A stretch of DNA of 64,000 nucleotides from Microbacterium rhizosphaerae. Lineage in GTDB: Bacteria > Actinomycetota > Actinomycetes > Actinomycetales > Microbacteriaceae. The number at the start of each line of letters is the position of its first letter. Positions within the stretch are counted from its first letter, which is position 1. The stretch spans positions 3,348,001 to 3,412,000 of the forward strand of contig NZ_CP139368.1 of NCBI RefSeq assembly GCF_034120055.1, in the 5' to 3' direction. Below are positions 1 through 64,000 of the stretch, in pieces. The notes below the pieces were generated by a model that was given only the letters and a program-made list of their open reading frames with translations, ran no database searches and was not told where the DNA came from. The position numbers were made by a program, and so were the translations under genes.

Positions 1-2375
1 CTGTCGGTGATGCTGGCGAGCTCGACGTGTGTGGGCGTGATGTGAGCAACCGTCCAGAGTGCACGATTGTCAACGCCCGCCTCACGATCGTTCCGACGAG
101 TTTGGACGAGGTCGCCCTCGAGGATCCGTTGCTCGTCGCGGCCTAGTGCAATCCGCCTCGTCGAGAGCTGACCCATCTCCACGCGCTGCTGCTGGATGCG
201 CTCGTTGAGCGCGTTCGCCTCGTCGTTCGTGGCCGTGACCAGTGCCACGCGTTTGCGCAGCCCGGCCCAGTGGAACCACGCGTCGGCCATCATGCCCCGT
301 GCGGTCTCATCGCTCCCTACGCGAAGCAGATGGCCGCGCTCGCCGAGGGCGCGGGCGACGTCCTTCGCAGCGTCCGCTGTTGCGGGGTCCCGCAGGCGAA
401 GCGAGAGCGCGGCGTACTCCGGGTCGCGGAATCGGTGCACAGCCGTCAGCTCGACGACTGCGGTGCTGCGACGTGATACCGAAGCCATGGCACCAGAGTG
501 GCCGACCGGCGCCGCCTGAAGCGGATCCCCGATCATCGCAATGCCGGCGCCCGTGGCCGCGGCGACCCGGGCGAGAGCGTTGGCGGTGCGCAGGTCGACC
601 ATGCCGGCCTCGTCCACGACGATGCGGTCGCCGCGTCTCAGTGGATAGTGGAGCGGGGCGAGGTAGGTTCGACCGGTCTCCGGGTCGACATCGCCACGAT
701 GCAGCTGGACCCACTGCTCCTGACCGGCGCTGTCTCGGAACCATCGCCAGCCGTGGTCGGCGAGCAGGGCATGCAGGCTCGACGCGGATGCGCCGATCTC
801 GAGCGCCGCGACGCTTGCCGCCTTCCTGGTCGGTGCAACGACGATCATCTGTCGACCTTGATGCTGCAACGCGCGGTGAGCGATACGCAGAACCGTGGTC
901 TTGCCGGCACCCGCGGGACCCGTGATCGTGACGAGTCGATCCGTGCCGGCGATGGCGGCAGCGGCATCGAGCTGATCCCCATCCATCCCGGCACCGGTGC
1001 TGATAGATACTGCCGCGAAGAGCGCCACACTGTCGCGCGTCAGCGGTACGCCCGGCTGGCTCAGGGCATCAAGCTGTGCGCCGAGATCGACCTTGAGGGT
1101 CGCCGTGGGCAACGCCATGTATCCCTTGATGTGCGATGGTCGCGTGGCATCGTCGAGCAGGTCGATCGTGTGCTCGCGGGCGCGAGCGGTGATGTCGTCG
1201 ATGAGCTCCTGCAGCATTGCGCGCTCTTGTACGATCTCGGACGCCGCAACGGCGCGCATTGCACCGGCACGCACGTCGTACTCGCTGAAGCGCCCGCCGT
1301 TCGAAGCTGAGCGGGCATCCGCATCCGCGACTGCCCTTGCGGCGAGGAGTTCACGATCGACCGCGCCGATGGAGACAGCCGTGAGCTCGATGGGCGTGCG
1401 CGGCACGACGAGAGAAGGATCGAGCGCCGCGATCTCGCGGCGAACCGCAAGCTCCCACTCGTCCTCGTCGAGGCGCCTGGGCTTGTTCGGCCGCTGAAGC
1501 GCCCACGCCCGGCGGTCGACCTGCTGGAGGATGTCGTGGCTCGGCTGCTGCCCCGGATGGTCGGCCAGCCACTCCCCCAGGAGGCGCGCTCGATTGGTCT
1601 CGATCTGGTTTGACCGCCGCGACAGCGGCCCCACTGCATGAGCAAGTTGGGCGATCTCGCCGGCCGCGTCGAGTGAGTAGCCATGCTTGGCGAGCGCCGA
1701 GATCCACTGCGGGTCCGTGCGCGCAGCGAGTTCCCCCTCCGCGTTGACCAGGGTGTGCAACTTCATCGCCACACGCGAGTCGACGGTCGACCACTTGCCA
1801 TCGCGGCCGAGGACCTTCGCATTCAGCCACAGGTGACGATGGATGTGGGGATCGAGCGCGCGCGATCGCCGATGCTTGAGCTCAACGACCTCGATACGCG
1901 CAAGCTCCTCGCGGACGACGCCGCCGTGCCCGCGTCGCGCGTTGAGCTCGCGCTGCCACGTGAGGATGATGCGGTCGCGCAGGCGGTCCTGCAGGTCCTC
2001 GAACTCGTCCGCGAGTTCGGGGTGGAGCAGGGCGGCGATGCTGTAGGTCTTGGGTGCGTTGATCGTTCCGTCGAGGACCAGGTCAGATCGAGACGAGAAC
2101 TGCGGGATGCCGCGGGCCTCGTCCGTGATCGGATCGCGCCCCTCGATCCAGCGCCGCAAGCCGTCTTGGTCGAGCTCGTCGTGTCGGATGCGCCCGCTGG
2201 CGCAGATGAACCGCGTGACGGTGATCTCGCCGCTTGCGCCGTAGGCGACGAGAGCCTGGGCTCCGTCGGTGGTGCGCACGTGTGAATCACACGTGCCCGC
2301 GAACGCGTACCCGATCGCCTGGCGCACACCGTGGGATGCTTCGCCGCGCTTCCACCGCGCCAAGCCTCCCCGCAT
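1..2375 (-). CDS. MobF-type conjugative relaxase/helicase (TraA-like), 3' end beyond window
   Basis: The gene runs leftward off the window edge; about 791 codons are present with no stop. The ATG at 2375 is the first start after an in-frame TAG. Residues 176-182 carry the three-histidine metal site of TrwC/TraA relaxases (DPHIHRH), preceded by the N-terminal relaxase fold. Near residues 485-493 lies a Walker A motif (GPAGAGKTT), then a helicase Walker B region (VDEAGM) typical of AAA_30 RecD-like helicases. By family knowledge it nicks oriT, stays covalently bound to the 5' end of the strand and unwinds the DNA for conjugal transfer. This points to an integrative conjugative element or plasmid-derived segment extending to the left. 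The C-terminal helicase part is not visible, so intactness cannot be judged. Confidence 0.88.
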   Translation of the reverse strand, partial: MRGGLARWKRGEASHGVRQAIGYAFAGTCDSHVRTTDGAQALVAYGASGEITVTRFICASGRIRHDELDQDGLRRWIEGRDPITDEARGIPQFSSRSDLVLDGTINAPKTYSIAALLHPELADEFEDLQDRLRDRIILTWQRELNARRGHGGVVREELARIEVVELKHRRSRALDPHIHRHLWLNAKVLGRDGKWSTVDSRVAMKLHTLVNAEGELAARTDPQWISALAKHGYSLDAAGEIAQLAHAVGPLSRRSNQIETNRARLLGEWLADHPGQQPSHDILQQVDRRAWALQRPNKPRRLDEDEWELAVRREIAALDPSLVVPRTPIELTAVSIGAVDRELLAARAVADADARSASNGGRFSEYDVRAGAMRAVAASEIVQERAMLQELIDDITARAREHTIDLLDDATRPSHIKGYMALPTATLKVDLGAQLDALSQPGVPLTRDSVALFAAVSISTGAGMDGDQLDAAAAIAGTDRLVTITGPAGAGKTTVLRIAHRALQHQGRQMIVVAPTRKAASVAALEIGASASSLHALLADHGWRWFRDSAGQEQWVQLHRGDVDPETGRTYLAPLHYPLRRGDRIVVDEAGMVDLRTANALARVAAATGAGIAMIGDPLQAAPVGHSGAMASVSRRSTAVVELTAVHRFRDPEYAALSLRLRDPATADAAKDVARALGERGHLLRVGSDETARGMMADAWFHWAGLRKRVALVTATNDEANALNERIQQQRVEMGQLSTRRIALGRDEQRILEGDLVQTRRNDREAGVDNRALWTVAHITPTHVELASITD

Positions 2376-2440
2376 GCATTCAGGCTACTCGCATTCCATG
2401 TCGTTCGTAACTAGGAATCACCATTGGTGCCTGCGTGCAT

Positions 2441-2473
2441 CGCTCGTTTGCATTGCATTGCTCGTCTGCATTG
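2441..2473. repeat. 18-bp-period direct repeat upstream of relaxase
   Basis: Two 15-bp copies, CGCTCGTTTGCATTG (2441-2455) and TGCTCGTCTGCATTG (2459-2473), match at 13 of 15 positions and are separated by CAT, giving an 18-bp period. They lie in the AT-richer 136-bp gap between the relaxase start and the next gene. Relaxase genes are often next to oriT, whose nick region is flanked by such repeats, so a relaxase or autoregulator binding site is plausible. This is inference only; no nic consensus was recognised. Confidence 0.4.
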
Positions 2474-2511
2474 ATGGTTTCGTTGTCGCGGCACTCCCGA
2501 AGGGGCGTCGG

Positions 2512-3273
2512 TCAGGGAGCGAAGTAGTCCGGGAACGAGGTCCGAAAGCGCGCGCAGTCCGCCAGTGCGCGATGAGAGTGAACGTGGATGGCGGCGATCC
2601 CCGCGTCCTCATCCCGATTCGCGAGCGCATCCGCGATGGCTTGATGCTCGATGCATAATGCGGGATCGTCGACGGCGACGCCGAGGCTCAGGTGCCGTAG
2701 CCGGTCGAGGTTGATCTTCATCCCGCGCACGAACCCCCAGAGGTGGGACAATCCGGCGAGGTCGAACACGAGTCGGTGGAGCAGCTCGTCCGTCTCAAAG
2801 AATGCGTGCGCATCCCGCCGGTCGAAGGCCGCGCGGTTGAGGTCCACGACACTCTGCAGTTCGGAGACATCGACGTGGCATGCGGCGATCGCCCGCCGGA
2901 ATGCCTCAGTCTCGAGCGAGTTCCGCACGAACACCGCATCCCGGACGTCCGTCATTGAGATCGGGGCGACCTGACTGCGCACCCGCGGCACGATCGTGAT
3001 GAGGCGCTGGTCTGCGAGGCGCGTGAACGCCTCCTGTACCGGAGCGCGGCTTACGCCGAGCCACATCGCGATGGCGGCATGTGACAACGGCGCCCGGGGC
3101 TGCAGATGGAGGCTGCGGATGGCCTCGCAGAGCTCGTCGTAGACGTAGTCGGAGATGCGGCCGCGGGCTGTCGGCGGGCACCCCGGCCCGCTGCCGATGG
3201 GCTCGAGCGCATCGAGAGCCCTGGCACCGACCTGCTTGGGAACGCCGCGGCCCGCGTCGAGTAATGCCGTCAC
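2512..3273 (-). CDS. GntR-family transcriptional regulator, FCD subfamily
   Basis: About 253 aa. An N-terminal winged helix (ISDYVYDELCEAIRSLHLQP, then LGVSRAPVQEAFTRLADQRLI) is followed by an all-helical FCD effector domain with the usual Asp/His pattern. FCD regulators are dimeric repressors that release DNA on binding organic or sugar acids. I prefer the GTG at 3273, which has GAGGGGAG six bases upstream, over a TTG at 3306 in the same frame. It is divergent from the SDR remnant at 3379, which it probably once controlled, so its original target may be gone. Confidence 0.85.
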   Translation of the reverse strand: MTALLDAGRGVPKQVGARALDALEPIGSGPGCPPTARGRISDYVYDELCEAIRSLHLQPRAPLSHAAIAMWLGVSRAPVQEAFTRLADQRLITIVPRVRSQVAPISMTDVRDAVFVRNSLETEAFRRAIAACHVDVSELQSVVDLNRAAFDRRDAHAFFETDELLHRLVFDLAGLSHLWGFVRGMKINLDRLRHLSLGVAVDDPALCIEHQAIADALANRDEDAGIAAIHVHSHRALADCARFRTSFPDYFAP

Positions 3274-3378
3274 GGTGCTCCCCTCGTATGGTCGGGATCG
3301 ATGCAAGATCCGACTTGCGGACTCGTATGCACGCTCGCACCCGCCTGCCGTGACGCACTACCGAAGAAGGAGATCGCG

Positions 3379-3498
3379 ATGGAGCACCGTATCCACACGG
3401 GTCGCGTCGTGGTCGTCACGGGAGGTTCGCCGGGATTCGGGCGCGGGATCGCGCTCAAACGGCCACCCGTCGTGGCCATACGGCCACGGCGCCGATGA
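3379..3498 (+). pseudogene. Short-chain dehydrogenase remnant (N-terminal 26 codons only)
   Basis: A good ribosome site (GAAGGAGATCGCG) precedes an ATG encoding MEHRIHTGRVVVVTGGSPGF and then GRGIAL, the first strand and the TGxxxGxG dinucleotide-binding loop of a classical SDR. Homology stops at about 3456, after which the frame reads KRPPVVAIRPRRR and ends at 3498. That breakpoint coincides with the stop codon (3455-3457) of the convergent beta-helix gene, so a deletion or insertion evidently joined two unrelated loci here. Such a fragment cannot form a working enzyme. Confidence 0.75.
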
Positions 3499-5284
3499 GC
3501 GGGGAGTGGAATGGACCGGGCGCGACTCGGTCGCCCCGGGCGACGCCCATGTAGTCGTGATCCCATGCCGTGGACGTCGCGTCCGGATCGATGTAGACCT
3601 GCTGCGGGACGACGGCCACGCCGAGGGACTCCCGTCGCACCCGATCCGCTGACGCGCCACAGTCCGGATGCGACAGGAACGCCAGCCTCCATACATCGCC
3701 GACGCGCTCCAGATCCACGGCAAGCTCGGTGACGAGCCCACGGGACTCCTCGGAAGCGGTCGTCACGTTTCCGGAGAATGTACACGGTTGATCGGGTACG
3801 GACTTGTCGTACTCGGACAGATCCACGGCGTCGCCGAGGATGTTGTTCACCCAGTGGGCATCGCCGACGCTGCACACACGTCGCATCGACACCGGCAGGG
3901 TGCTGTGCGGCCGCAGGTACGGCGTTTCGCGTTCGTCGTCCCACACCTCGAGGCGGCCGAGGATGAGGTTGTGGGCGACGAGCATGCCGCGCGAGTTCGT
4001 CAGCAGGCCCCTGCGCGAGAGCATGATGTTGTTCACCAGCTGGATCGGCCCGTGGTTGACCTCGGTGAACACGTCCCGCACGTTGTCGTGCATGAGGTTG
4101 TCGACCAGCCGGGTTCCCTGCGCCATCCAGTCCAACCAGATCGCCGCCGGCTCCCCGCAGCGATACAGGTGGTTGCCGCGGATCACGACGTCGATCGCCC
4201 CGTGCAGCTTGATGCCCGCCATCTCCCAGCCGGTCCAGATGCCCTGCGCGTTGCAGTCGTGGATCTCGTTGCCCTCGATCACACTGAACGCGCAGCCCAG
4301 CGACCCGACGATCCCCACCTGACCGCAGTGGTGGATCTTGTTGTTGCGGATGACGTGGGAGCCGATTGTCTCCCGCGACCAACCGTCGCGTTCCAAGGCG
4401 TCCTGGATCGTCAGGTAGTAGCCGTCGGTCGTGCCGCGCTCGCCGTCGAACTCGTCACGGTTCTTGGCGAGAGCGATGCCCGCGCACCGGGAGTAGCAGA
4501 TCTCGTTGTCCTCGATCACCCAGCCGCGGCTCCAATACGCGGTAACCATGCCTTCCTGACCGACGGTCGGCGCGACCCAGTTCGTCGCGGCATTGCGGAT
4601 CTCGAATCCGCGCACGGTGATGTGATCTATGTGCTCGGCGGTCGGGGTGAAGACGGTGGCGCGGACCGAGACTTCGACGTCGTCGATGTTCGGGTCGGTG
4701 CCGGCGGGGAGACGGGCCGTGATCGTGGTCACACCCTCCAAGTCATAGACGGCGGGCGCGTAGGCGGCGTGCCCCTCGATGCCGGCCACTTCGACGATCG
4801 GCCGATCCTGCAATCCGTCCACCGTCGAGGACCAGCCGAGACCGATTCCGGTCTCGAGAGCATCCAGAGACGGGACTTCGGGGAGCCAGGCGCCGTCCAG
4901 AAAGATGTTCCCGCGGCGGTGGCGCCGATCGTTGCCGACGAACCAGTCGCCGTGGACGACCTCGGCGTAGGGGTTGAAGTCGCCGAAGTACCGGTTGGGG
5001 ATGACGAGCCTCCAGAGCCCGTCATCGACGCGGCTCCAGTTCTCGAAACGATCGGACCCTGTCAGGACGACGTGGTCGCTGGGTACGGCGGTGTATGTGA
5101 TGGGGGAATCCTCCGTGCCGCCGCGTGGGGGGTCGATGCGTTCCCGGTACGTGCCGGCCCCGACCAGGATCGTGTCGCCGGCGTGTGCGCGAGCGGCTGC
5201 GGCCGAGACCGTGCGCACCGGCCGCTCCGCGGACCCGTCATCTGCGTCGTCGCCTGCACCTGAGACATGGAACGTCGTGGTCAT
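3455..5284 (-). CDS. Right-handed parallel beta-helix protein (pectate-lyase-like fold)
   Basis: About 609 aa from the ATG at 5284, preceded by GAAAGGAAGTTC. The N-terminus (FHVSGAGDDADDGSAERPVRTVSAA...AGDTILVGAGTYRE) is the DUF1565/pectate-lyase-type opening. The middle repeats short Asn-rich rungs (VIRNNKIHHCG, VIEGNEIHDCN, VIRGNHLYRCG, LVDNLMHDN), as in solenoid polysaccharide lyases and glycosidases. No signal peptide is evident, so it is probably intracellular. The next gene upstream on the same strand is an FCD regulator (43 bp gap), and the sugar-acid operon lies beyond, so release of the sugar or uronic acid fed into that pathway is plausible. The substrate is unknown. The C-terminal few residues may have been altered by the SDR junction. 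Confidence 0.8.
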   Translation of the reverse strand: MTTTFHVSGAGDDADDGSAERPVRTVSAAAARAHAGDTILVGAGTYRERIDPPRGGTEDSPITYTAVPSDHVVLTGSDRFENWSRVDDGLWRLVIPNRYFGDFNPYAEVVHGDWFVGNDRRHRRGNIFLDGAWLPEVPSLDALETGIGLGWSSTVDGLQDRPIVEVAGIEGHAAYAPAVYDLEGVTTITARLPAGTDPNIDDVEVSVRATVFTPTAEHIDHITVRGFEIRNAATNWVAPTVGQEGMVTAYWSRGWVIEDNEICYSRCAGIALAKNRDEFDGERGTTDGYYLTIQDALERDGWSRETIGSHVIRNNKIHHCGQVGIVGSLGCAFSVIEGNEIHDCNAQGIWTGWEMAGIKLHGAIDVVIRGNHLYRCGEPAAIWLDWMAQGTRLVDNLMHDNVRDVFTEVNHGPIQLVNNIMLSRRGLLTNSRGMLVAHNLILGRLEVWDDERETPYLRPHSTLPVSMRRVCSVGDAHWVNNILGDAVDLSEYDKSVPDQPCTFSGNVTTASEESRGLVTELAVDLERVGDVWRLAFLSHPDCGASADRVRRESLGVAVVPQQVYIDPDATSTAWDHDYMGVARGDRVAPGPFHSPLIGAVAVWPRRVAV

Positions 5285-5327
5285 GAACTTCCTTTCAGAG
5301 AGCGTCGTCTGCCCATCGAGGGCGTGA

Positions 5328-6110
5328 TCACGCACCCTGCGCGGAGGTCGCGTGCTTCCGCATGATCGCGTCGACGCGCAGGGTGAGGTCGGATGAGCCC
5401 ACCTGCAGGTCCCGCAACGGCGTGTCGAGGTCGGCTCCATAGAAGAGCTTCGCGGCGCTGATGTGCTCCGCCATCACGCGGGCGGCGCCGGCTGCATCGC
5501 CGACGGAGATGCGCTCGAAGAGCACGCCGTGCAGTTCCGCCCCGACGACATGCTCGTCGGTGAGGCTCCGGACCATCATCTGATGCGCGAGCGTGGAGAT
5601 CGACGAGAACATCACCTGGAGCACCGGGTTGTGCGACGCGTCCGCGATCGCCGTGTGGAACGCGAGATCGAAATCCGCGGCAGTCCGGAGCGGGGCGCTC
5701 TCCAGCTCCGCGAGGGCCATCGCGAGCCGTTCGAGGTCCTCCTGGGTGCGGTTGGCGGCAGCCAGCGCGGCGGTGTTCGTCTCGAGCATTTCTCTGGCTG
5801 CGATGAGGTGCCGAGCGGTCACCAGCCCGGTCCGCGAGAGCAGTTCCGGGCTCGCACCGTCATCCTTGGGGTCCATCTCCCTGACGAAGCTGCCTCGGCC
5901 GAGAGACACCTCGATCAGCCCCCGCTCTCGAAGGACGCGCAGGGACTCGCGCACCAGGGAGCGGCCGACGGAGAACCGGGTCATCAGCTCGCGTTCCGAG
6001 GGAAGCTTCACGCCAGGAGCGAGCCGCCCGGAGACGATGTCGTCTTCCAGCGTGGACACGATGAACGGCAATCCCCAGATCTTCGATGGGGCTCCTTCGG
6101 CAGGATTCAT
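5328..6110 (-). CDS. GntR-family repressor, FCD subfamily, of the sugar-oxidation operon
   Basis: About 260 aa. The ATG at 6110 follows AAGGAGTTCCCG. The winged helix (IVSGRLAPGVKLPSERELMTR, FSVGRSLVRESLRVLRERGL) is the canonical FadR-like reading head. The C-terminal FCD domain has AFHTAIADASHNPVL and a late His (AEHISAAKLF), the usual metal/ligand pocket. It is divergent from the dehydratase operon at 6269, and a near-perfect FadR-type palindrome (6185-6201) lies between. It probably represses both directions and is induced by an aldonate or keto-deoxy acid from the pathway. Confidence 0.88.
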   Translation of the reverse strand: MNPAEGAPSKIWGLPFIVSTLEDDIVSGRLAPGVKLPSERELMTRFSVGRSLVRESLRVLRERGLIEVSLGRGSFVREMDPKDDGASPELLSRTGLVTARHLIAAREMLETNTAALAAANRTQEDLERLAMALAELESAPLRTAADFDLAFHTAIADASHNPVLQVMFSSISTLAHQMMVRSLTDEHVVGAELHGVLFERISVGDAAGAARVMAEHISAAKLFYGADLDTPLRDLQVGSSDLTLRVDAIMRKHATSAQGA

Positions 6111-6184
6111 CGGGAACTCCTTCTGGGGTGAGTGTGTCTCGGTCGAGCAGCAGTATCTGGGATCAGCGTATATGAATCTGGACA

Positions 6185-6201
6185 GACTGGTAGTACCAGT
6201 C
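6185..6201. promoter_or_regulatory. FCD/FadR-type operator palindrome
   Basis: GACTGGTAGTACCAGTC is a perfect 17-bp inverted repeat with a single central base; one mismatch away it extends to 23 bp (6182-6204). It contains TGGT-N3-ACCA, the core known for FadR-like GntR regulators. It sits in the divergent gap between the FCD gene (6110) and the operon start (6269), the expected place for autoregulation and operon control. Confidence 0.75.
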
Positions 6202-6268
6202 CGTCCAATGTGCAAGAATCAGGATCGCCAAGGTAGGTGCACCTCGGCTGGAAGCTGAAGGGAATCTC

Positions 6269-7552
6269 GTGGCGGATCGAGTCGAGGGAAGCGTGATGGC
6301 GCGCGATGTCCGTCCCGTGGATGAGCGCGGTAGCGCGCATGGGACTTTCGGGAGGATCGTCGCCATCGACACCTTCCGGCCGCGCAGCCAGGAGAGCGTG
6401 TGCTTCGTGCAGCTGCACACGGATGCCGGCGAGGTCGGGCTCGGCGAGGCGTTCATGGGCGCGTCCGCGGTCGAGGCGTACATCCACGATGTCGCCGCCG
6501 GGAAGCTGGGCGACATCGAGCAGCCGACCCCCGAACACGTCGCCGCCGCGCTGCAGCCATACGTCGGCTACCAGGGGTCGGGCGCCGAGACACGAGGCAA
6601 CGGTGCCATCGATGTGGCACTGTGGGACATCTTGGGTCAGCGCGCCGGCCTGCCCCTCGTCGACATGTTCGGGGGCGCGGTCCGCGACCAGATCGACGTC
6701 TACAACACCTGCGCCGGCCCCGGATACGTGTCCAACGCCGTCGGGCAGAGCGTCTCGAATTGGGGGCTTCCCGCAGACGGCCCAGCCGACGATCTGCAAG
6801 ATCTGGACGCGTTCCTCCATCGTCCGGCCGAGCTTGCCCGCGACCTGAAGGCCAGTGGCGTCAAAGGTATGAAGATCTGGCCGTTCGACGTGGCCGCCGA
6901 GCGCAGCGGCGGCCTGGAGATCACCGCCGCCGAGATGCGGGCGGCGCTCGACATCGTCGAGGCGATCCGCAGCGAAGTCGGGATGGACATGCACCTCATG
7001 ATCGAGCTGCACGGGTTGTGGTATCCGCGAGCGGCGCAGCAGATCATGCGCGAACTCGAACCGTACCGGCCGTACTGGGTCGAAGATCCGCTTCGTGCCG
7101 ACGCCGTCGACGCAATGATCGGCCTCCACCGCGAGGTGAACGTGCCCATTGCGCTCGGCGAGACCGGCACCGGCCGCCGGGGGCTGCTCCCGCTCATCCG
7201 CGATCGCGCGATCGATGTCCTCACCCTCGACATCGGATGGACCGGGGGGATCACCGAGGCACGCAAGCTCGCGTCGCTCGCCGACACGTACCTCACCCCG
7301 ATCGCGCCGCACGACTGCACCGGCCCGGTCTCGCTCGCGATCGACACGCACCTGGTGTGCAATGCGCCGAACGGCCTCATCCAGGAGACTGCACGCGCGT
7401 TCCTGGCGACCTGGTACCCCGAATTCACGACCGGCTACCCAGAACCCGTGGATGGTGTCATCCGGCCGACGCGCACGCCCGGCCACGGCGTGAAGCTGCG
7501 TTCCGACTTCGTCACGCGTGCGGACGTGATTCGCCGCACCACCCGGCTGTGA
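6269..7552 (+). CDS. Sugar-acid dehydratase, enolase superfamily (mandelate racemase/MLE type)
   Basis: 427 aa. Visible residues fit an acid-sugar dehydratase: K202 in GMKIWPFD, metal ligands E246 (MIELHG), E272 (VEDPL) and E298 (LGETGTG), and a general acid/base H348 (APHDCTGP). It would remove water from a sugar acid to give a 2-keto-3-deoxy acid. GTG at 6269 has GAAGGGAA upstream; an in-frame ATG at 6296 with GAGGGAAG is an equally good start. It opens a five-gene operon leading to 2-oxoglutarate. Composition matches the archaeal D-arabinose pathway, where D-arabinonate dehydratase is an enolase-superfamily enzyme, rather than the IlvD/EDD dehydratases of most bacterial Weimberg routes. 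The exact substrate is not determined. Confidence 0.85.
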   Translation: MADRVEGSVMARDVRPVDERGSAHGTFGRIVAIDTFRPRSQESVCFVQLHTDAGEVGLGEAFMGASAVEAYIHDVAAGKLGDIEQPTPEHVAAALQPYVGYQGSGAETRGNGAIDVALWDILGQRAGLPLVDMFGGAVRDQIDVYNTCAGPGYVSNAVGQSVSNWGLPADGPADDLQDLDAFLHRPAELARDLKASGVKGMKIWPFDVAAERSGGLEITAAEMRAALDIVEAIRSEVGMDMHLMIELHGLWYPRAAQQIMRELEPYRPYWVEDPLRADAVDAMIGLHREVNVPIALGETGTGRRGLLPLIRDRAIDVLTLDIGWTGGITEARKLASLADTYLTPIAPHDCTGPVSLAIDTHLVCNAPNGLIQETARAFLATWYPEFTTGYPEPVDGVIRPTRTPGHGVKLRSDFVTRADVIRRTTRL

Positions 7553-7560
7553 GCGCCACC

Positions 7561-8613
7561 ATGCGTGCGGCGCGCTTCCACGGTCGCCGCGACGTTCGCG
7601 TCGAGTCGGTGCCCAAGCCTGTTCCCGGCGCCGGCGAAGTGCTCGTCGAGGTCGAGTACTGCGGGATCTGCGGAACGGATGTCGAGGAGTTCCGCGAAGG
7701 ACCGCTGGTCGTGAATATGGAGCCGCACGCACTGACCGGCACGATGGCGCCGCTCGCCCTCGGTCATGAAGTGGTGGGCGTCGTGGTCGCGCACGGACTC
7801 GGCGTCGACGCATCCCGCATCCCAGTGGGCACTCGCGTGATCCCCGACGTCGTGGTGGGCTGCGGCGAGTGCTGGTGGTGCCGGCGTCATCAGGAGGGCA
7901 TCTGCGAACGCCAGGCGGTGCGCGGATTCAACCTCGACGGAGGCCTGGCAGAGTTCATGATCGCGACGGAGGAGACGCTCGTCGTCGTGCCGACGTCGCT
8001 GGATGCTGTCCAGGCGGTGTTCGCCGAGCCGGTTGCGGTCGCCGTCCGCGCGGTCCGCGCGGCGGGCGACCTCGGGGACGGCGCGGTCGTCGGCGTGATC
8101 GGGGCCGGAACGATCGGGCTGCTCATCGCACAGGTGGCGCGAGCGGCCGGCGCACAGGTGCTCTGCTCGGAGACTTCCGCGGCCCGCACTGCGGTGGCTC
8201 GCGCGGCCGGTTTCCGCGCAGCGGCCCCGGCGGGTTTCGCTGAGATACTGCACGCCATCTCGGACGGGCGCGGCGCAGACGTGATCTTCGAATGCACGGG
8301 ACTGGGCGCGGTGGCGGTCGCCTCGCTCGATCTCGTGCGCCGCGGAGGCACCCAGGTGCAGGTCGGGATCTCCGGCGGCACCGCGGCGATCGACATCGCC
8401 TCGTTCGTCCTCGGCGAGAAGCGACTTGTCGGAACGGCGGCGCACCTGTGGGACATCGACGTCGCCCCGGCGGTGCAGCTCATCGCATCCGGCGTCGTCG
8501 ACGTGTCCGCGCTGCCGAGCCACGTGGTGCCCCTCGAGGATGCCGCAAACGTGTTGGCCGATCCCGACCCGTCGATCTACAAGCAGCTGATCAGCCCCAA
8601 GGAGCGCTCGTGA
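7561..8613 (+). CDS. Zinc-dependent medium-chain sugar/polyol dehydrogenase
   Basis: About 350 aa. The catalytic zinc site shows CGICGTDVEEF and GHEVVG. The structural zinc cysteines are in CGECWWCRRHQEGIC. The Rossmann nucleotide loop is GVIGAGTIGLL. The likely role is NAD(P)-dependent oxidation of an aldose to its lactone, the first step of the pathway encoded around it. Two starts compete: GTG at 7549, overlapping the previous stop as GTGA, and ATG at 7561; the N-terminus MRAARFHGRRDVRVE starts like other family members, so I chose the ATG. It overlaps the lactonase gene by four bases (GTGA), implying translational coupling. Confidence 0.87.
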   Translation: MRAARFHGRRDVRVESVPKPVPGAGEVLVEVEYCGICGTDVEEFREGPLVVNMEPHALTGTMAPLALGHEVVGVVVAHGLGVDASRIPVGTRVIPDVVVGCGECWWCRRHQEGICERQAVRGFNLDGGLAEFMIATEETLVVVPTSLDAVQAVFAEPVAVAVRAVRAAGDLGDGAVVGVIGAGTIGLLIAQVARAAGAQVLCSETSAARTAVARAAGFRAAAPAGFAEILHAISDGRGADVIFECTGLGAVAVASLDLVRRGGTQVQVGISGGTAAIDIASFVLGEKRLVGTAAHLWDIDVAPAVQLIASGVVDVSALPSHVVPLEDAANVLADPDPSIYKQLISPKERS

Positions 8614-9467
8614 AGACCTACACCGCCGACGTGGTCCTGGCCGCTGCCGCCGAGGTGGGCGAGGGGCCGTGCTGGGATGCCGCGACCGAGCGCCTGATCT
8701 GGGTCGACATCCTTGCGCACCAGGTGCACACCTTCGACCCGGTCACCGGTGTCGACACGGCGGTCGATGTCGGGGCCGACGTCGGCGCCGCCGTGCCGAC
8801 CACCGACGGGTCGCTCATCCTCGCGCTCCCGAATGGGCTCGCCCGGCTGCACGACGGCGTCGTGACCCACATTGTGGACATCGAAGCCGACCTTCCCGGC
8901 AACCGGTTCAACGACGCGAAGACCGACCCCCGCGGACGCTTGTTCGCCGACACCATGCACTACGACCAGGCCCCCGGCCAAGCGGGGCTGTACAAGTACG
9001 ACGGGGTCGGCGTCATCACGGTGGCGTCGGGGGTGGGACTTGGCAATGGGCTCGGCTGGAGCCCCGACGGCGCCGTCATGTACTTCACGGACAGCCTCAC
9101 GAACCGTGTCGACCAGTTCGACTACGACCTCGAAACCGGTACCGCGACCGATCGGCGACCTCTGATCCAGTTCGATCTGCAGCCGGGACAGCTGCCGGAC
9201 GGACTGTGCGTCGACGACGACGGATGCCTCTGGGTCGCCATATTCGGATGCGGCGAGGTCCGCCGCGTCAGCCCCGACGGCGACGTCATCGGCGTCGTGT
9301 CGCTCCCCGCATCGCAGATCACGAGCTGCGCATTCGGGCCCGGCGGCGTCCTCTACGTCACCTCCGCGGCGATGGGCGTGCGCGACCGCGAACCCCTCGC
9401 CGGAGCGCTGTTCGCGGTGCGCACCGACACAACAGGCCGCCCCGCCACCCCGTTCCGCTGGTCGTGA
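8610..9467 (+). CDS. SMP-30/gluconolactonase-family sugar lactonase
   Basis: 285 aa, GTG start overlapping the dehydrogenase stop, with AAGGAG seven bases upstream. Motifs of the six-bladed SMP-30/XylC propeller are clear: EGPCWD (metal Glu), [18 protein letters not shown] (metal Asn/Asp), [17 protein letters not shown] (second Asn and Asp), [16 protein letters not shown]. It hydrolyses an aldonolactone to the free acid in the cytoplasm and links the dehydrogenase before it to the dehydratase at 6269. Confidence 0.9.
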
Positions 9468-9504
9468 CGCGCCTGTTGTACCCCCCCTCGACCAGGAGAC
9501 CCGC

Positions 9505-10401
9505 ATGCCCGAGAACCTCGCACCGATCGCCGCGCCCCCGACCTCGATCTTCCGCACCGATAACGGAGTCGTGCTCCGCACCCCCACCGGCGACTTCACC
9601 CTCGCCGCCGCGATGGCCGAAGTGCTCTCGTGGAGCGGCACCGAGCTGACCGCGCGGGTCGCCGCGGCATCCGCCCCTGCGACCTTCACCGAGCGGATGC
9701 CGCTGCTCGACGGCCGCGGCGAGGTGTGGGCTGCCGGGGTCACGTACGAGCAGTCACGCGACGCACGCATGGAGGAGAGCGAAACGGCGGCATCCGTCTA
9801 CGACCGCATCTACGACGCGGAGCGTCCGGAGCTCTTCTTCAAGGGCGCCGCGTGGCGTGTGGTCGGCAGTGAGGGCACGATCCTGGTGCGCGCCGACTCG
9901 GAAATCGACGTACCTGAGCCCGAGCTCGCGCTCGTGCTGAACTCGGCGGGCGAGATCGTCGGCTACACGATCTGCGACGACGTCAGCTCCCGCAGCATCG
10001 AGGGGGAGAACCCGCTCTACCTGCCGCAGGCGAAGGCATACGCGGCGGCGTGCGCGGTCGCGTCCTGGTTCGTGCCCGCGACCGAAGTACCCGACCCGAC
10101 GAATCTCACCATCCAGCTCGTGATCGAGCGCAATGGCGAGGCCGAGTGGGCAGGACGCACCTCCACGAACCTGCTGCATCGCGCACTTCCCGACCTCGCC
10201 GGCTTCCTGTTCCGCGAGAACGTGTTTCCCGATGGAGTGGTGCTCTCCACCGGTACGTGCCTGGTGCCAGATCTCCCGTTCACGCTCCAGCAGGGAGACG
10301 TCGTGCGCGTCGGAATCGAGTCGCTCGGCGAACTCCGCAACCATGTGCAGCGCGGAATCGGCACCGGCATCGTGCAGGTCTCGCGCGACCTCGCCGCCTG
10401 A
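9505..10401 (+). CDS. Fumarylacetoacetate-hydrolase-family 2-keto-3-deoxy-acid dehydratase
   Basis: 298 aa. The FAH-fold core is seen: [54 protein letters not shown] (metal Glu/Asp residues), [11 protein letters not shown] and [19 protein letters not shown]. In D-arabinose and some D-xylose pathways an FAH-fold enzyme dehydrates the 2-keto-3-deoxy-pentonate to 2-oxoglutarate semialdehyde. The next gene is the dehydrogenase for exactly that product, which makes dehydratase rather than hydrolase activity the better guess. Gap to the lactonase 37 bp, to the next gene 23 bp. Confidence 0.8.
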
Positions 10402-10424
10402 ACCCGCAGCCCAAGAGAGATGAC

Positions 10425-11849
10425 ATGACCGCCACTTCCACGATTGAAGACGTCACTGCGAAGGTGGATGCCGCCGTCGGCGCGTTCGATCGGCTGCGCC
10501 GGATGAGCCCGGCCGAACGTGCCGCGCTCCTGGACGCCATCGCCTACGCCCTCGAGGCGAACGCGACGACGCTCGTGCCACTCGCGCAGCGGGAATCCCA
10601 TCTATCGCCGCCGCGACTGACAGGCGAACTGGGCCGCACGACGTACCAGCTTCGCTCCTTTGCGCAGCACCTACGAACCGGCGACTTCGCCGGCGTCGTC
10701 ATCGACCACGCGAAGGCCGACACCCCGCTCGGGCCAACGCCCGACCTGCGCCGACACCTGATTCCGCTTGGACCCGTCGCGGTGTACTCGGCGAGCAACT
10801 TCCCCTTCGCATTCAGCGTCGCCGGCGGCGACACCGCCTCGGCGCTCGCCGCCGGGTGCCCCGTGGTCGTCAAGGCGCACTCGGGACACCCCGAGCTGTC
10901 CGCGGCAACCACCGCCATCGTGCAGGGCGCCCTCGCCTCGGCCGGAGCCCCGGACGGCACGCTCGACGTGGTCTACGGCCAAAACGCCGGGGTGAGCCTT
11001 CTGCAGAACCCGCGAGTGTCAGCGGGGGCGTTCACCGGCTCCACGGCCGGCGGACGCGCCCTGTTCGACGTGGCCGCGGCGCGGCCCCGACCCATCCCGT
11101 TCTACGGCGAGCTCGGCAGCGTGAACCCTGTGATCGTGTCCCGGGAGGCATCCGGATGCCGCGCTGAGGAGATCGCGACCGGACTCGTGGACTCTTTCAC
11201 GCTCGGCGGGGGGCAGTTCTGCACCAAACCCGGTGTCGTGTTCGTGCCCGAAGGCTCGGCGATTCCCGAACTCGCCCGGAAGGCCGTGAGGAACGCGCCG
11301 GCACAGCAGCTGCTCAATGACCGCATCACGGCGGCCTACACCGCCGCCGAGCCGCACTTTCATGCGGTGCCGGGCGTGGACACCCTGGTACGCGGCGCAG
11401 CGACCGAGGAAGGGGTCACTCCCAGCCTCTTCCGAACACCGCTGGCGAGCCTGCTCGCGCACTCCGACACACTCCTGGAAGAGCGGTTCGGCCCCAGCGC
11501 GGTCCTCATCGAATACCCGTCCGACGCGAACCTCGCGTCGCTGCTGGATCCATTCGACGGCAGCCTGACCGTGACGATCCATGCGCTCGGCGCGGACGAC
11601 GCCGGCGTCGCGGACGCCCTCGATCGAGCCACCCTCATCGCCGGTCGTGTCGTCTGGAATGGCTGGCCCACGGGTGTCGCGGTGTCGCCCGCGATGACCC
11701 ACGGCGGCCCCTACCCATCCTCGACGAACGCGCTCCACACGTCGGTCGGCGTCACGGCGATCCGACGATTCCAACGCCCTGTGACCTTCCAGAACGCGCC
11801 GGATGCGTTGCTTCCCGAACCTCTGCGCGATGCGAAACCGTTGGTCTGA
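10425..11849 (+). CDS. 2-oxoglutarate semialdehyde dehydrogenase (NADP+), ALDH superfamily
   Basis: 474 aa, ATG with AGAGAG upstream. The catalytic Cys is about residue 266 (GGGQFCTKPGV) and the general base Glu about 229 (FYGELGSVNP); the cofactor loop is FTGSTAGG. The N-terminus (LLDAIAYALEAN...LTGELGRTTYQLRSF) and the C-terminus (WNGWPTGVAVSPAMTHGGPYP) are characteristic of the KGSADH branch of aldehyde dehydrogenases. It oxidises 2-oxoglutarate semialdehyde to 2-oxoglutarate, delivering the sugar carbon into the TCA cycle. It is the last gene of the plus-strand operon; the next gene is convergent. Confidence 0.88.
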   Translation: MTATSTIEDVTAKVDAAVGAFDRLRRMSPAERAALLDAIAYALEANATTLVPLAQRESHLSPPRLTGELGRTTYQLRSFAQHLRTGDFAGVVIDHAKADTPLGPTPDLRRHLIPLGPVAVYSASNFPFAFSVAGGDTASALAAGCPVVVKAHSGHPELSAATTAIVQGALASAGAPDGTLDVVYGQNAGVSLLQNPRVSAGAFTGSTAGGRALFDVAAARPRPIPFYGELGSVNPVIVSREASGCRAEEIATGLVDSFTLGGGQFCTKPGVVFVPEGSAIPELARKAVRNAPAQQLLNDRITAAYTAAEPHFHAVPGVDTLVRGAATEEGVTPSLFRTPLASLLAHSDTLLEERFGPSAVLIEYPSDANLASLLDPFDGSLTVTIHALGADDAGVADALDRATLIAGRVVWNGWPTGVAVSPAMTHGGPYPSSTNALHTSVGVTAIRRFQRPVTFQNAPDALLPEPLRDAKPLV

Positions 11850-11943
11850 TCCGTTACGAACAATGCTGGCGTGGCCGCGCGCGGCGCGACCCGACGGCCC
11901 GCGCGGGCGTGGAATGGAAGGGCCTCGGCAAGCGACGGACTTG

Positions 11944-12699
11944 TCAAGATCGACTCTCCATGTCCGATCGCAGCCACTGCTCGATCCCGGCGACGTGCGC
12001 ACATGTCAACGCGGAAGCCAGCTGCGCGTCACGCGAGCGCATCGCGGCAAGGATCGATGCCTGCTCCGCAATCGTGCGTTCACTCGCGCCATGCTGGGTG
12101 ATGCCGCGCCAGACTCGCGCACGAACCGTACCCCCGGACATCGATTCGAGCAGTCGGCTCAGGTACTCGTTACCCGAGATGTCGGCAATCGCCTGGTGAA
12201 AGGCGAGGTCGTGATCCACAAGGCCCTCGATGGATCCGCCCGGGTCCACCAAATCGAGGATCGCGGCGAGGCGATCGACCTCTTCGTCGGTGGCCGCACG
12301 GGTCGCGAGGTCCGTCGCTGCAGGTTCCAGGATGCGGCGGACCGCGAAGATCTCGAGCACGGAACGGTCCGAGTGCAGGTCGACCACGAACGAAAGCGCT
12401 TCGAGCAGCAGGCGGGGCTCCAAACTGGTCACGTAAGTGCCGTCTCCGCGTCGGACATCGAGGATGCGGATGACCTCCAGGGCCTTGACCGCCTCGCGGA
12501 GCGAGCTCCTCGACAGACCGAGGCGCTCGCTGAGCTCCTTCTCGGGTGGCAGGCGATCGCCGGGGGCGAGTTCTCCGGAGGTGATCATCTCTCGGATCTT
12601 CGAGATCGCCTCGTCAGTGACGGCCATGCGCCAGCCGCCGGTGTACACATGCCGCACGCCGCCGTCGAATTCGAATCCGGCGGATGCCGCTGGACTCAT
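11944..12699 (-). CDS. GntR-family regulator, FCD subfamily, at the end of the L-fucose operon
   Basis: 251 aa from the ATG at 12699; a second ATG at 12627 (MAVTDEAISKIREM) sits where most FCD proteins begin, and neither has a strong ribosome site, so the start is uncertain. The winged helix shows ITSGELAPGDRLPPEKELSER and LGLSRSSLREAVKALE. The FCD domain has DLAFHQAIADISGNEYL and CAHVAGIEQWL. It lies 33 bp after L-fuconate dehydratase on the same strand, so it is probably the last gene of the catabolic operon and feeds back on it. Confidence 0.85.
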   Translation of the reverse strand: MSPAASAGFEFDGGVRHVYTGGWRMAVTDEAISKIREMITSGELAPGDRLPPEKELSERLGLSRSSLREAVKALEVIRILDVRRGDGTYVTSLEPRLLLEALSFVVDLHSDRSVLEIFAVRRILEPAATDLATRAATDEEVDRLAAILDLVDPGGSIEGLVDHDLAFHQAIADISGNEYLSRLLESMSGGTVRARVWRGITQHGASERTIAEQASILAAMRSRDAQLASALTCAHVAGIEQWLRSDMESRS

Positions 12700-12732
12700 G
12701 AATAATCGTCGGCACAGTGATGTCCTCCGGCG

Positions 12733-14070
12733 TCAGCCGACGGCGGCCTGGGTGCGGACGCCGCGGAACCGGGTCCGAGCCGCCCAATACGTGCCGTCCG
12801 GATACGCGTATTCCCGCAACGACTCCTCGTGCATCTCGGCGGAATAGCCGGGTGCGGTAGGCACGCGGTACGCGCCGTTCTCGACGATGCAGGGGTCGAC
12901 GAAATGCTCGTGCAGGTGATCGACGAATTCGGTGACCCGGTTCTCCAGGGTGCCCGAGACCGCGATGTAGTCGAAGATCGAGAGGTGCTGGACGAGCTCG
13001 CACAAGCCCACGCCGCCCGCATGCGGGCACACAGGGATGCCGAACTTCTTCGCCATCAGGTAGACGGCGAGGATCTCGTTGATGCTCGCGAGACGCGCCG
13101 AATCCAGCTGGCAGAAGTCGATGGCGTTCGCTTGGAAGAGTTGCTTGAAGAGGACGCGGTTCATGCCGTGCTCTCCGGTGGCGACGCCGATGGGGGCGAC
13201 GGCGCGGCGGATCGCGGCATGACCGAGGACGTCATCGGGGCTTGTGGGCTCTTCGATCCAGAGAGGTTTGAACTCGGCGAGCGCGCCCACCCAGTCGATC
13301 GCCTGCGGCACGTCCCACACTTGGTTGGCGTCGATCATGAGGTGCGCGTCGGGCCCGATCACCTCCCGCGCGATGCGGCAGCGGCGGATGTCCTCCTGCA
13401 GATCGGCGCCGACCTTGAGCTTGACATGCCGGTATCCGGCGTCGAGCGCCTCGCGCAGGAGGCGCCGCATCTTCTCGTCGGAATAGCCAAGCCACCCCGC
13501 ACTGGTGGTGTAGCACGGGTATCCGGTGCGCTCCAGCTCGGCGATCCGCTCGGCGCGCGTGGGTTCGAGCTTCCGCAACAACCCGATTGCCTCGTCACGT
13601 GTGAGAGCGTCGCTGAGGTACTGCAGGTCCGCGATGTCCACGAGCTGCTCGGCCGGCATATCCGCGAGCAGCCGCCAGAGCGGCTTGCCTGCCCGACGAG
13701 CCGCCATGTCCCACAGAGCGTTCATGACTGCCGCCATCGCGAGATGCTCGACACCCTTCTCGGGTCCCAGCCACCGCAGCTGCGAGTCCGCCTTGAGCGC
13801 ACGGTAGGTCCCACCGAGATCGTCGAGCAACTCGTCGACGTCAGCTCCGAGGAGCGGTTCCGCGCGGTGCCGCGCGGCCAGCACGCAGATGTCGGTGCCG
13901 CGTCCGATCGTGAACGTGAATCCATGCCCGGTCAGGCTCGGGTCGTCCGTGCGAAGGATGACGTAGGCGGCGGAATAGTCCGCATCCTTGTTCATCGCAT
14001 CCGAGCCGTCCGCGGACAGAGAGGTGGGGAAGCGCACGTCGACGACTTCGACGTCGGTGATCTTGGTCAT
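12733..14070 (-). CDS. fucD: L-fuconate dehydratase
   Basis: 445 aa, enolase superfamily. The active-site set is complete: K217/K219 (HVKLKVG), metal ligands D247 (MIDANQ), E273 (WIEEP), E300 (TGEHGMN), and H350 (CPHAGGVG), numbering within one residue of the characterised Xanthomonas FucD as I recall it. The stretch [15 protein letters not shown] is diagnostic for this family. It dehydrates L-fuconate to 2-keto-3-deoxy-L-fuconate. Neighbouring genes supply the other steps of oxidative L-fucose degradation. It probably also accepts L-galactonate or D-arabinonate, as relatives do. Confidence 0.93.
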
Positions 14071-14092
14071 ATCGCGTCTCCGTTGTTCGGCC

Positions 14093-15181
14093 TCAGGCCA
14101 CGGTCAGGGCGTCGAGGGCGTCGGGGTTCCAGTCGATGCCGAGGCCCGGGGTCGAGGGGGCGATCGCGTGGCCGTCGCGCACCTCGAGTCGGGTGGTGGT
14201 GACTCCACGCAGCTGCGGGATGTGTTCGACGTACCGCCCGTTGGGGATGGCGCACACGAGGCTCACGTGCAGTTCCATGAGGAAGTGCGGGCAGACGTCG
14301 ACGTTGAATGACTCGGCGAGGTGGGCGACCTTCAGCCAGGGTGTGATGCCGCCCACGCGGGCGACGTCGACCTGGATCACGCTGGCCGCCTGGTGTTCGA
14401 GGTAGTTCCGGAAGTGGCCGACCGAGTACATCGACTCCCCCACCGCGATCGGGATGGTGGTGGATGCGGCGAGCCGGGCGTGCCCGGACAGGTCGTCGGC
14501 GGGAAGCGGCTCCTCGAGCCACCCGACCTGGAACGGTTCGAGGGCGTGCGCGAGCTGGATGGCGCGCGCCGCGGTGAGGGACTGGTTCGCGTCGACCATG
14601 ATGTCGACGTCCGGGCCGAGGGCGTCGCGCAGCGCCCCGATCCGGGCGGCGTCCTCCTCGATCCGGGGCTTGCCGACCTTGACTTTCACCCCGTGCCACC
14701 CGTTCGCCTGGGACTCGAGCGCGTTGTCGACGAGTTCGTCGATCGTCAGGTGCAGCCATCCGCCCTCGGTGTCATACAGGGGAGCCTTCTCCATCGCCCC
14801 GCCGGAGAGCTTCCACAGCGGGAGTCCCGCGCGCAGGCTTGCGATGTCCCACAGCGCGGTGTCGATCGCGGCGAGGGCGAGGGAGGTGATCGCCCCGACC
14901 TGGGTGGCCCGGGTCGAGCCGGCGAGGGTCTGCCAGATGGCCTCGATCCGGGTCGAGTCCAGCCCCGGCAGGATCGGCAGCAGATGCTCCCGCAACATGG
15001 CCAGCACGGCGCGGCCGCCGGTGCCGATCGTGTACGAGTAGCCGGTGCCGACCAACCCGTCCGATGTCTCGATCCGCACGATCAGGGTCTCCTGCTTGAG
15101 GAAGCTCTGCATCGCGTCGGTGCGGACGGTTTCCACCGGGATGTCAATCAGTCGCGCCTCGGCGCGCAGGATGGTGGTCAT
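14093..15181 (-). CDS. Mandelate racemase/muconate lactonizing-family enzyme
   Basis: 362 aa enolase-superfamily protein with a full mandelate-racemase-type site: K166/K168 (VKVKVG), D198 (MVDANQS), E223/E224 (WLEEPLP), E249 (VGESMYS) and H299 (CPHFLMELH). Family members are acid-sugar dehydratases or racemases. It sits between fucD (22 bp downstream) and the SDR gene, whose stop overlaps its start, so it is co-translated with the fucose set. FucD already covers L-fuconate; this paralogue may handle a related acid sugar or an epimer. The substrate cannot be read from sequence. Confidence 0.82.
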
Positions 15182-15942
15182 CGGGTCTCCTGGGTGTCGT
15201 GGCGGACGCGGAGGTGGGTCATCCCGCCGTCGATGTCGAGCGCGGTGCCGGTGATGGAAGCCGACTCCCGGCTGGAGAGGAAGACGATCGCGGCGGCGAC
15301 CTCCTGCGGGGTGACCATGCGGCCGGTGGCCTGCCGGTTGTCCAGCGCGCGCCGTTCCGCGACCGGGTCGGGGAAGCGCTGCAGCATGGCGTCCACGAAC
15401 GGACCGGACACCGTTCCCGGGCGCACGCAGTTCACACGGATCCCTTCCGCGACGTGGTCTGTGGCCATCGCGTAGGTGAGGGAGAGCACCGCGCCCTTGG
15501 AGGCGGAGTACAGTGCGCGCTGCGGCAGCCCGTTCAGCGCAGCCACCGAGCAGAGGTTCACGACGGATGCGGCACCGGACCGCCGCAGATGCGGCAGGGC
15601 GGCGGCGGTGACCCGGGCGATGCCAGTGACGTTGATGTCCAGCACCCGCGCCCAGTCCTCGTCGGTGTTCTCGTCGATGGCGCCGACCGCACTGACTCCT
15701 GCATTGTTGACGACGACATCGATGCCGCCGAGGTCTTCCGCAAGCGTGTCGACCGCGGAGCGAACCTGGTCGCGGTTACGGACATCCGCAGCGTGGAAGA
15801 CCGCGCCGACGGGTGGTTCGGCCGCACCGACGTCGAGGATCCCGACGCGGGCCCCGGCGGCGAGGAATGCTTCCGCCGTGGCCCGGCCGATACCCGAGAG
15901 TCCCCCGGTGATGACCACGGCCAGGTCTTTCACCCCGGTCAT
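15178..15942 (-). CDS. Short-chain dehydrogenase, probably 2-keto-3-deoxy-L-fuconate dehydrogenase
   Basis: 254 aa classical SDR. The cofactor loop is TGGLSGIGRA, NNAG is at about residues 83-86, a catalytic Ser lies in CSVAAL, the YxxxK pair is in YSASKGAV, and the C-terminus (SSRESASITGTALDIDGGM) is standard. In the L-fucose route an SDR oxidises 2-keto-3-deoxy-L-fuconate to the 2,4-diketo acid, which an FAH-family hydrolase then cleaves; that hydrolase gene is directly upstream with a four-base overlap. Assignment to this step rests on context. Confidence 0.83.
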   Translation of the reverse strand: MTGVKDLAVVITGGLSGIGRATAEAFLAAGARVGILDVGAAEPPVGAVFHAADVRNRDQVRSAVDTLAEDLGGIDVVVNNAGVSAVGAIDENTDEDWARVLDINVTGIARVTAAALPHLRRSGAASVVNLCSVAALNGLPQRALYSASKGAVLSLTYAMATDHVAEGIRVNCVRPGTVSGPFVDAMLQRFPDPVAERRALDNRQATGRMVTPQEVAAAIVFLSSRESASITGTALDIDGGMTHLRVRHDTQETR

Positions 15943-16790
15943 GCCTGCACCAGCTTCTGCCGTGCCGCGCCCAAACCCTCGATCGTCAGTTCCACGACGT
16001 CGCCGTCCCGCAGGTACGGGTTGCCTTCGATGCCGAGGCCGACGCCCGCGGGCGTGCCGGTGTTGATCAGGTCGCCCGGCTCAAGCACCATGAACCCGCT
16101 GAGGTAGCGGATGAGTTCCGCGACGGGGAAGATCATGTCGTCCGTCGTGCTGGCCTGGCGCGGCACACCGTTGACCTGCAGCGACAAGGCGAGCGCCTGC
16201 GGGTCGGGGACCTCGTCGGCCGTGACCAACCAGGGACCGAGCGGGTTGAAGGTCTCGCAGCTCTTGCCCTTGGTCCATTGGCCGCCGCGTTCGAGCTGGA
16301 ACTCCCGCTCCGACACGTCATGCGACACCACGTACCCGGCGATGTAGTCGAGCGCGTCGTCGTCGGGTCCGAGGTACCTGGCGGTGCGCCCGATCACGAC
16401 GCCCAGCTCGACCTCCCAGTCGGTCTTCGTCGACCCGCGCGGGATCAGCACATCGTCATACGGACCGACCACCGTGTCGGAGCCCTTGAGGAAGATGATC
16501 GGCTCGGCCGGGATCTTGGCGCCCGTTTCCGCCGCGTGCCCGGCGTAGTTCAGGCCGACGCAGATGAGTTTTCCCGGGCGGGCGATCGGAGCCCCGATCC
16601 GTAACGACGACGCGTCCGGTAGCGGCTCGAGGTCCCCGGCGTCGACGGTCTCGGCAACCCGGGCGACCGGGCCCGACGCCAGGAAGGCTCCATCGATGTC
16701 ACTGGTGAGCGGTCGCAGGTCGTAGGTGGATCCGTCGAGATGGACGACGGGGATCTCGCTGCCCGGTGCGCCGAGTCGGGAGAACTTCAT
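15939..16790 (-). CDS. FAH-family hydrolase, probably 2,4-diketo-3-deoxy-L-fuconate hydrolase
   Basis: 283 aa. It has the FAH signature ICVGLNYAGHAAETG, FLKGSDTVVGPYDDVLIP, DWEVELGVVIG (metal Glu residues), GYVVSHDVSEREFQ, FNPLGPWLVTADEVPDP and TGTPAGVGLG. Sequences of this type in L-fucose and L-rhamnose oxidative clusters split the diketo acid into pyruvate and L-lactate. Its start overlaps the aldo/keto reductase stop and its end overlaps the SDR start, so the three are tightly coupled. Confidence 0.87.
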   Translation of the reverse strand: MKFSRLGAPGSEIPVVHLDGSTYDLRPLTSDIDGAFLASGPVARVAETVDAGDLEPLPDASSLRIGAPIARPGKLICVGLNYAGHAAETGAKIPAEPIIFLKGSDTVVGPYDDVLIPRGSTKTDWEVELGVVIGRTARYLGPDDDALDYIAGYVVSHDVSEREFQLERGGQWTKGKSCETFNPLGPWLVTADEVPDPQALALSLQVNGVPRQASTTDDMIFPVAELIRYLSGFMVLEPGDLINTGTPAGVGLGIEGNPYLRDGDVVELTIEGLGAARQKLVQA

Positions 16791-17791
16791 GAGTCTGCTC
16801 CTTGGAAGGGGGATGCTGCGGTACTCGCGCAGCGGGGATCGATGAGGGAGGAGTTGGCCAGGTCCGTCCAGAGCGCGTCAGGGACGGATGCGTGCATGCG
16901 TTGTGCGCCGGATGCGACGTGCCGCGCGGTGCGCATCCCGAGGACGACGGTGCGGACCGCGGGATGGGTGAACGGGAATCTCACGGCGGCCTCGGGCAGC
17001 GTCACATCGATCGCTTCGGCGTGCTTGGCGATCAGCCGGGCGTGCTCGATCAGCTCCGCCGGCGCCTGTCCATAGTCGTATGCCGCGGCGTCGGACACGT
17101 GCACGGAGCTGAGGATGCCCGAGTTGTAGACCCCGGCGGCGACGATGGCGACATCCCGGTCGAGTGCGAGCGGGAGCAGGTCGTCGAGGGCCGATTGATC
17201 CAGCAACGTGTACCGGCCGGCGAGCATGACGACATCGATGTCGCACTCCGCGACGAACCGCGCCGGTATCGCCGACTGGTTCATCCCAACCCCGACCGCA
17301 CCGATCACGCCCTCGTCGCGCAGCTCGATCAGGGCACTCACACCCGTCGTCGACGCGGACTCCCAATGCTCGTCCGGATCGTGCAGATAGACGATGTCGA
17401 CACGGTCGAGGCCGAGCCGGTCGAGACTGGACTCCAGGGAGCGCAGGATCCCGTCGCGGGAGAAGTCCCAGCGGCGACGGCTCGTCGCCGGCACGCGGAA
17501 GCCCTGATCGTCGAGGTCCCCCCTGCGATAGTCGGGGTTCGGCTCGAGCAGTCGCCCGGCTTTGGTCGACACGACGAACTGGTCGCGCGGGCGATCAGCG
17601 AGGGCTGCGCCGAGGCGCCGCTCGGACAGGCCGAGACCGTAGTGCGGGGCGGTGTCGAAATAGCGGATGCCGGCGCCCCACGCAGCCTCCACCGCCGCGT
17701 GGCACGTCTGATCGTCGGTCTCGACGTTCAGGTTCCCGAACTGCGCCGCACCGAACCCGAGTGGGCCCAGCCGGGTGAGCACATCACGCAT
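16787..17791 (-). CDS. Aldo/keto reductase, L-fucose (D-threo-aldose) 1-dehydrogenase
   Basis: 334 aa. AKR TIM barrel with GFGAAQFGNL at the N-terminus, the catalytic region GIRYFDTAPHYGLGLSERRLG (Asp and Tyr), STKAGRLL (Lys), then VYLHDPDEHWE (His). The overall pattern resembles bacterial D-threo-aldose/L-fucose dehydrogenases, which oxidise L-fucose to L-fucono-lactone with NAD(P). It overlaps the mutarotase gene by eight bases; mutarotase supplies the anomer it uses. Confidence 0.87.
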   Translation of the reverse strand: MRDVLTRLGPLGFGAAQFGNLNVETDDQTCHAAVEAAWGAGIRYFDTAPHYGLGLSERRLGAALADRPRDQFVVSTKAGRLLEPNPDYRRGDLDDQGFRVPATSRRRWDFSRDGILRSLESSLDRLGLDRVDIVYLHDPDEHWESASTTGVSALIELRDEGVIGAVGVGMNQSAIPARFVAECDIDVVMLAGRYTLLDQSALDDLLPLALDRDVAIVAAGVYNSGILSSVHVSDAAAYDYGQAPAELIEHARLIAKHAEAIDVTLPEAAVRFPFTHPAVRTVVLGMRTARHVASGAQRMHASVPDALWTDLANSSLIDPRCASTAASPFQGADS

Positions 17792-18107
17792 GGTGGAACA
17801 CTTCCGTCATGGGTGCCCACTGCTCGCCGGCGGCGGCCGTGTCCAGGCGCTCCTGGCACGCGTCGGTGATCGCCCACCAGCGCCGCGTGTCCGAGTCGGC
17901 GGCCATGGCTGCCATGTCGGCCGCGAAGTCCTCGCCCACGTACTCGTAGTACGAGAACAGGTACCCGTCTCGCAGGAAGATCGAGAAGTTCGTGATGTTG
18001 CTGCGGCTGATCTGCGCGAGCACCGCTGGCCACACATCGGCGTGCAGCCGCAGATACTCGTCTTGCCGCTCCGGGCGCAACCGGACCACGGATCCGTACC
18101 TTTGCAT
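17784..18107 (-). CDS. L-rhamnose/L-fucose mutarotase (RhaM family)
   Basis: 107 aa, ATG with AAGGATTCTC upstream. Family features: RLRPERQDEYLRLHADVWPAV (conserved Tyr and His), NITNFSIFLRDGYLFSYYEY, and RRWWAITDACQERL (paired Trp). These small dimeric enzymes interconvert sugar anomers. In this operon the sugar is most likely L-fucose. It lies 15 bp after the lactonase stop. Confidence 0.88.
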   Translation of the reverse strand: MQRYGSVVRLRPERQDEYLRLHADVWPAVLAQISRSNITNFSIFLRDGYLFSYYEYVGEDFAADMAAMAADSDTRRWWAITDACQERLDTAAAGEQWAPMTEVFHHA

Positions 18108-18122
18108 GAGAATCCTTCCGGG

Positions 18123-18992
18123 TCAGACGGTCGTCGATGGGCGCAGCAGCGCCCGCTCGTCGATGCGGTAGAACGATGCGGCCGTGCCGCCGAGCACGGC
18201 GGCCCGCTCCGCCTCCGAGCGTTCGGCCAGAAGTTCCGCGGTCGCCTGCCAGACAGACCTGTAGTCCCCAGCAAGCAAGGTGACCGGCCAGTCCCCTCCG
18301 TACATCAGCCGCTCCGCCCCGAACACCTCGAACGCGTGATCCACGTACGGCGCGAGATCCCGCGCCGCCCAGCCGGCCGCCGCGGCGGTGTTCAGCCCGG
18401 ACAGCTTCGCGTACACGTTCGGGCCCTCCGCGGCCTCGGCGAGAGCGCCGGCCCACGGCATCCATTCCCCCGCCGCGATCGGAGGCTTCCCGAGGTGATC
18501 TATGACCAGACGAAGCGACGGGTGATTCTTCGCGATCGTCGACACGTGGCGAAGATGGCGCTCGTTCACCGCGACGACGTCGAAGGTCAGGCCGCGCTCG
18601 GCGAGCAGTGCGAGTCCGTCTTGCACGGCCGGTCGCACCAGCCAGTCCCCATCGGGCTCGTTGTGGATGAGGTGGCGGATGCCGACGATGCGAGGATCCG
18701 ACGCGTAGTCGTCGAGGAGATCCGCGGCCCGCGCAGGATCCTCCAACGGCACCCAGCCGACGATCCCCGCCACCCGCGGATGGCGGGCGGCGACGCGCTG
18801 CATCCACCGCGTGTCCTCCACCGAGTCCGCCGCCTGCACCAGGATCGTCGCATCCACCCCGCACGCGTCCAGATCGGGGATGAGTTCCTCGATCGCGTAG
18901 GTGCGGCGGAGGATTCCGGTCTCGGGGGTCAACCACGGATACGAGACCTGCTCGAGATCCCAGACATGCTGGTGGGCATCGATGACAACCAC
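18123..18992 (-). CDS. Amidohydrolase-family L-fuconolactone hydrolase
   Basis: About 290 aa. The metal motif IDAHQHVWD opens the protein, followed by ILVQAADSVEDTRWM, HLIHNEPDGDWL, LVIDHLGKPPIAAGE, the Lys in YAKLSGLNT and the metal Asp in YGGDWPVTL, the pattern of amidohydrolase-2 lactonases. I set the start at GTG 18992, just ahead of the HxH motif with AGGA upstream; the frame is open further but upstream codons look non-coding. It opens L-fucono-1,5-lactone to L-fuconate. Confidence 0.88.
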   Translation of the reverse strand: MVVIDAHQHVWDLEQVSYPWLTPETGILRRTYAIEELIPDLDACGVDATILVQAADSVEDTRWMQRVAARHPRVAGIVGWVPLEDPARAADLLDDYASDPRIVGIRHLIHNEPDGDWLVRPAVQDGLALLAERGLTFDVVAVNERHLRHVSTIAKNHPSLRLVIDHLGKPPIAAGEWMPWAGALAEAAEGPNVYAKLSGLNTAAAAGWAARDLAPYVDHAFEVFGAERLMYGGDWPVTLLAGDYRSVWQATAELLAERSEAERAAVLGGTAASFYRIDERALLRPSTTV

Positions 18993-19011
18993 GATGATCG
19001 GTTCCTGGGGA

Positions 19012-20100
19012 TCAGCGGTAGGACATGGCGTGGGAGGCGATGGCGGGCGCGTCGGCTCCCCACAGCTCCTCATAGCCCATCCCGGGGGCCGTCGGAGCAT
19101 GGACGAGTCCGAGGGCGTCGACTTCGGGCCCACGAGTCACGGGGTTGGAGGAGACGAGACTCTCGAAGTAGGTCGTGTTCGGGATCGACATGCACAGGTG
19201 CGTGTTGGGCAGCCCCATGCCGTGCACCTCGGCGCGCAGGTGGAACGAGTCGGCGAGGTGCGCGATGCGCAGCGCGCCGGTGACCCCGCCTCGAAGCGCG
19301 GTCCCTGTGCGGACTGCGGACGCGCAGCCGCTCGCGATGAAGTCGGCGGTGTTCATGTGCGCGCCGGCACTGACCTCGGCCACCAGCAGGGGGACGTCGA
19401 CGCGTTCGGCGAGTCGCTTGTACGCGGTGATGTTGAACTCGCGCATCGGCTCCTCATACCAGAGGTAACCCGCATCGGTGAGGGCCCGGCCGACGTAGAC
19501 CGCGTCGAGCAGGTCGAAGCCCGCCGACCCGTCGTACATGAGCGGCACATCCCCGCCCACATGCTCACGGAGCGAGGCGATGAGGCGGGCGTCTTCGCGC
19601 GGGTCGCCCCACGCGTGCAGCTTGATGGCGCTGTATCCGAGTTCCAGGCACTGGTCGGCGACGTCGAGATACTCCTGGATGCTGGAATACGTGACGGTCG
19701 AGGCATAGGCCGGGATCGAGTCGCGGAACGACCCGATGAGACGGTGCACCGGCTCGCCGGCCGCCTTCCCGGCGATATCCCAGAGGGCGTCGTCAACCAC
19801 GCCGATGACGTACGTCGGGAAGTTCTCGATCCGGTCGAGCTCCCACATCCGATGCCACAGCCACTCACGACGGAGCGGATCGGCGCCGATGAGCTCCTGA
19901 CGGAGTCGGCGCTCCACAAGGTCGGCCAGGATCACCCCCCGGCTCGACTGCGCGTAACCCCTGATGCCCGCGTCGGTGGTGAGGACGAGCCACCCCGTCG
20001 TGCGGGCCGGCTCCGAGCCGGGCAGCCCGTGACGCCAAGCGAAGGCCGGGTCCACGGCGGGCTCGTCTGAGAGGAGGACGTCGACGGAGACGATCTTCAT
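19012..20100 (-). CDS. Enolase-superfamily enzyme with K-x-H motif
   Basis: 362 aa, ATG at 20100 behind AAGGAG. It is a mandelate racemase/MLE relative, but the second catalytic lysine position reads K160-L-H162 (AIKLHAWGDP), with D190 (MYDGSAG), E216/E217 (YEEPM), E242 (AEVSAG) and a His in EVHGMGLPN. K-x-H pairs are found in the D-glucarate and some other dehydratase/racemase branches. It follows the second permease by 31 bp and precedes the lactonase by 19 bp, so it belongs to the fucose-type operon, yet its substrate is unknown. Confidence 0.8.
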   Translation of the reverse strand: MKIVSVDVLLSDEPAVDPAFAWRHGLPGSEPARTTGWLVLTTDAGIRGYAQSSRGVILADLVERRLRQELIGADPLRREWLWHRMWELDRIENFPTYVIGVVDDALWDIAGKAAGEPVHRLIGSFRDSIPAYASTVTYSSIQEYLDVADQCLELGYSAIKLHAWGDPREDARLIASLREHVGGDVPLMYDGSAGFDLLDAVYVGRALTDAGYLWYEEPMREFNITAYKRLAERVDVPLLVAEVSAGAHMNTADFIASGCASAVRTGTALRGGVTGALRIAHLADSFHLRAEVHGMGLPNTHLCMSIPNTTYFESLVSSNPVTRGPEVDALGLVHAPTAPGMGYEELWGADAPAIASHAMSYR

Positions 20101-20131
20101 TGAACTGCTACTCCTTGACATTGTGGGGTTC

Positions 20132-21088
20132 TCAGCTCTTCACAGAGCCGGAGAGAAGTCCTCGGATGAGGAAGCGTTGGAAGGCGATGAAGAGGATGGC
20201 CACGGGCACCACCACGATGAGCCCGGCCAGGGCGGCCTCGGGGTAGTGGATCGGCAGGTCGGTGGCGCCCATTGCCGGGTTGAGCGCGCCAGTACCGGAG
20301 ATGAGGTTCCCGAGCCCGACCGGCAGGTTGTAGAGGCCGGTGTCGGACAGCATCACGAACGGGAGGAAGTAATTCGACCAGTTCGCGACGAAGCTGAAGA
20401 ACACCAGGATGGCGATGATCGGCTTCGCGAGCGGCAGCGCCGTGTGCAGGAAGACGCGCACCTCCCCGCATCCGTCGATCCGGGCGGCCTCGAGAAGTTC
20501 CCTGGGCAGCGACGTGGCGAAGTAGACGTAGGCGAGATAGACCCCGAACGGGTAGAAGGCGGCGGGCAGGATGACGGATGCCGCGGTGTTGGTCAGATGG
20601 ACGGCGTTCAGCTCGAGGAAGAGCGGCAGCACGACCGCGGTCGCGGGAACGACCATCGCCACGAGCGTCAGGGTGAGGATGAGCTTGCGCCCGGCGAAGC
20701 GCATCGTGGCGAGGGCATACGCGGCGGGAACGGCGACCGCGACGCTCAGGACGACGGAGCCGACGGAGTAGAAGACGGAGTTCGCCATCCAGGCGTAGAC
20801 GACTCCGCCGTTGTACTGCACCAGGTGCTGCCACGCGAGGAGCGCCGTCTGGATCGACCCGAAGCTGAGCGGGTTGCCGGTCGCCATCTCCGCGTTCGTC
20901 TTGGTCGGTGCGAAGAGGAGCCAGACGAGGGGGACGAGGCAGAAGACGGCGAACCCGAACAGCAGGAGCAGTCGGACGACACCCGCTGCGGAGATCCTCG
21001 TGCGCTTGCGGCGACGTCGGGATCGCTCCCGGGTCGTGGGGGGTTCGTTCGAGACGCCGGGTTGGGCTGGGGCGAGTTGCGAGGTCAT
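20132..21088 (-). CDS. Carbohydrate ABC transporter permease (MalG type)
   Basis: About 318 aa. ATG 21088 shares one base with the preceding gene's stop. Six membrane segments are visible beginning at VVRLLLLFGFAVFCLVPLVW; the EAA loop that docks the ATPase is ELLEAARIDGCGEVRVFLHTALP. It has a basic N-terminal tail (RERSRRRRKRTR). It pairs with the upstream permease. No ATP-binding gene lies in the operon, so a shared MsmK-like ATPase is presumed. Confidence 0.9.
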   Translation of the reverse strand: MTSQLAPAQPGVSNEPPTTRERSRRRRKRTRISAAGVVRLLLLFGFAVFCLVPLVWLLFAPTKTNAEMATGNPLSFGSIQTALLAWQHLVQYNGGVVYAWMANSVFYSVGSVVLSVAVAVPAAYALATMRFAGRKLILTLTLVAMVVPATAVVLPLFLELNAVHLTNTAASVILPAAFYPFGVYLAYVYFATSLPRELLEAARIDGCGEVRVFLHTALPLAKPIIAILVFFSFVANWSNYFLPFVMLSDTGLYNLPVGLGNLISGTGALNPAMGATDLPIHYPEAALAGLIVVVPVAILFIAFQRFLIRGLLSGSVKS

Positions 21089-21978
21089 CAGTCTGCCTCC
21101 GTCTGGAAGAACCGGGAGCGTTGCACGAAGAGAAGGGCGACGACCGTCGAGACGACGAGCAGGATGACGGAGACCGTCGCGGCCTGCCCGAACTGGCCCT
21201 GCTGGAACGCGAAGACGTAACCCAGCTGGTTGAGCGACCACCAGTTCGAGCCGGCTTGGGTGATCCCGTAGAAGAGCGACGGCTCGACGAAGATCTGAAC
21301 CGCCCCCGCGAAGCAGAGGATGAGCATGTACACGATGTACTTGCCGATCAGCGGAAGCTTGATGGACATCGCGATGCGGATGGGTCCGGCACCGTCGACG
21401 CGAGCGGCTTCAATGACGTCGAGGTCGATCGCCTGCAGCGCGCCGAACATGATCACGATCCACGAGCCGACCCCGGTCATGAACGCGATCGTCGCAAAGA
21501 TGAACGGCAAGTGTGCGTTGGTAAAGACGTCGTTGGTGTTGTGCCATCCCATGGCGTGCAGGAGCGGAGCGAAGGGGCTGAGATCCGGCTGCAGCATGAA
21601 GTACCAGAGGAGGACCGCCGCAGACCCGGTCACCGCACCGGGGAGGAAGTAGATAAGACGGAGCGCGCCGCTTGCGCGGCCCACCCGTTCGTGCAGCAGG
21701 AGCGCGAACAGCAGGGAGCCGCCGAGCATGATCGGGATCCAGATGACCATGAACGTCATCACGTTGCCGACCGCCGGCCAGAACCGGAAGTCGGACAGCA
21801 CGGCGACATAGTTGGAGAGGTCGAACCCGCGCCGCCCGCCCTGCAGGTCCGCGAACGACTCGTAGATCGCGTAGGCGGTAGGCAGGATACCGAATGCCAG
21901 CAGCAGCACCACGTAGGGGGCGGAGAAACCGTACGCGGTGAGATTCGCCCGCGTCCGCGCCTTTGTCCCTCGTGCCAT
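21088..21978 (-). CDS. Carbohydrate ABC transporter permease (MalF type)
   Basis: About 296 aa from ATG 21978, with GAAGGAGGTTCTC as ribosome site. It has hydrophobic segments starting at YGFSAPYVVLLLAFGILPTAY and the EAA loop IDLDVIEAARVDGAGPIRIAMSIKLPL. It forms the membrane channel with the next permease for an L-fucose-like sugar or an oligosaccharide containing it. A strong hairpin separates it from the binding-protein gene. Confidence 0.9.
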   Translation of the reverse strand: MARGTKARTRANLTAYGFSAPYVVLLLAFGILPTAYAIYESFADLQGGRRGFDLSNYVAVLSDFRFWPAVGNVMTFMVIWIPIMLGGSLLFALLLHERVGRASGALRLIYFLPGAVTGSAAVLLWYFMLQPDLSPFAPLLHAMGWHNTNDVFTNAHLPFIFATIAFMTGVGSWIVIMFGALQAIDLDVIEAARVDGAGPIRIAMSIKLPLIGKYIVYMLILCFAGAVQIFVEPSLFYGITQAGSNWWSLNQLGYVFAFQQGQFGQAATVSVILLVVSTVVALLFVQRSRFFQTEAD

Positions 21979-22000
21979 GAGAGAACCTCCTTCGGTTCCA

Positions 22001-22039
22001 GGCCGTGAGGGGCAGAGCATCCGCCCGCCCCTCACGGCC
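22001..22039 (-). promoter_or_regulatory. Intra-operon hairpin between binding protein and permease genes
   Basis: A perfect 13-bp inverted repeat, GGCCGTGAGGGGC and GCCCCTCACGGCC, encloses a 13-nt loop in the 93-bp gap. It lacks a long T run on the transcribed strand. Such stems after solute-binding-protein genes commonly stabilise the upstream mRNA or partly terminate, giving more binding protein than permease. Confidence 0.6.
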
Positions 22040-22071
22040 CTCAGAGATGGATCAACGAGATCTCGCGATCC

Positions 22072-23379
22072 CTACTTGGTGACGACTTCGTACCCTGCCG
22101 CCTGCGCCAGTCCGGAGAGCTGGTCCTGCAACGGCTTGAGCGTGCTGGCGATGTCGCCGCCCGCCTTGATCGATGCGACCACAGTGGACACGACCGTCGC
22201 GTCGACCTGGTAACGCGTGGCGCCGACCGCGGGGTTGATCTTCGCCGCCTGGTCCTTGAGCACCGGCACCGGGTCCTCGGCGTAGTAGCCGCTGGCGGTG
22301 ACCGTCTGCGACCACGTCGTCGCGGCCGGAGCGTAGGCCGGGTACGTCGGAGCGGTCTTCTGGTAGGCGTCGTTCGTGCTCACCCACTGGGCGACCGCGG
22401 CCGCGGCCGCAGGGTCGGCTGCGTGACGCGACACGACATAGATGCCGCCCCCATATGCGCCGGACCAGTTGGTGGTCTCGCCCGTCCACGTCGGCATGGC
22501 ACCCGCGACGATCGTGCCCGCGGGCGCGCCGTACCCGGTAGAGGCCTTGATGACGTACTCGCCCATCCACGACGGCCCGGGCATCATCAGCACCTTGCCG
22601 TCCTTGGCGAGCTTGTTCATGCCCGCATCGAACGGGGCCAGCCGCGAGACGGAGCCGTCGGCGAGCAGCGGGTCGAGGGTGTCGGCAACGCGGGTGCACT
22701 TAGCGTCGGCCGTGTTGATGTGCACTTGGTTGCTGGACTTGACGTCTGCCAGCGGGCAGCCGCTGCTCCAGAGGAAGTCGTACCAGATGTTCGCGCCGCC
22801 GGCAGCTCCGATGATGTAGCCGGGGTGCTCGGCGGCGACCTTCTGGCCGAGCGCCTTGTACTCGTCCCACGTTGTCGGTACCTGGTAGCCGAACTGCGCC
22901 ATCAGCGGCTTGTTGACCCAGAGGATGGACTGCGCGAGGTCGTTCTGCAGGCAGTAGAGCTTTCCGTCGATCTTGCAGATGGAGTTCTTCGTCGAGAAGC
23001 CGTCCTGGACGTTCTTCGGAACCGCCTTGTCGAGCGGCGCCGCGAAGTTGAACAGCTGGCTCTGCAGGGCCGCGATCTCGTTCGTCGTCGGGTCGAAGAT
23101 GACGTCGGGCCACCCCGAGCCGACCCGGTTCGCGAGCTGGATCTTGCTCAGCATGCCGCTCCCGTCGACGACCTCGATCTTCATCTTCACGTCCGGGTGC
23201 GCCGTCTGGTACGCCTTGAACGCGGCCTCGCGCGTCGCATCCGTCCAGACCACCAGCGGCGAGCCGGAGGTCTTGGCCGGCGTGCTCGTGCCCGCGCAGG
23301 CCGACAGCGCGATCGCCGAGACCGCGGCCACGGCGGCGACGGTGAGGACCTTCCGCAGGCCCTTCATAGATGGTTTCAC
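22072..23379 (-). CDS. Extracellular solute-binding lipoprotein of sugar ABC transporter
   Basis: About 435 aa. GTG 23379 follows AAGGGAGAA with ideal spacing; ATG 23367 is an alternative four codons in. A lipoprotein signal (KGLRKVLTVAAVAAVSAIAL then SAC) puts the protein on the outer face of the membrane. The family-1 binding-protein body includes LVVWTDATREAAFKAYQ, PDVIFDPTTNEIAALQ and MMPGPSWMGEYV. It is the first gene of the minus-strand operon reaching to 11944 and captures its sugar. It is divergent from an FCD regulator with two palindromes between. Confidence 0.9.
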   Translation of the reverse strand: MKPSMKGLRKVLTVAAVAAVSAIALSACAGTSTPAKTSGSPLVVWTDATREAAFKAYQTAHPDVKMKIEVVDGSGMLSKIQLANRVGSGWPDVIFDPTTNEIAALQSQLFNFAAPLDKAVPKNVQDGFSTKNSICKIDGKLYCLQNDLAQSILWVNKPLMAQFGYQVPTTWDEYKALGQKVAAEHPGYIIGAAGGANIWYDFLWSSGCPLADVKSSNQVHINTADAKCTRVADTLDPLLADGSVSRLAPFDAGMNKLAKDGKVLMMPGPSWMGEYVIKASTGYGAPAGTIVAGAMPTWTGETTNWSGAYGGGIYVVSRHAADPAAAAAVAQWVSTNDAYQKTAPTYPAYAPAATTWSQTVTASGYYAEDPVPVLKDQAAKINPAVGATRYQVDATVVSTVVASIKAGGDIASTLKPLQDQLSGLAQAAGYEVVTK

Positions 23380-23420
23380 TGTGCTTCTCCCTTGATGCAG
23401 AAACCTGATGTCTCGTATTT

Positions 23421-23443
23421 CGAAGTTTGGGCTGGAAACTTCG
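23421..23443. promoter_or_regulatory. Inverted repeat in the binding-protein/FCD divergent promoter
   Basis: CGAAGTTT and AAACTTCG are perfect 8-bp arms around a 7-nt spacer, 42 bp upstream of the binding-protein start. The position suits an operator or promoter-overlapping control site for the fucose operon. Which of the nearby FCD regulators binds is unknown. Confidence 0.6.
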
Positions 23444-23469
23444 TACACGATGCTGTTATCGTCATGCCA

Positions 23470-23485
23470 TGACACGACCGTGTCA
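23470..23485. promoter_or_regulatory. Second palindrome in the same divergent region
   Basis: TGACACGACCGTGTCA is a perfect 16-bp palindrome (7-bp arms, 2-nt centre). It is unlike the first repeat, so two different regulators, or an operator for the divergent FCD gene at 23558, may act here. Confidence 0.6.
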
Positions 23486-23557
23486 ATGCGAGCGACGATG
23501 CAAACACGATAGAAAGACCAGCAGCGTCGGATCATGCTCCATCCTGAGGAGGACGAT

Positions 23558-24253
23558 ATGGCGGATCCCCTGGCAACGGACCCTTTCGAGCTGTCGCTGC
23601 GCCGCCCGGCCCCGCGCCGCGTGCTGGCCGATGAAGTGTACGAGATCCTGCGTGAGAGTCTCCTGTCACAGCGCATCGCACCCGGCGCGCGGTTGAACCT
23701 CGACCAACTCGCCCGCGAGCTGCACGTCTCGAACACCCCCGTGCGCCAGGCCCTCGCCCGACTCGAAGCCGACGGCCTCGTGACGAAGGAGCCGTACATC
23801 GGGTTCACCGCATCCCCGCTCCTCGACTCGCGCACCATCGAGGAGCTCTACGACCTCCGCCTGCTGATCGAGCCCGCGGGCGCCGGCCGAGCCGCGAAGC
23901 GCGGCCCGGCGGAATGGATCGCGAAGCTCGAGGAGATCGTCACGGCCGCCGAGGGCATGCTCGAGGAGCAGTTGCCGGAGCATGCTGAGGCGCTCGGGAA
24001 CGCCGATGCCGAGTTCCATCTCGCCGTCGCGAGCGCGGGGGGCAACGGGGTGATCGTCGACTATCTCGGCCAGGTGCTGACCCAGATGAGCAGGTACACG
24101 CTCTATTCCAGCCGGCAGGCTGCGCACCACGCGTGGGAGGAGCACCGGACCGTTCTCGAGGCGATCGAGCGCGGTGACTCGGACGAGGCGTTGAAGGCGA
24201 TGCGCGCGCATCTGCGCAACGGCTGGGACCGCGTTCACGAGCTCGTGAACTGA
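23558..24253 (+). CDS. GntR-family regulator, FCD subfamily
   Basis: 231 aa. ATG 23558 has a perfect GAGGAGG five bases upstream, preferred over ATG 23534. The winged helix reads LADEVYEILRESLLSQRIAP and LHVSNTPVRQALARLEADGLV; the FCD domain has ADAEFHLAVASAGGN and EEHRTVLEAIERGD. It is divergent from the sugar-uptake operon and 19 bp ahead of an esterase gene, so it likely controls both uptake and the polysaccharide-processing genes downstream. Confidence 0.88.
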   Translation: MADPLATDPFELSLRRPAPRRVLADEVYEILRESLLSQRIAPGARLNLDQLARELHVSNTPVRQALARLEADGLVTKEPYIGFTASPLLDSRTIEELYDLRLLIEPAGAGRAAKRGPAEWIAKLEEIVTAAEGMLEEQLPEHAEALGNADAEFHLAVASAGGNGVIVDYLGQVLTQMSRYTLYSSRQAAHHAWEEHRTVLEAIERGDSDEALKAMRAHLRNGWDRVHELVN

Positions 24254-24272
24254 TCGAAGTGCTCCCGACGGA

Positions 24273-25430
24273 ATGGTTGTCATGATGGGCACCGACGTCC
24301 CCCTGCACATGATTGCCCAGGCGACTCGCGGCGCCCTCGGCGTTGAGCTCACGGAGGCCGGTCTGCATATCCGCAGGCTGCCGGCCTGGACCGTTGCGCA
24401 GTACGCCGACGACCGCTTCCTCGATGTGGTCACGCAGAACGGATCCGGAGTTCGGCTGGACTTCGAGACGACGTCCTCCTGGATCGAGCTGGGCTGCCGG
24501 TGGGACGTGCTGCGCTCCGAAAGCGTCACGCTGCCACTTGCCTCGCTTGTCGTCGAGATAAACGGGACCGGCACCCAGGCTTACCCGCTCGAAGCAGGGT
24601 ACGGAATAGACCTTGTCGACTCGACTGGCCGGATCACACAGTTCCCGGGCCGGGAGACCCGCATGCGACTCGAGCTTCCCGGAGCGCCAACGTGTCGCGC
24701 CGTGACCGTCTGGCTCCCGCAAAGCGCACGCGTGACCATCACCGGCGCTCGATCTGACGCCGCGCTGGCAGTGCGCGCCACGGCTCAGCCTCGCTGGCTT
24801 CACTACGGCAGCTCGATCAGCCAATGCAATGAAGCACCTGATCCGCTCGGTGCCTGGCCTGTCCTAGTCGCGCGTCGTCTCGGTCTGGATCTGACCAACC
24901 TCGGATTGGCCGGGCAGGCCCACCTCGACCAGTTCGTTGCCAGAACGATCCGAGACGCGGAACCCGACCTCATCACTCTCAAAGTCGGTATCAACATGGT
25001 TGCGGCAGGGACGATGAAGGCGCGTACTCTGCGCTCGGCCCTTCACGGATTCCTGGACACCATCCGTGAATCCCTCCCGACGACACCGATCACTGTGATT
25101 TCGCCGATCTTCAGCCCGGACTTCGAAACCACGCCGGGGCCAAGTCACGTGGCAGACCTCGAGCGGCTCGAGTCCGGCACCGTGACGGGTGACGACCGTC
25201 TCACACTGCGGGCGACTCGGCAGATTCTTCGCGATGTCGCAACACAGCGTATGGCGAATGATCAACATCTCGGCTACCTCGACGGAACGGCCCTCCTCGA
25301 TTCCGCAGACATCGATCTGCTTCCGGACCGGGTCCATCCGAATCCGACCGGATATCGAGCGATGGCCGAACGATTCGTCGGCACCAGTACGAGTCTCCCC
25401 GGCTTCGCCGGCCTCACCCGTCACGAATGA
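24273..25430 (+). CDS. SGNH/GDSL-family hydrolase with N-terminal beta-sandwich domain
   Basis: 385 aa. The first ~170 residues look like a beta-rich accessory domain. The hydrolase half shows block I LHYGSSISQCNE (nucleophile Ser in GSSIS), block II LGLAGQAHLD, block III LKVGINMV (Gly and Asn) and block V LLPDRVHPNPTGY (Asp and His). This SsfX3-like arrangement occurs in carbohydrate esterases and acyltransferases. No signal peptide is seen. Next to sugar uptake and a glycosidase, deacylation of an imported oligosaccharide is plausible. Three clustered starts (24273, 24282, 24285) cannot be separated. Confidence 0.82.
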   Translation: MVVMMGTDVPLHMIAQATRGALGVELTEAGLHIRRLPAWTVAQYADDRFLDVVTQNGSGVRLDFETTSSWIELGCRWDVLRSESVTLPLASLVVEINGTGTQAYPLEAGYGIDLVDSTGRITQFPGRETRMRLELPGAPTCRAVTVWLPQSARVTITGARSDAALAVRATAQPRWLHYGSSISQCNEAPDPLGAWPVLVARRLGLDLTNLGLAGQAHLDQFVARTIRDAEPDLITLKVGINMVAAGTMKARTLRSALHGFLDTIRESLPTTPITVISPIFSPDFETTPGPSHVADLERLESGTVTGDDRLTLRATRQILRDVATQRMANDQHLGYLDGTALLDSADIDLLPDRVHPNPTGYRAMAERFVGTSTSLPGFAGLTRHE

Positions 25431-25458
25431 GTCATTGCATGCTCGCGCCCCTGAACTG

Positions 25459-25490
25459 CTTGAATACAAGTATACTAACGCTGATATCAG
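25459..25490. promoter_or_regulatory. Cluster of three palindromes upstream of GH38-like gene
   Basis: Within 32 bp lie CTTGAATACAAG (25459-25470), AGTATACT (25469-25476) and CTGATATCAG (25481-25490), all perfect inverted repeats in an AT-rich island. TATACT at 25471 could be a -10 box. This suggests the glycosidase gene has its own regulated promoter apart from the esterase. Confidence 0.5.
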
Positions 25491-25545
25491 CCACCGCTCC
25501 CGCCTGCATCGAGGACGATCAGGCCAGTCGACGAAAGCAAGACGA

Positions 25546-28035
25546 ATGAGCCTCCTCCGCCCCTCCACTGCCGTCGACGGCGACACGACGCGGCCGGCGA
25601 TCGAAGAGATCCTCGTGCTGCACCACAGCCACCTCGACGTCGGGTACACGCACTCGCAGCCGATCCTGTGGCGACTGCAGTCCGAGTACCTCACGCAAGT
25701 CCTGGACTGGTTGGAGGACACCGCCGGCGGCCCCGCGGCATCCCGTCCGAAATGGACCTGCGAGGTCACCGAACCCGTCCGGCGATGGCTTCTCACCGCT
25801 TCCGCTGATCAGCGCGATCGGTTCGTCACCCTCGCCCGTGAGGGACGGATCGGCTTCGGCGCCCTGCGCTGGAACACTGCCGCGCTGACGGATCGCACCG
25901 CGCTCCGTCGTCTCGTGGACGGGAAGCGGCAGATCGAGGATCTGACGGGGATGCCCATCCGCGTCGCCTCTCAGCATGACGTGAACGGCATCCCGTGGCC
26001 CCTCGCCGATGTCCTTCTCGACGCTGGCGTCGAACTGTTCATCATGGCGATCAACACCTACCTGGGACGGGCCGTCACGCCGCGACCCGGCGCATTCCAC
26101 TGGGAGGCGCCCTCGGGTCGCCGACTCAGAGTCTTCAACGGCAACCACTACACGATGTTCGACCAGCTTCTCAACGCGTGGGACGACTCCGTAGAGCGGA
26201 TGCAGCAGGGATGGTCAGACTACGCCCAGCACCTCCAGCGCATCGGCTATCGGCTGCCCTTCGCGTACCTGACCACGACCTGCTCCCCCACGCTCTGGGA
26301 CAACGCCCCGCCGAACCCGTTCATGCCGGAGCTGATCGGCCGCTGGAACGCGTCGGCTGCCGCCCCGCGCCTTCGCTACGCGACATACGACGACCTGCTC
26401 GAGAACGTCCGGGACCTCGACCAGGCCTCCCTGCCGGTCGCGCGCGGCGACTGGACGGACTTCTGGAGCTTCGGTTACGGCAGCACGCCGATCGAGACCG
26501 CGCTCAACCAGGCCTCGAAGCCCCTGCTGGAGGCGGCGGTCCGGTTGGATGCGCAGCCCGAGCTGCTCGCTCAGGCCACCGACTGCGTCGACCTGTACGA
26601 CGAGCACACGTGGAGCCATTGGGACACCGAGCTGTCGCACCCGCAAGCCCGCACGCAGGACGCACTGAAAGCCGCTGTGGCATACGAAGGACACGAACTC
26701 GCCAGCATGGCGGTCATGGACGCGCTCGACCGGCTGGCCGAGAACCCACTCGCCGACCGAGGAATGTCGGGCATCCTGGTCTGCAACACCTCCGATCACA
26801 TCCGCGAGGAGTATGTCGAGGTGCCGGCAGCCTGGATCGAGCCGCAGACCACGGCGACCGAGCGAACGTATCGCGCCAGCCGCCTCATGAGCGGCAATCG
26901 ATCGTGGGATCGCCGGCCGGGCGAGCCTCTCCGCACGCTGGGCCCGATCCGGGTCGAGGCAGGCACCTGGCGGATCATCGGCCTCGACGAGCTCCCGTCG
27001 CCCGTCTCCTCCGGATCCATCCGGACGGGCGTCGGCCCTGCGGTCGTCACCTACCGCGGGGTGAACGGCGACGACACCGACCATGCCGAATCGACCACGG
27101 GCTACCTCGAATCACCGTTCCACCGGCTCACCTACAACCTCAAGAGCGGCCGCATCCTGTCGATCATCGACCTCGCGCGTGACCGTGAGCTGCTGGCACC
27201 GCGGCCCGGGATCGACTTCCTCTCCGTGGTCCGCGAGTCCCCCGACCCGCTCGTCGATCCGACCCGCCTCGCGTTCCACCTGCGTGATCTCAGACGCGAG
27301 CAGCTCGATCAGTCGAACTGGCTCGACTGGACGCGGCGCCTCGACCACGCCGACAGAGTGTCCGGTCTCGCCGTCACAACCTCGGACCGCGAGGTCACGC
27401 TCGTGCGGACCCTCCACGTGCGCGGTGTGCCTCCGGTCACCCAGCGCATCGGCCTCAGCGCCGACGACCCGACGATCCACATCGAAGTGACCCTCGACCT
27501 CCCGAACGACGAGTCACCGCACGGCCTCTATCTCGCTCTCCCGCTCGCCCTCGACGCGGGCTGGGGCGCCGCATTCGACACCGCGGGGCAGATCGTCGAG
27601 CTCGACCGTGACCAGCTGCCCGGATCCAGCCGCGGCTGGGTCACCGCCGAGGCGGTCGCGATGGCCTGGGACGACCAGTCCGCCGTGGCGCTGCTCACCC
27701 CGGATGCGCCGCTCGTCCAGTTCGGCGGATTCCACTTCGGACCGCCTCCCGACGCGATCGAGCGGACGCGGCATCCACTCCTGCTGAGCTGGATCAGCAA
27801 CAACTACTGGGACACCAACTTCCCCCGTACCCAGGCCGGGCGGCTCGTGCTTCACTACAGACTGTTGACCCAAGACAGGCCCGATCACGACGCCGTCCTG
27901 CGGCGCGTGTCCGACATGCGCACACCGCTGCTGACCTGGCCGGTGACGACACATGGACGTTCTCCGTCCACGGGTCCATTGCCCGGCACTCCCACCGAAC
28001 GCACGATCGCGGCCCTCGAAGGCGCGGGACGTTGA
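25546..28035 (+). CDS. Glycoside hydrolase family 38-like alpha-mannosidase
   Basis: 829 aa from ATG 25546. The N-terminal catalytic barrel has LVLHHSHLDVGYTHSQPI (zinc His and Asp) and the putative nucleophile Asp in VASQHDVNGIPWPLAD. A long beta-sandwich C-terminus follows (LESPFHRLTYNLKSGRILSI). No signal peptide. Family 38 enzymes release alpha-linked mannose; distant members have other specificities, and motif spacing here is divergent, so substrate is open. It is transcribed after the SGNH esterase and beside the fucose-uptake operon, suggesting breakdown of a fucose- or mannose-containing glycan inside the cell. Confidence 0.82.
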   Translation: MSLLRPSTAVDGDTTRPAIEEILVLHHSHLDVGYTHSQPILWRLQSEYLTQVLDWLEDTAGGPAASRPKWTCEVTEPVRRWLLTASADQRDRFVTLAREGRIGFGALRWNTAALTDRTALRRLVDGKRQIEDLTGMPIRVASQHDVNGIPWPLADVLLDAGVELFIMAINTYLGRAVTPRPGAFHWEAPSGRRLRVFNGNHYTMFDQLLNAWDDSVERMQQGWSDYAQHLQRIGYRLPFAYLTTTCSPTLWDNAPPNPFMPELIGRWNASAAAPRLRYATYDDLLENVRDLDQASLPVARGDWTDFWSFGYGSTPIETALNQASKPLLEAAVRLDAQPELLAQATDCVDLYDEHTWSHWDTELSHPQARTQDALKAAVAYEGHELASMAVMDALDRLAENPLADRGMSGILVCNTSDHIREEYVEVPAAWIEPQTTATERTYRASRLMSGNRSWDRRPGEPLRTLGPIRVEAGTWRIIGLDELPSPVSSGSIRTGVGPAVVTYRGVNGDDTDHAESTTGYLESPFHRLTYNLKSGRILSIIDLARDRELLAPRPGIDFLSVVRESPDPLVDPTRLAFHLRDLRREQLDQSNWLDWTRRLDHADRVSGLAVTTSDREVTLVRTLHVRGVPPVTQRIGLSADDPTIHIEVTLDLPNDESPHGLYLALPLALDAGWGAAFDTAGQIVELDRDQLPGSSRGWVTAEAVAMAWDDQSAVALLTPDAPLVQFGGFHFGPPPDAIERTRHPLLLSWISNNYWDTNFPRTQAGRLVLHYRLLTQDRPDHDAVLRRVSDMRTPLLTWPVTTHGRSPSTGPLPGTPTERTIAALEGAGR

Positions 28036-28516
28036 CGTCTGCACTCAGTGTGGCGTAGGTCGGACCGCCGTCCGTAGGCCCCGGCCATGCACACCTGGCG
28101 GACAGCGCGGATCGCCTCTTCGATTCACGGCAGGGACGAGGTTTGCGCAGCACGCGCGTCGGCGACGGGCGCAATCGTGAGAGGCGGTCGGGTCAGAAGT
28201 CAACACGCGGCTATCCACCCCTAGAGGCGCCACCGGCCAGTCCGCAAAAAGTCCGCAGAATCCTCACCGCAGGTCACTCGACGCCGTCCGCGGGCAACCC
28301 TACTTCCGCGTGATTCCGCGGTTCCCGTCCGAACCCGTCGCCCGACTACCTGCCGGATGCCGTTCGTCAACTACCGCTGACGCGCCCCTTTGCCGGGGTC
28401 TTCCGGGTTCAATCCGCAGGGAGTCCGCAGTAATCGTTCGGACTCGGGCTGGTCGTCGCGCACGACCGGCGGCGGCCTCGGCGCAGACGATCGGCCGAAC
28501 ATGCGGACGCCGGAGG
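28036..28516. other. Non-coding stretch with repeated GTCCGCA words
   Basis: No convincing gene. GTCCGCA occurs at 28240, 28251 and 28423, with a related ATCCGCAG at 28411; the pair GTCCGCAAAAAGTCCGCA is conspicuous. Such words could be remains of an integration site or binding sites, but no integrase or tRNA is visible. Otherwise I see nothing. Confidence 0.3.
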
Positions 28517-29158
28517 TCAGCGCATGGCCGCCTGGATGCGGCGGTCCAGGTCGTCCAGCTCCGCGAGCAGGTCGTTGGCGACCCACACCCGGTCGCGTTT
28601 GCGGCCCGTGATCTCGCGGATCACCGCCGCGTCCTCGAGCCGAGCGATCGCGGTGTACACGGCGGAGGTGTTGGCGCCGGCGTGAGCCTCGACCTCTGCG
28701 GCGGTCATGCCGGGGTGGTCGTAGAAGACGGGCAGCAGGGTCGCTGCAGCGGAGCCCCTCCGAGCCTTCACCTGGGCAGCCCACTCCTCCGGTCGCGCCT
28801 TGATCCTCTCGATCGAGATGCGAGACTCGGATGCCTCGACCTGCGCCGACCGCATGAACAGCAGTGCCAGCGGCTCCGGGTCGCCCGACCGATAGAGCCC
28901 CAGCGCCTCGAAATACTCCTCCCGTCGGGCGAGGATCCCGCTGGCCAGCGGGATCACGGCGTGCCGAGCGACACCCCGGCGACGCAGCGACGCCGAGACG
29001 AGCGCCCGCCCGATCCGGCCGTTGCCGTCGGTGAAGGGGTGGATCAACTCGAACTGGGCGTGGGCGATCGCGGCTTGCATCAGCGCGGGCACATCGTCGC
29101 GGTTCAGGTAGGCGAGCAGGTCATCCATGAATTCAGGCACACGCTCGGGTGCGCTCAT
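28517..29158 (-). CDS. Fic-domain protein lacking the usual N-terminal half
   Basis: 213 aa. The AMP-transfer motif HPFTDGNGRIGR is intact, and a C-terminal winged-helix segment follows (MTAAEVEAHAGANTSAVYTAIARLEDAAVI). Typical Fic proteins of this class are about 350-390 aa, with a Fic_N domain and an inhibitory helix ahead of the Fic core. Here an in-frame TAG lies just upstream of the ATG, so that half is absent. Fic enzymes modify target proteins with AMP. It may be a truncated relic or a short, uninhibited form; the inverted repeat directly upstream suggests a real promoter. Confidence 0.7.
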   Translation of the reverse strand: MSAPERVPEFMDDLLAYLNRDDVPALMQAAIAHAQFELIHPFTDGNGRIGRALVSASLRRRGVARHAVIPLASGILARREEYFEALGLYRSGDPEPLALLFMRSAQVEASESRISIERIKARPEEWAAQVKARRGSAAATLLPVFYDHPGMTAAEVEAHAGANTSAVYTAIARLEDAAVIREITGRKRDRVWVANDLLAELDDLDRRIQAAMR

Positions 29159-29186
29159 CCTGGAATTGTGACGACGCTATTCCAGG
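29159..29186. promoter_or_regulatory. Inverted repeat immediately upstream of the Fic gene
   Basis: CCTGGAAT and ATTCCAGG are perfect 8-bp arms around 12 nt; the first arm touches the start codon. A further half-like CTGGAAC lies at 29201, and TTGCAATTGTAA is between. An autoregulatory operator is likely, since the Fic protein ends in a winged helix. Confidence 0.5.
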
Positions 29187-29282
29187 TTTGCAATTGTAAT
29201 CTGGAACAGGGAAACCTCCTTCCCGCTGCCTCATGATTCGCCGGAGCCGGCTTCCGCCCTCGGTCCCACCGCTTCCGGAACG

Positions 29283-30098
29283 TCAGTTCGCAGAGGCCTC
29301 GTCGGCGCTCCCGCTCGGATTGGGTACCGTGCCGCCGTAACGCGCTGCGACGCCTCCCGTCTGCACGGGGACCCCGTCGACGGGGGCGCCGTACTCCGGC
29401 GAGTACGTGCGGCTGAATCGGAAGACATCGACGAATCGCTGCAGTCGCGCGTCAGCGGGATCCGAGAGCTGCAGCTGGTGGCCCCACGAGGAGATGACGA
29501 TGGGGCTCGGCAGGTTGTCATCCGCCCACGGGGCGAGGGTGAGGTATCGGTTGGACTGGCCGGGCAGCCCCGGAATCTGCTCCCGGATCACGGTTTGCTT
29601 GCCGACGAAGTCGACGAGCTGCCGAACCTGGGCTGCCGGCAGCGAGGCGCGGTACGCGATCCAGACTCCGCCGTGCTCCAGCGTGTGCACCGCGCGCTCG
29701 CTCGGCACCGGCTTGTCGTACACGCCGGCGTTCATCCACACGGGATCGTGCGGGCCGCCGGCGGGCGGCGCGCTCACGTAGGTCACCTTGCCGGTGACGT
29801 GGGTGTGCTCCTCGGCGCCGCCGAGCGCGGTGCCGTTCGCGTCGACCGCCGTCGACCACGCGATCACGCCGGGGATGCCGGAATCGTCGGCGACCGTGGT
29901 GACGGGCCGCTGGGTCGTCGCGGGTGCGCCCGCCGCGGGCCCCGCGGGGATGATCTCGCCGCCCGCCGAGGCGCCCGACGCCGCTGACGGGCTCAGGCGG
30001 CTGGAGCCCGATTCGGGAGGGCTGCCGGCCGCACACGCACAGAGAAGGATGCTCGACGCAGCAAGGAGCACGGTCAGACGACGGACACGAGGGCGCAT
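29283..30098 (-). CDS. DUF3105 lipoprotein
   Basis: 271 aa. The signal sequence ends in a lipobox (LTVLLAASSILLCAC). A low-complexity Ser/Ala/Gly linker leads to the DUF3105 core: HDPVWMNAGVYDKPVPSE, VHTLEHGGVWIAYR, ISSWGHQLQL and PEYGAPVDGVPVQTGG. DUF3105 proteins are common surface proteins of actinobacteria with unknown function. The conserved His/Glu/Asp residues suggest metal binding. Confidence 0.85.
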   Translation of the reverse strand: MRPRVRRLTVLLAASSILLCACAAGSPPESGSSRLSPSAASGASAGGEIIPAGPAAGAPATTQRPVTTVADDSGIPGVIAWSTAVDANGTALGGAEEHTHVTGKVTYVSAPPAGGPHDPVWMNAGVYDKPVPSERAVHTLEHGGVWIAYRASLPAAQVRQLVDFVGKQTVIREQIPGLPGQSNRYLTLAPWADDNLPSPIVISSWGHQLQLSDPADARLQRFVDVFRFSRTYSPEYGAPVDGVPVQTGGVAARYGGTVPNPSGSADEASAN

Positions 30099-30176
30099 GC
30101 CACCATCTCAGCACGTGCAGTCACGGAATCGCCTGGAGCCCGCACGAGGATCGCGCTCGTACAGCGTATGACCAGG

Positions 30177-31193
30177 TCAGCTCGTGAGGACGACCTTCCC
30201 GATGTTCCTGCGCTCCTCGATGTGCCTGTGCGCCGTCGCGACCTCCGCGAGGGGAAAGCTGCGGTCGACGTGCGGGCGCACCCACCCCGCATCCACACCC
30301 GCGAGAAGTGTCCGCATCCACCCCGCCGTCATCTCGGCCTCGCCCCACATGTGACCGAGATTGACGCCGAAGACGGCCTTGTTCGCATTCATGAGCGCCA
30401 CCGGATGGAACAACGGCATGCCCGCGGCGACCCGGCCGAGGCGCAGCGGTCCGGCGAGCTTCGACGACGTCGCGGTCGAGACCCCGAACATCCCGAGCCG
30501 GCCGCCCGAGCGCAGCGCGCGGTAGCTCTTCTTCCAGTGGGCGCCGCCGAGCGGATCGGTGACGAGCGCGACGCCCTTCCCGCCGGTGAGGCGGTCGACT
30601 TCTTTCGTCCAATCCGTCGTGCGGTAGTCGATGAGCTCATGGGCGCCCCGCTCGAGGAGGAACGGATGCTTCGCGCTGCTGGCGGTGCCGTAGATCGTCG
30701 CGCCGACATGCCGGGCGATGTCGATCGCGGCGAGACCGACGCCGCCGCCCGCGTTGTGGATGAGCACCGTCTCGTCGGCCTTGAGCGAGCCCATGACCAC
30801 GAGCAGCTGCCACGCCGTCAGGTATGCCACGGGAAGGGACGCCCCCTCCTCGTGCGAGAGGCCGGACGGCTTCATGAAGACCTGGCCGACGGGAACCGAG
30901 ACGACGTCTGCGTAGCCCCCGAATCGGGTGAGCCCGATGACCTCGGTGCCGACCAGCGCGGGATCGACTCCCCCGCCGACCGCGTCGACCGAGCCCGACA
31001 CCTCGTAGCCGACCACGACGGGCGGTTTCGGAGCATCGGGGTACAGACCCTCCCTCGCCAGGATGTCGGCGAAGTTGATGCCGCTCGCCCTGACGCGAAT
31101 ACGCGCCTCTCCAGGGGCCGGTCGGGGGTCGGGGCCCTCGCGCAACTGGAGCTTCTCCGGGCCGCCATGACCGACGATCACCGCCTGCAACAT
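30177..31193 (-). CDS. Zinc-independent quinone oxidoreductase-like MDR protein
   Basis: 338 aa. MDR fold without the zinc cysteines: GINFADILAREGLYP, VVGYEVSGSVDAVGG, then the NADPH loop HNAGGGVGLAAIDIA and LVTDPLGGAHWKKSYRAL. The C-terminus (HRHIEERRNIGKVVL) is typical of quinone reductase/vertebrate VAT-1-like members. It probably reduces quinones or enones with NADPH. It appears monocistronic. Confidence 0.88.
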   Translation of the reverse strand: MLQAVIVGHGGPEKLQLREGPDPRPAPGEARIRVRASGINFADILAREGLYPDAPKPPVVVGYEVSGSVDAVGGGVDPALVGTEVIGLTRFGGYADVVSVPVGQVFMKPSGLSHEEGASLPVAYLTAWQLLVVMGSLKADETVLIHNAGGGVGLAAIDIARHVGATIYGTASSAKHPFLLERGAHELIDYRTTDWTKEVDRLTGGKGVALVTDPLGGAHWKKSYRALRSGGRLGMFGVSTATSSKLAGPLRLGRVAAGMPLFHPVALMNANKAVFGVNLGHMWGEAEMTAGWMRTLLAGVDAGWVRPHVDRSFPLAEVATAHRHIEERRNIGKVVLTS

Positions 31194-31323
31194 GGGAATC
31201 CTCCCGTCGAGCGACTGTCGTGCGACCGCCGCGCACGCCGACGATGTCGAGGCCGAGCCTACGCCGGCCGGGTCACTCGCTGCTCCTCCTGGATGCTGCC
31301 GGCTCGCAGCAGGCGCTGCGGGA

Positions 31324-31485
31324 TCATCGGCCGAAGAGCTTGGCGAAGAAGCCGTCGCTCTTCTCGCTCTCGTGGCCCGGGCAGCGCTGTGAGACGGGCA
31401 CGCCGCGCATGACCTGGTCGACGTGCTGTCCGCATCCGGACCAGGTGGTCTTGCCGCAGGTGCGGCAGGTGACTGCAGAACACAT
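31324..31485 (-). CDS. 53-aa cysteine-containing protein of the persulfide-response operon
   Basis: ATG 31485 to TGA 31324, 53 aa, too small for most gene callers. It starts MCSAVTCRTCGKTTWSGCGQ and ends CPGHESEK...FFAKLFGR. Five cysteines, including a CxxC pair, and two histidines suggest metal or persulfide binding. It lies 28 bp after the CsoR/CstR-type repressor on the same strand. Similar short proteins seem to accompany actinobacterial CsoR/rhodanese loci; the function is unknown. Confidence 0.75.
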   Translation of the reverse strand: MCSAVTCRTCGKTTWSGCGQHVDQVMRGVPVSQRCPGHESEKSDGFFAKLFGR

Positions 31486-31513
31486 GGGTGTCTCTTCTTT
31501 CTGTGGTGGGGGG

Positions 31514-31789
31514 TCAGGCGAGCATGAGGAAGAGCTTCTCGAGCTCTTCGGTGGTCAGTCCCTGCTGGTCGCGGGCCGCATCCGGGTCGGCGATGCAGTC
31601 CTTCATCGCCGACGACACGATCGCGAATCCGGCACGGTCCAGCGCGCTGGAGACGGCGGAGAGCTGGGTGACGATGTCGCGGCAGGATCGGCCGTCCTCG
31701 ACGGCGGCGATGACACCGTCGAGCTGTCCGCGGGCGCGGCGCAGCCGGTTGAGGATGCGCTTGTGCGCATCGGGGTCGGTCGGGTTCAT
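31514..31789 (-). CDS. CsoR/CstR-family repressor, probably persulfide-sensing
   Basis: 91 aa all-helical family-DUF156 repressor. C36 (GRSCRDIV) and C65 (AMKDCIAD) are kept with the standard 29-residue spacing, but position 61, the copper-ligand His in CsoR, is Ala. Cys-Cys without the His is the hallmark of CstR-type sensors that form di- or trisulfide bridges with reactive sulfur. The gene order, between a rhodanese-fused CoA-disulfide reductase and a Cys-rich small protein, supports sulfur rather than copper. CsoR-like operators lie upstream of the operon. Confidence 0.82.
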   Translation of the reverse strand: MNPTDPDAHKRILNRLRRARGQLDGVIAAVEDGRSCRDIVTQLSAVSSALDRAGFAIVSSAMKDCIADPDAARDQQGLTTEELEKLFLMLA

Positions 31790-31830
31790 GGGGTGCGTCC
31801 CTTCGGGATCGGAGGTGGATTCACGGGCGT

Positions 31831-33522
31831 CTACGCCGCCTTGAGCGCCTGGTCGTCCGCGAGCACGTCGGGCTCGCGTTCACCGAGCCAGGCGCGCAGG
31901 GTCAGCATGCCGCCGGAGAGGGATGCCGAGTCGAAGCCGGCCTGGGTGAGCACCCGGTGGGCGATCGCCGAGCGCACCCCGGACTGGCAGGTCACCCGCA
32001 CGGGCCGTCCGGCGGCGGCGGCATGGACCTCGTCGAGCCGGTCGCGCAGCTCGGTGTGCGGGATGTGCAGCGATCCGGGCAGGTACCCGGTGTCGTACTC
32101 CGCGCGGGTGCGCACGTCGAGGATCAGCGCACTGTCCGCCAGCTCGTCCAGCTGCTCCGGGTACCACAGGGAGAGCGTGCCGTTCAGAACGTTCTCCCCC
32201 ACCATGCCGGTCAGGTTGACCGGGTCCTTGGCCTGCCCGTAGGGCGGGGAATAGGCGAGGTCCAGGTCGATCAGGTCGCCGACCCGCATTCCGGCGCGGA
32301 TCGCGGTGGCCAGCACGTCAATGCGCTTGTCCACACCCTCCGTGCCCACCGCCTGCGCGCCCAGCAGCAGACCATCGGTGGCGCGGATCTGCACCACGAG
32401 ATGGATCTGCGCCGCGCCGGGGAAGTACCCGGCGTGCTGGTTGGGGTGCAGGTGCAGCGTCCGGTACGCGACGCCGGCAGCATCCAACGCGGCCCGGTTC
32501 GCGCCGGTCAGAGCCGCCGTCAGCTTCCCGACGCGCACGATCGCCGTGCCCACCGGCTGCGGCACCGCACGCGCCCGGTCGGGGCGCAGGATGTCGTCCG
32601 CGATCAGCCGCCCGGCCCGGTTGGCCGGGCCGGCGAGGGCGACCGGCCGGCGGATACCGGTGACCGCATCCACCGACACCGTCGCATCTCCCGCTGCCCA
32701 CACGTGCGGCGCGGAGGTGCGCCCGTGCCCGTCCACGACGATCGCGCCACGCTCGCACACGATACCGGCCGCTTCGAACGGTGCCGTGTCCGGGCGCACC
32801 CCTACCGACAGCACCACGATGTCGGCAGGCAGCCGCTGCCCGTCAGCGAGGACCACGGTGTCGGCATCCCGGCCGTGTTCCACGGCCGCCGCACCGATGC
32901 CGGTGCGCACCTCGATGCCCAGCTCCGCGAGCTCCTGCGTGACCAGCCAGGCGAGCTCGCTCTCCAGCGGGGGCAGCGGATGCGGGGCGAGCTCGACGAT
33001 CGACACGTCCAGCCCCTGACGGGCAAGCGCTTCGGCCGCTTCCAGGCCGATGAACCCGGCACCCAGAACGACAGCGCGGCCCGCGCCGCCCAGGACCGCG
33101 TCGCGCAGAGCCACCGCATCCTCCACCGTGCGCAGCGTCCGCACCCGCGGCGAATCCAGCCCCGGCAACGGCGGGCGCACCGCCGACGCCCCCGGCGAGA
33201 GCACCAGCGCGTCATACGCCAAGTCATACGAGCCCTCCGCGGTGGCCACCGTCACGGTCTTCGCGGAGGTGTCCACCGCCGTGACCTCGCTGCCGGTGCG
33301 CACATCCAGGGCAAGCGCCGCACGCAGCGACTCCGGCGTCTGCACCAGCAGAGAACGCTCCTGCGCGATCTCACCACCCACGAAATACGGCAGACCGCAA
33401 TTCGCGAACGACACATGCGCGCCCCGCTCCAACACCACGATCTCCGCGCCCTCATCCAACCGCCGAGCCCGCGCCGCAGCACTCATACCACCCGCGACAC
33501 CACCCACGATCACAATCCTCAA
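31831..33522 (-). CDS. CoA-disulfide reductase/rhodanese fusion
   Basis: 563 aa. FAD loop IVIVGGVAGGMSAAARARR; active-site C42 (SFANCGLPYFVGG) as in CoA-disulfide reductase; NAD(P)H loop VVLGAGFIGLEAAEALA; dimer domain with HPNQHAGYFPGA. The last ~100 residues form a rhodanese with the loop VTCQSGVRSA. Such fusions reduce CoA persulfide or polysulfide. I chose TTG 33522, which has GGAGAGG upstream and begins exactly at the FAD motif; upstream in-frame ATGs fall within or beyond the operators. Confidence 0.87.
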   Translation of the reverse strand: MRIVIVGGVAGGMSAAARARRLDEGAEIVVLERGAHVSFANCGLPYFVGGEIAQERSLLVQTPESLRAALALDVRTGSEVTAVDTSAKTVTVATAEGSYDLAYDALVLSPGASAVRPPLPGLDSPRVRTLRTVEDAVALRDAVLGGAGRAVVLGAGFIGLEAAEALARQGLDVSIVELAPHPLPPLESELAWLVTQELAELGIEVRTGIGAAAVEHGRDADTVVLADGQRLPADIVVLSVGVRPDTAPFEAAGIVCERGAIVVDGHGRTSAPHVWAAGDATVSVDAVTGIRRPVALAGPANRAGRLIADDILRPDRARAVPQPVGTAIVRVGKLTAALTGANRAALDAAGVAYRTLHLHPNQHAGYFPGAAQIHLVVQIRATDGLLLGAQAVGTEGVDKRIDVLATAIRAGMRVGDLIDLDLAYSPPYGQAKDPVNLTGMVGENVLNGTLSLWYPEQLDELADSALILDVRTRAEYDTGYLPGSLHIPHTELRDRLDEVHAAAAGRPVRVTCQSGVRSAIAHRVLTQAGFDSASLSGGMLTLRAWLGEREPDVLADDQALKAA

Positions 33523-33542
33523 CGTCGCCTCTCCTTCACGAG

Positions 33543-33583
33543 ATACCCCCTCGGGTATACCCAGCATACACCCCCGGGGGTAT
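33543..33583. promoter_or_regulatory. Two CsoR/CstR-type operators
   Basis: ATACCCCCTCGGGTAT (33543-33558) has 6-bp arms, and ACCCCCGGGGGT (33570-33581) is a perfect 12-bp palindrome flanked by CAT and ATG. The TACCC(N)GGGTA type is the known binding pattern of CsoR/CstR repressors. They lie just upstream of the reductase start, the first gene of the operon encoding the repressor. Confidence 0.78.
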
Positions 33584-33789
33584 GCGAGATTCCGCTGCAC
33601 CCGTCGAGGACTCTCGCGTTCGTGATCATGCACCGCCGGCCGCGGCGGCCCGAAGCCTGACATCCGTGGGCGGCGCGGGAACCGGCCGATGCGCCTGGCC
33701 GATCGCGGGCGTATCCTGATACCGGATGGCCCAGACCCTGTCATCGGCGCGACTATCCTGCGCGCGCCGCAGTGGACAGGGGTATCTCC

Positions 33790-34890
33790 ATGACCGTCAT
33801 TCCGTCGGGCCAGGGTCGATCGACAGTTCGATCGACGATGCCCAAGACGCCCAACAGTTACACCGAGCTGTCACAGCGGGTGACTGCGAGCGGCCTCATG
33901 CGGCGTCGCTACGGGTATTACTGGACCAAGCTCGTCGCGGCTCCCGTGGCCATGGCGGCCGCGCTCGTTATCTTCGTCGTCATCGGCAACACGTGGTGGC
34001 AGCTGTTCACGGCCGCCGGCCTCGCCATCCTGTTCACGCAGATCGCGATGCTCGGTCATGACGCCGCTCACCGGCAGATCTTCCGCTCCGGTCGATGGAA
34101 CGACTGGACGACGCTCGTCATCGGCAACCTGCTCGTCGGCATGAGCTACGGCTGGTGGCAGCACAAGCACACACGGCACCATGCGAACCCGAACAAGGTG
34201 GGCGCCGACCCCGATATCGAGCTTCCGGTGATCTCCTTCACACCCGATCAGGCGGCTCGGCGACGCGAGTCCCGCTGGTTGGGCCTGGGATGGCTGATGG
34301 CGCACCAGGGCCTGTTCTTCTTCCCGATCCTGCTGTTGGAAGGCTTGTCGCTGCACGCGTCGAGCATCCACCGCGTCTTCTCGCGTGAGCCGCTGCGGCG
34401 CCGATGGGTCGAGATCCTCTTCATCTCGATTCGTCTCGTCTTGTTCCCACTGCTGGTGTTCCTCGTGCTGTCCCCCGGAATCGCATTCGCGTTCCTCGGC
34501 GTGCAGCTCGGACTGTTCGGGGTGTACATGGGAATGGCATTCGCGCCGAACCACAAGGGCATGCCGATCGTTCCCGCCGACGTCAAGGTCGACTTCCTGC
34601 GACGCCAGGTGCTGATGAGCCGCAACATCCGCGGCAACCGGATGCTGGACACGATGATGGGCGGCCTGAACTACCAGATCGAGCACCACCTCTTCCCTTC
34701 CATGCCGAGGCCCCACCTGCGCGCCGCATCCGACATGATCGAGCAGTACTGCCGAGACAAGGGCGTCGCGTACACGCAGACCGGGCTGTGGGAGTCATAC
34801 GGGATCGTGGTGCGCTACATCAATCGCGTCGGGCTGGGCGAGCGGGATCCGTTCGAGTGTCCGCTCCTCGTCCAGCGGCAGACCGTGTAG
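33790..34890 (+). CDS. Membrane fatty acid desaturase
   Basis: 366 aa from ATG 33790, preceded by AGGGG; a GTG at 33772 is in frame. The three di-iron histidine boxes are GHDAAHRQ, HKHTRHH and QIEHHLFP, with hydrophobic pairs around them (VAAPVAMAAALVIFVVIG, LVLFPLLVFLVLS). QxxHH in the third box is the front-end/acyl-lipid class, such as DesA3-like enzymes in actinobacteria. It introduces a double bond into membrane acyl chains using a reductase partner; none is adjacent. Confidence 0.9.
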   Translation: MTVIPSGQGRSTVRSTMPKTPNSYTELSQRVTASGLMRRRYGYYWTKLVAAPVAMAAALVIFVVIGNTWWQLFTAAGLAILFTQIAMLGHDAAHRQIFRSGRWNDWTTLVIGNLLVGMSYGWWQHKHTRHHANPNKVGADPDIELPVISFTPDQAARRRESRWLGLGWLMAHQGLFFFPILLLEGLSLHASSIHRVFSREPLRRRWVEILFISIRLVLFPLLVFLVLSPGIAFAFLGVQLGLFGVYMGMAFAPNHKGMPIVPADVKVDFLRRQVLMSRNIRGNRMLDTMMGGLNYQIEHHLFPSMPRPHLRAASDMIEQYCRDKGVAYTQTGLWESYGIVVRYINRVGLGERDPFECPLLVQRQTV

Positions 34891-34933
34891 GCGCGACGGA
34901 GTTCCGCCGCAGAGCCGGCCCGCTCCCGGCGAG

Positions 34934-35647
34934 TCACAGATCGACGCGGCCCGCGATGACATCAGCCGCGACGACACTGATGCGAGCCTGCGTGGAGCGG
35001 GCGCGCTTGCGGATTCGCGCGAACGCCTCATCCATGTCGATATTCAGCCGCTGAGCGAGGTATCCCTTCGCCTGTTCGATCACCACGCGGCTGTCCAGTG
35101 CGCGCTGGAGCTGAGCCTGGGCGAGCTCGGACTCCTCGACCAGCCGCTGCTGGAGGATGCTGATGGTCGCGATGTCGGCCAGAGCCTGCGCCGCGGCGGC
35201 GTCGGCTGCATTGAGCACCCCGGGTTCGTCGCGCAGGAGGTTGAGCGATCCCAGCGTCGATTCCCGCAGCCGCATCGGAATCGCGTGAATGGATGCGAAC
35301 CCCGAGGCCCGGGCATCGGCCGCGAACGCAGGCCAGCGGTCGGCGATGTGGTCGATGTCGGCCACCGACACGACCTGGCCGGTCGTCGCTGCTTCCACAC
35401 AGGGGCCGGCACCGGCCCTCAGCTGCATCAGCTCGACGAGCTCGCTTCGCTCGCTGGTGGAGACGATCACCTCGAGCTTGTTCGACCGGCTCAGGAGCAG
35501 GATCCCCGCCGCGGACGCGTCGAAGAGCGAGATGCACTCGTCGACGAGGCGCTGGAGCACGTCGACGACGTCGAAGTCGTCGACCAGCGAATCGGCCAGG
35601 GCGACGAAGGTTCCCAGCAGGTGATGCTCGCGCGTGAGCGCCGTCAT
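34934..35647 (-). CDS. GAF-ANTAR transcription antiterminator
   Basis: 237 aa. An N-terminal GAF sensor (DASAAGILLLSRSNKLEVIVST, GAGPCVEAATTGQVVSVADI) is followed by an ANTAR RNA-binding helix bundle (RALDSRVVIEQAKGYLAQRLNIDMDEAFARIRKRAR). ANTAR proteins bind paired hexaloop hairpins in nascent mRNA and stop termination. The signal and target RNA are unknown. A second, distinct GAF-ANTAR gene follows 24 bp away. Confidence 0.9.
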   Translation of the reverse strand: MTALTREHHLLGTFVALADSLVDDFDVVDVLQRLVDECISLFDASAAGILLLSRSNKLEVIVSTSERSELVELMQLRAGAGPCVEAATTGQVVSVADIDHIADRWPAFAADARASGFASIHAIPMRLRESTLGSLNLLRDEPGVLNAADAAAAQALADIATISILQQRLVEESELAQAQLQRALDSRVVIEQAKGYLAQRLNIDMDEAFARIRKRARSTQARISVVAADVIAGRVDL

Positions 35648-35671
35648 GGCGTCATCCTAAGCCTTGGCCCG

Positions 35672-36376
35672 TCACAGGTTCAGATCGAGCCGCCGCGCGA
35701 TGACGTCGACGGCCACGTCGCGCACCGGTCGGCCCGCCGCGTATGCGTGGCCGCGCAGGAGCAGGAGGGCATCGTCCACGCCGATCCCGTTCCTGGCCGC
35801 GACCATGCCGGTCGCCTGGTGCACCTCGCGGCGCGAGTAGGGCCCGTTCTCCGCGTCGCCGTCTGCCGCCTCGAGTCGGCTCAATGCGCGCCGGAGGAGA
35901 GTGCGGGAGACGATGCCGGCGAGCGTGCTCAGTCCTGCGATGTCGGCATCCGACAACTCGCGGGCGGCCATCGAGTAGAGGGCGATGGACCCGATGCCGA
36001 CCGCGCCGACGAACAGCGGGAACGCGTAGAGCGACCCCACATCGAGTTCGCGCAAAGCCGCCCACGCGCCCGGCCACAGCACTCCCCCGTCGACCTGGAT
36101 GTCGGATGCCGCCACGGGCCGCCTCGTGCGCAGCGCCTCCCACGATGGGCCCTCACCGAGGTCGATCTGGATCTCGTCGATCCGTGCGCCGAGACGCGTG
36201 CTGGCGCACACGGTCTCCGAACCCATCGGCGACCCGAGCGTCGAGATCACCGCGCCCGGCATCGAGACGACCGCCCGCAGCGGCGAGCACAGGTCGTCGC
36301 CTTCTCCGGCGATGAGTGCGGCGGCGGCGATCGAGAACGCGTCGCGTGGTGGGTCGTCGCCGACTGTGCTGGACAT
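35672..36376 (-). CDS. GAF-ANTAR transcription antiterminator (paralogue)
   Basis: 234 aa. The GAF domain includes QIDLGEGPSWEALRTRRPVAASDI and SLYAFPLFVGAVGIGSIALYS; the ANTAR part is VHQATGMVAARNGIGVDDALLLLRGHAY. It is upstream of, and in the same orientation as, the 34934-35647 gene, so the two are probably co-expressed and could sense different signals or heterodimerise. The ANTAR helix is less canonical than in its neighbour. Confidence 0.85.
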   Translation of the reverse strand: MSSTVGDDPPRDAFSIAAAALIAGEGDDLCSPLRAVVSMPGAVISTLGSPMGSETVCASTRLGARIDEIQIDLGEGPSWEALRTRRPVAASDIQVDGGVLWPGAWAALRELDVGSLYAFPLFVGAVGIGSIALYSMAARELSDADIAGLSTLAGIVSRTLLRRALSRLEAADGDAENGPYSRREVHQATGMVAARNGIGVDDALLLLRGHAYAAGRPVRDVAVDVIARRLDLNL

Positions 36377-36533
36377 CCCTCCCCGCCGTTCGCATCGGAA
36401 TGGTGCAGGCGCTGGGTCTAGGTGCCCTCATCGTGATCGTACACCGCGTCCGCGCATCTGAGCCGAGCACGAGAACTCCGCGCAACCGGGGCCTCGCGTC
36501 GTGCCGGTCGCTGTCTGGCGCTCGTCCGTAAAT

Positions 36534-36548
36534 GCTAGATAAGCTAGC
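36534..36548. promoter_or_regulatory. Shared palindromic operator, site A (MFS gene)
   Basis: GCTAGATAAGCTAGC has 7-bp arms around one base with a single mismatch pair, 28 bp before the MFS start. A further half-site (TTAGCT) follows at 36551. Its reverse complement occurs exactly at 39132-39146, ahead of the secreted peptide. Confidence 0.8.
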
Positions 36549-36576
36549 TATTAGCTGAACAAGCGAAAGGGCGACC

Positions 36577-38220
36577 ATGTCGGATGCAGCATCACGGACC
36601 TCGTCATCCAGGTGGGCGGGGCTCGTCTTCATCAGCCTCGCGGTGTCGCTGATCATCGTCGACTCGACGATCGTCAACGTCGCCGTGCCGCAGATCGTCG
36701 ACGAGCTCTCGCTCTCCTCCACCCAGGTGCAGTGGGTGCAGGAGGCGTACACCCTGGTGTTCGCCTCGCTGCTGCTCGCGTTCGGATCATTGGCGGATCG
36801 GGTCGGGCGACGGCGGATGCTCGTGATCGGCACGCTGATCTTCACGGTGTCGTCGCTGTTCGCAGCGCTCGCTCCGTCCGGCGAGCTGCTCATCGCCGCC
36901 CGGGTGATCCAGGGTGTCGGCGGTGCGATGATGCTTCCGACCACGCTCGCGCTCATCAACGCGACCTTCCACGGCCGCGAACGCGGTCTGGCATTCGCCG
37001 TCTGGGGCTCGACGATCGGAGGGATGGCCGCCGTCGGCCCGCTGCTCGGCGGATGGCTGACGACCGCGTACTCCTGGCGACTCGCGTTCGGGATCAACAT
37101 CCCGCTCGGCATCCTGATCGCCATCGGGGTGCAGGTGACCGTCGCCGAGTCGAAGGACCCGAACGCGCGACGCGTCGATGCGATGTCGGCGGTCCTCTCC
37201 GTGATCACGTTCGCCTCGCTCGTGTTCGGTCTCATCGAAGGGCGGACGCTCGGATGGTGGCGCATCGACAAGCCGTTCACGATCGGACAGTGGACGTGGC
37301 CCTGGGACCTCTCGCCGGTTCCCGTCGCCTTCTTCCTCTCCGCGATCGCGGCGGGCGCGTTCATCATGCGCGGGCTGCGCCGGCAGAAGGCCGGAAAGTC
37401 GACGATGCTGGCGTTCGACCTGTTCCGGATCCCGAGCTTCCGCAACGGCAATCTCGTCGCGATGGTCGTCTCGCTCGGCGAGTTCGGCATCATCCTCGCG
37501 CTGCCGCTCTGGCTGCAGTTCGTGCTCGGGTTCGAGGCCGTGCAGACCGGGCTCATCCTGCTGGCCCTCGCCGGCGGATCGTTCGCCGCCAGTGCACTGA
37601 CGGCGCCGCTGAGCGGCCGCATCCCCCCGCCGACAATGGTGCGCTGGGGCCTTGTCGCCGAGATCGTGGGGATCGTCGGCCTCGCCGTGATGGTCCATCC
37701 GGATGCGAACTGGGTGACGCTGCTGCCCGGACTGTTCGTCTACGGCCTCGGCGTGGGACTGGCCACCGCGCAGCTGACCGGCGTCGTGCTCACCGACGTG
37801 CCTGTGACGCAGAGCGGCCAGGGATCGGGAACGCAGTCCACCGCTCGCCAGGTGGGATCGGCGCTCGGCATCGCCATCCTCGGCACGATCCTGTTCACCG
37901 TGACCGGTGGGATCCTGGCCGCCGACCTCGCCGACAAGGGGGTGCCGTCCGACCAGGCGAAGCAGGTCGTATCGGCCGTCGTCGACAGCGCCGGCGCAGC
38001 GATCCCCGGGCTGCGCGGCTCGCCGACCACCGCGCCGCTGGCGGCCGCGGCGGAAGACGCGTTCTCGACCGGCACCCGGCTCGCCGCCTTCTCCGCCGCC
38101 GCCTTCCTCGCCCTCGGCCTGCTCGCGACAGGATCGTTGCGCACGCGACGTCCGCAGGTGTCTGCGCGCGACGACGAGGACGCTCAACCCACGCCCGAGG
38201 ACGTCCCGGCGACAGAGTGA
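36577..38220 (+). CDS. MFS drug/metabolite exporter, DHA2 (EmrB/QacA) family
   Basis: 547 aa, about 14 membrane segments. Motifs: DSTIVNVAVPQIVDEL in helix 1, GSLADRVGRRRML (motif A), ARVIQGVGGAMMLPTTLALI (motif C-like), and GSTIGGMAAVGPLLGG. A C-terminal Asp/Glu-rich tail is cytoplasmic. It is a proton-driven exporter. An operator palindrome immediately upstream is shared with the GTP cyclohydrolase II and secreted-peptide promoters, tying its cargo to those products. No adjacent TetR or MarR gene is present, although many DHA2 exporters have one. Confidence 0.9.
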   Translation: MSDAASRTSSSRWAGLVFISLAVSLIIVDSTIVNVAVPQIVDELSLSSTQVQWVQEAYTLVFASLLLAFGSLADRVGRRRMLVIGTLIFTVSSLFAALAPSGELLIAARVIQGVGGAMMLPTTLALINATFHGRERGLAFAVWGSTIGGMAAVGPLLGGWLTTAYSWRLAFGINIPLGILIAIGVQVTVAESKDPNARRVDAMSAVLSVITFASLVFGLIEGRTLGWWRIDKPFTIGQWTWPWDLSPVPVAFFLSAIAAGAFIMRGLRRQKAGKSTMLAFDLFRIPSFRNGNLVAMVVSLGEFGIILALPLWLQFVLGFEAVQTGLILLALAGGSFAASALTAPLSGRIPPPTMVRWGLVAEIVGIVGLAVMVHPDANWVTLLPGLFVYGLGVGLATAQLTGVVLTDVPVTQSGQGSGTQSTARQVGSALGIAILGTILFTVTGGILAADLADKGVPSDQAKQVVSAVVDSAGAAIPGLRGSPTTAPLAAAAEDAFSTGTRLAAFSAAAFLALGLLATGSLRTRRPQVSARDDEDAQPTPEDVPATE

Positions 38221-38274
38221 CCCTCGAGCCCGTGACCTCTGATCCGGGCGCCGTCTTGCTGTCCGAGACAATTC

Positions 38275-38312
38275 CTAGCTAAGCTAGCTACATCGCAAAC
38301 TAGCTAAACCAG
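38275..38312. promoter_or_regulatory. Shared palindromic operator, site B (ribA-like gene)
   Basis: CTAGCTAAGCTAG (38275-38287) is a perfect 13-bp palindrome. A second, weaker copy, CTAGCTAAACCAG (38300-38312), matches 11 of 13 and starts 25 bp further on. It lies between the MFS stop and the GTP cyclohydrolase II start, so that gene has its own promoter instead of only reading through. Confidence 0.8.
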
Positions 38313-38389
38313 CGGAAATATGTTGGACGGTTCGGTCCTTGAACTTCTCCACAACCGACCAGCGCCCGCATCGAACGCGAGGAGAGGCC

Positions 38390-39055
38390 ATGCTGACACT
38401 GCACGAAGGGCGAGGGACGACCGCCGCCGCAAGCATCCGAACCGCTGTCACCGTCCCGATCCGCTTCCCCGACGGCTACGCCACGGTCGCGCGGGTCCTG
38501 ACGTTCGAAGGCCTCGCCGACGGACGCGAGCATCTGCTGCTCGCGTTCGGCGATGCGTGGACCGAAGACGGGGCCGTGGATCCGGGGCCGTCCCCCCTGG
38601 TGCGGCTGCACAGCGAATGCCTCACCGGCGACGTATTCGGCTCGGAGCGCTGCGACTGCGGACCCCAGCTCCGCGAGGCAGTCGAAGCGCTCGAGCGGGA
38701 GGGCGGCCTGCTCCTGTACCTGCGCCAGGAAGGGCGGGGCATCGGCCTGTACTCGAAGCTGGATGCCTACGCGCTGCAGGATGCCGGACTCGACACCTAC
38801 GAGGCCAACCTCGCCCTCGGCCACGACGCGGACGAGCGCGACTACACGTGCGCCGCGCAGATGCTGGCGGCGGTGGGCGTCGAGAGCGTGCGCCTGTTCA
38901 CGAACAACCCGGACAAGTCCGGGCAGCTGCGCGATCTGGGTATCGGAGTGGATGCCGTCATCCCCACTGCCGTCCATCTCACTCCCGCGAACGCCCGTTA
39001 CCTGCAGGCCAAGCGGGACCGCACCGGCCATCACCTCGACCTCCCCGCCGCCTGA
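38390..39055 (+). CDS. ribA: Stand-alone GTP cyclohydrolase II
   Basis: 221 aa; ATG 38390 is preceded by GAGGAGAGG. The zinc cysteines are in HSECLTGDVFGSERCDCG, and the catalytic region is LLYLRQEGRGIGLYSKLDAYALQD, followed by FTNNPDKSGQLRDLGI. The enzyme opens GTP to the pyrimidine precursor of riboflavin. Actinobacterial riboflavin operons usually carry a RibBA fusion, and no other rib gene is near here, so this copy may serve stress supply or a specialised GTP-derived product. It shares its operator with the neighbouring exporter and secreted peptide. Confidence 0.9.
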   Translation: MLTLHEGRGTTAAASIRTAVTVPIRFPDGYATVARVLTFEGLADGREHLLLAFGDAWTEDGAVDPGPSPLVRLHSECLTGDVFGSERCDCGPQLREAVEALEREGGLLLYLRQEGRGIGLYSKLDAYALQDAGLDTYEANLALGHDADERDYTCAAQMLAAVGVESVRLFTNNPDKSGQLRDLGIGVDAVIPTAVHLTPANARYLQAKRDRTGHHLDLPAA

Positions 39056-39109
39056 GCGCCGCGGGCAGAGCCGGCCCCTCGGGGAAATGTCGACGACTTT
39101 CGGAATTTA

Positions 39110-39146
39110 CTAGCTTAGCTAGCGATTTTTCGCTAGCTTATCTAGC
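39110..39146. promoter_or_regulatory. Shared palindromic operators, sites C1 and C2 (peptide gene)
   Basis: C1 CTAGCTTAGCTAG (39110-39122) is the exact reverse complement of site B. C2 GCTAGCTTATCTAGC (39132-39146) is the exact reverse complement of site A. The two are 23 bp apart, close to two helical turns, and together form a further stem (AGCTAGCGA/TCGCTAGCT). They lie 41 bp upstream of the peptide start. Confidence 0.82.
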
Positions 39147-39186
39147 GAAGCACGGTGTCGTGCATTCCGAGAGAAGGGTTCCAGCA

Positions 39187-39423
39187 ATGCGTAAGAAGTT
39201 CATGATGGCGATCTGTGCCGGTGCGTTGGTCGCGGGCGCGGCGATGGCGACGCCGAGCGCCGCCCTGGCGGACGGCTACGGCGTCCAGATCAACGACGGA
39301 TGCGGCGCCACCTACGGCCAGCTCGTCTCCGAGGCACGGCAGATCGGCCACATCAGCGGCGGCGTGCACGGCGCGGCGTACTGGATCAACAGCGGCCTCG
39401 CCGCCGCCCACGGCTGCAGCTGA
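39187..39423 (+). CDS. Small secreted two-cysteine peptide
   Basis: 78 aa; ATG 39187 with GAGAAGGG upstream. A Sec signal (RKK, then FMMAICAGALVAGAAMA) should be cut after ALA, leaving a mature ~50-residue peptide beginning DGYGVQINDG. It has only two cysteines, at mature positions about 11 (DGCGATY) and 49 (HGCS, near the C-terminus), which could close a disulfide loop over almost the entire chain. It is rich in Gly, Ala and His with one Trp. I recognise no family. Twin operators and a terminator make it a stand-alone, regulated transcription unit. A bacteriocin, signal or cell-wall peptide is possible. Confidence 0.78.
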   Translation: MRKKFMMAICAGALVAGAAMATPSAALADGYGVQINDGCGATYGQLVSEARQIGHISGGVHGAAYWINSGLAAAHGCS

Positions 39424-39449
39424 GCCAGACAGCAGCACGCCGGGGGGAG

Positions 39450-39490
39450 ACGCCCGCCGATCGAGCCCGAGGCTCTCGGCGGGCGTTCTC
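39450..39490 (+). terminator. Rho-independent terminator after peptide gene
   Basis: ACGCCCGCCGA and TCGGCGGGCGT form a perfect 11-bp stem with a 15-nt loop, ending in TTCTCATT. It sits 27 bp after the peptide stop. Confidence 0.75.
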
Positions 39491-39564
39491 ATTCCCGCAG
39501 CGCTCGCGACATGACCTGCACGCGAGTTCTGAAGCCGCCGGGCCCGAGCCAGTAGTCTCGAGGC

Positions 39565-40359
39565 ATGCGGCGAAGCGAGCAAGCAGCGCCGAACGTCACG
39601 CTCACGAGCATGGGCCGCGGCTTCGAGGTGATCTCGTCGCTCGCCGAGCTCACCTCTCGGCGAGGCACCGGCGCGACCGTGCAGGAGGTCGCACGAGCCC
39701 TCGGGCGCGAGCGGTCCCAAGTGTCGCGAACGCTGTCCGCGCTCGCCGCGAGCGGCCACGCGGTGAGGGATGCAGAGGGCCGGTATCGACTCGCGTGGGG
39801 CTGGTACGCGACCGCTCGAGAGGTGGTCGACGGACGACTGCACACCGTCGGACTGTCGATCATCGACCGCCTCGCCGACACGACCGGCGAGGCGTGCTTC
39901 CTCGGCGTGCTCGCCGGTGACAGCACGGTGACGATCGCCGAGAGTCTTCCGCGGGGCTCGCGCATGATCGGCTCATGGCTCGGACGCGCCTACCCCGCCT
40001 TCTGCAGCGATGCCGGCCAGGCCGTGCTCTGGGATGCCTCCGACGATGAGATCCGTGCCGTCTTCGCACACACGGACTTCCGCAGCCGGGGCCCCAACGC
40101 GCCGCGGTCGGTGGACGACTTCCTCGGGCGGCTGCGAGAGAGCCGTGAGCGAGGGTTCGCCATCGTCGATGAGGAGGCGGAGCCCGACCTGTACTCCGTA
40201 TCCGCGCCCGTCTGGGATTTCCGCGCAGAGGTGGTCGCCGGTGTGCAGATCGTCGGCGAGCGTGCGTCTCTCGAGCCGCGGACAGTCGAACTCGCCGCAG
40301 CATGCCGGGCGGCCTCGGCGGAGTTGTCCGCCGCGCTGGGTCACGGCGGACGCGACTAG
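39565..40359 (+). CDS. IclR-family transcriptional regulator
   Basis: 264 aa. The winged helix (GATVQEVARALGRERSQVSRTL) precedes an effector domain with GSRMIGSWLGRAYPAFCSDAGQAVL, the usual IclR ligand-pocket start, and DEEAEPDLYSVSAPV. IclR proteins respond to small carboxylates or amino acids. It is convergent with a second IclR gene, their stops overlapping by four bases. It is the regulator nearest the TAGCTA operators, but IclR sites usually differ. Confidence 0.85.
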   Translation: MRRSEQAAPNVTLTSMGRGFEVISSLAELTSRRGTGATVQEVARALGRERSQVSRTLSALAASGHAVRDAEGRYRLAWGWYATAREVVDGRLHTVGLSIIDRLADTTGEACFLGVLAGDSTVTIAESLPRGSRMIGSWLGRAYPAFCSDAGQAVLWDASDDEIRAVFAHTDFRSRGPNAPRSVDDFLGRLRESRERGFAIVDEEAEPDLYSVSAPVWDFRAEVVAGVQIVGERASLEPRTVELAAACRAASAELSAALGHGGRD

Positions 40360-41123
40360 CTGAGGCCGTCGACCTGCGTCCGCGCGGCGAGGGCGCTCAG
40401 GCGCGCCCCGGCCGCGCGCAGCGCCTTCTGCGCCGCCTCAGCCCGGCGACCGCGCAGCCGGGAGCCGGCGATGCCGATGGATGCGACGATCCCCCGGCCG
40501 TCGCGCACCGGCAGGGCGTACTCGAGCACGCCTTCGACGTACTCCTCCTCGGCATAGACGAGGCCGTTCCCCCGGTCTCGCTCGAGCAGGGCATGCAGAT
40601 CGCTCACCGAGCGCGCGGCATGGGGCCCGCCGACACCGACGAACTGGACGTCGCACAGGAGCGCCTCGAGGTCGGACCTCGACTGGTCCCACAGAAGCGC
40701 GCGGCCGGCGCCCGTGCACCAGATCGGGGTGACCGATCCCGGACGCAGGTACGGGGCGCCCGAGCTGGGAGCCTCGCAGCGCAGGGTGAGGGCGCGGCTG
40801 CCGTCGGAGGAGACGACCTGCGCCGACAGGTCCAGCTGCGCGGCCAGCTGCCGCAGCTCCTGCCGAGCCGCGCGCAGCCAGGGCTGGTTCATCGCACCCG
40901 CGGTCCGGAAGTACGCATCCCCGACGCGCAGGACGGCCGCTTCGTCGCGTTCGAGGTAGCCGAGCTCGCGGAGCTCCTGGGTGAGCCGCGAGACCCGGCT
41001 GCGCTCGATGCGGGTGGCCTCCGAGAGGCGTGACGCGTTATACGCCAGCCTGCTCGATCGCTCCCGCTGCACCACCGCATCGACGAGGGTCAGTCCCTGC
41101 AGGAAGGAGGACGGCTGGGTCAT
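40356..41123 (-). CDS. IclR-family transcriptional regulator
   Basis: 255 aa. The DNA-binding part LSEATRIERSRVSRLTQELRELGYLER and the effector part GAPYLRPGSVTPIWCTGAGRALLWD, then EEYVEGVLEYALPVRDGRG, fit the family. It lies 75 bp downstream of the amino-acid permease on the same strand and probably governs the permease/homoserine dehydrogenase locus. Confidence 0.85.
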   Translation of the reverse strand: MTQPSSFLQGLTLVDAVVQRERSSRLAYNASRLSEATRIERSRVSRLTQELRELGYLERDEAAVLRVGDAYFRTAGAMNQPWLRAARQELRQLAAQLDLSAQVVSSDGSRALTLRCEAPSSGAPYLRPGSVTPIWCTGAGRALLWDQSRSDLEALLCDVQFVGVGGPHAARSVSDLHALLERDRGNGLVYAEEEYVEGVLEYALPVRDGRGIVASIGIAGSRLRGRRAEAAQKALRAAGARLSALAARTQVDGLS

Positions 41124-41198
41124 CGGTCGGACCTCTTCCGTGCGGGAGTGGATCGATGCGGGGTGCGGCCCCGCGGGGAGCGGTCCGTCGCCGGACGT

Positions 41199-42752
41199 TC
41201 AGGCGCCGCCCTCACGCTGTACAGAGGTTAGCGTGTCGTCCCCGGGCCGCGGCTCCTCCGCTGCGGGATCGTCGACGAGGTCGACCGGAGCCTCCTCGGA
41301 GACCGTCACGGTCGCCTTCGCGCCGCGACGACCGTAGCGCCACCAGAAGAACAGGTAGCAGAGCCCGACGAACGGAAGGCCGAAGTAGAGGGCCGCCACC
41401 TGTGTGGGATCGAAGGCGATGGCGATCACCGAGGCGAGCAGCAGGAGGAAGGTGACGATCGGCAGGACCGGGTACAGGGGCGTCCGGTACGGGAGCGAAC
41501 TCAGGTCGCCGCCGTTGCGGATGAACCTCCTGCGGTGGAAGAACTGCGATGCGACGATCGACATCCACACGGCGACCACGGCGAACCCGGCGATCGAGAC
41601 GAGGACCAGGTAGACGGTCTCGGGCGCGATCACACTGGAGACGAGCGAGACGAGGCCGAGGGCGAGGCTCACGCACAGCGCCACGAGAGGGATGCCGCGG
41701 CGCGTCAGCCGCGTCAGGGCACGCGGCGCATGGCCTTCCTCGGCGAGGGAGAACAGCATCCGGGCGCACGAGAACAGGCCGCTGTTGCCCGCGGAGAGCA
41801 GCGCGGTGATGATGACGAAGTTCATGATGTCCGCCGCGTACGGAATGCCCACGTACTCGAACACGTCGACGAAGGGGCTGCTCGTCACGCTCGCCTTGTC
41901 GTAGGGAAGGATCGCGGCGATGACGGTGATGGAGCCGACGAACAGGATCAGCAGTCGCCAGACCGTCGATCGCACCGCCCGCGGGATGTTCTTGCCGGGG
42001 TCCTTCGTCTCGCCCGCTGCGACGCCGATCAGCTCCGAGCCGCTGAACGCGTAGAACACGGCGAGAGCCGTCACGAGGACACCGCCGATGCCGTTCGGGA
42101 ACAGACCGTGCGGGGTCATGAAGTTGCTGAAGAGCACGGCGGGCGGATGCTCCGACGACAGCGGGGTGAAGCCGAACACGGCTGCGCCGCCCAGGGCGAT
42201 CAGCGAGACGATCGCAACGACCTTGATCAGCGAGAACCAGAACTCCAGCTCGCCGAAGACGCGGGCTGAGATCGCGTTGATGGTGAACAGCCCCGCGGCG
42301 AACAGGAGGCACCAGACCCACACGTCGACGTGCGGGAACCACCGCTGCATGAGGATGCCGGCGGCCGTGAACTCGGATCCGAGCGCGACGACCCAGCACA
42401 GCCAGTAGAGCCACGCGGTGGTGAATCCCGTCGCGGGCCCGATGGACCTCGCCGCGTAGATGTGGAACGCGCCGGAGACGGGGTAGGCGATGGCCAGTTC
42501 GCCGAGGCAGGCCATCACCAGGTACACGACGAGTGCGCCGACGAGATAGGCGATGATCGCGCCGAGCGGACCAGCCTGGCTGATCGTGTAGCCGGAGCTG
42601 AGGAACAGGCCCGACCCGATCACACCGCCGAGCGCGATCATGATCAGGTGGCGAGCATCCATGGACCGCTGCAGCCTGCGCAGCGGGACCTGGGTGGCGG
42701 TGGTGTGGGGAAGCGCGTTGGGAAGCACTTTCTCGGGGGATGTGGGGCTCAT
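41199..42752 (-). CDS. APC-family amino acid permease
   Basis: 517 aa from ATG 42752 with GAGAGGCC upstream. Twelve membrane segments. The signature IALGGVIGSGLFLSSGYTISQAGPLGA is the APC substrate-binding loop of helix 1; helix 6 reads AVFYAFSGSELIGVAAGETKDPGK. It imports an amino acid with protons. The 280-bp gap to the divergent homoserine dehydrogenase gene holds an imperfect inverted repeat, ATCACACCAATGTGTTGAT, at 42802-42820, a possible operator. Context suggests homoserine or a related amino acid as substrate. Confidence 0.88.
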   Translation of the reverse strand: MSPTSPEKVLPNALPHTTATQVPLRRLQRSMDARHLIMIALGGVIGSGLFLSSGYTISQAGPLGAIIAYLVGALVVYLVMACLGELAIAYPVSGAFHIYAARSIGPATGFTTAWLYWLCWVVALGSEFTAAGILMQRWFPHVDVWVWCLLFAAGLFTINAISARVFGELEFWFSLIKVVAIVSLIALGGAAVFGFTPLSSEHPPAVLFSNFMTPHGLFPNGIGGVLVTALAVFYAFSGSELIGVAAGETKDPGKNIPRAVRSTVWRLLILFVGSITVIAAILPYDKASVTSSPFVDVFEYVGIPYAADIMNFVIITALLSAGNSGLFSCARMLFSLAEEGHAPRALTRLTRRGIPLVALCVSLALGLVSLVSSVIAPETVYLVLVSIAGFAVVAVWMSIVASQFFHRRRFIRNGGDLSSLPYRTPLYPVLPIVTFLLLLASVIAIAFDPTQVAALYFGLPFVGLCYLFFWWRYGRRGAKATVTVSEEAPVDLVDDPAAEEPRPGDDTLTSVQREGGA

Positions 42753-43032
42753 GGCCTCTCGCAATCGGGTCAGCGGTGATCGGATGGCTCCGTGCTACAT
42801 CATCACACCAATGTGTTGATTTTGCACGTCAGCTGCCGGGGACGATACCCGGCCCCCTCACCGCGCACAAGGGTCAGGAGCCAGGATGTCGGCTCGTCGA
42901 GGCATGACGAGCAGAGTGTCGGCGCCCTGGTCGAACTGTCAGTGCACGTGTGCGATCTGCCAGGCGCGCACCGACACCCGCGTTGCGCACACTGGTCGGG
43001 TCCCTCCCCCACGACTGAGAAGGAGCCCCGCC

Positions 43033-44088
43033 GTGAACCGTCACGACATCGCACTGATCGGCTTCGGTGGCGTCAATCGAGCGCTGGCCGAGATCATCCA
43101 CCATCGCGGAGACGAACTCGCCGAAGAACTCGGGTTCGTCCTCCGGGTGGTCGCCATCACCGACCTGCGCCTCGGCTCTCTCATGCAGGCCGACGGAGTC
43201 GACCTCGGGGCGGTGTTCGCCATGACCGGAGCGGACACGTTCGCCGGCTGGCGCGGCGGCGCCGCCGTGCCGCAGAACGACTACGTGATCCGCAACACCA
43301 CGGCCGACATCGTCGTCGAAGCCACCTTCACGAATCCGCTCGACGGCGAGCCCGGGATCTCCCACGTGCGCGCCGCGCTCGAGAGCGGCAAGAGCGTCGC
43401 CACGACCAACAAGGGTCCGGTCGCCCTGGCCGGTGCAGAACTCGATCGCCTGGCCGCCGCCCATGGCGTCCGCTTCGAGTACGAGGGCTCGGTCGTCAGC
43501 GGAACGCCCATCCTGCGATTCGTCAGCGAGACCCTGAAGGGTCTGCGCGTGAATGCGGTGCAGGGCATTCTGAACGGCACCAGCAACTACGTCCTCGGGC
43601 AGATGGAATCCGGCATGACGCTGGATGCCGCGGTGGCCGAGGCCCAGGCGCTCGGGTACGCCGAGGCCGACCCGACGGCGGACATCGAGGGGTCCGACGT
43701 GCGGCTGAAGGTCGTCATCCTCGCCAACGAGGTTCTCGGCGGAAGCATCACGGCGGAGGATGTGTCGTGCCGGGGCATCTCCGGGGTGAGCTCCGCCGAC
43801 ATCATCGCCGCCGCCGCGAACGGCAGCCGCTGGAAGCTGGTCGGCTCGGCATCCCGCGATGCAGACGGGCGCATCACGGCGAGCGTCCAGCCCGTGGCGC
43901 TGCCGTCGACTCATCCTCTCGCTGCCGTGAGCGGCCCGACGAACGCCGTGTCGTTCGACACCGACCTGCTCGGCACGGTGACCGTCGCCGGACCGGGGGC
44001 CGGACGCGTCGAGACCGCCTACGCCCTCCTGTCGGACATCATCGCCATCGACGCCCGGCAGCGCGCCACGGCGGAGGCGAACCAGTGA
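43033..44088 (+). CDS. Homoserine dehydrogenase, short form without ACT domain
   Basis: 351 aa; GTG 43033 follows AAGGAG at ideal distance. The NAD(P) loop is [16 protein letters not shown]; the catalytic lysine is in [13 protein letters not shown]; the substrate part shows [17 protein letters not shown] and [29 protein letters not shown]. The regulatory ACT domain of the biosynthetic enzyme is missing. The gene is coupled (GTGA overlap) to an aldehyde dehydrogenase and sits opposite an amino-acid permease, so it probably oxidises homoserine to aspartate semialdehyde for degradation rather than making threonine. Confidence 0.88.
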
Positions 44089-45500
44089 GCGCCCCCGCGG
44101 TCGTCGGATCGCACGCCGTCGACGGTCCGCCACCGCTGATCGTGACCGATCCCTACCACGGGACGACCATCGGCTCCGTCCCCCAGAACGGACCCGGCGA
44201 TGTCGACGCCGTGATGGAGCGAGCACGAATGGGTCTGCGGATCTCCCGGTCGCTGTCCCGCTTCTCGCGGCACCAGATCCTCGACCGCGCGGCGGCGCTC
44301 CTCGCCGAGCGGGCGGAAGAGGCTGCGGGACTCATCGTGCGCGAGGCGGGCAAGACCATCCGGCAGGCGCGCAAGGAGGTGCGGCGAGCACGGATGACGC
44401 TGTCCCTGTCGGCCGATGCGGCGCGCTCCGACGCAGGTGAAGTCATCCCGTTCGACGCATTCGAGGGCTCGGAGAACCGCCGCGGCTGGTACACCAGGGA
44501 ACCGCTGGGCATCATCCTCGCGATCACCCCCTACAACGATGCGCTCAACCTCGTCGCGCACAAGCTCGGGCCCGCGATCGCCGGCGGCAACGCCGTCGTC
44601 CTGAAGCCGTCCCAGCTGACGCCGCTCACCGCGCGATTCCTCGTGGATCTGCTGATCGACGCGGGCCTGCCGGATGAGATCGTCACCGTCGTCCACGGCG
44701 ATCGCCGTCTTGCGCAGACGCTGGTCGCCGCGCGCGAGGTGCGGATGGTGTCGTTCACCGGCGGCTTCGCGACCGGTGAGGCGATCGCTCGCAACGCGGG
44801 CCTGAAGAAGCTCGCGATGGAGCTCGGAGGCAACGCGCCGGTGATCGTCTTCGCCGACGCGGACATCGATGCGGCCGTGGAGTCGTGCGTGTCGGGGGCC
44901 TTCTGGGCGGCCGGGCAGAACTGCGTCGGCGCCCAGCGCGTGCTCGTGCAGCGCGAGGCCTACGCGGCCTTCCGCGAGCGCTTCGTGGCGCAGACGGTCG
45001 CCCTCCGCGCCGGCGATCCCGCCGATGAGGCGACCGATGTCGGACCCATGATCACGGTGGCCGCGGCGCAGCGCGCAGAACGGGTCGTCGCGGATGCGGT
45101 GTCCGCCGGCGCACGGGTGCTGGTCGGTCATCGACGCGAGGGCTCGGTCTACTGGCCGACAGTCGTCGAGGAGGTGCCGTTGTCGTGCGAGCTGTGGACG
45201 GACGAGGTGTTCGCGCCGGTCGTGGTGCTGTCCGTGTTCGACACCGAGGAACAGGCGATCCTGCAGTCGAACGAGATCGAATTCGCTCTCCATGCCGCGA
45301 CCTTCACCGCTGACATCACCCGTGCGCTGCGCGTGTCGGGACAGCTCGAGGCCGGAGGCGTCATGATCAACGACTCGTCGGACTACCGTGTCGACAGCAT
45401 GCCGTTCGGCGGGGCCAAGTACGGAAGCATGGGCAGGGAGGGCGTGCGGTTCGCGTACGAGGAGATGACGCAGCCGAAGGTCATCTGCATCAACGCGTGA
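44085..45500 (+). CDS. Aldehyde dehydrogenase coupled to homoserine dehydrogenase
   Basis: 471 aa, GTG start inside the previous stop. Catalytic Cys in [15 protein letters not shown], general base Glu in [13 protein letters not shown], the Asn in [14 protein letters not shown], cofactor loop [12 protein letters not shown]. It resembles the lactaldehyde/phosphonoacetaldehyde/succinate-semialdehyde branch. From its coupling, the natural substrate may be aspartate 4-semialdehyde (to aspartate), but a related aldehyde cannot be excluded. Confidence 0.86.
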
Positions 45501-45506
45501 CCCGCC

Positions 45507-45950
45507 TCACGTCCGATCGATCGCCCGGGTGAGCGAGATCGCGGTCACGGTGTTCGCCACCCCGGGAATCGCGGCGATCTGCTCCCAGACCTGACCGATC
45601 CGGTCCATCGAGTCCGCTTGGAGCGTGACGAACAGGTCGTACTCCCCCGAGAGCACGTCGCATCGCATGATCTCGGGGATGCGGCGCAGCTCGGCCACGA
45701 CCCGGTCGTCCCGCATCCGGTCCGCGCGGTAGATCATCACGATCGCGGTGACGCGCGGACCGGCCGCGCCGCCGCGCACGACGGTGTATCCGTCGATGAC
45801 ACCGTCGCGCTCCATCCGCTCGATGCGCTGCCGGACGGCGTTGCGCGAGAGATGCACCTGCGTGGCGATCGTGACGAGCGGGATCCTCGCATCCCCCGTG
45901 AGCGCCTCGAGGATCTGCAGATCGAGCGCATCCAGACGAGACCCGGCCAT
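45507..45950 (-). CDS. Lrp/AsnC-family regulator
   Basis: 147 aa; ATG 45950 with AGGAG five bases upstream, preferred to GTG 45956. Helix-turn-helix LDLQILEALTGDARIPLVTI and VHLSRNAVRQRIERMERDGVI, then the RAM effector domain (MRCDVLSGEYDLFVTLQADS). It is divergent from the PLP-enzyme gene with a 13-bp palindrome between, and probably senses the amino acid degraded by the neighbouring enzymes. Confidence 0.9.
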   Translation of the reverse strand: MAGSRLDALDLQILEALTGDARIPLVTIATQVHLSRNAVRQRIERMERDGVIDGYTVVRGGAAGPRVTAIVMIYRADRMRDDRVVAELRRIPEIMRCDVLSGEYDLFVTLQADSMDRIGQVWEQIAAIPGVANTVTAISLTRAIDRT

Positions 45951-45961
45951 GATCACTCCTA

Positions 45962-45974
45962 TGCGCTATGCGCA
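45962..45974. promoter_or_regulatory. Palindrome in the lrp/PLP-enzyme divergent region
   Basis: TGCGCTATGCGCA is a perfect inverted repeat with a 3-nt centre, located 12 bp upstream of the Lrp-type gene. Its position fits an Lrp-family binding site controlling both directions. Confidence 0.55.
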
Positions 45975-46066
45975 ATTGTCAATGCTTATTTCACACGCTA
46001 GCGTAGCTTCAGTGCGCGGCCCGCGCTCTGTCGATGCGCAGACGCGCGCTTGTCGAGGAGGATCCC

Positions 46067-47266
46067 ATGTGTCAACGCCCCGATCGGAGCCGTGCAGAGA
46101 CGCTGTCGGAGCTGAGCCTCGCCGTCCACGGCGGCAACCGGCTCGATTCGACCCGTGCGCTGAGGGTCCCTCTGGTGATGGCGAACTCCTATGCACTGCC
46201 CGACGACCCCAGCGACATCAGCTGGTCAGCAACGGCGCCCGGGCTCTACACGCGCAACACCGGGGTGAACCAGCACGCGCTCCAAGAGAAGCTCGCAGCG
46301 CTCGAGGGCGGGGAGGATGCCGTGGCCCTGGCGTCGGGTGTCGCGGCACTGCACGCGGTCTTCTTCACGCACGTCCGCAGCGGTGATCACGTCGTCGTCA
46401 GCGACGTGACCTACGAAGCCACCTGGCGGCTGTGGACCGAGCTGCTCCCCCAGCGATACGGCATCGAAGCCACCTTCGTCGATGTGACGGATCTCGACGC
46501 CGTGCGCGCCGCCATGCGCTCGAACACCCGCCTGGTGTGCATCGAGGCGATCGCCAACCCGACGACGAAGGTCGCCGACGTGGCGGCGGTCGCGCAGATC
46601 ATCCACGAGGCCGGCGCGCTCCTCATGGTGGACTCCACGTTCACGCCGCCGCCGTTCTATCGGCCGCTGCAGGACGGTGCCGACCTCGTGGTCCACTCCC
46701 TGACGAAGTACATCAACGGTCACGGCGACGCGATGGGCGGGGCGGTCATCGGCTCGCGCGAGCTGATCGAGCCGATCAAGGCCGACGCGATGGTGGATGT
46801 CGGCGGGGTGATCTCACCCTTCAACGCCTGGCAGATCCACCGTGGCTCCGTGACGCTTCCGCTCCGCCTGCGCCAGCACTTCGCCTCGGCTCAGGCGGTG
46901 GCCGAGTTCCTCGCCGCCGACCCCCGTGTCTCGTACGTCTTCTACCCCGGTCTGCCGTCGCATCCGGAGCACGACGTCGCGACACGGCAGTTCGGCGCGC
47001 GGGGCGGCGGCGGGATGATGGCCTTCGCCGTCGCGGGCGACCCGGCCACGCAGAACCGGTTCGTGGCGAATCTCCGCCTGATCACATCCGGCTTCTCGCT
47101 CGGACACGACGATTCGCTCATCGTCCACACCGGCACCGAGGGCGGCCGGGTGGCGAGCTACCCCGAGCCCTTCCGCAGGATGGGCCACCTCCGACTCTCC
47201 GTCGGACTCGAGGAGGCCTCGGACCTCATCGCCGACCTCGATGCGGCCCTCGACGCGACGTTCTGA
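46067..47266 (+). CDS. PLP-dependent gamma-lyase/synthase (Cys/Met metabolism family)
   Basis: 399 aa; ATG 46067 with GAGGAGG upstream. Family motifs: YTRNTGVNQHALQEKLAALEGG, ASGVAALHAVF, LMVDSTFTPPPFYRPL (PLP-binding Asp), the Schiff-base lysine in VVHSLTKYINGHGD, and HTGTEGG near the C-terminus. Relatives include methionine gamma-lyase and cystathionine gamma-synthase. With homoserine dehydrogenase nearby and an Lrp regulator divergent, an amino-acid gamma-lyase producing 2-oxobutyrate is the likeliest role. Confidence 0.87.
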   Translation: MCQRPDRSRAETLSELSLAVHGGNRLDSTRALRVPLVMANSYALPDDPSDISWSATAPGLYTRNTGVNQHALQEKLAALEGGEDAVALASGVAALHAVFFTHVRSGDHVVVSDVTYEATWRLWTELLPQRYGIEATFVDVTDLDAVRAAMRSNTRLVCIEAIANPTTKVADVAAVAQIIHEAGALLMVDSTFTPPPFYRPLQDGADLVVHSLTKYINGHGDAMGGAVIGSRELIEPIKADAMVDVGGVISPFNAWQIHRGSVTLPLRLRQHFASAQAVAEFLAADPRVSYVFYPGLPSHPEHDVATRQFGARGGGGMMAFAVAGDPATQNRFVANLRLITSGFSLGHDDSLIVHTGTEGGRVASYPEPFRRMGHLRLSVGLEEASDLIADLDAALDATF

Positions 47267-47324
47267 CGCCCGCGGCTGTGGGCTCCCGCGCCCGGAGTTC
47301 ACTCGATCGCGATGCGGGACCCCG

Positions 47325-48326
47325 TCAGGTCGAATCGCGACGCAGGAGGTCGGTGGGAAGCTCGATCCGCCGTTGCGCGATCTGCTCGCCACGCCGCAGA
47401 CGGTCGACCGCGTCGATCGCCCGGGCCGCCATCTCTCGGATCGGCTGGTGGATGCTCGTCACGGCCAGCGGCGCACTGGGCGGCCGCGGGTCGCCGTCGA
47501 AACCGACGACGCCGACATCCTCGGGCACCCGGACGCCCGCACGCAGCAGCGCGGACACGACCGCGTTCGCCATCGTGTCGTTGAGTGCGAAGAGGCCGAC
47601 GGGCCCGCCCTCCGCGAGCCCGACGAGCCGGTCGACCGCCGCCCGTGAGATGCGTCCATCCCACCCGACCTCGACCGTCGCGAGATCGTCGACGCCGGCC
47701 GCCGCCAGCGCCTCCCGGAAGCCCCGCGTCCTGGCACGGCCGTATCGGTATTGGAGCGGGCTGAGGGCGAGGGCGAAGCGCTCGTAGCCCCGCTCGACGA
47801 GATGCCGTCCAGCCTCGAAGCCCCCGCGCTCGTTCGTCGCGGACACCGTCACGAGGTCGCGGTGCGGCTCCCCGTGCGGATCGAGCAGCACCGTGGGGAT
47901 CGCGAACTCGGCCAGGTAGTCGATCTGGCCCGCCGTCGGCGTGACCACCGCCGTGATCACGCCGGACGAGTGCCGTGCCGCCGCTCGGACGTGCCAGTCG
48001 TCCGATGCGGACTCACGCTCCTGTGTGAGCACGAGGTCGTACCCGAGCGCGAACGCCTGCTCGTGGGCTCCGACGACCGCACGGCTCACCCAGGCGCCAG
48101 TGAGGCGGCCGAACACGAGCTCGATGATCCGCGCGTCCGGCGGCCGAGGACGGCCCCGAGGGGTCGAACTCCGGTCGTATCCGAGCGTCGCCGCGGCCTC
48201 GAGCACCCGACGGCGCGTCTCGGGAGACAGCTCGCCGCGACCGGTGAGCGCGCGAGACGCGCTGGCTGCAGAGACGCCCGCGAGCGATGCCACGTCCTCC
48301 AGCGACGTCCTCGGCGTTTCGACCAC
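47325..48326 (-). CDS. LacI-family transcriptional regulator
   Basis: About 333 aa from GTG 48326. The N-terminal helix-turn-helix TSLEDVASLAGVSAASASRALTGRGELSPETR is standard, followed by a periplasmic-binding-like domain ending GVVGFDGDPRPPSAPLAVTSIHQPI. A longer in-frame reading to 48452 exists but has no family match. It is divergent from the Gfo/Idh operon and is presumably its repressor, released by a sugar. Confidence 0.88.
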   Translation of the reverse strand: MVETPRTSLEDVASLAGVSAASASRALTGRGELSPETRRRVLEAAATLGYDRSSTPRGRPRPPDARIIELVFGRLTGAWVSRAVVGAHEQAFALGYDLVLTQERESASDDWHVRAAARHSSGVITAVVTPTAGQIDYLAEFAIPTVLLDPHGEPHRDLVTVSATNERGGFEAGRHLVERGYERFALALSPLQYRYGRARTRGFREALAAAGVDDLATVEVGWDGRISRAAVDRLVGLAEGGPVGLFALNDTMANAVVSALLRAGVRVPEDVGVVGFDGDPRPPSAPLAVTSIHQPIREMAARAIDAVDRLRRGEQIAQRRIELPTDLLRRDST

Positions 48327-48395
48327 GATCCATTTTTGCGCACGAATGGCCCCAACGGTGGCGCCGCGTGCCAGCATCGACCGAGGAGGTCGAGG

Positions 48396-49580
48396 ATGAC
48401 AGAGAAACTGCGGGTCGCGCTCATCGGCACGGCGTTCATGGGCCGGGCCCACTCACACGCGTGGCGATCGGCGCATCGGTTCTTCCCGCTTCCGCTGGAG
48501 CCGGAGCTCGCCGTCCTGGTGGGGTCCGACACCGGGCGGACGCGGGAGCGCGCCGACGTGCTCGGCTGGGCGGAGTCGACCACCGATTGGCGCGCTGCGG
48601 TCGCCCGCGACGACATCGACGTCGTCGACATCTGCGTGCCGGGCTACCTGCACGAAGAGATCGCGCTCGCGGCCCTGGCCGCCGGCAAGCATGTGCTCTG
48701 CGAGAAGCCCCTGGCGAACGACGTGCCGTCCGCGGAGCGCATGACGGATGCGGCGCGGGATGCGGCGGCCCGCGGCATCCGGTCGATGTGCGGTTTCAGC
48801 TACCGGCGCACCCCCGCCCTCGCCCTCGCGAAGCAGCTGATCGACCGCGGCGACCTCGGGGCGATCCGCCATGTGCGTGCGCAGTACCTGCAGGATTGGC
48901 TCGCCGACGCCACCGTGCCGATGAGCTGGCGGCTCGACGCCTCCCTCGCCGGATCCGGCGCTCTCGGCGACATCGGGGCACACAGCATCGACACCGCTCA
49001 GTGGCTCACCGGCGAGCGGATCACCGCCGTCTCGGCCACCCTGCGGACGTTCGTCGACCGGCGCCCGCAGGCTGCTGTCGGCGGTGAGCTCGGCGGGGTC
49101 GCGGATGCCGACGCGCCGATGGCCCCCGTCACGGTGGACGACGCGGCCGCCTTCACGGCAGGTTTCTCCGCAGGCGCGCTCGGGGTCTTCGAGGCCACGA
49201 GGTTCGCGACGGGCCGGCGGAATGCCAACCGGATCGAGATCAACGGCGAGCTCGGATCGATCGCCTTCGACTTCGAGCGGCTCAACGAGCTCGAGTACTT
49301 CGACGCGCGCGAGCCGCGCGAGACGCAGGGCTTCCATCGCGTCCAGGTGACGGATGCCGTGCACCACTACACGGAGCATTGGTGGCCGGTCGGGCACGGC
49401 CTGGGCTACGACCACCTCTTCACCAACCAGGTCGCCGACTTCGTGACCGCCATCGCAGACGGCACACAGCCCACGCCGAGCTTCGACGAGGCGCTCGACG
49501 TGCAGCGGGTTCTCGCCGCCGTCTCGGAGAGCGCGGCGAACTCCTCGACATCCACACCCGTGAACAGAGGCACACAATGA
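48396..49580 (+). CDS. Gfo/Idh/MocA-family oxidoreductase
   Basis: 394 aa; ATG 48396 with GAGGAGGTCGAGG upstream. NAD loop ALIGTAFMGRAHSHAW, the conserved CEKPLAND lysine-proline motif, and DIGAHSIDTAQWL in the substrate domain. These enzymes oxidise or reduce a sugar or inositol carbonyl. It begins the operon with ThuA and a second Gfo/Idh protein, stop and start overlapping as ATGA. Confidence 0.88.
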   Translation: MTEKLRVALIGTAFMGRAHSHAWRSAHRFFPLPLEPELAVLVGSDTGRTRERADVLGWAESTTDWRAAVARDDIDVVDICVPGYLHEEIALAALAAGKHVLCEKPLANDVPSAERMTDAARDAAARGIRSMCGFSYRRTPALALAKQLIDRGDLGAIRHVRAQYLQDWLADATVPMSWRLDASLAGSGALGDIGAHSIDTAQWLTGERITAVSATLRTFVDRRPQAAVGGELGGVADADAPMAPVTVDDAAAFTAGFSAGALGVFEATRFATGRRNANRIEINGELGSIAFDFERLNELEYFDAREPRETQGFHRVQVTDAVHHYTEHWWPVGHGLGYDHLFTNQVADFVTAIADGTQPTPSFDEALDVQRVLAAVSESAANSSTSTPVNRGTQ

Positions 49581-50281
49581 CAGACACCAGGCACGCGCTC
49601 GTCGTCCGCGGCGGCTGGGAGGGACACCAGCCCGTCGCCGCCACCGAGCGCTTCCTCCCCTTCCTCGCCGCGAACGGATTCGACGTGCGCATCGAGGAGT
49701 CGACCGCGGTGTACGCGGACGCCGCGGCGATGGCCGAGACGGACCTCATCGTGCAGAGCGTGACGATGTCCACGATCGAGCCGGCCGAGCTGGCGGGACT
49801 GCGCGGCGCCATCGAGGCCGGGACCGGGTTCACCGGATGGCACGGCGGGATCGCCGACTCGTTCCGCGCATCTTCCGACTACCTGCAGCTCGTCGGCGGT
49901 CAGTTCGCGACGCATCCCGCGGTCGGACCGGGTGAGACCCGGCTGGAGGGCGAGGAGAACTTCCGCGACTACACGGTGAACATCACCGACCTGGGGCGCA
50001 CGCACCCCATCACCGCAGGACTCGACGACTTCGACCTGCACACCGAGCAGTACTGGGTGCTGGTCGACGAGCTCAACGATGTTCTGGCCACCACGACCCA
50101 CCCCGCGGAGGCGTGGCAGCCCTGGCATCGCCCGCACACCTCGCCTGTCGTGTGGACGCGCGCGTGGGGCCGCGGCCGCATCGTGGTGACCACGCCGGGG
50201 CACAGCCTCGACGTCCTCGACAACCCGTCCGTCCGCACCATCATCGAAAGGGGAATGCTGTGGGCCGCCCGCACCGCATAG
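49577..50281 (+). CDS. ThuA-like protein
   Basis: 234 aa. ThuA/trehalose-utilisation fold of the class I glutamine amidotransferase type: ALVVRGGWEGHQPVAATERF, GTGFTGWHGGIADSFR, QFATHPAVGPGE, HTEQYWVLVDELNDVLATT and WGRGRIVVTTPGHSLDVLDNP. ThuA proteins occur with Gfo/Idh partners in 3-keto-sugar pathways. It overlaps the next gene by 22 bases. Confidence 0.87.
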   Translation: MTDTRHALVVRGGWEGHQPVAATERFLPFLAANGFDVRIEESTAVYADAAAMAETDLIVQSVTMSTIEPAELAGLRGAIEAGTGFTGWHGGIADSFRASSDYLQLVGGQFATHPAVGPGETRLEGEENFRDYTVNITDLGRTHPITAGLDDFDLHTEQYWVLVDELNDVLATTTHPAEAWQPWHRPHTSPVVWTRAWGRGRIVVTTPGHSLDVLDNPSVRTIIERGMLWAARTA

Positions 50282-51339
50282 GCATCGTCGGACTCGGGGT
50301 CATCTCCCGCGCCTACCTGGAGACCCTCACCCCGTCGCCCGAGGTCGAGATCACCGCCGTGGCGGACCTCGACGCCGCGCGCGCCGCGGAGGCGGCGGCA
50401 GCGCTGCCCGCCGCCCGCGCGCTCAGCGTGGACGAACTCGTCGGCTCCGACGACGTCGACGTCGTGCTCAACCTCACCACCCCCGGCGCGCACGCGGAGG
50501 TGTGCCTCGCGGCCATCGCCCACGGCAAGGACGTCTACACGGAGAAGCCGCTCGCAGCGACGCTGGAGGACGCGCAGCGCATCATCACGGCAGCCCGAGG
50601 AGCCGGCGTGCGCGTCGGGTGCGCCCCCGACACCGTGCTCGGGACCGGCATCCAGACCGCGCGCGCCGTCATCGACGCCGGAGAGATCGGGATGCCGGTC
50701 GCCGCCATGGCGATCATGGCCACACCGGGACATGAGCGGTGGCACCCCAACCCGGACTTCTACTACCTGCCCGGCGGCGGGCCCCTGCTCGACATGGGCC
50801 CGTACTACGTCAGCGCCCTCGTCCAGCTGCTCGGACCCGTCGTCTCCGTGATCGGCGCGAGCAGCAGGCTGCGGTCGGAGCGGGTCATCGCCACCGGGCA
50901 CCGCGCAGGGACGCCGATTCCCGTCGAGGTCGACACTCACGTGACGGGGATCCTGACCCACGCGTCGGGCGCCCTGTCGACGCTCACCACGAGCTTCGAC
51001 GCCGTGGCGACCACCGCCCCGCCGATCGAGATCCACGGCACCGACGCCTCGCTGACCGCACCGGACCCCAACACCTTCGCCGGCGATGTGACACTCCGTC
51101 GCCTCGGTGCGGACGACTGGCAGCTGATCGAGCCACGCGGCGGCTATCGCGACTCGGCCCGCGGCATCGGGCTGCTCGACATGATCCGCACGCCCGAGCG
51201 AGCCGACGGTCGCGCCTCCGGTGCCATGGGGCTGCATGTGCTCGACGTCATGACGGGCCTGCTGAGATCGGCCGCATCCGGCACGCGGATCGACACGAGC
51301 TCGACGGTCGACCGGCCCGCCCCTGTGCCGTACAGCTGA
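50260..51339 (+). CDS. Gfo/Idh/MocA-family oxidoreductase (ThuB-like partner)
   Basis: 359 aa; GTG 50260 within the end of the ThuA gene, with AAAGGGGAA upstream. NAD loop IGIVGLGVISRAYLETL, TEKPLAATLEDA, CAPDTVLGTGIQTAR and GGGPLLDMGPYYVSALVQLLG. The pairing with ThuA matches the ThuA-ThuB keto-sugar dehydrogenase arrangement of rhizobia, although the sugar here is not known. It is the last gene of the operon. Confidence 0.87.
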   Translation: MGRPHRIGIVGLGVISRAYLETLTPSPEVEITAVADLDAARAAEAAAALPAARALSVDELVGSDDVDVVLNLTTPGAHAEVCLAAIAHGKDVYTEKPLAATLEDAQRIITAARGAGVRVGCAPDTVLGTGIQTARAVIDAGEIGMPVAAMAIMATPGHERWHPNPDFYYLPGGGPLLDMGPYYVSALVQLLGPVVSVIGASSRLRSERVIATGHRAGTPIPVEVDTHVTGILTHASGALSTLTTSFDAVATTAPPIEIHGTDASLTAPDPNTFAGDVTLRRLGADDWQLIEPRGGYRDSARGIGLLDMIRTPERADGRASGAMGLHVLDVMTGLLRSAASGTRIDTSSTVDRPAPVPYS

Positions 51340-51414
51340 CCGGGGTGAACCTCGGCTGAGCCACAAGCCCGCCGGTCCGCCGAGCTGACGCCGGCGCACC
51401 GGGATGCAGCCGAC

Positions 51415-51642
51415 CTATGCGGCGATCTCGCCGTTGGCCACGCTCTCGATCCAGTCGACGGCGTCGTCGGGCAATCCGAGGCGACCGACATCGTCGCGCG
51501 ACCACCAGGACGAGTCGGGGCTGCCCCCGTTCGCCGCGAGGACGTCGGCGAGGATCGACGGGGGAAGCGCCTCCCCGTTATGGGCGATCAGCCAGTCCCT
51601 GCTGTCGGGTCGAAGGTGCGGCCATACGGCCTGAAGCTCCAT
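51415..51642 (-). CDS. Small acidic conserved hypothetical protein
   Basis: 75 aa, beginning MELQAVWPHLRPDSRDWLIA. It is Trp- and Asp-rich, with no signal peptide or membrane segment; WLIAHNGEALPP and DDAVDWIESVANGE look like a compact helical domain. I recall similar short proteins in Microbacterium genomes, function unknown. It stands alone, convergent with the Gfo/Idh operon. Confidence 0.6.
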   Translation of the reverse strand: MELQAVWPHLRPDSRDWLIAHNGEALPPSILADVLAANGGSPDSSWWSRDDVGRLGLPDDAVDWIESVANGEIAA

Positions 51643-51948
51643 AGCCGCATACTCGCACGGGGGTCCGACATGCGGCCCGAAATCCGCATCATCTTCGGCT
51701 CACGGGATGTCTGGCTCCGCATCGGGTAGACTGGGTGGATTGGTTGAGTCATCGCCGTGTTCTGTATCCGGCGATCTCCCGGTCATATTGGCGCCGCACC
51801 GAGCGCCGCCCACCATAATCCATCCCTTTCTGACGACCTGCCGACGAAGGCATGGTCCTTGACCTGAACGAATCGATTTCTCATCTCCTCACCCACGATC
51901 ACCCCGCCGTCCCACGGCGACCTGAGCTGGCTGCGACCGGCCGACGAC

Positions 51949-52203
51949 GTGCACGTCGCAACGCGCGACGGCGAGTACGCAGGGCACGTCATCGTCGATG
52001 ACGCCGACTTCGCCGTCTTCGGTCCGACCGGGCAGGCACTCGGCAGCTCGACGACGCTGACCACCGCTCGACGGATGCTTCAGGCGTTCGCTGCTCGGGG
52101 CGCGAGCATCCCTGCATCGCACCCTCCCCACACTCCGCGCCGGCGCCGCCGACGCGGAATCGCGGATCACTCGCGTGGTCCCAGACAACGAAGGAATGAC
52201 GTC
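51949..52203 (+). CDS. Small ORF read continuously into the cold-shock gene
   Basis: The frame is open from 51868 and has coding character from about [20 protein letters not shown] onward ([30 protein letters not shown]), then turns Arg-rich and runs without a stop into the csp ATG. The only ordinary start is GTG 51949; the protein seems to begin earlier, where no ATG, GTG or TTG exists. It may be a decayed gene, a csp leader, or an N-terminal extension of Csp. 51643-51948 otherwise shows nothing clear. Confidence 0.4.
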
Positions 52204-52407
52204 ATGGCCACCGGCACCGTCAAATGGTTCAACTCCGACAAGGGCTATGGCTTCATCGCCCCCGACGACGGAGGCGCGGACCTGTTCGCCCACTTCAGCG
52301 CGATCGCCGGATCCGGCCACCGCAACCTGGAGGAGAACCAGAAGGTCGAGTACGACGCCGAGACGGGCCAGAAGGGCCCGCAGGCGGCGAACATCCGCCC
52401 CCTCTGA
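52204..52407 (+). CDS. Cold-shock protein (CspA family)
   Basis: 67 aa, ATG 52204 with AAGGAATGACGTC upstream. A single OB-fold cold-shock domain: [19 protein letters not shown] (RNP1), DLFAHFSAI (RNP2) and PQAANIRPL at the end. It binds single-stranded RNA/DNA and melts mRNA structure. A strong terminator hairpin follows. The open frame upstream could extend it, but the standard length argues for this start. Confidence 0.93.
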
Positions 52408-52418
52408 ACCACCTGATT

Positions 52419-52453
52419 CTGTGCGCGACCGGCCGTCGGCCGGTCGCGCACAG
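52419..52453. terminator. Bidirectional hairpin terminator between csp and PAP2 genes
   Basis: A perfect 16-bp stem (CTGTGCGCGACCGGCC and its complement) with a 3-nt loop lies between two convergent genes. It is very GC-rich and without a T tract, as is common in actinobacteria. Confidence 0.75.
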
Positions 52454-52464
52454 TTGCGTCCGGC

Positions 52465-53172
52465 TCACACCCGCAGGAACGGCACCCTCGGCATGAGCAG
52501 GTCGGCCACGACCACGCGGACCCCCGGGGTCACCGTCACGCCCCAGAGCATCGATGCCACGGCATCCGTCGGATAGTGCACCCCGTCGATCGCCACAGCG
52601 AGCGCGATGCCGAGGACGGCGAGCGTGCCGGCGACGATCCAGACGGGCATCCATCGGCTTCCGCGCAGGACGAACCCCAGCGCGATCACGAACGTCGTCA
52701 CGAACACCACGTGGCCGCTCGGGTATGACGCGTCGAGCTGCGCGGGCGTGAACGGATACGTCAGCAGGTGACCGTCCGGGCGCACCCGGTGCACGAAGAT
52801 CTTCACCACATCCGACGACAGCCACGTCACCGCAACGACTCCCGCGAAGGCGGCCGCAACCGGGAGCCGTCGGGTGACCGCCCAGATGACGCCCGTCACG
52901 ATGACGGTGAGGACGATCGCGGGCATCGGCCCGATCGCCGTGTACGCGAAGCCCGCCGCCACGCCGATCGCGCCGGTGTGCAGCTGGTTGAGCGCGTGCG
53001 AGAGCGCCTGGTCGAGGTGATGCGCACGCAGCACCAGCCCCGTCGCAGTCACCAGCGCGGCGCCGAGCACCGCGATGACCACGACGAACACCGGATGCCT
53101 CGAGGGACGCAGGATGCCGTTGACGGTCGTGGGTGCCGGCGCGTGGGTCAGAAGGTCGACGTCGGTAGTCAC
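52465..53172 (-). CDS. PAP2-family phosphatase, membrane
   Basis: 235 aa with about six membrane helices. The three phosphatase signatures are KIFVHRVRP, SYPSGH and GVHYPTD (a shortened SRxxxxxHxxxD in which the Arg is less clear). These enzymes remove phosphate from lipid phosphates such as undecaprenyl pyrophosphate or phosphatidic acid at the outer membrane face. Confidence 0.87.
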   Translation of the reverse strand: MTTDVDLLTHAPAPTTVNGILRPSRHPVFVVVIAVLGAALVTATGLVLRAHHLDQALSHALNQLHTGAIGVAAGFAYTAIGPMPAIVLTVIVTGVIWAVTRRLPVAAAFAGVVAVTWLSSDVVKIFVHRVRPDGHLLTYPFTPAQLDASYPSGHVVFVTTFVIALGFVLRGSRWMPVWIVAGTLAVLGIALAVAIDGVHYPTDAVASMLWGVTVTPGVRVVVADLLMPRVPFLRV

Positions 53173-53354
53173 CGAACGAGCCTTGCAGGTCGAGTCTGTG
53201 ACTCAGGTGAGCTACGCCGAGCGCGCGGGTGGCCGGTGAAGATCCGCACGGGCTCCTCGTTTTGCCCCGCCGGCGCGCGTATCGTCGGTCACGATCGAGA
53301 TCGCGGCCCCCGCAGCGTGGGCGGACCGCACGGAAGCGCGGTTTGGGGGCAGCC

Positions 53355-54293
53355 GTGAGCGAATCCGACGAGTCGACACCGCCGCCGTCCAACCCGGCGC
53401 CGAGACAGCACTGGTGGCAGACCACCTGGCAGTGGATCAGCGCGCCGTTGAAGGCGATCACGTGGCTCGCCGCCCTGCTCGCGGCCATCACGGCGCTCTA
53501 CGCCTACGGTCCTGCGGCGTATCGCTTCATCGCCTGGCGGCAGGTCGAGTACGACATCATCGAGAACATCCACGCCGGATTCAACATCGCGTACGTGGAT
53601 GCGCAGCTCGGCAAGCCCGCGCTCGTGAAGGCCGTCTCGGCCCAGCGCCGGCTGACCCAGTACATCTACGTCCGTCGCGACTACGTGGTCATGGCGGATG
53701 CGGATTCCGCGGGTGAGGTCGAGCTGTACTCGGTGCTCAGTTGCGACGCATCCTTCGCTCCGACCTTCTCCGCACCGAACGGAACGCTAGTGAGCCTGCA
53801 GTCGCAGCCGCTCGCCCGCGCCGCCGCGTGGCGCTACCCGAAGGAGCAGCAGGGCGATCCGAACAAGCGGCTGCTCGCGTACTTCCCGCGCTCGACGGCC
53901 GACTCGCTCGGTCAGGAGCTCGAATACGATGCGGATGCCGGCACCTCAGCGACGTCGGGCACGTGGACGTTGGTGGGCTACAACGACGAGTGCGGGAGGG
54001 GCGCGGACTCGCTGGCCGCGGATCGCTCGATCTGGCAGACGACGGCGCCGGGCAACCCCCGCGTCAAGGCCTTCCGAGCGCACAACGCAGCGAACATCTA
54101 CGCCGAGACGGCGCCGAACTCCGGACTCGCTCTGGATACCGCACAGGGGTCCCTCGTCGCCAACGGCGGCATCGGCGGCGACGATCGGAGCGCCGGCATC
54201 CCGCCGGATGCCGAGCTGACGGCCTTCGTCTCCCCGGTATCGAACGAGCTGCTCTTCCCGATCCCGACGGGCACGACCCGGACCTTTCCGTAG
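53355..54293 (+). CDS. Single-pass membrane protein of unknown function
   Basis: 312 aa from GTG 53355. A Pro/Ser-rich N-terminus precedes one hydrophobic helix (AITWLAALLAAITALYAYGP), then a soluble domain: QVEYDIIENIHAGFNIAYVD, LGKPALVKAV, TQYIYVRRDYVVMADADSAGEVELYSVLSC. This resembles proteins labelled ETEC_3214 domain, which I recall only loosely. No catalytic motif is recognised. It appears monocistronic. Confidence 0.65.
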   Translation: MSESDESTPPPSNPAPRQHWWQTTWQWISAPLKAITWLAALLAAITALYAYGPAAYRFIAWRQVEYDIIENIHAGFNIAYVDAQLGKPALVKAVSAQRRLTQYIYVRRDYVVMADADSAGEVELYSVLSCDASFAPTFSAPNGTLVSLQSQPLARAAAWRYPKEQQGDPNKRLLAYFPRSTADSLGQELEYDADAGTSATSGTWTLVGYNDECGRGADSLAADRSIWQTTAPGNPRVKAFRAHNAANIYAETAPNSGLALDTAQGSLVANGGIGGDDRSAGIPPDAELTAFVSPVSNELLFPIPTGTTRTFP

Positions 54294-54460
54294 GCGCGCC
54301 CCGGAGAACGCTGACCGTCGCGTCTCCACTTGCTGAGAGGCCGCTGCCGCAGCCGCGGAACGACGGCGATCTCCTTCACGGCGACTGAGGGCGGACAGCC
54401 GTTGCACAGCCGCACGCTGATACGTTCTCCCACACACCTCGATGACTTTGGAGCAGCCAC

Positions 54461-55219
54461 GTGAGCGACGACACCACCCTCGGCCTCGCGCTCGGCGGCG
54501 GCGGCGCATTCGGCGCGGCGCACGTGGGTGTGCTCCAGGTGCTCGCCGAGCGCGGTCTGCGCCCCGGCATCGCCACGGGCACGAGCTCGGGGGCTCTCAT
54601 CGCGGCCGCGTACGCCGCCGGCGTCGGGCTCGACGACATCGAGCGCGCCGCGCTCGGCTTCCGCTGGAAGTGGATCGCGTCGTGGTCGCTCCGTCCGCGC
54701 TGGGGTCTTCTCGACACGCACGCGGTCACCCGCTCCGTCCATCGCGTCTTCGGTGAGGATCCGCTCATCGAGAACTTCTCCCGCCGGTTCGGGGCCGTCG
54801 CGACCGACCTCCGCACGCGTCGCGCGGTGATCCTCGACGAGGGCCCGCTCAGCACCGCCCTGCGTTCGAGCATCGCGGTTCCGGGACTGCTCCCGCCCGT
54901 GCGGCGTCACGGCGCGCTGCTCATGGACGGCGGCATGGTCGACAACGTCCCGGTATCGGCCGCGCGCGCGCTCGGCGCCACCCGCACGATCGTCGTGCGC
55001 CTGCACGCCAAGTGGGAGAACGTGCGGATGATGCGCACCCTCACCCGCACCGCGGACCTCCTGGCCGACCCGTCGGTCGTTCTCATCCAGCCCGAGATGG
55101 AGCGCATGGCCCAATGGACGATGGGCGATGTGCCGCGCCTGATCGCCGAAGGCCGCCGGGCTGCGACGGAGGCGCTGGATGCTGCGCTCCTCCGCGACGA
55201 CGTCATCCTGACCGCCTGA
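54461..55219 (+). CDS. Patatin-like phospholipase
   Basis: 252 aa, GTG start. The Ser-Asp dyad is clear: oxyanion loop LALGGGGAFGAAHVGVL, nucleophile GTSSG, catalytic Asp in LMDGGMVDNVPVS. It is a RssA/YjjU-like soluble acyl hydrolase acting on membrane lipids. Followed 53 bp on by an MFS gene in the same direction. Confidence 0.9.
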   Translation: MSDDTTLGLALGGGGAFGAAHVGVLQVLAERGLRPGIATGTSSGALIAAAYAAGVGLDDIERAALGFRWKWIASWSLRPRWGLLDTHAVTRSVHRVFGEDPLIENFSRRFGAVATDLRTRRAVILDEGPLSTALRSSIAVPGLLPPVRRHGALLMDGGMVDNVPVSAARALGATRTIVVRLHAKWENVRMMRTLTRTADLLADPSVVLIQPEMERMAQWTMGDVPRLIAEGRRAATEALDAALLRDDVILTA

Positions 55220-55272
55220 CGCATTTCACGGGCTGGGAATAGCCTGCACGCGACGCGGGGTTGCACCCCGTT

Positions 55273-56733
55273 ATGGCGAACGACATCGGGTTGAGATCTG
55301 AACGAGGCGCGATCCTTCTCGCCGTCATGGTGGCCACAGGACTCGTGGCCATCGACTCGACGATCATCGCGACCGCCGTTCCCTCGATCGTCGACGATCT
55401 CGGGTCGTTCTCGTCTTTCCCCTGGCTCTTCTCGGTCTACCTGCTGACCTCGGCCGTGACTGTGCCTGTCTATTCGAAGCTCGCCGACACCATCGGCCGC
55501 AGGCCCGTGCTCCTGTTCGGCATCTCGGTGTTCCTGCTCGGCTCGATCCTGGCGGGCATCGCGTGGAGCATGCCGGCGCTCATCATCGCGCGGGCCGTGC
55601 AGGGCATCGGCGCCGGCGCCATCCTGCCGCTGTCGATCACGATCGTCGGCGACATCTACACGATCGCGGAGCGCGCCCGGGTGCAGGGCTACATCGCGAG
55701 CGTGTGGGCGATCGCGGCCGTCGTCGGCCCGACACTCGGCGGGATCTTCGCCCAGCTCGGCATCTGGCGCGGCATCTTCCTCGTCAACATCCCGCTGTGC
55801 ATCGCGGCCGCCTGGCTGCTGCTGCGCAACTTCCGCGAGACGGTCGAGCGCCGGCCGCACAAGATCGACTATGTCGGAGCTGCACTGCTGACCGCATCCA
55901 TGACGCTCATCATGCTGGGCGTGCTCGAGGGCGGCACGGCGTGGGCGTGGAACTCCGCGGCGGGCATCGGCATCTTCGCCGCCGGCGCGGTGCTGCTCGC
56001 CGTGTTCGCCGTCGTGGAGCATCGTGTGTCGGAGCCGGTGCTGCCTTTGTCGATCTTCCGCCGCCGGATCATCTCGTCGACGACGGTCCTCGGTTTCGGG
56101 ATCGGCATGGGCCTCGTGGGCCTCACGGCCTTCATCCCGACCTACCTCGAGGTCGGCACGGGCGCCTCCCCCCTCGTCGCCGGCCTCGCCCTGGCGACCT
56201 TCACGATCGGTTGGCCGATCGCGGCCGCCCTCGCCGGACGGTTCTACCTCCGGTGGGGATTCCGCGCGACCTCGATCGGCGGCGGAATGCTCGTGCTCGC
56301 CGGAACGGTGGTGCTCGCTCTGCTGGCTCCGCATCCGTCCGTCGCGCTGGTCGCGATCAGCTGCTTCTTCATCGGCGCGGGCTTCGGCTTCGCGGCCGTC
56401 CCGAGCCTCGTCGCGGCGCAGTCGAGCGTCGAGTGGAGCGAGCGCGGGGTCGTCACGGGCGCGAACATGTTCGCCCGCTCGCTCGGCCAGGCGCTCGGCG
56501 CCGCGATCCTGGGTGCGATCGCGAACTCGATCATCATCCGGATGGGTGGCGACGCCCACGACGCGCACACGATCGTCTCCGCATCGGTGGCGGTGTTCAT
56601 CGCGGTCGCGGTGGTCGCGGTCGGCATCCTGGTGTCGGCGATCTGGATGCCGAAGGTCGTCGACATCGTCGGATCGCACGCCGTGACCGAGAAGGCTCCG
56701 GATGCGACGGGGCCGGTGCCGACCGCGGGCTGA
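55273..56733 (+). CDS. MFS multidrug transporter, DHA2-type
   Basis: 486 aa from ATG 55273; a TTG four codons earlier is possible. Motifs: IDSTIIATAVPSIVDDLG, SKLADTIGRRPVLLFG (motif A), ARAVQGIGAGAILPLSITIVGDIY (motif C), and 12-14 helices. It is a proton antiporter of the EmrB/QacA group with unknown cargo. The five-copy 50-bp repeat begins 17 bp after its stop. Confidence 0.88.
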   Translation: MANDIGLRSERGAILLAVMVATGLVAIDSTIIATAVPSIVDDLGSFSSFPWLFSVYLLTSAVTVPVYSKLADTIGRRPVLLFGISVFLLGSILAGIAWSMPALIIARAVQGIGAGAILPLSITIVGDIYTIAERARVQGYIASVWAIAAVVGPTLGGIFAQLGIWRGIFLVNIPLCIAAAWLLLRNFRETVERRPHKIDYVGAALLTASMTLIMLGVLEGGTAWAWNSAAGIGIFAAGAVLLAVFAVVEHRVSEPVLPLSIFRRRIISSTTVLGFGIGMGLVGLTAFIPTYLEVGTGASPLVAGLALATFTIGWPIAAALAGRFYLRWGFRATSIGGGMLVLAGTVVLALLAPHPSVALVAISCFFIGAGFGFAAVPSLVAAQSSVEWSERGVVTGANMFARSLGQALGAAILGAIANSIIIRMGGDAHDAHTIVSASVAVFIAVAVVAVGILVSAIWMPKVVDIVGSHAVTEKAPDATGPVPTAG

Positions 56734-56750
56734 GGTCGCGGGTCACCCCG

Positions 56751-56990
56751 TTTCGTCTCGCTCCGCTCGCTCAACGACCGGCGCGGCGCGGATCACCACG
56801 TTTCGACTCGCTCCGCTCGCTCAACGACCGGCGCGGGACGGGTCACCACGTTTCGTCTCGCTCCGCTCGCTCAACGACCGGCGCGGCGCGGATCACCCCG
56901 TCTCGACTCGCTCCGCTCGCTCAACGACCGGCGCGGCGCGGATCACCACGTCTCGACTCGCTCCGCTCGCTCAACGACCGGCGCGGCGCG
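56751..56990. repeat. Five tandem copies of a 50-bp intergenic repeat
   Basis: Units start at 56751, 56801, 56851, 56901 and 56951, each like TTTCGTCTCGCTCCGCTCGC followed by TCAACGACCGGCGCGGCGCG and a ten-base GATCACCACG-like end. Copies differ at only a few positions (T/A at base 6, CC/CA near the end). The core is a dispersed element common in Microbacteriaceae. The last copy enters the convergent mannosidase gene and provides its final residues and stop codon. Confidence 0.9.
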
Positions 56991-59900
56991 CGCGGAGCGT
57001 CACGATCTCGAACGGCCGTACAGGAAGGACGATGGTCGCGCCGACGACCGGCTCGGAGACGGCATCCTCGAGAAGGTCCGTCCGCACGATCGACGCGACA
57101 TCGGCATCGAACGTGACGGATGCTTCGCCCCGGCGCCCGAGCGGCTCGTACAGCCGCACGATCACATCGCCGGAACGGTCCTCGGCCAGCTTGACCGACT
57201 CCACCACGACGCCCTGAGCCTGAACGAGCGGTTCGACCGATGCCCGACCGGGACGCAGCGCGAGGTTGAGGCGGTAGCCCTCGGCGACCGCATCCGGCAC
57301 CTCCGCACCGACCGTCAGCGACGACCGGAACACGTGTCGGCCCTGATCCGCGTCGGGATCCGGATACAGCGGAGCCCGCAGCAGCGACTGCCGCACCAGC
57401 GTCGTCGTGCCGCCGCCCTCTCGCGCGTGACGCGTGACGTCGTGGCCGTAGGTCGCATCGTTCGCGACGGCGACGCCGAACCCGGGCTCGCCGACATGGA
57501 CCCATCGGTGGGCGCTCGTCTCGAACCGCGCCTCATCCCACGAGGTGTTGCGATGGATGGGGCGCACCACATGACCGAACTGCACCTCGAAGCTCGCCGT
57601 CGTCGTGTGGATGTCGACCGGGAACGCGAGTTTCAGCAGGCGCTGCCGCTCATGCCAGTCGACCTCCGTCGTCACGTCGATGCGCGCCGATCCCGCCGAC
57701 ACCGAGAACTCCTGCGCGACCCGAGAATCGCCGAAGGCCCGCTCGACCCGCACGGCCACGCGCTGCGAGGACTGCTCGACCACGACGATCGACTCGACGG
57801 ATGCCACGACCTCGCCGTGACGCCGGTAGTTCTCGTCGACATCCCAGGCGTCCCACTGCGCGGGGATGTCGCGGAAAACCTGCAGCTCGCCGGCAGCCTG
57901 ACCGGGAGCGATCGCCTCGCGGCCCGACGCGGCATCCACCGCCGAGACGATGCGGCCGGAGGCGTCCAGCACGAAGCGGACACGATCCGTCGAGAGCACG
58001 TACGTGTCGCCCGCGCGCGCGAGGCGTGCATCGGACGCCGTGTGCGCGGGTCCGGAACCCAGCGCGGGAACTCCGTCGACCGCGAAGGGGCCGGCATTGA
58101 AGAGGGCGGATCCAGCGTCGGGTGCCGGGTGCGACCCCTCGACAGGCTCGGGGACCGAGGAGGGGGGCTCGGGGACCGAGGAGGGCGGCTCGGGCAGCGG
58201 GCCGGTGAGGGCGGCCAAGGCATCGGCGATCACCTGCTCGAGGGCGACCCGCACGCGGGCGTAGCCGGCCTCGGCCTCGCGGTGCACCCAGGCGATCGAC
58301 GAGCCGGGCAGGATGTCGTGGAACTGCTGGAGCAGCACCGTGCGCCACGCATCCTCGAGCACGTCGTACGGGTACTCCGTGCCGGCCCGCACGTGCGCGG
58401 TCGCCGCCCAGAGCTCCGCCTCGCGCAGCAGGTGCTCGCACCCGCGGTTGCCGCGTTTGGTGCGGGCCTGCGACGTGTACGTCCCGCGGTGGAACTCGAG
58501 GTAGAGCTCGCCCGCCCACACCGGCGGGTGCGCGTACTCCTCGCGCGCCTCGGCGAAGAACTCCTCCGGGCCGGTGAGCCGCACGCGCGGCGAGCCCTCG
58601 AGCGACCGGGTGCGCGCGGCCGCCGCGAGCATCTCGCGCGTCGGCCCTCCCCCGCCGTCGCCGAAGCCGAAGGGCACGAGCGACGAGTTCGCCGCGCCCT
58701 TCTCCGCGAACTGGCGCTCCGCCCGCGCGAGCTCGTGGGCGCGAAGCTCGGCTCCGTACGAGTCGACGGGCGGGAAGTGCGTGAACATCCGGGTGCCGTC
58801 GATGCCCTCCCATTCGAACGTGTGGTGCGGAAAGACGTTGCGCTCGTTCCACGAGATCTTCTGGGTGAGGAACGAATTCAGCCCCACGCCCGCCATGATC
58901 TGCGGCAGCGCGCCGGTGTATCCGAACGAGTCGGGCAGCCAGCCGATCGTCGAGCGACGCCCGAAGGCGCGCTCGAAGAAGCGCTGCCCGTAGACGAACT
59001 GCCGCACGAGCGCCTCGCCGCCCGGAAGGTTCGTGTCGGCCTCGACCCACATTCCGCCGACGGGCACGAACCTCCCCTCCGCCACACGCTCGGACAGCCG
59101 GGCGAACAGACCGGGATACCGTTGCTCGACCCACGCGTACTGCTGTGCAGAGGAGGCGGCGAAGACGAAGGCCGGGTCGGCGTCCATCAGGTCCAGCACG
59201 TTCGAGAACGTGCGCGCGCACTTGCGGATGGTCTCGCGCGTCGGCCACAGCCAGGCCGAGTCGATATGCGCGTGTCCGACGGCTGCGACGCGGTGCGCAC
59301 TGGCGTTGGCGTGCGCGGCGAGCGCGGGGGCGAGCGCCTCGCGGGCGACGGATGCCGTGCCCCCGATGTCATCCGGGTCGGAGAGGTCGACGGCGCGCTC
59401 GAGTGCTCGCAGGATCTCGGCGGCCCGCGGCGAGGTCGGAGGCAGCTGGCCGTACAGTCCGCGCAGGACCGCGACGTCCTGAACCAGCTCCCACGCCTCG
59501 CGATCGCGCAGCACGAGGTCCGCGCGGCGCAGGGCGTACAGCGGAGCCGTTCCCGCAGTCGCCTTGTCTCCGAAGCGGGTCGGGGCGAACGTCCAGTTCT
59601 GGCCGATGTCGGGGTTCGATGCGGCCTCCACGTAGACGTCGACGGCAGCGCCCGATACGGGGATGTGGGTGTTCCGCGGTTCGAGGGCCTTGACGATGCG
59701 GCCGTCGGGCGCGAAGACGAGCCCCTCGGCCTGGAACCCGGGCTGGCCGAGGTGGAACCCGAGGTCGACCTCGAGCTCGGCCGATTCCGCGTCCCAGTCC
59801 TCCGGGATCCGTCCCCGCAGGCGGAACCACGTCGTGCCCCACGGCGTGCCCCACGGCGTACCGACGGCGAACGGGACGAACTGCTGCGCGACGGCCTCGG

Positions 59901-60036
59901 CGAACGGCACCGGCTCGTCCGGCACAGTCCACGCGGTGATGTCGAGCGGCACGGAGGCGCGCTCGACGGCCGGCGCTAAGCGGTCACGGATGAAGCGATC
60001 GACACGTCTGAGAACGAGGGCGGAGTCGTCGAACAT
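56971..60036 (-). CDS. Glycoside hydrolase family 38 alpha-mannosidase
   Basis: 1021 aa from ATG 60036, with GGAAGGAATC upstream. An N-terminal beta domain (WFRLRGRIPEDWDAESAELEVDLGF) leads to the GH38 barrel: VGHAHIDSAWLWPTRET (zinc His/Asp), GWLPDSFGYTGALPQIM (nucleophile Asp), EWEGIDGTRMFTHFPP and QQFHDILPGSSI. The C-terminal sandwich follows after a linker that contains an in-frame repeat (see 58145). No signal peptide, so cytosolic. It trims alpha-mannosides taken up as oligosaccharides. A ROK regulator gene lies directly upstream. The end (LRARRAGR, stop) is within the repeat array. Confidence 0.92.
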   Translation of the reverse strand: MFDDSALVLRRVDRFIRDRLAPAVERASVPLDITAWTVPDEPVPFAEAVAQQFVPFAVGTPWGTPWGTTWFRLRGRIPEDWDAESAELEVDLGFHLGQPGFQAEGLVFAPDGRIVKALEPRNTHIPVSGAAVDVYVEAASNPDIGQNWTFAPTRFGDKATAGTAPLYALRRADLVLRDREAWELVQDVAVLRGLYGQLPPTSPRAAEILRALERAVDLSDPDDIGGTASVAREALAPALAAHANASAHRVAAVGHAHIDSAWLWPTRETIRKCARTFSNVLDLMDADPAFVFAASSAQQYAWVEQRYPGLFARLSERVAEGRFVPVGGMWVEADTNLPGGEALVRQFVYGQRFFERAFGRRSTIGWLPDSFGYTGALPQIMAGVGLNSFLTQKISWNERNVFPHHTFEWEGIDGTRMFTHFPPVDSYGAELRAHELARAERQFAEKGAANSSLVPFGFGDGGGGPTREMLAAAARTRSLEGSPRVRLTGPEEFFAEAREEYAHPPVWAGELYLEFHRGTYTSQARTKRGNRGCEHLLREAELWAATAHVRAGTEYPYDVLEDAWRTVLLQQFHDILPGSSIAWVHREAEAGYARVRVALEQVIADALAALTGPLPEPPSSVPEPPSSVPEPVEGSHPAPDAGSALFNAGPFAVDGVPALGSGPAHTASDARLARAGDTYVLSTDRVRFVLDASGRIVSAVDAASGREAIAPGQAAGELQVFRDIPAQWDAWDVDENYRRHGEVVASVESIVVVEQSSQRVAVRVERAFGDSRVAQEFSVSAGSARIDVTTEVDWHERQRLLKLAFPVDIHTTTASFEVQFGHVVRPIHRNTSWDEARFETSAHRWVHVGEPGFGVAVANDATYGHDVTRHAREGGGTTTLVRQSLLRAPLYPDPDADQGRHVFRSSLTVGAEVPDAVAEGYRLNLALRPGRASVEPLVQAQGVVVESVKLAEDRSGDVIVRLYEPLGRRGEASVTFDADVASIVRTDLLEDAVSEPVVGATIVLPVRPFEIVTLRARRAGR
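58145..58197. repeat. In-frame 21-bp tandem repeat in mannosidase linker
   Basis: GGCTCGGGGACCGAGGAGGG plus one base is present twice (58145-58165, 58166-58186) and begins a third time. On the coding strand it encodes PEPPSSV-PEPPSSV-PEPVEGS. With its flank CTCGACAGGCTCGGGGACCG it matches the dispersed PEPVEG-type element of Microbacteriaceae, so a mobile repeat seems to have settled in the linker without breaking the frame. Confidence 0.75.
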
Positions 60037-60212
60037 TGGAGATTCCTTCCGTCGACGGAGGCGGGAGGCGGCGGTACCGGACGGGTGAAGACTTCCCCCG
60101 AATGTCCCTGCGCTCCGCGACTCCACCCCAGTAGGAGTCGCGGAAGTCGAAGACCCGCCCGGTACCGCATGTTCTTGCTTCGGGGAAGATATTACACCAT
60201 TTGGATGAAAAG

Positions 60213-60225
60213 CGGAAGACTTCCG
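60213..60225. promoter_or_regulatory. Putative ROK operator upstream of mannosidase
   Basis: CGGAAGACTTCCG is a perfect 13-bp palindrome immediately after the ROK stop. On the minus strand a TAATAT at 60187-60192, 20 bp on, could be the -10 of the mannosidase promoter, placing the palindrome over its -35. A half-like GAAGACTTC recurs near 60086. Confidence 0.6.
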
Positions 60226-61440
60226 TCACCGCGTGATCAGCAGCCCCTCGGGGCGCGGCGAGAACGCATGGTCGAGCACGAGGCTCGCAGCGCCCACGGC
60301 GGCGACGTCGTCGCCGAACTGCGAGCGCTCGAACTGGATCTCGTGGGGCAGCACCCACAGCGGCGAGCTGTGGACGCGGTCCGGAATGCGAGCCAGCAGG
60401 AACTCCTGCGCCACCGGGAAGAACGGGCCCCCGAAGTAGACGCGGTCGACATCGAGGAGGTTGGCGAGCTGGACGAGACCCTGCGCGATGTCGTCGGCCG
60501 CGGCATCCAGAATCGCGATCGCCTCCTCGTCGCCGTCGGTCGCCGCCTGCACCAGCTGCCCGAAGAGGCCGCGGACCTCCTCGGTGCCGAGCGACCCGTC
60601 GTGCGCCTGCAGGACGCCACGGGAGATCGCGGCATCCACCAGCACGCTCGGCATGGCGGTGATCGCCGGGCGGCGCGGCCGGCCGTCGGCCGAGCCGACC
60701 GTGAGGGCGGCGATGTCGCCGGCGTTACCCGTCACACCGCGCACGACCTCGTTGCGCAGGATGATGCCGGTGCCGAGGCCGGTGCCGTAGTAGAAGAAGA
60801 TCGCGTTGCGGTCGTCGGCGGTGCCGCCGGCCCAGAGCTCGGCCACGGCTGCGGCCGTGACGTCCTTCTCGAGGAGCACCGGCATGTCGAGGGCGTCGGC
60901 GAGCTCGTCGCGGATCGCGACATCGCGCCAGCCGTGCAGCAGCGGCGGGTTCAGGACGGTGCCCGCCGCCACGTCGATGGGACCGGGCGCCGCGACGCCG
61001 ACGCCCATGATGCGCGTGCGATCCACGCCCGCCTCGGCGACGAGGTCGTCGACCGTCTCGGCGATGCGGGCGATCGTGACCCGGGCCTCGGCCGACTCGG
61101 GAGTCGCGATGACGCGGTCGGCGACGACGTGCGACGCGAGGTCGAGGAGCACGACGGTGATGACCGTCGGGTCGAGGTGCACGCCGATCGCGTAACGCCC
61201 CGCGGCGTCCAGGCGCAGGATCGTGCGCGGCTTGCCGACGCCCGCCGAGACGGTGCCGGCATCCACGATGAAGCCCTCGTCCAGAAGGCGCCGCGTGACG
61301 TTCGAGACCGTCTGGGGGCTCAGGCCCGTGCTCTCCGCGAGCTCCACGCGACTGACGCCGTCCGTCGAACGCCGCACCGCGTCGAGGATCACCGCCTGGT
61401 TGTACCCGCCGACTGCGGGCAGATTGGCTCCTGCCTGCAT
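60226..61440 (-). CDS. ROK-family transcriptional repressor
   Basis: 404 aa. The MarR-like winged helix (SRVELAESTGLSPQTVSNVTRRLLDEGFI) is joined to a ROK sugar-kinase-like domain (AIGVHLDPTVITVVLLDL, GVGVAAPGPID, EKDVTAAAVAELW, YYGTGLGTGIILRNEVVRG). The zinc-binding CxCGxxGC motif is not evident, so it is probably a pure regulator. It lies upstream of and parallel to the mannosidase, with a palindrome in the gap, and likely responds to a mannose-type sugar. Confidence 0.88.
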   Translation of the reverse strand: MQAGANLPAVGGYNQAVILDAVRRSTDGVSRVELAESTGLSPQTVSNVTRRLLDEGFIVDAGTVSAGVGKPRTILRLDAAGRYAIGVHLDPTVITVVLLDLASHVVADRVIATPESAEARVTIARIAETVDDLVAEAGVDRTRIMGVGVAAPGPIDVAAGTVLNPPLLHGWRDVAIRDELADALDMPVLLEKDVTAAAVAELWAGGTADDRNAIFFYYGTGLGTGIILRNEVVRGVTGNAGDIAALTVGSADGRPRRPAITAMPSVLVDAAISRGVLQAHDGSLGTEEVRGLFGQLVQAATDGDEEAIAILDAAADDIAQGLVQLANLLDVDRVYFGGPFFPVAQEFLLARIPDRVHSSPLWVLPHEIQFERSQFGDDVAAVGAASLVLDHAFSPRPEGLLITR

Positions 61441-61557
61441 TGGCCCTCCCGATCTGTAGCGACGACATTACCGCGCCGCGCCTGCTCGCAACCTACCGTG
61501 ACGCGCTGTCCGTGCACCGGTGGCGCGCTGTGTGTGACGCTCCGCCCGCCTGACTGC

Positions 61558-62544
61558 TCACCGAGAGCGGTGCGCAGACAGCGCACCGCGGATCCAGCCG
61601 TCGACGATCGCGAACGCGCGGTCGCGCGCGGGCGCCGCCGACAGGAAGACGTCGTGGATGGCGCCCTCGATGCGGCCGACCGTGATGACGTCGCCGAGCT
61701 TCAGTGCGGCCCGGGCGATGTCGTCGACCCACAGCACCGAATCGGCCGAGGTCGTCTCGCTCGTCCAGCTGAAGGGCGACGAGCTGCGCGCCGAGAGCAG
61801 CACGAGCACCGGGCAGTCGATGCGGAGCCCGGAGGCCACCGTGGCGTGGCCGGCGAGGATCGCCCGCATCCATCCCGGCCGTGTCGTGAAGCCGCGCCCG
61901 GGGCGCCAGTCCTCGCGATAGCCGGGGGTCGGGATCGCCCCGATCTCGCGCTGGGCGCGGGTGTAGAAGCCGAGGTCGACGTCCGGCTGCGGCCGGCGTG
62001 GATCGAGTCGCGCCGCGGCGCTCACGAGCGGGGCGATGGCCTGCCGGCCGAGCGCTCCGACCTGCAGCTCGAGCCACGGTGCGTTGAGGATGACGGCCTC
62101 CGCGGCACCGCGATGGCGGTCGGCCCACAGCGCGAGGATGAGCCCGCCGGTCGAGTGGCCCTGCAGGATCAGGCGGCGGCCCGGGCCGATGACATCGAGC
62201 GCGGCCGCGATGTCGGCGTCGTACGCGGTCAGGGTGTCGATGTCGCCCGGGGTCTGGCCCGCCCGCAGACTGCGGCCGTACTTGCGCAGGTCGAGCGCGT
62301 GGAAGCGGGCGCCCAGCCCCGTCCAGAAGCGCGCGACGGCCGTCTGGAAGAAGTAGTCGGACCACCCGTGCACGTAGAGCACGTCGACTCCGGCGAGCGG
62401 TCCCGTGAGGTCGCGCACGAGACTCGGGCGCGAGCGGACGATCGTCGCGACGACGGGCCCTTCGTCGTCCGTGCCGAGATCGAGCGTGCGCTGCTCGAAC
62501 GGGGGGCCGAGGATGTCGGCATCCCATCCGCTCCGCGTGCTCAC
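61558..62544 (-). CDS. Alpha/beta hydrolase (lysophospholipase-like)
   Basis: 328 aa. Nucleophile motif GHSTGGL, oxyanion region LYVHGWSDYFFQT, ALDLRKYGRSLRAGQTPGD, and a late catalytic His in IEGAIHDVFLS. It fits the serine-aminopeptidase/lysophospholipase group of actinobacteria. No signal peptide; substrate unknown. It is 74 bp downstream of FprA on the same strand. Confidence 0.87.
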   Translation of the reverse strand: MSTRSGWDADILGPPFEQRTLDLGTDDEGPVVATIVRSRPSLVRDLTGPLAGVDVLYVHGWSDYFFQTAVARFWTGLGARFHALDLRKYGRSLRAGQTPGDIDTLTAYDADIAAALDVIGPGRRLILQGHSTGGLILALWADRHRGAAEAVILNAPWLELQVGALGRQAIAPLVSAAARLDPRRPQPDVDLGFYTRAQREIGAIPTPGYREDWRPGRGFTTRPGWMRAILAGHATVASGLRIDCPVLVLLSARSSSPFSWTSETTSADSVLWVDDIARAALKLGDVITVGRIEGAIHDVFLSAAPARDRAFAIVDGWIRGALSAHRSR

Positions 62545-62618
62545 GACACGAAACTACCGGGCAGCCGCCTTCGCGCGCCCGCGCTCGACGCACGCCGTAC
62601 GTGCTGCGGCTTCGGGAT

Positions 62619-63992
62619 CTACTGCGCCCGGGACGCGTCGAGCATGTCCTGGCGGGGGACGACCTTGATGCGAGCCCGCTCCTCGGCGGCGCCGAGCGCC
62701 ATCTCGTGGCTGTCGAGGCGGTGCCAGCCCTCGAGGTCGGTCCACTCGATGCCGCGGGACTCGAGCAGGGCGGGGATGCTGGCCTCCGACGGGTCCTCCG
62801 GGTCCCACCAGGTGCCCTGGCCGTTGATCAGGTGGCGGATCGTCTCCATGGCGTCCGACTTGGTGTGGCCGATCAGGCCCACCGGGCCGCGCTTGATCCA
62901 GCCCGTCGCGTACACCCCGGGCACCCGCTGGTTGGAATCCTTGTGCAGCACCTGGCCCTCACGGTTCGGGATGACCCCGTGGCGCTTGTCGAAGGGCACG
63001 CCGGGTAGGGGCGAGCCGAAGTAGCCGACCGCGCGGTACAGCGCCTGGACCTCGACCTCGCGCAGCTCGCCGGTGCCCTCGACACCGCCCTCGCCGTCGG
63101 GACGCGTGCGCTCGTAGACGAGCGCGCTGACGCGGCCCGTGTCATCCGTCTTGACCTCGACGGGCTTCGCGTAGAAGTGCAGGTGAAGACGGCGGGATGC
63201 CTCGCCCCCCGCGTTGTTCACGCTCGGCCGTCGGCGCCACGACTGCAGCACGCGGTCGATCACCATGACCTGCTTGTTGCTGGCGATGGCCGCGCGGGCC
63301 GCATCGTCGTAGACGAAGTCCTCGTCGTACACGACCATGTCGACGTCGCGCAGCTCGCCGAGCTCGCGCAGCTCGAGCGGCGTGAACTTGACGTTGGCCG
63401 GGCCGCGGCGGCCGAAGACGTGCACGTCGGTGACGGCGCTGGACGCGAGGCCCTCGTAGACGTTGGCGGGGATCTCGGTCGCGAGCAGATCGTCGGCGTG
63501 CTTGGCGAGCATGCGGGCGACATCGAGGGCGACGTTGCCGTTGCCGACGACGGCGACGGATGCGGCATCCAGCGGCCACTCGCGCGGGAAGTCCGGGTGT
63601 CCGTCGTACCAGCTGACGAAGTCGGCCGCGCCGTACGACGCCTTGGCACCGATGCCCGGGATCGCGAGGTCGGCGTCGCGGATCGCGCCGGTCGCGAAGA
63701 TGACGGCGTTGTAGTGGCGCTTCAGGTCGTCGAGCGTGATGTCCGTGCCGAAGCGCACGTTGCCGAAGATGCGGATGTCACCGCGGTCGAGCACCTCGCG
63801 CAGGGCCGTGATGATGCCCTTGATGCGCGGGTGGTCGGGCGCGACACCGTAGCGGACCAGTCCGTACGGTGCGGGGAGCTGGTCGAACAGGTCGATCGAG
63901 ACGTCGAACTTGCGCTCGGCCTTGAGCAGGATGTCTGCGGCGTAGATGCCGGCGGGGCCTGCCCCGACGATCGCGAGTCTGAGCTTGGTCAT
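62619..63992 (-). CDS. fprA: Ferredoxin/adrenodoxin-type NADP reductase FprA
   Basis: 457 aa. FAD loop RLAIVGAGPAGIYAADILLK, GLVRYGVAPDHPRIKGI, NADP loop VVGNGNVALDVARMLA and the C-terminal GWIKRGPVGLIGHTKSDAMET are hallmarks of the mitochondrial-type reductase found in actinobacteria (M. tuberculosis FprA). It passes electrons from NADPH to ferredoxins, for example for P450s or desaturases such as the one at 33790. The start codon is eight bases from the window end. Confidence 0.94.
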   Translation of the reverse strand: MTKLRLAIVGAGPAGIYAADILLKAERKFDVSIDLFDQLPAPYGLVRYGVAPDHPRIKGIITALREVLDRGDIRIFGNVRFGTDITLDDLKRHYNAVIFATGAIRDADLAIPGIGAKASYGAADFVSWYDGHPDFPREWPLDAASVAVVGNGNVALDVARMLAKHADDLLATEIPANVYEGLASSAVTDVHVFGRRGPANVKFTPLELRELGELRDVDMVVYDEDFVYDDAARAAIASNKQVMVIDRVLQSWRRRPSVNNAGGEASRRLHLHFYAKPVEVKTDDTGRVSALVYERTRPDGEGGVEGTGELREVEVQALYRAVGYFGSPLPGVPFDKRHGVIPNREGQVLHKDSNQRVPGVYATGWIKRGPVGLIGHTKSDAMETIRHLINGQGTWWDPEDPSEASIPALLESRGIEWTDLEGWHRLDSHEMALGAAEERARIKVVPRQDMLDASRAQ

Positions 63993-64000
63993 GGATTCCT

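Follow-up and report, generated by a model that had tools for sequence, protein, structure and literature searches.

A CTAGC-N3-GCTAG palindrome as predicted operator of a CrtR-like MarR repressor at exporter, GTP cyclohydrolase II and secreted-peptide promoters in Microbacterium

The closest described system is that of CrtR from C. glutamicum, a protein of 195 aa with an HTH domain at residues 73–134, which, according to the accessible parts of the source, represses the crt operon including the gene for an RND exporter (cg0722) and probably also a secreted-lipoprotein gene (cg0726; PMC5401885). Its DNA binding is hindered in vitro by isoprenoid pyrophosphates, most of all by geranylgeranyl pyrophosphate (GGPP). 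GGPP-sensitive DNA binding has been reported for CrtR of six actinobacteria, and mmpL genes are presumed targets, again as given in the available portions of the paper (PMC7432914). The system described here resembles CrtR and its orthologs in employing a predicted MarR_2 winged-helix repressor adjoining crt, idi or mmpL genes (PMC5401885, PMC7432914, PMC6739363, as excerpted), in a palindromic operator of about 15 bp at the promoter and in the likeness of the RND exporter and secreted lipoprotein to an exporter and a peptide. In contrast to C. glutamicum, where the excerpts describe a regulon of one locus, perhaps with one site with a TTAA core, the operator CTAGC-NNN-GCTAG occurs here at several unlinked promoters, including those of a DHA2 exporter, a stand-alone GTP cyclohydrolase II (GCHII) and an orphan peptide, and the genome codes for two CrtR-like paralogs. 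A GTP cyclohydrolase gene, folE, is also listed among the light-induced genes of the LitR regulon of P. mendocina in the accessible text of PMC9758184, but that regulator belongs to the LitR/CarH family and the enzyme is a GCH I, not a GCH II. In the open-licence literature, we found no paper combining CrtR, GTP cyclohydrolase II and MarR, and PMC5401885 alone combines CrtR, MmpL and Microbacterium.

Within the window (the whole stretch of 64,000 nt that was analysed), the pattern CTAGCTWAGCTAG matched five times with up to two mismatches (36535, 38275, 38300, 39110 and 39133), compared to a mean of 0.06 matches per shuffle in 100 shuffles. The earlier note had claimed exact repeats of palindromes at three promoters, far beyond chance, and both statements are borne out: the 15-mer GCTAGATAAGCTAGC at 36534 recurs as an exact reverse complement at 39132, and the 13-mer CTAGCTAAGCTAG at 38275 does so at 39110. 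Moreover, 9 of the 17 CTAG tetramers of the window are located in these three promoters. The note had named scattering of the motif over the genome as a refuting observation; outside of the window, the 4.06-Mb genome contains only two matches with up to one mismatch (378371 and 1720777) and one with two mismatches (2318393). Reading the pattern backwards resulted in 256 matches in the whole genome vs. 8 for the real one, and for GCTAGN5CTAGC with up to one mismatch the corresponding values were 1885 and 13. Based on the shuffles, the genome scan, the backwards controls and the CTAG count, we rejected an origin of the palindromes by chance or from a scattered repeat. The cores of the window boxes are of the CTWAG type, and the TTAA core of the C. 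glutamicum operator was not found in them.

The first gene behind such a box codes for a DHA2 (EmrB/QacA-type) MFS exporter of 547 aa (36577..38220, plus strand; Pfam MFS_1), which scored 251.1 bits against the efflux_EmrB model TIGR00711 (cut-off 230.2) and is assigned to the DHA2 group on this basis. Its operator 1, GCTAGATAAGCTAGC (36534..36548, plus strand), was recognized by motif search and exact repeat, contains the TANNNT-like hexamer TAAGCT and is identical to the box before an MMPL gene of the same genome (G000:C1:1720776) as well as to those before many MMPL and DHA2 genes of congeners. The congener proteins encoded behind the same operator share 67–71% identity with the window exporter. 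Among 44 distinct congener sites examined, 14 precede MMPL genes, 14 crtR with idi (one of these, L019, with a B-type regulator, see below), 11 DHA2 exporter genes, two TspO/MBR genes and one a polyprenyl/GGPP synthase gene, with two others. The crtR/idi, MMPL and DHA2 exporter genes make up 39 of the 44, and the sequence comparison places the window exporter in a predicted genus-wide CrtR-type regulon. The exporter is one of three widespread targets, and the closed enzyme-exporter-peptide response proposed in the note gives way to a larger regulon that includes the window genes. In 25 of 28 MMPL/DHA2 promoters an ATG follows 3–5 nt past the site, with TAAGCT or a variant within the operator at the position expected for the −10 element of a leaderless transcript.

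The best MarR match in the genome, regulator A (172 aa, G000:C1:1717619-1718137), is encoded 1.67 Mb from the window and carries a MarR_2 domain (PF12802, E 2.3e-14, 53.7 bits vs. a cut-off of 27, residues 64–119). It adjoins an MMPL exporter gene, which is convergent and separated from it by one small gene, and the exact 15-mer GCTAGATAAGCTAGC occupies the MMPL promoter 2.6 kb away, so that an mmpL-type neighbour with a palindromic operator is present as in CrtR-type loci. However, published CrtR genes are divergent from their neighbours, which the regulator A gene is not, and no palindrome precedes the latter or the genes of its two closest relatives (G100 and G137, corresponding to the M. 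mangrovi and ASV49 records), the box preceding MMPL instead. Because the TTAA core is missing from the window boxes, we call the protein CrtR-like rather than CrtR; TTAA was present in three of 75 congener boxes (GCTAGTTAAACTAGC). Elsewhere in the genus, the palindrome lies directly upstream in 27 of the 30 best CrtR-like loci, and in a second collection of 80 kept loci, 75 had it no more than 300 bp ahead of the regulator gene and 74 had an IDI match. Over 366 genomes, A-type regulator and site occurred together in 172, the regulator alone in three, the site alone in 48 and neither in 143, where the A/B split of CrtR-like proteins was set at E 1e-36 after the E-values had been seen and the relatedness of the genomes keeps the Fisher value for co-occurrence from being a true probability.

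The evidence from sequence comprises identical operators, their occurrence in the same genomes and at the same loci as the regulator, the repeated appearance of exporter, crtR/idi and MMPL genes as targets, and a conserved two-box promoter at the peptide gene. From it we infer, at a probability of roughly 0.8, that a CrtR-like MarR repressor, here most likely regulator A, uses the palindromes as its operators. By analogy with the published CrtR, a repressor dimer would cover each promoter at its −10 region, shutting out RNA polymerase, until GGPP or another isoprenoid pyrophosphate frees the operators and the targets are co-induced. Such a response may serve export or the protection of membranes under light stress or in a carotenoid/isoprenoid state, where the additional GCHII might raise the first step of the riboflavin pathway, and the three window genes probably share one membrane or light-stress response with the carotenoid-type regulon. 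The claim of a shared operator in a small regulon with its regulator encoded elsewhere is supported by these data. They provide a precise, testable predicted operator for a clade of CrtR-like proteins in a large genus of actinobacteria. The regulon would then no longer be confined to one carotenoid locus but also take in several unlinked exporters, TspO/MBR genes, an additional enzyme of the riboflavin pathway and the orphan secreted peptide.

An alternative reader, alone or jointly with regulator A, is the B-type CrtR-like paralog (191 aa, G000:C1:3182718-3183293; L034), which is divergent from idi and a polyprenyl synthase gene and guards idi/carotenoid genes. Its length and the position of its MarR_2 domain (residues 74–128) are closer than those of regulator A to C. 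glutamicum CrtR, which enters this comparison by its published values. Among 30 other B-type loci, TAGCTTAGCTA was found upstream in seven and CTAGCN3GCTAG in four, one of the latter being an exact CTAGCTAAGCTAG in the same place as L019, so that the sites may be read, or read in part, by a B-type protein. Sites also persist in 48 of the 191 genomes without an A-type regulator. Yet the paralog's own palindrome, TACTTGCCTAGCAAGTA, has CTTGC instead of CTAGC arms, and the exact 15-mer of the window stands before the MMPL gene next to regulator A; we consider the B-type paralog as main reader possible, but improbable. Such palindromes are usual for MarR and TetR operators, and at one locus (L010) another MarR-like protein, as judged by eye, is divergent from a DHA2 exporter gene, but an unlinked TetR/MarR-type multidrug-efflux regulator also governing the carotenoid genes is very unlikely, because the palindrome tracks the CrtR-like gene both in position (75 of 80 loci) and in occurrence over the 366 genomes. 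The IclR proteins suggested in the note (39565 or 40356) have adjacency to the window genes in their favour and are hardly credible as regulators, because the palindrome accompanies CrtR-like MarR genes across the genus and the peptide keeps its boxes in another setting in G309 and G359; judged from sequence, the window palindromes are probably read by regulator A instead.

The second window gene codes for a stand-alone GCHII of 221 aa (38390..39055, plus strand), starting at ATG 38390 behind the stretch GAGGAGAG, with TTG 38339 as a mechanical alternative; the starts proposed for all three genes (36577, 38390 and 39187) are reasonable. The protein consists of a stand-alone PF00925 (GTP_cyclohydro2) domain (E 1.3e-53, scored on the longer frame from 38339) and reached 254.6 bits with NF001591 (cut-off 148), whereas it stayed below the cut-off of the equivalog model TIGR00505 (192.0 vs. 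205.85). A 697-aa open reading frame at G000:C1:1275602 encodes a second GCHII domain. Upstream of the gene lie operator 2a, CCTAGCTAAGCTAGC (38274..38288, plus strand; motif search and exact repeat), and, 25 bp from it, the degenerate operator 2b, ACTAGCTAAACCAGC (38299..38313, plus strand), a second, weaker box overlooked in the note. Stand-alone GCHII genes are present in 94 of 365 Microbacterium congeners, and in 29 loci drawn from these genomes no palindrome box was found within 400 bp upstream (0/29), leaving uncounted a GC-rich two-mismatch stretch (GCTCG...) without CTAG in eight of them. Conservation of the operator in relatives is thus clear for the exporter, holds for the peptide as a two-box layout and is absent for GCHII in the loci examined.

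The third gene codes for an orphan secreted peptide (39187..39423, plus strand), a 78-aa precursor with two conserved Cys residues in the alignment and a signal peptide as judged by eye. It is preceded by operator 3a, ACTAGCTTAGCTAGC (39109..39123, plus strand), which has a positional counterpart in G309 and G359, and 23 bp away by operator 3b, GCTAGCTTATCTAGC (39132..39146, plus strand), the exact reverse complement of operator 1. The peptide matched no Pfam or NCBIfam family, gave no significant matches in PHROGs and PDB, and had no close relatives in genome_contigs (pattern-based scan) and no relatives in viral_contigs or plasmids. A search of 299 Microbacteriaceae genomes resulted in 20 with a match at E ≤ 0.01, which were nearly all partial, with 3e-4 as the best besides its own, and were taken as noise. 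The gene is present in three of the 366 Microbacterium genomes, its own included, and always carries two boxes at 23-bp spacing, although G309 and G359 differ from the window in genomic setting, and their boxes share the CTAG arms with those of the window but have other cores. It is doubtful, but conceivable, that a CrtR-like repressor sensing isoprenoid pyrophosphate drives a movable cassette of two boxes and a secreted Cys-peptide, translating the carotenoid/isoprenoid state (perhaps light) into a secreted signal or antimicrobial, in this strain with a dedicated GCHII and the exporter under the same switch and possibly a flavin- or pterin-derived export product. The shared boxes give a first physiological handle on this uncharacterised peptide.

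A widespread core, a rare peptide with two boxes in two settings and an enzyme boxed so far in one genome are suggestive of regulon growth in progress. As a side observation, the 13-mer is reportedly also printed in one S. aureus paper.

The palindromes which the earlier note had placed before the exporter gene (36577), the GTP cyclohydrolase II gene (38390) and the gene for a secreted peptide (39187) of the window are indeed present, and chance was excluded as their origin: allowing for up to two mismatches, five matches were found in 64 kb versus 0.06 expected. The GTP cyclohydrolase II gene is preceded by a further box at 38299, which had been overlooked. CTAG occurs 17 times in the window, compared to 624 times for GATC, and nine of the 17 are located in these three promoters. 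The genome-wide scan proposed in the same note (4.06 Mb, up to two mismatches) returned eight places for CTAGCTWAGCTAG versus 256 for the reversed pattern, namely the five of the window plus 378371, 1720777 and 2318393 elsewhere in the genome, the last with two mismatches. The 15-mer GCTAGATAAGCTAGC in the promoter of the genome's own MMPL gene is the same as that of the exporter. Moreover, the perfect-arm box GCTAGCTAGGCTAGC (loci L003/L035, G000:C1:378370) lies 3 nt 5' of the start codon of a gene for an SDR/NmrA-like protein with a DUF2867 domain, which is likely a further regulon member.

The best match in this genome to the idi-adjacent MarR protein of a congener is encoded at 1717619–1718137, 0.4 kb past the 3' end of the MMPL gene with one small gene in between. 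A second such gene is divergent from idi and carries the variant palindrome TACTTGCCTAGCAAGTA. The arms of the palindrome at this idi-adjacent paralog (L034, around 5294–5376) read CTTGC instead of CTAGC, one base change per half-site, suggesting that the specificities of the two paralogs have parted. Because the TTAA core of the CrtR operator of Corynebacterium glutamicum is absent from the window boxes, we only term the regulator CrtR-like.

Of the 30 loci best matching the first protein, 27 showed the palindrome just upstream of the regulator gene, the three exceptions being its own genome and the two nearest relatives. From a wider contig collection with 264 relatives, the best 80 were kept; 75 of these showed a box within 300 bp upstream and 74 an IDI match. 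Three of the five relatives without an upstream box (L105, L106, L110) carry one before an MMPL gene instead, while no box was detected in the locus sequences examined of L107 and L108. In a tree whose bootstrap is not fully settled, the six remaining MMPL-side proteins, one each from M. mangrovi and ASV49 and four from Leucobacter, all grouped with the own protein at a support of 100/99. Because this group also includes L076 of genome G114, which adjoins idi as read by eye, it is not purely MMPL-side. Among 366 Microbacterium genomes, 172 contained both regulator type and site, 3 the regulator only, 48 the site only and 143 neither, counted with a regulator threshold chosen after inspection and uncorrected for kinship. 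Some of the site-only genomes may be served by proteins of the second (B) type, judging from 30 of their loci, which showed TAGCTTAGCTA upstream in 7 cases, CTAGCN3GCTAG in 4 and neither in 19.

We classed 44 distinct congener site loci (45 in total, L069 being a duplicate of L009) by matching them to own proteins, by reading their ORFs and by Pfam; about one per genome was taken among the matches listed, and since the retrieval tool chose the places, they are not a random draw. The box preceded MMPL genes in 14 of the 44, divergent crtR-idi pairs in another 14 (one with a B-type regulator) and DHA2 exporters, 67–71% identical to that of the window, in 11. At L010, the exporter is transcribed divergently from a MarR-like gene (1566–2030; by eye, OhrR-like) and may thus have a second input in this one congener. 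The remaining loci comprised a polyprenyl/GGPP synthase (L048), two others (L043, L054) and, as an unexpected target class, TspO/MBR genes following the same box in two congeners (L013, 1518–2354; L058, 1578–2363).

The exporter of the window was assigned to the DHA2/EmrB-type MFS proteins and the enzyme to stand-alone GTP cyclohydrolase II by Pfam and NCBIfam, although the enzyme scored below the cut-off of the equivalog model TIGR00505; another such domain of the genome is part of an open frame of 697 aa at 1275602. GTP cyclohydrolase II matches at E 1e-55 or better occurred in 100 of the 366 genomes, with at least 67% identity in 95 of them (own counted) and 50–53% in the other five, whose matches lie in open frames of 442–662 aa. 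Because no box preceded the gene at the 29 best of 94 other loci, it seems to have joined the regulon locally, and among the loci read the proposed three-gene unit is not conserved as such.

The peptide matches no family in Pfam or NCBIfam; a signal peptide and two conserved cysteines were read from its alignment. It was found in three of the 366 genomes, including its own. In the other two (G309, G359), its gene is flanked on one side by that of a 458-aa protein (without a Pfam family in G309) and on the other by genes which, by eye, resemble malQ and aldehyde dehydrogenase, with neither exporter nor GTP cyclohydrolase II genes adjacent. In the own genome, the dehydrogenase gene comes immediately after that for the relative of the 458-aa protein, with neither peptide nor malQ between them. 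All three peptide promoters share two boxes of varying cores at 23-bp spacing, followed by a common CTAGCGAAGCAC. Among the further perfect-arm boxes read, those of G309 precede MMPL, crtR/idi and DHA2 genes and those of G359 crtR/idi and DHA2 genes; others lie at 3010919 and 3858436 in G309 and at 3161091 in G359.

In 25 of 28 MMPL/DHA2 promoters, the ATG follows 3–5 nt past the box, which puts an in-box TAAGCT or variant at the place of a leaderless −10 hexamer; PMC5401885 describes a TANNNT consensus and leaderless crtR transcription. The own MMPL gene and the genes of the window do not show this spacing. A dimer on the box would keep RNA polymerase away. CrtR proteins described in the literature act as repressors, and GGPP hinders them in vitro (PMC5401885, PMC7432914); by analogy we infer repression and release by GGPP for the present regulator. 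The regulator type with a small carotenoid regulon is already known from C. glutamicum, comprising, according to PMC5401885, the crt operon, one gene of which encodes an RND exporter, plus probably a secreted lipoprotein gene. In the open-licence PMC literature, we found no published description of the CTAGC-NNN-GCTAG operator or of DHA2, TspO, GTP cyclohydrolase II and peptide genes as targets.

Near the exporter, no box with up to two mismatches precedes the fatty acid desaturase gene (33772–34890). Directly upstream of the exporter, the opposite strand encodes two adjacent GAF-ANTAR proteins (34934–36376).
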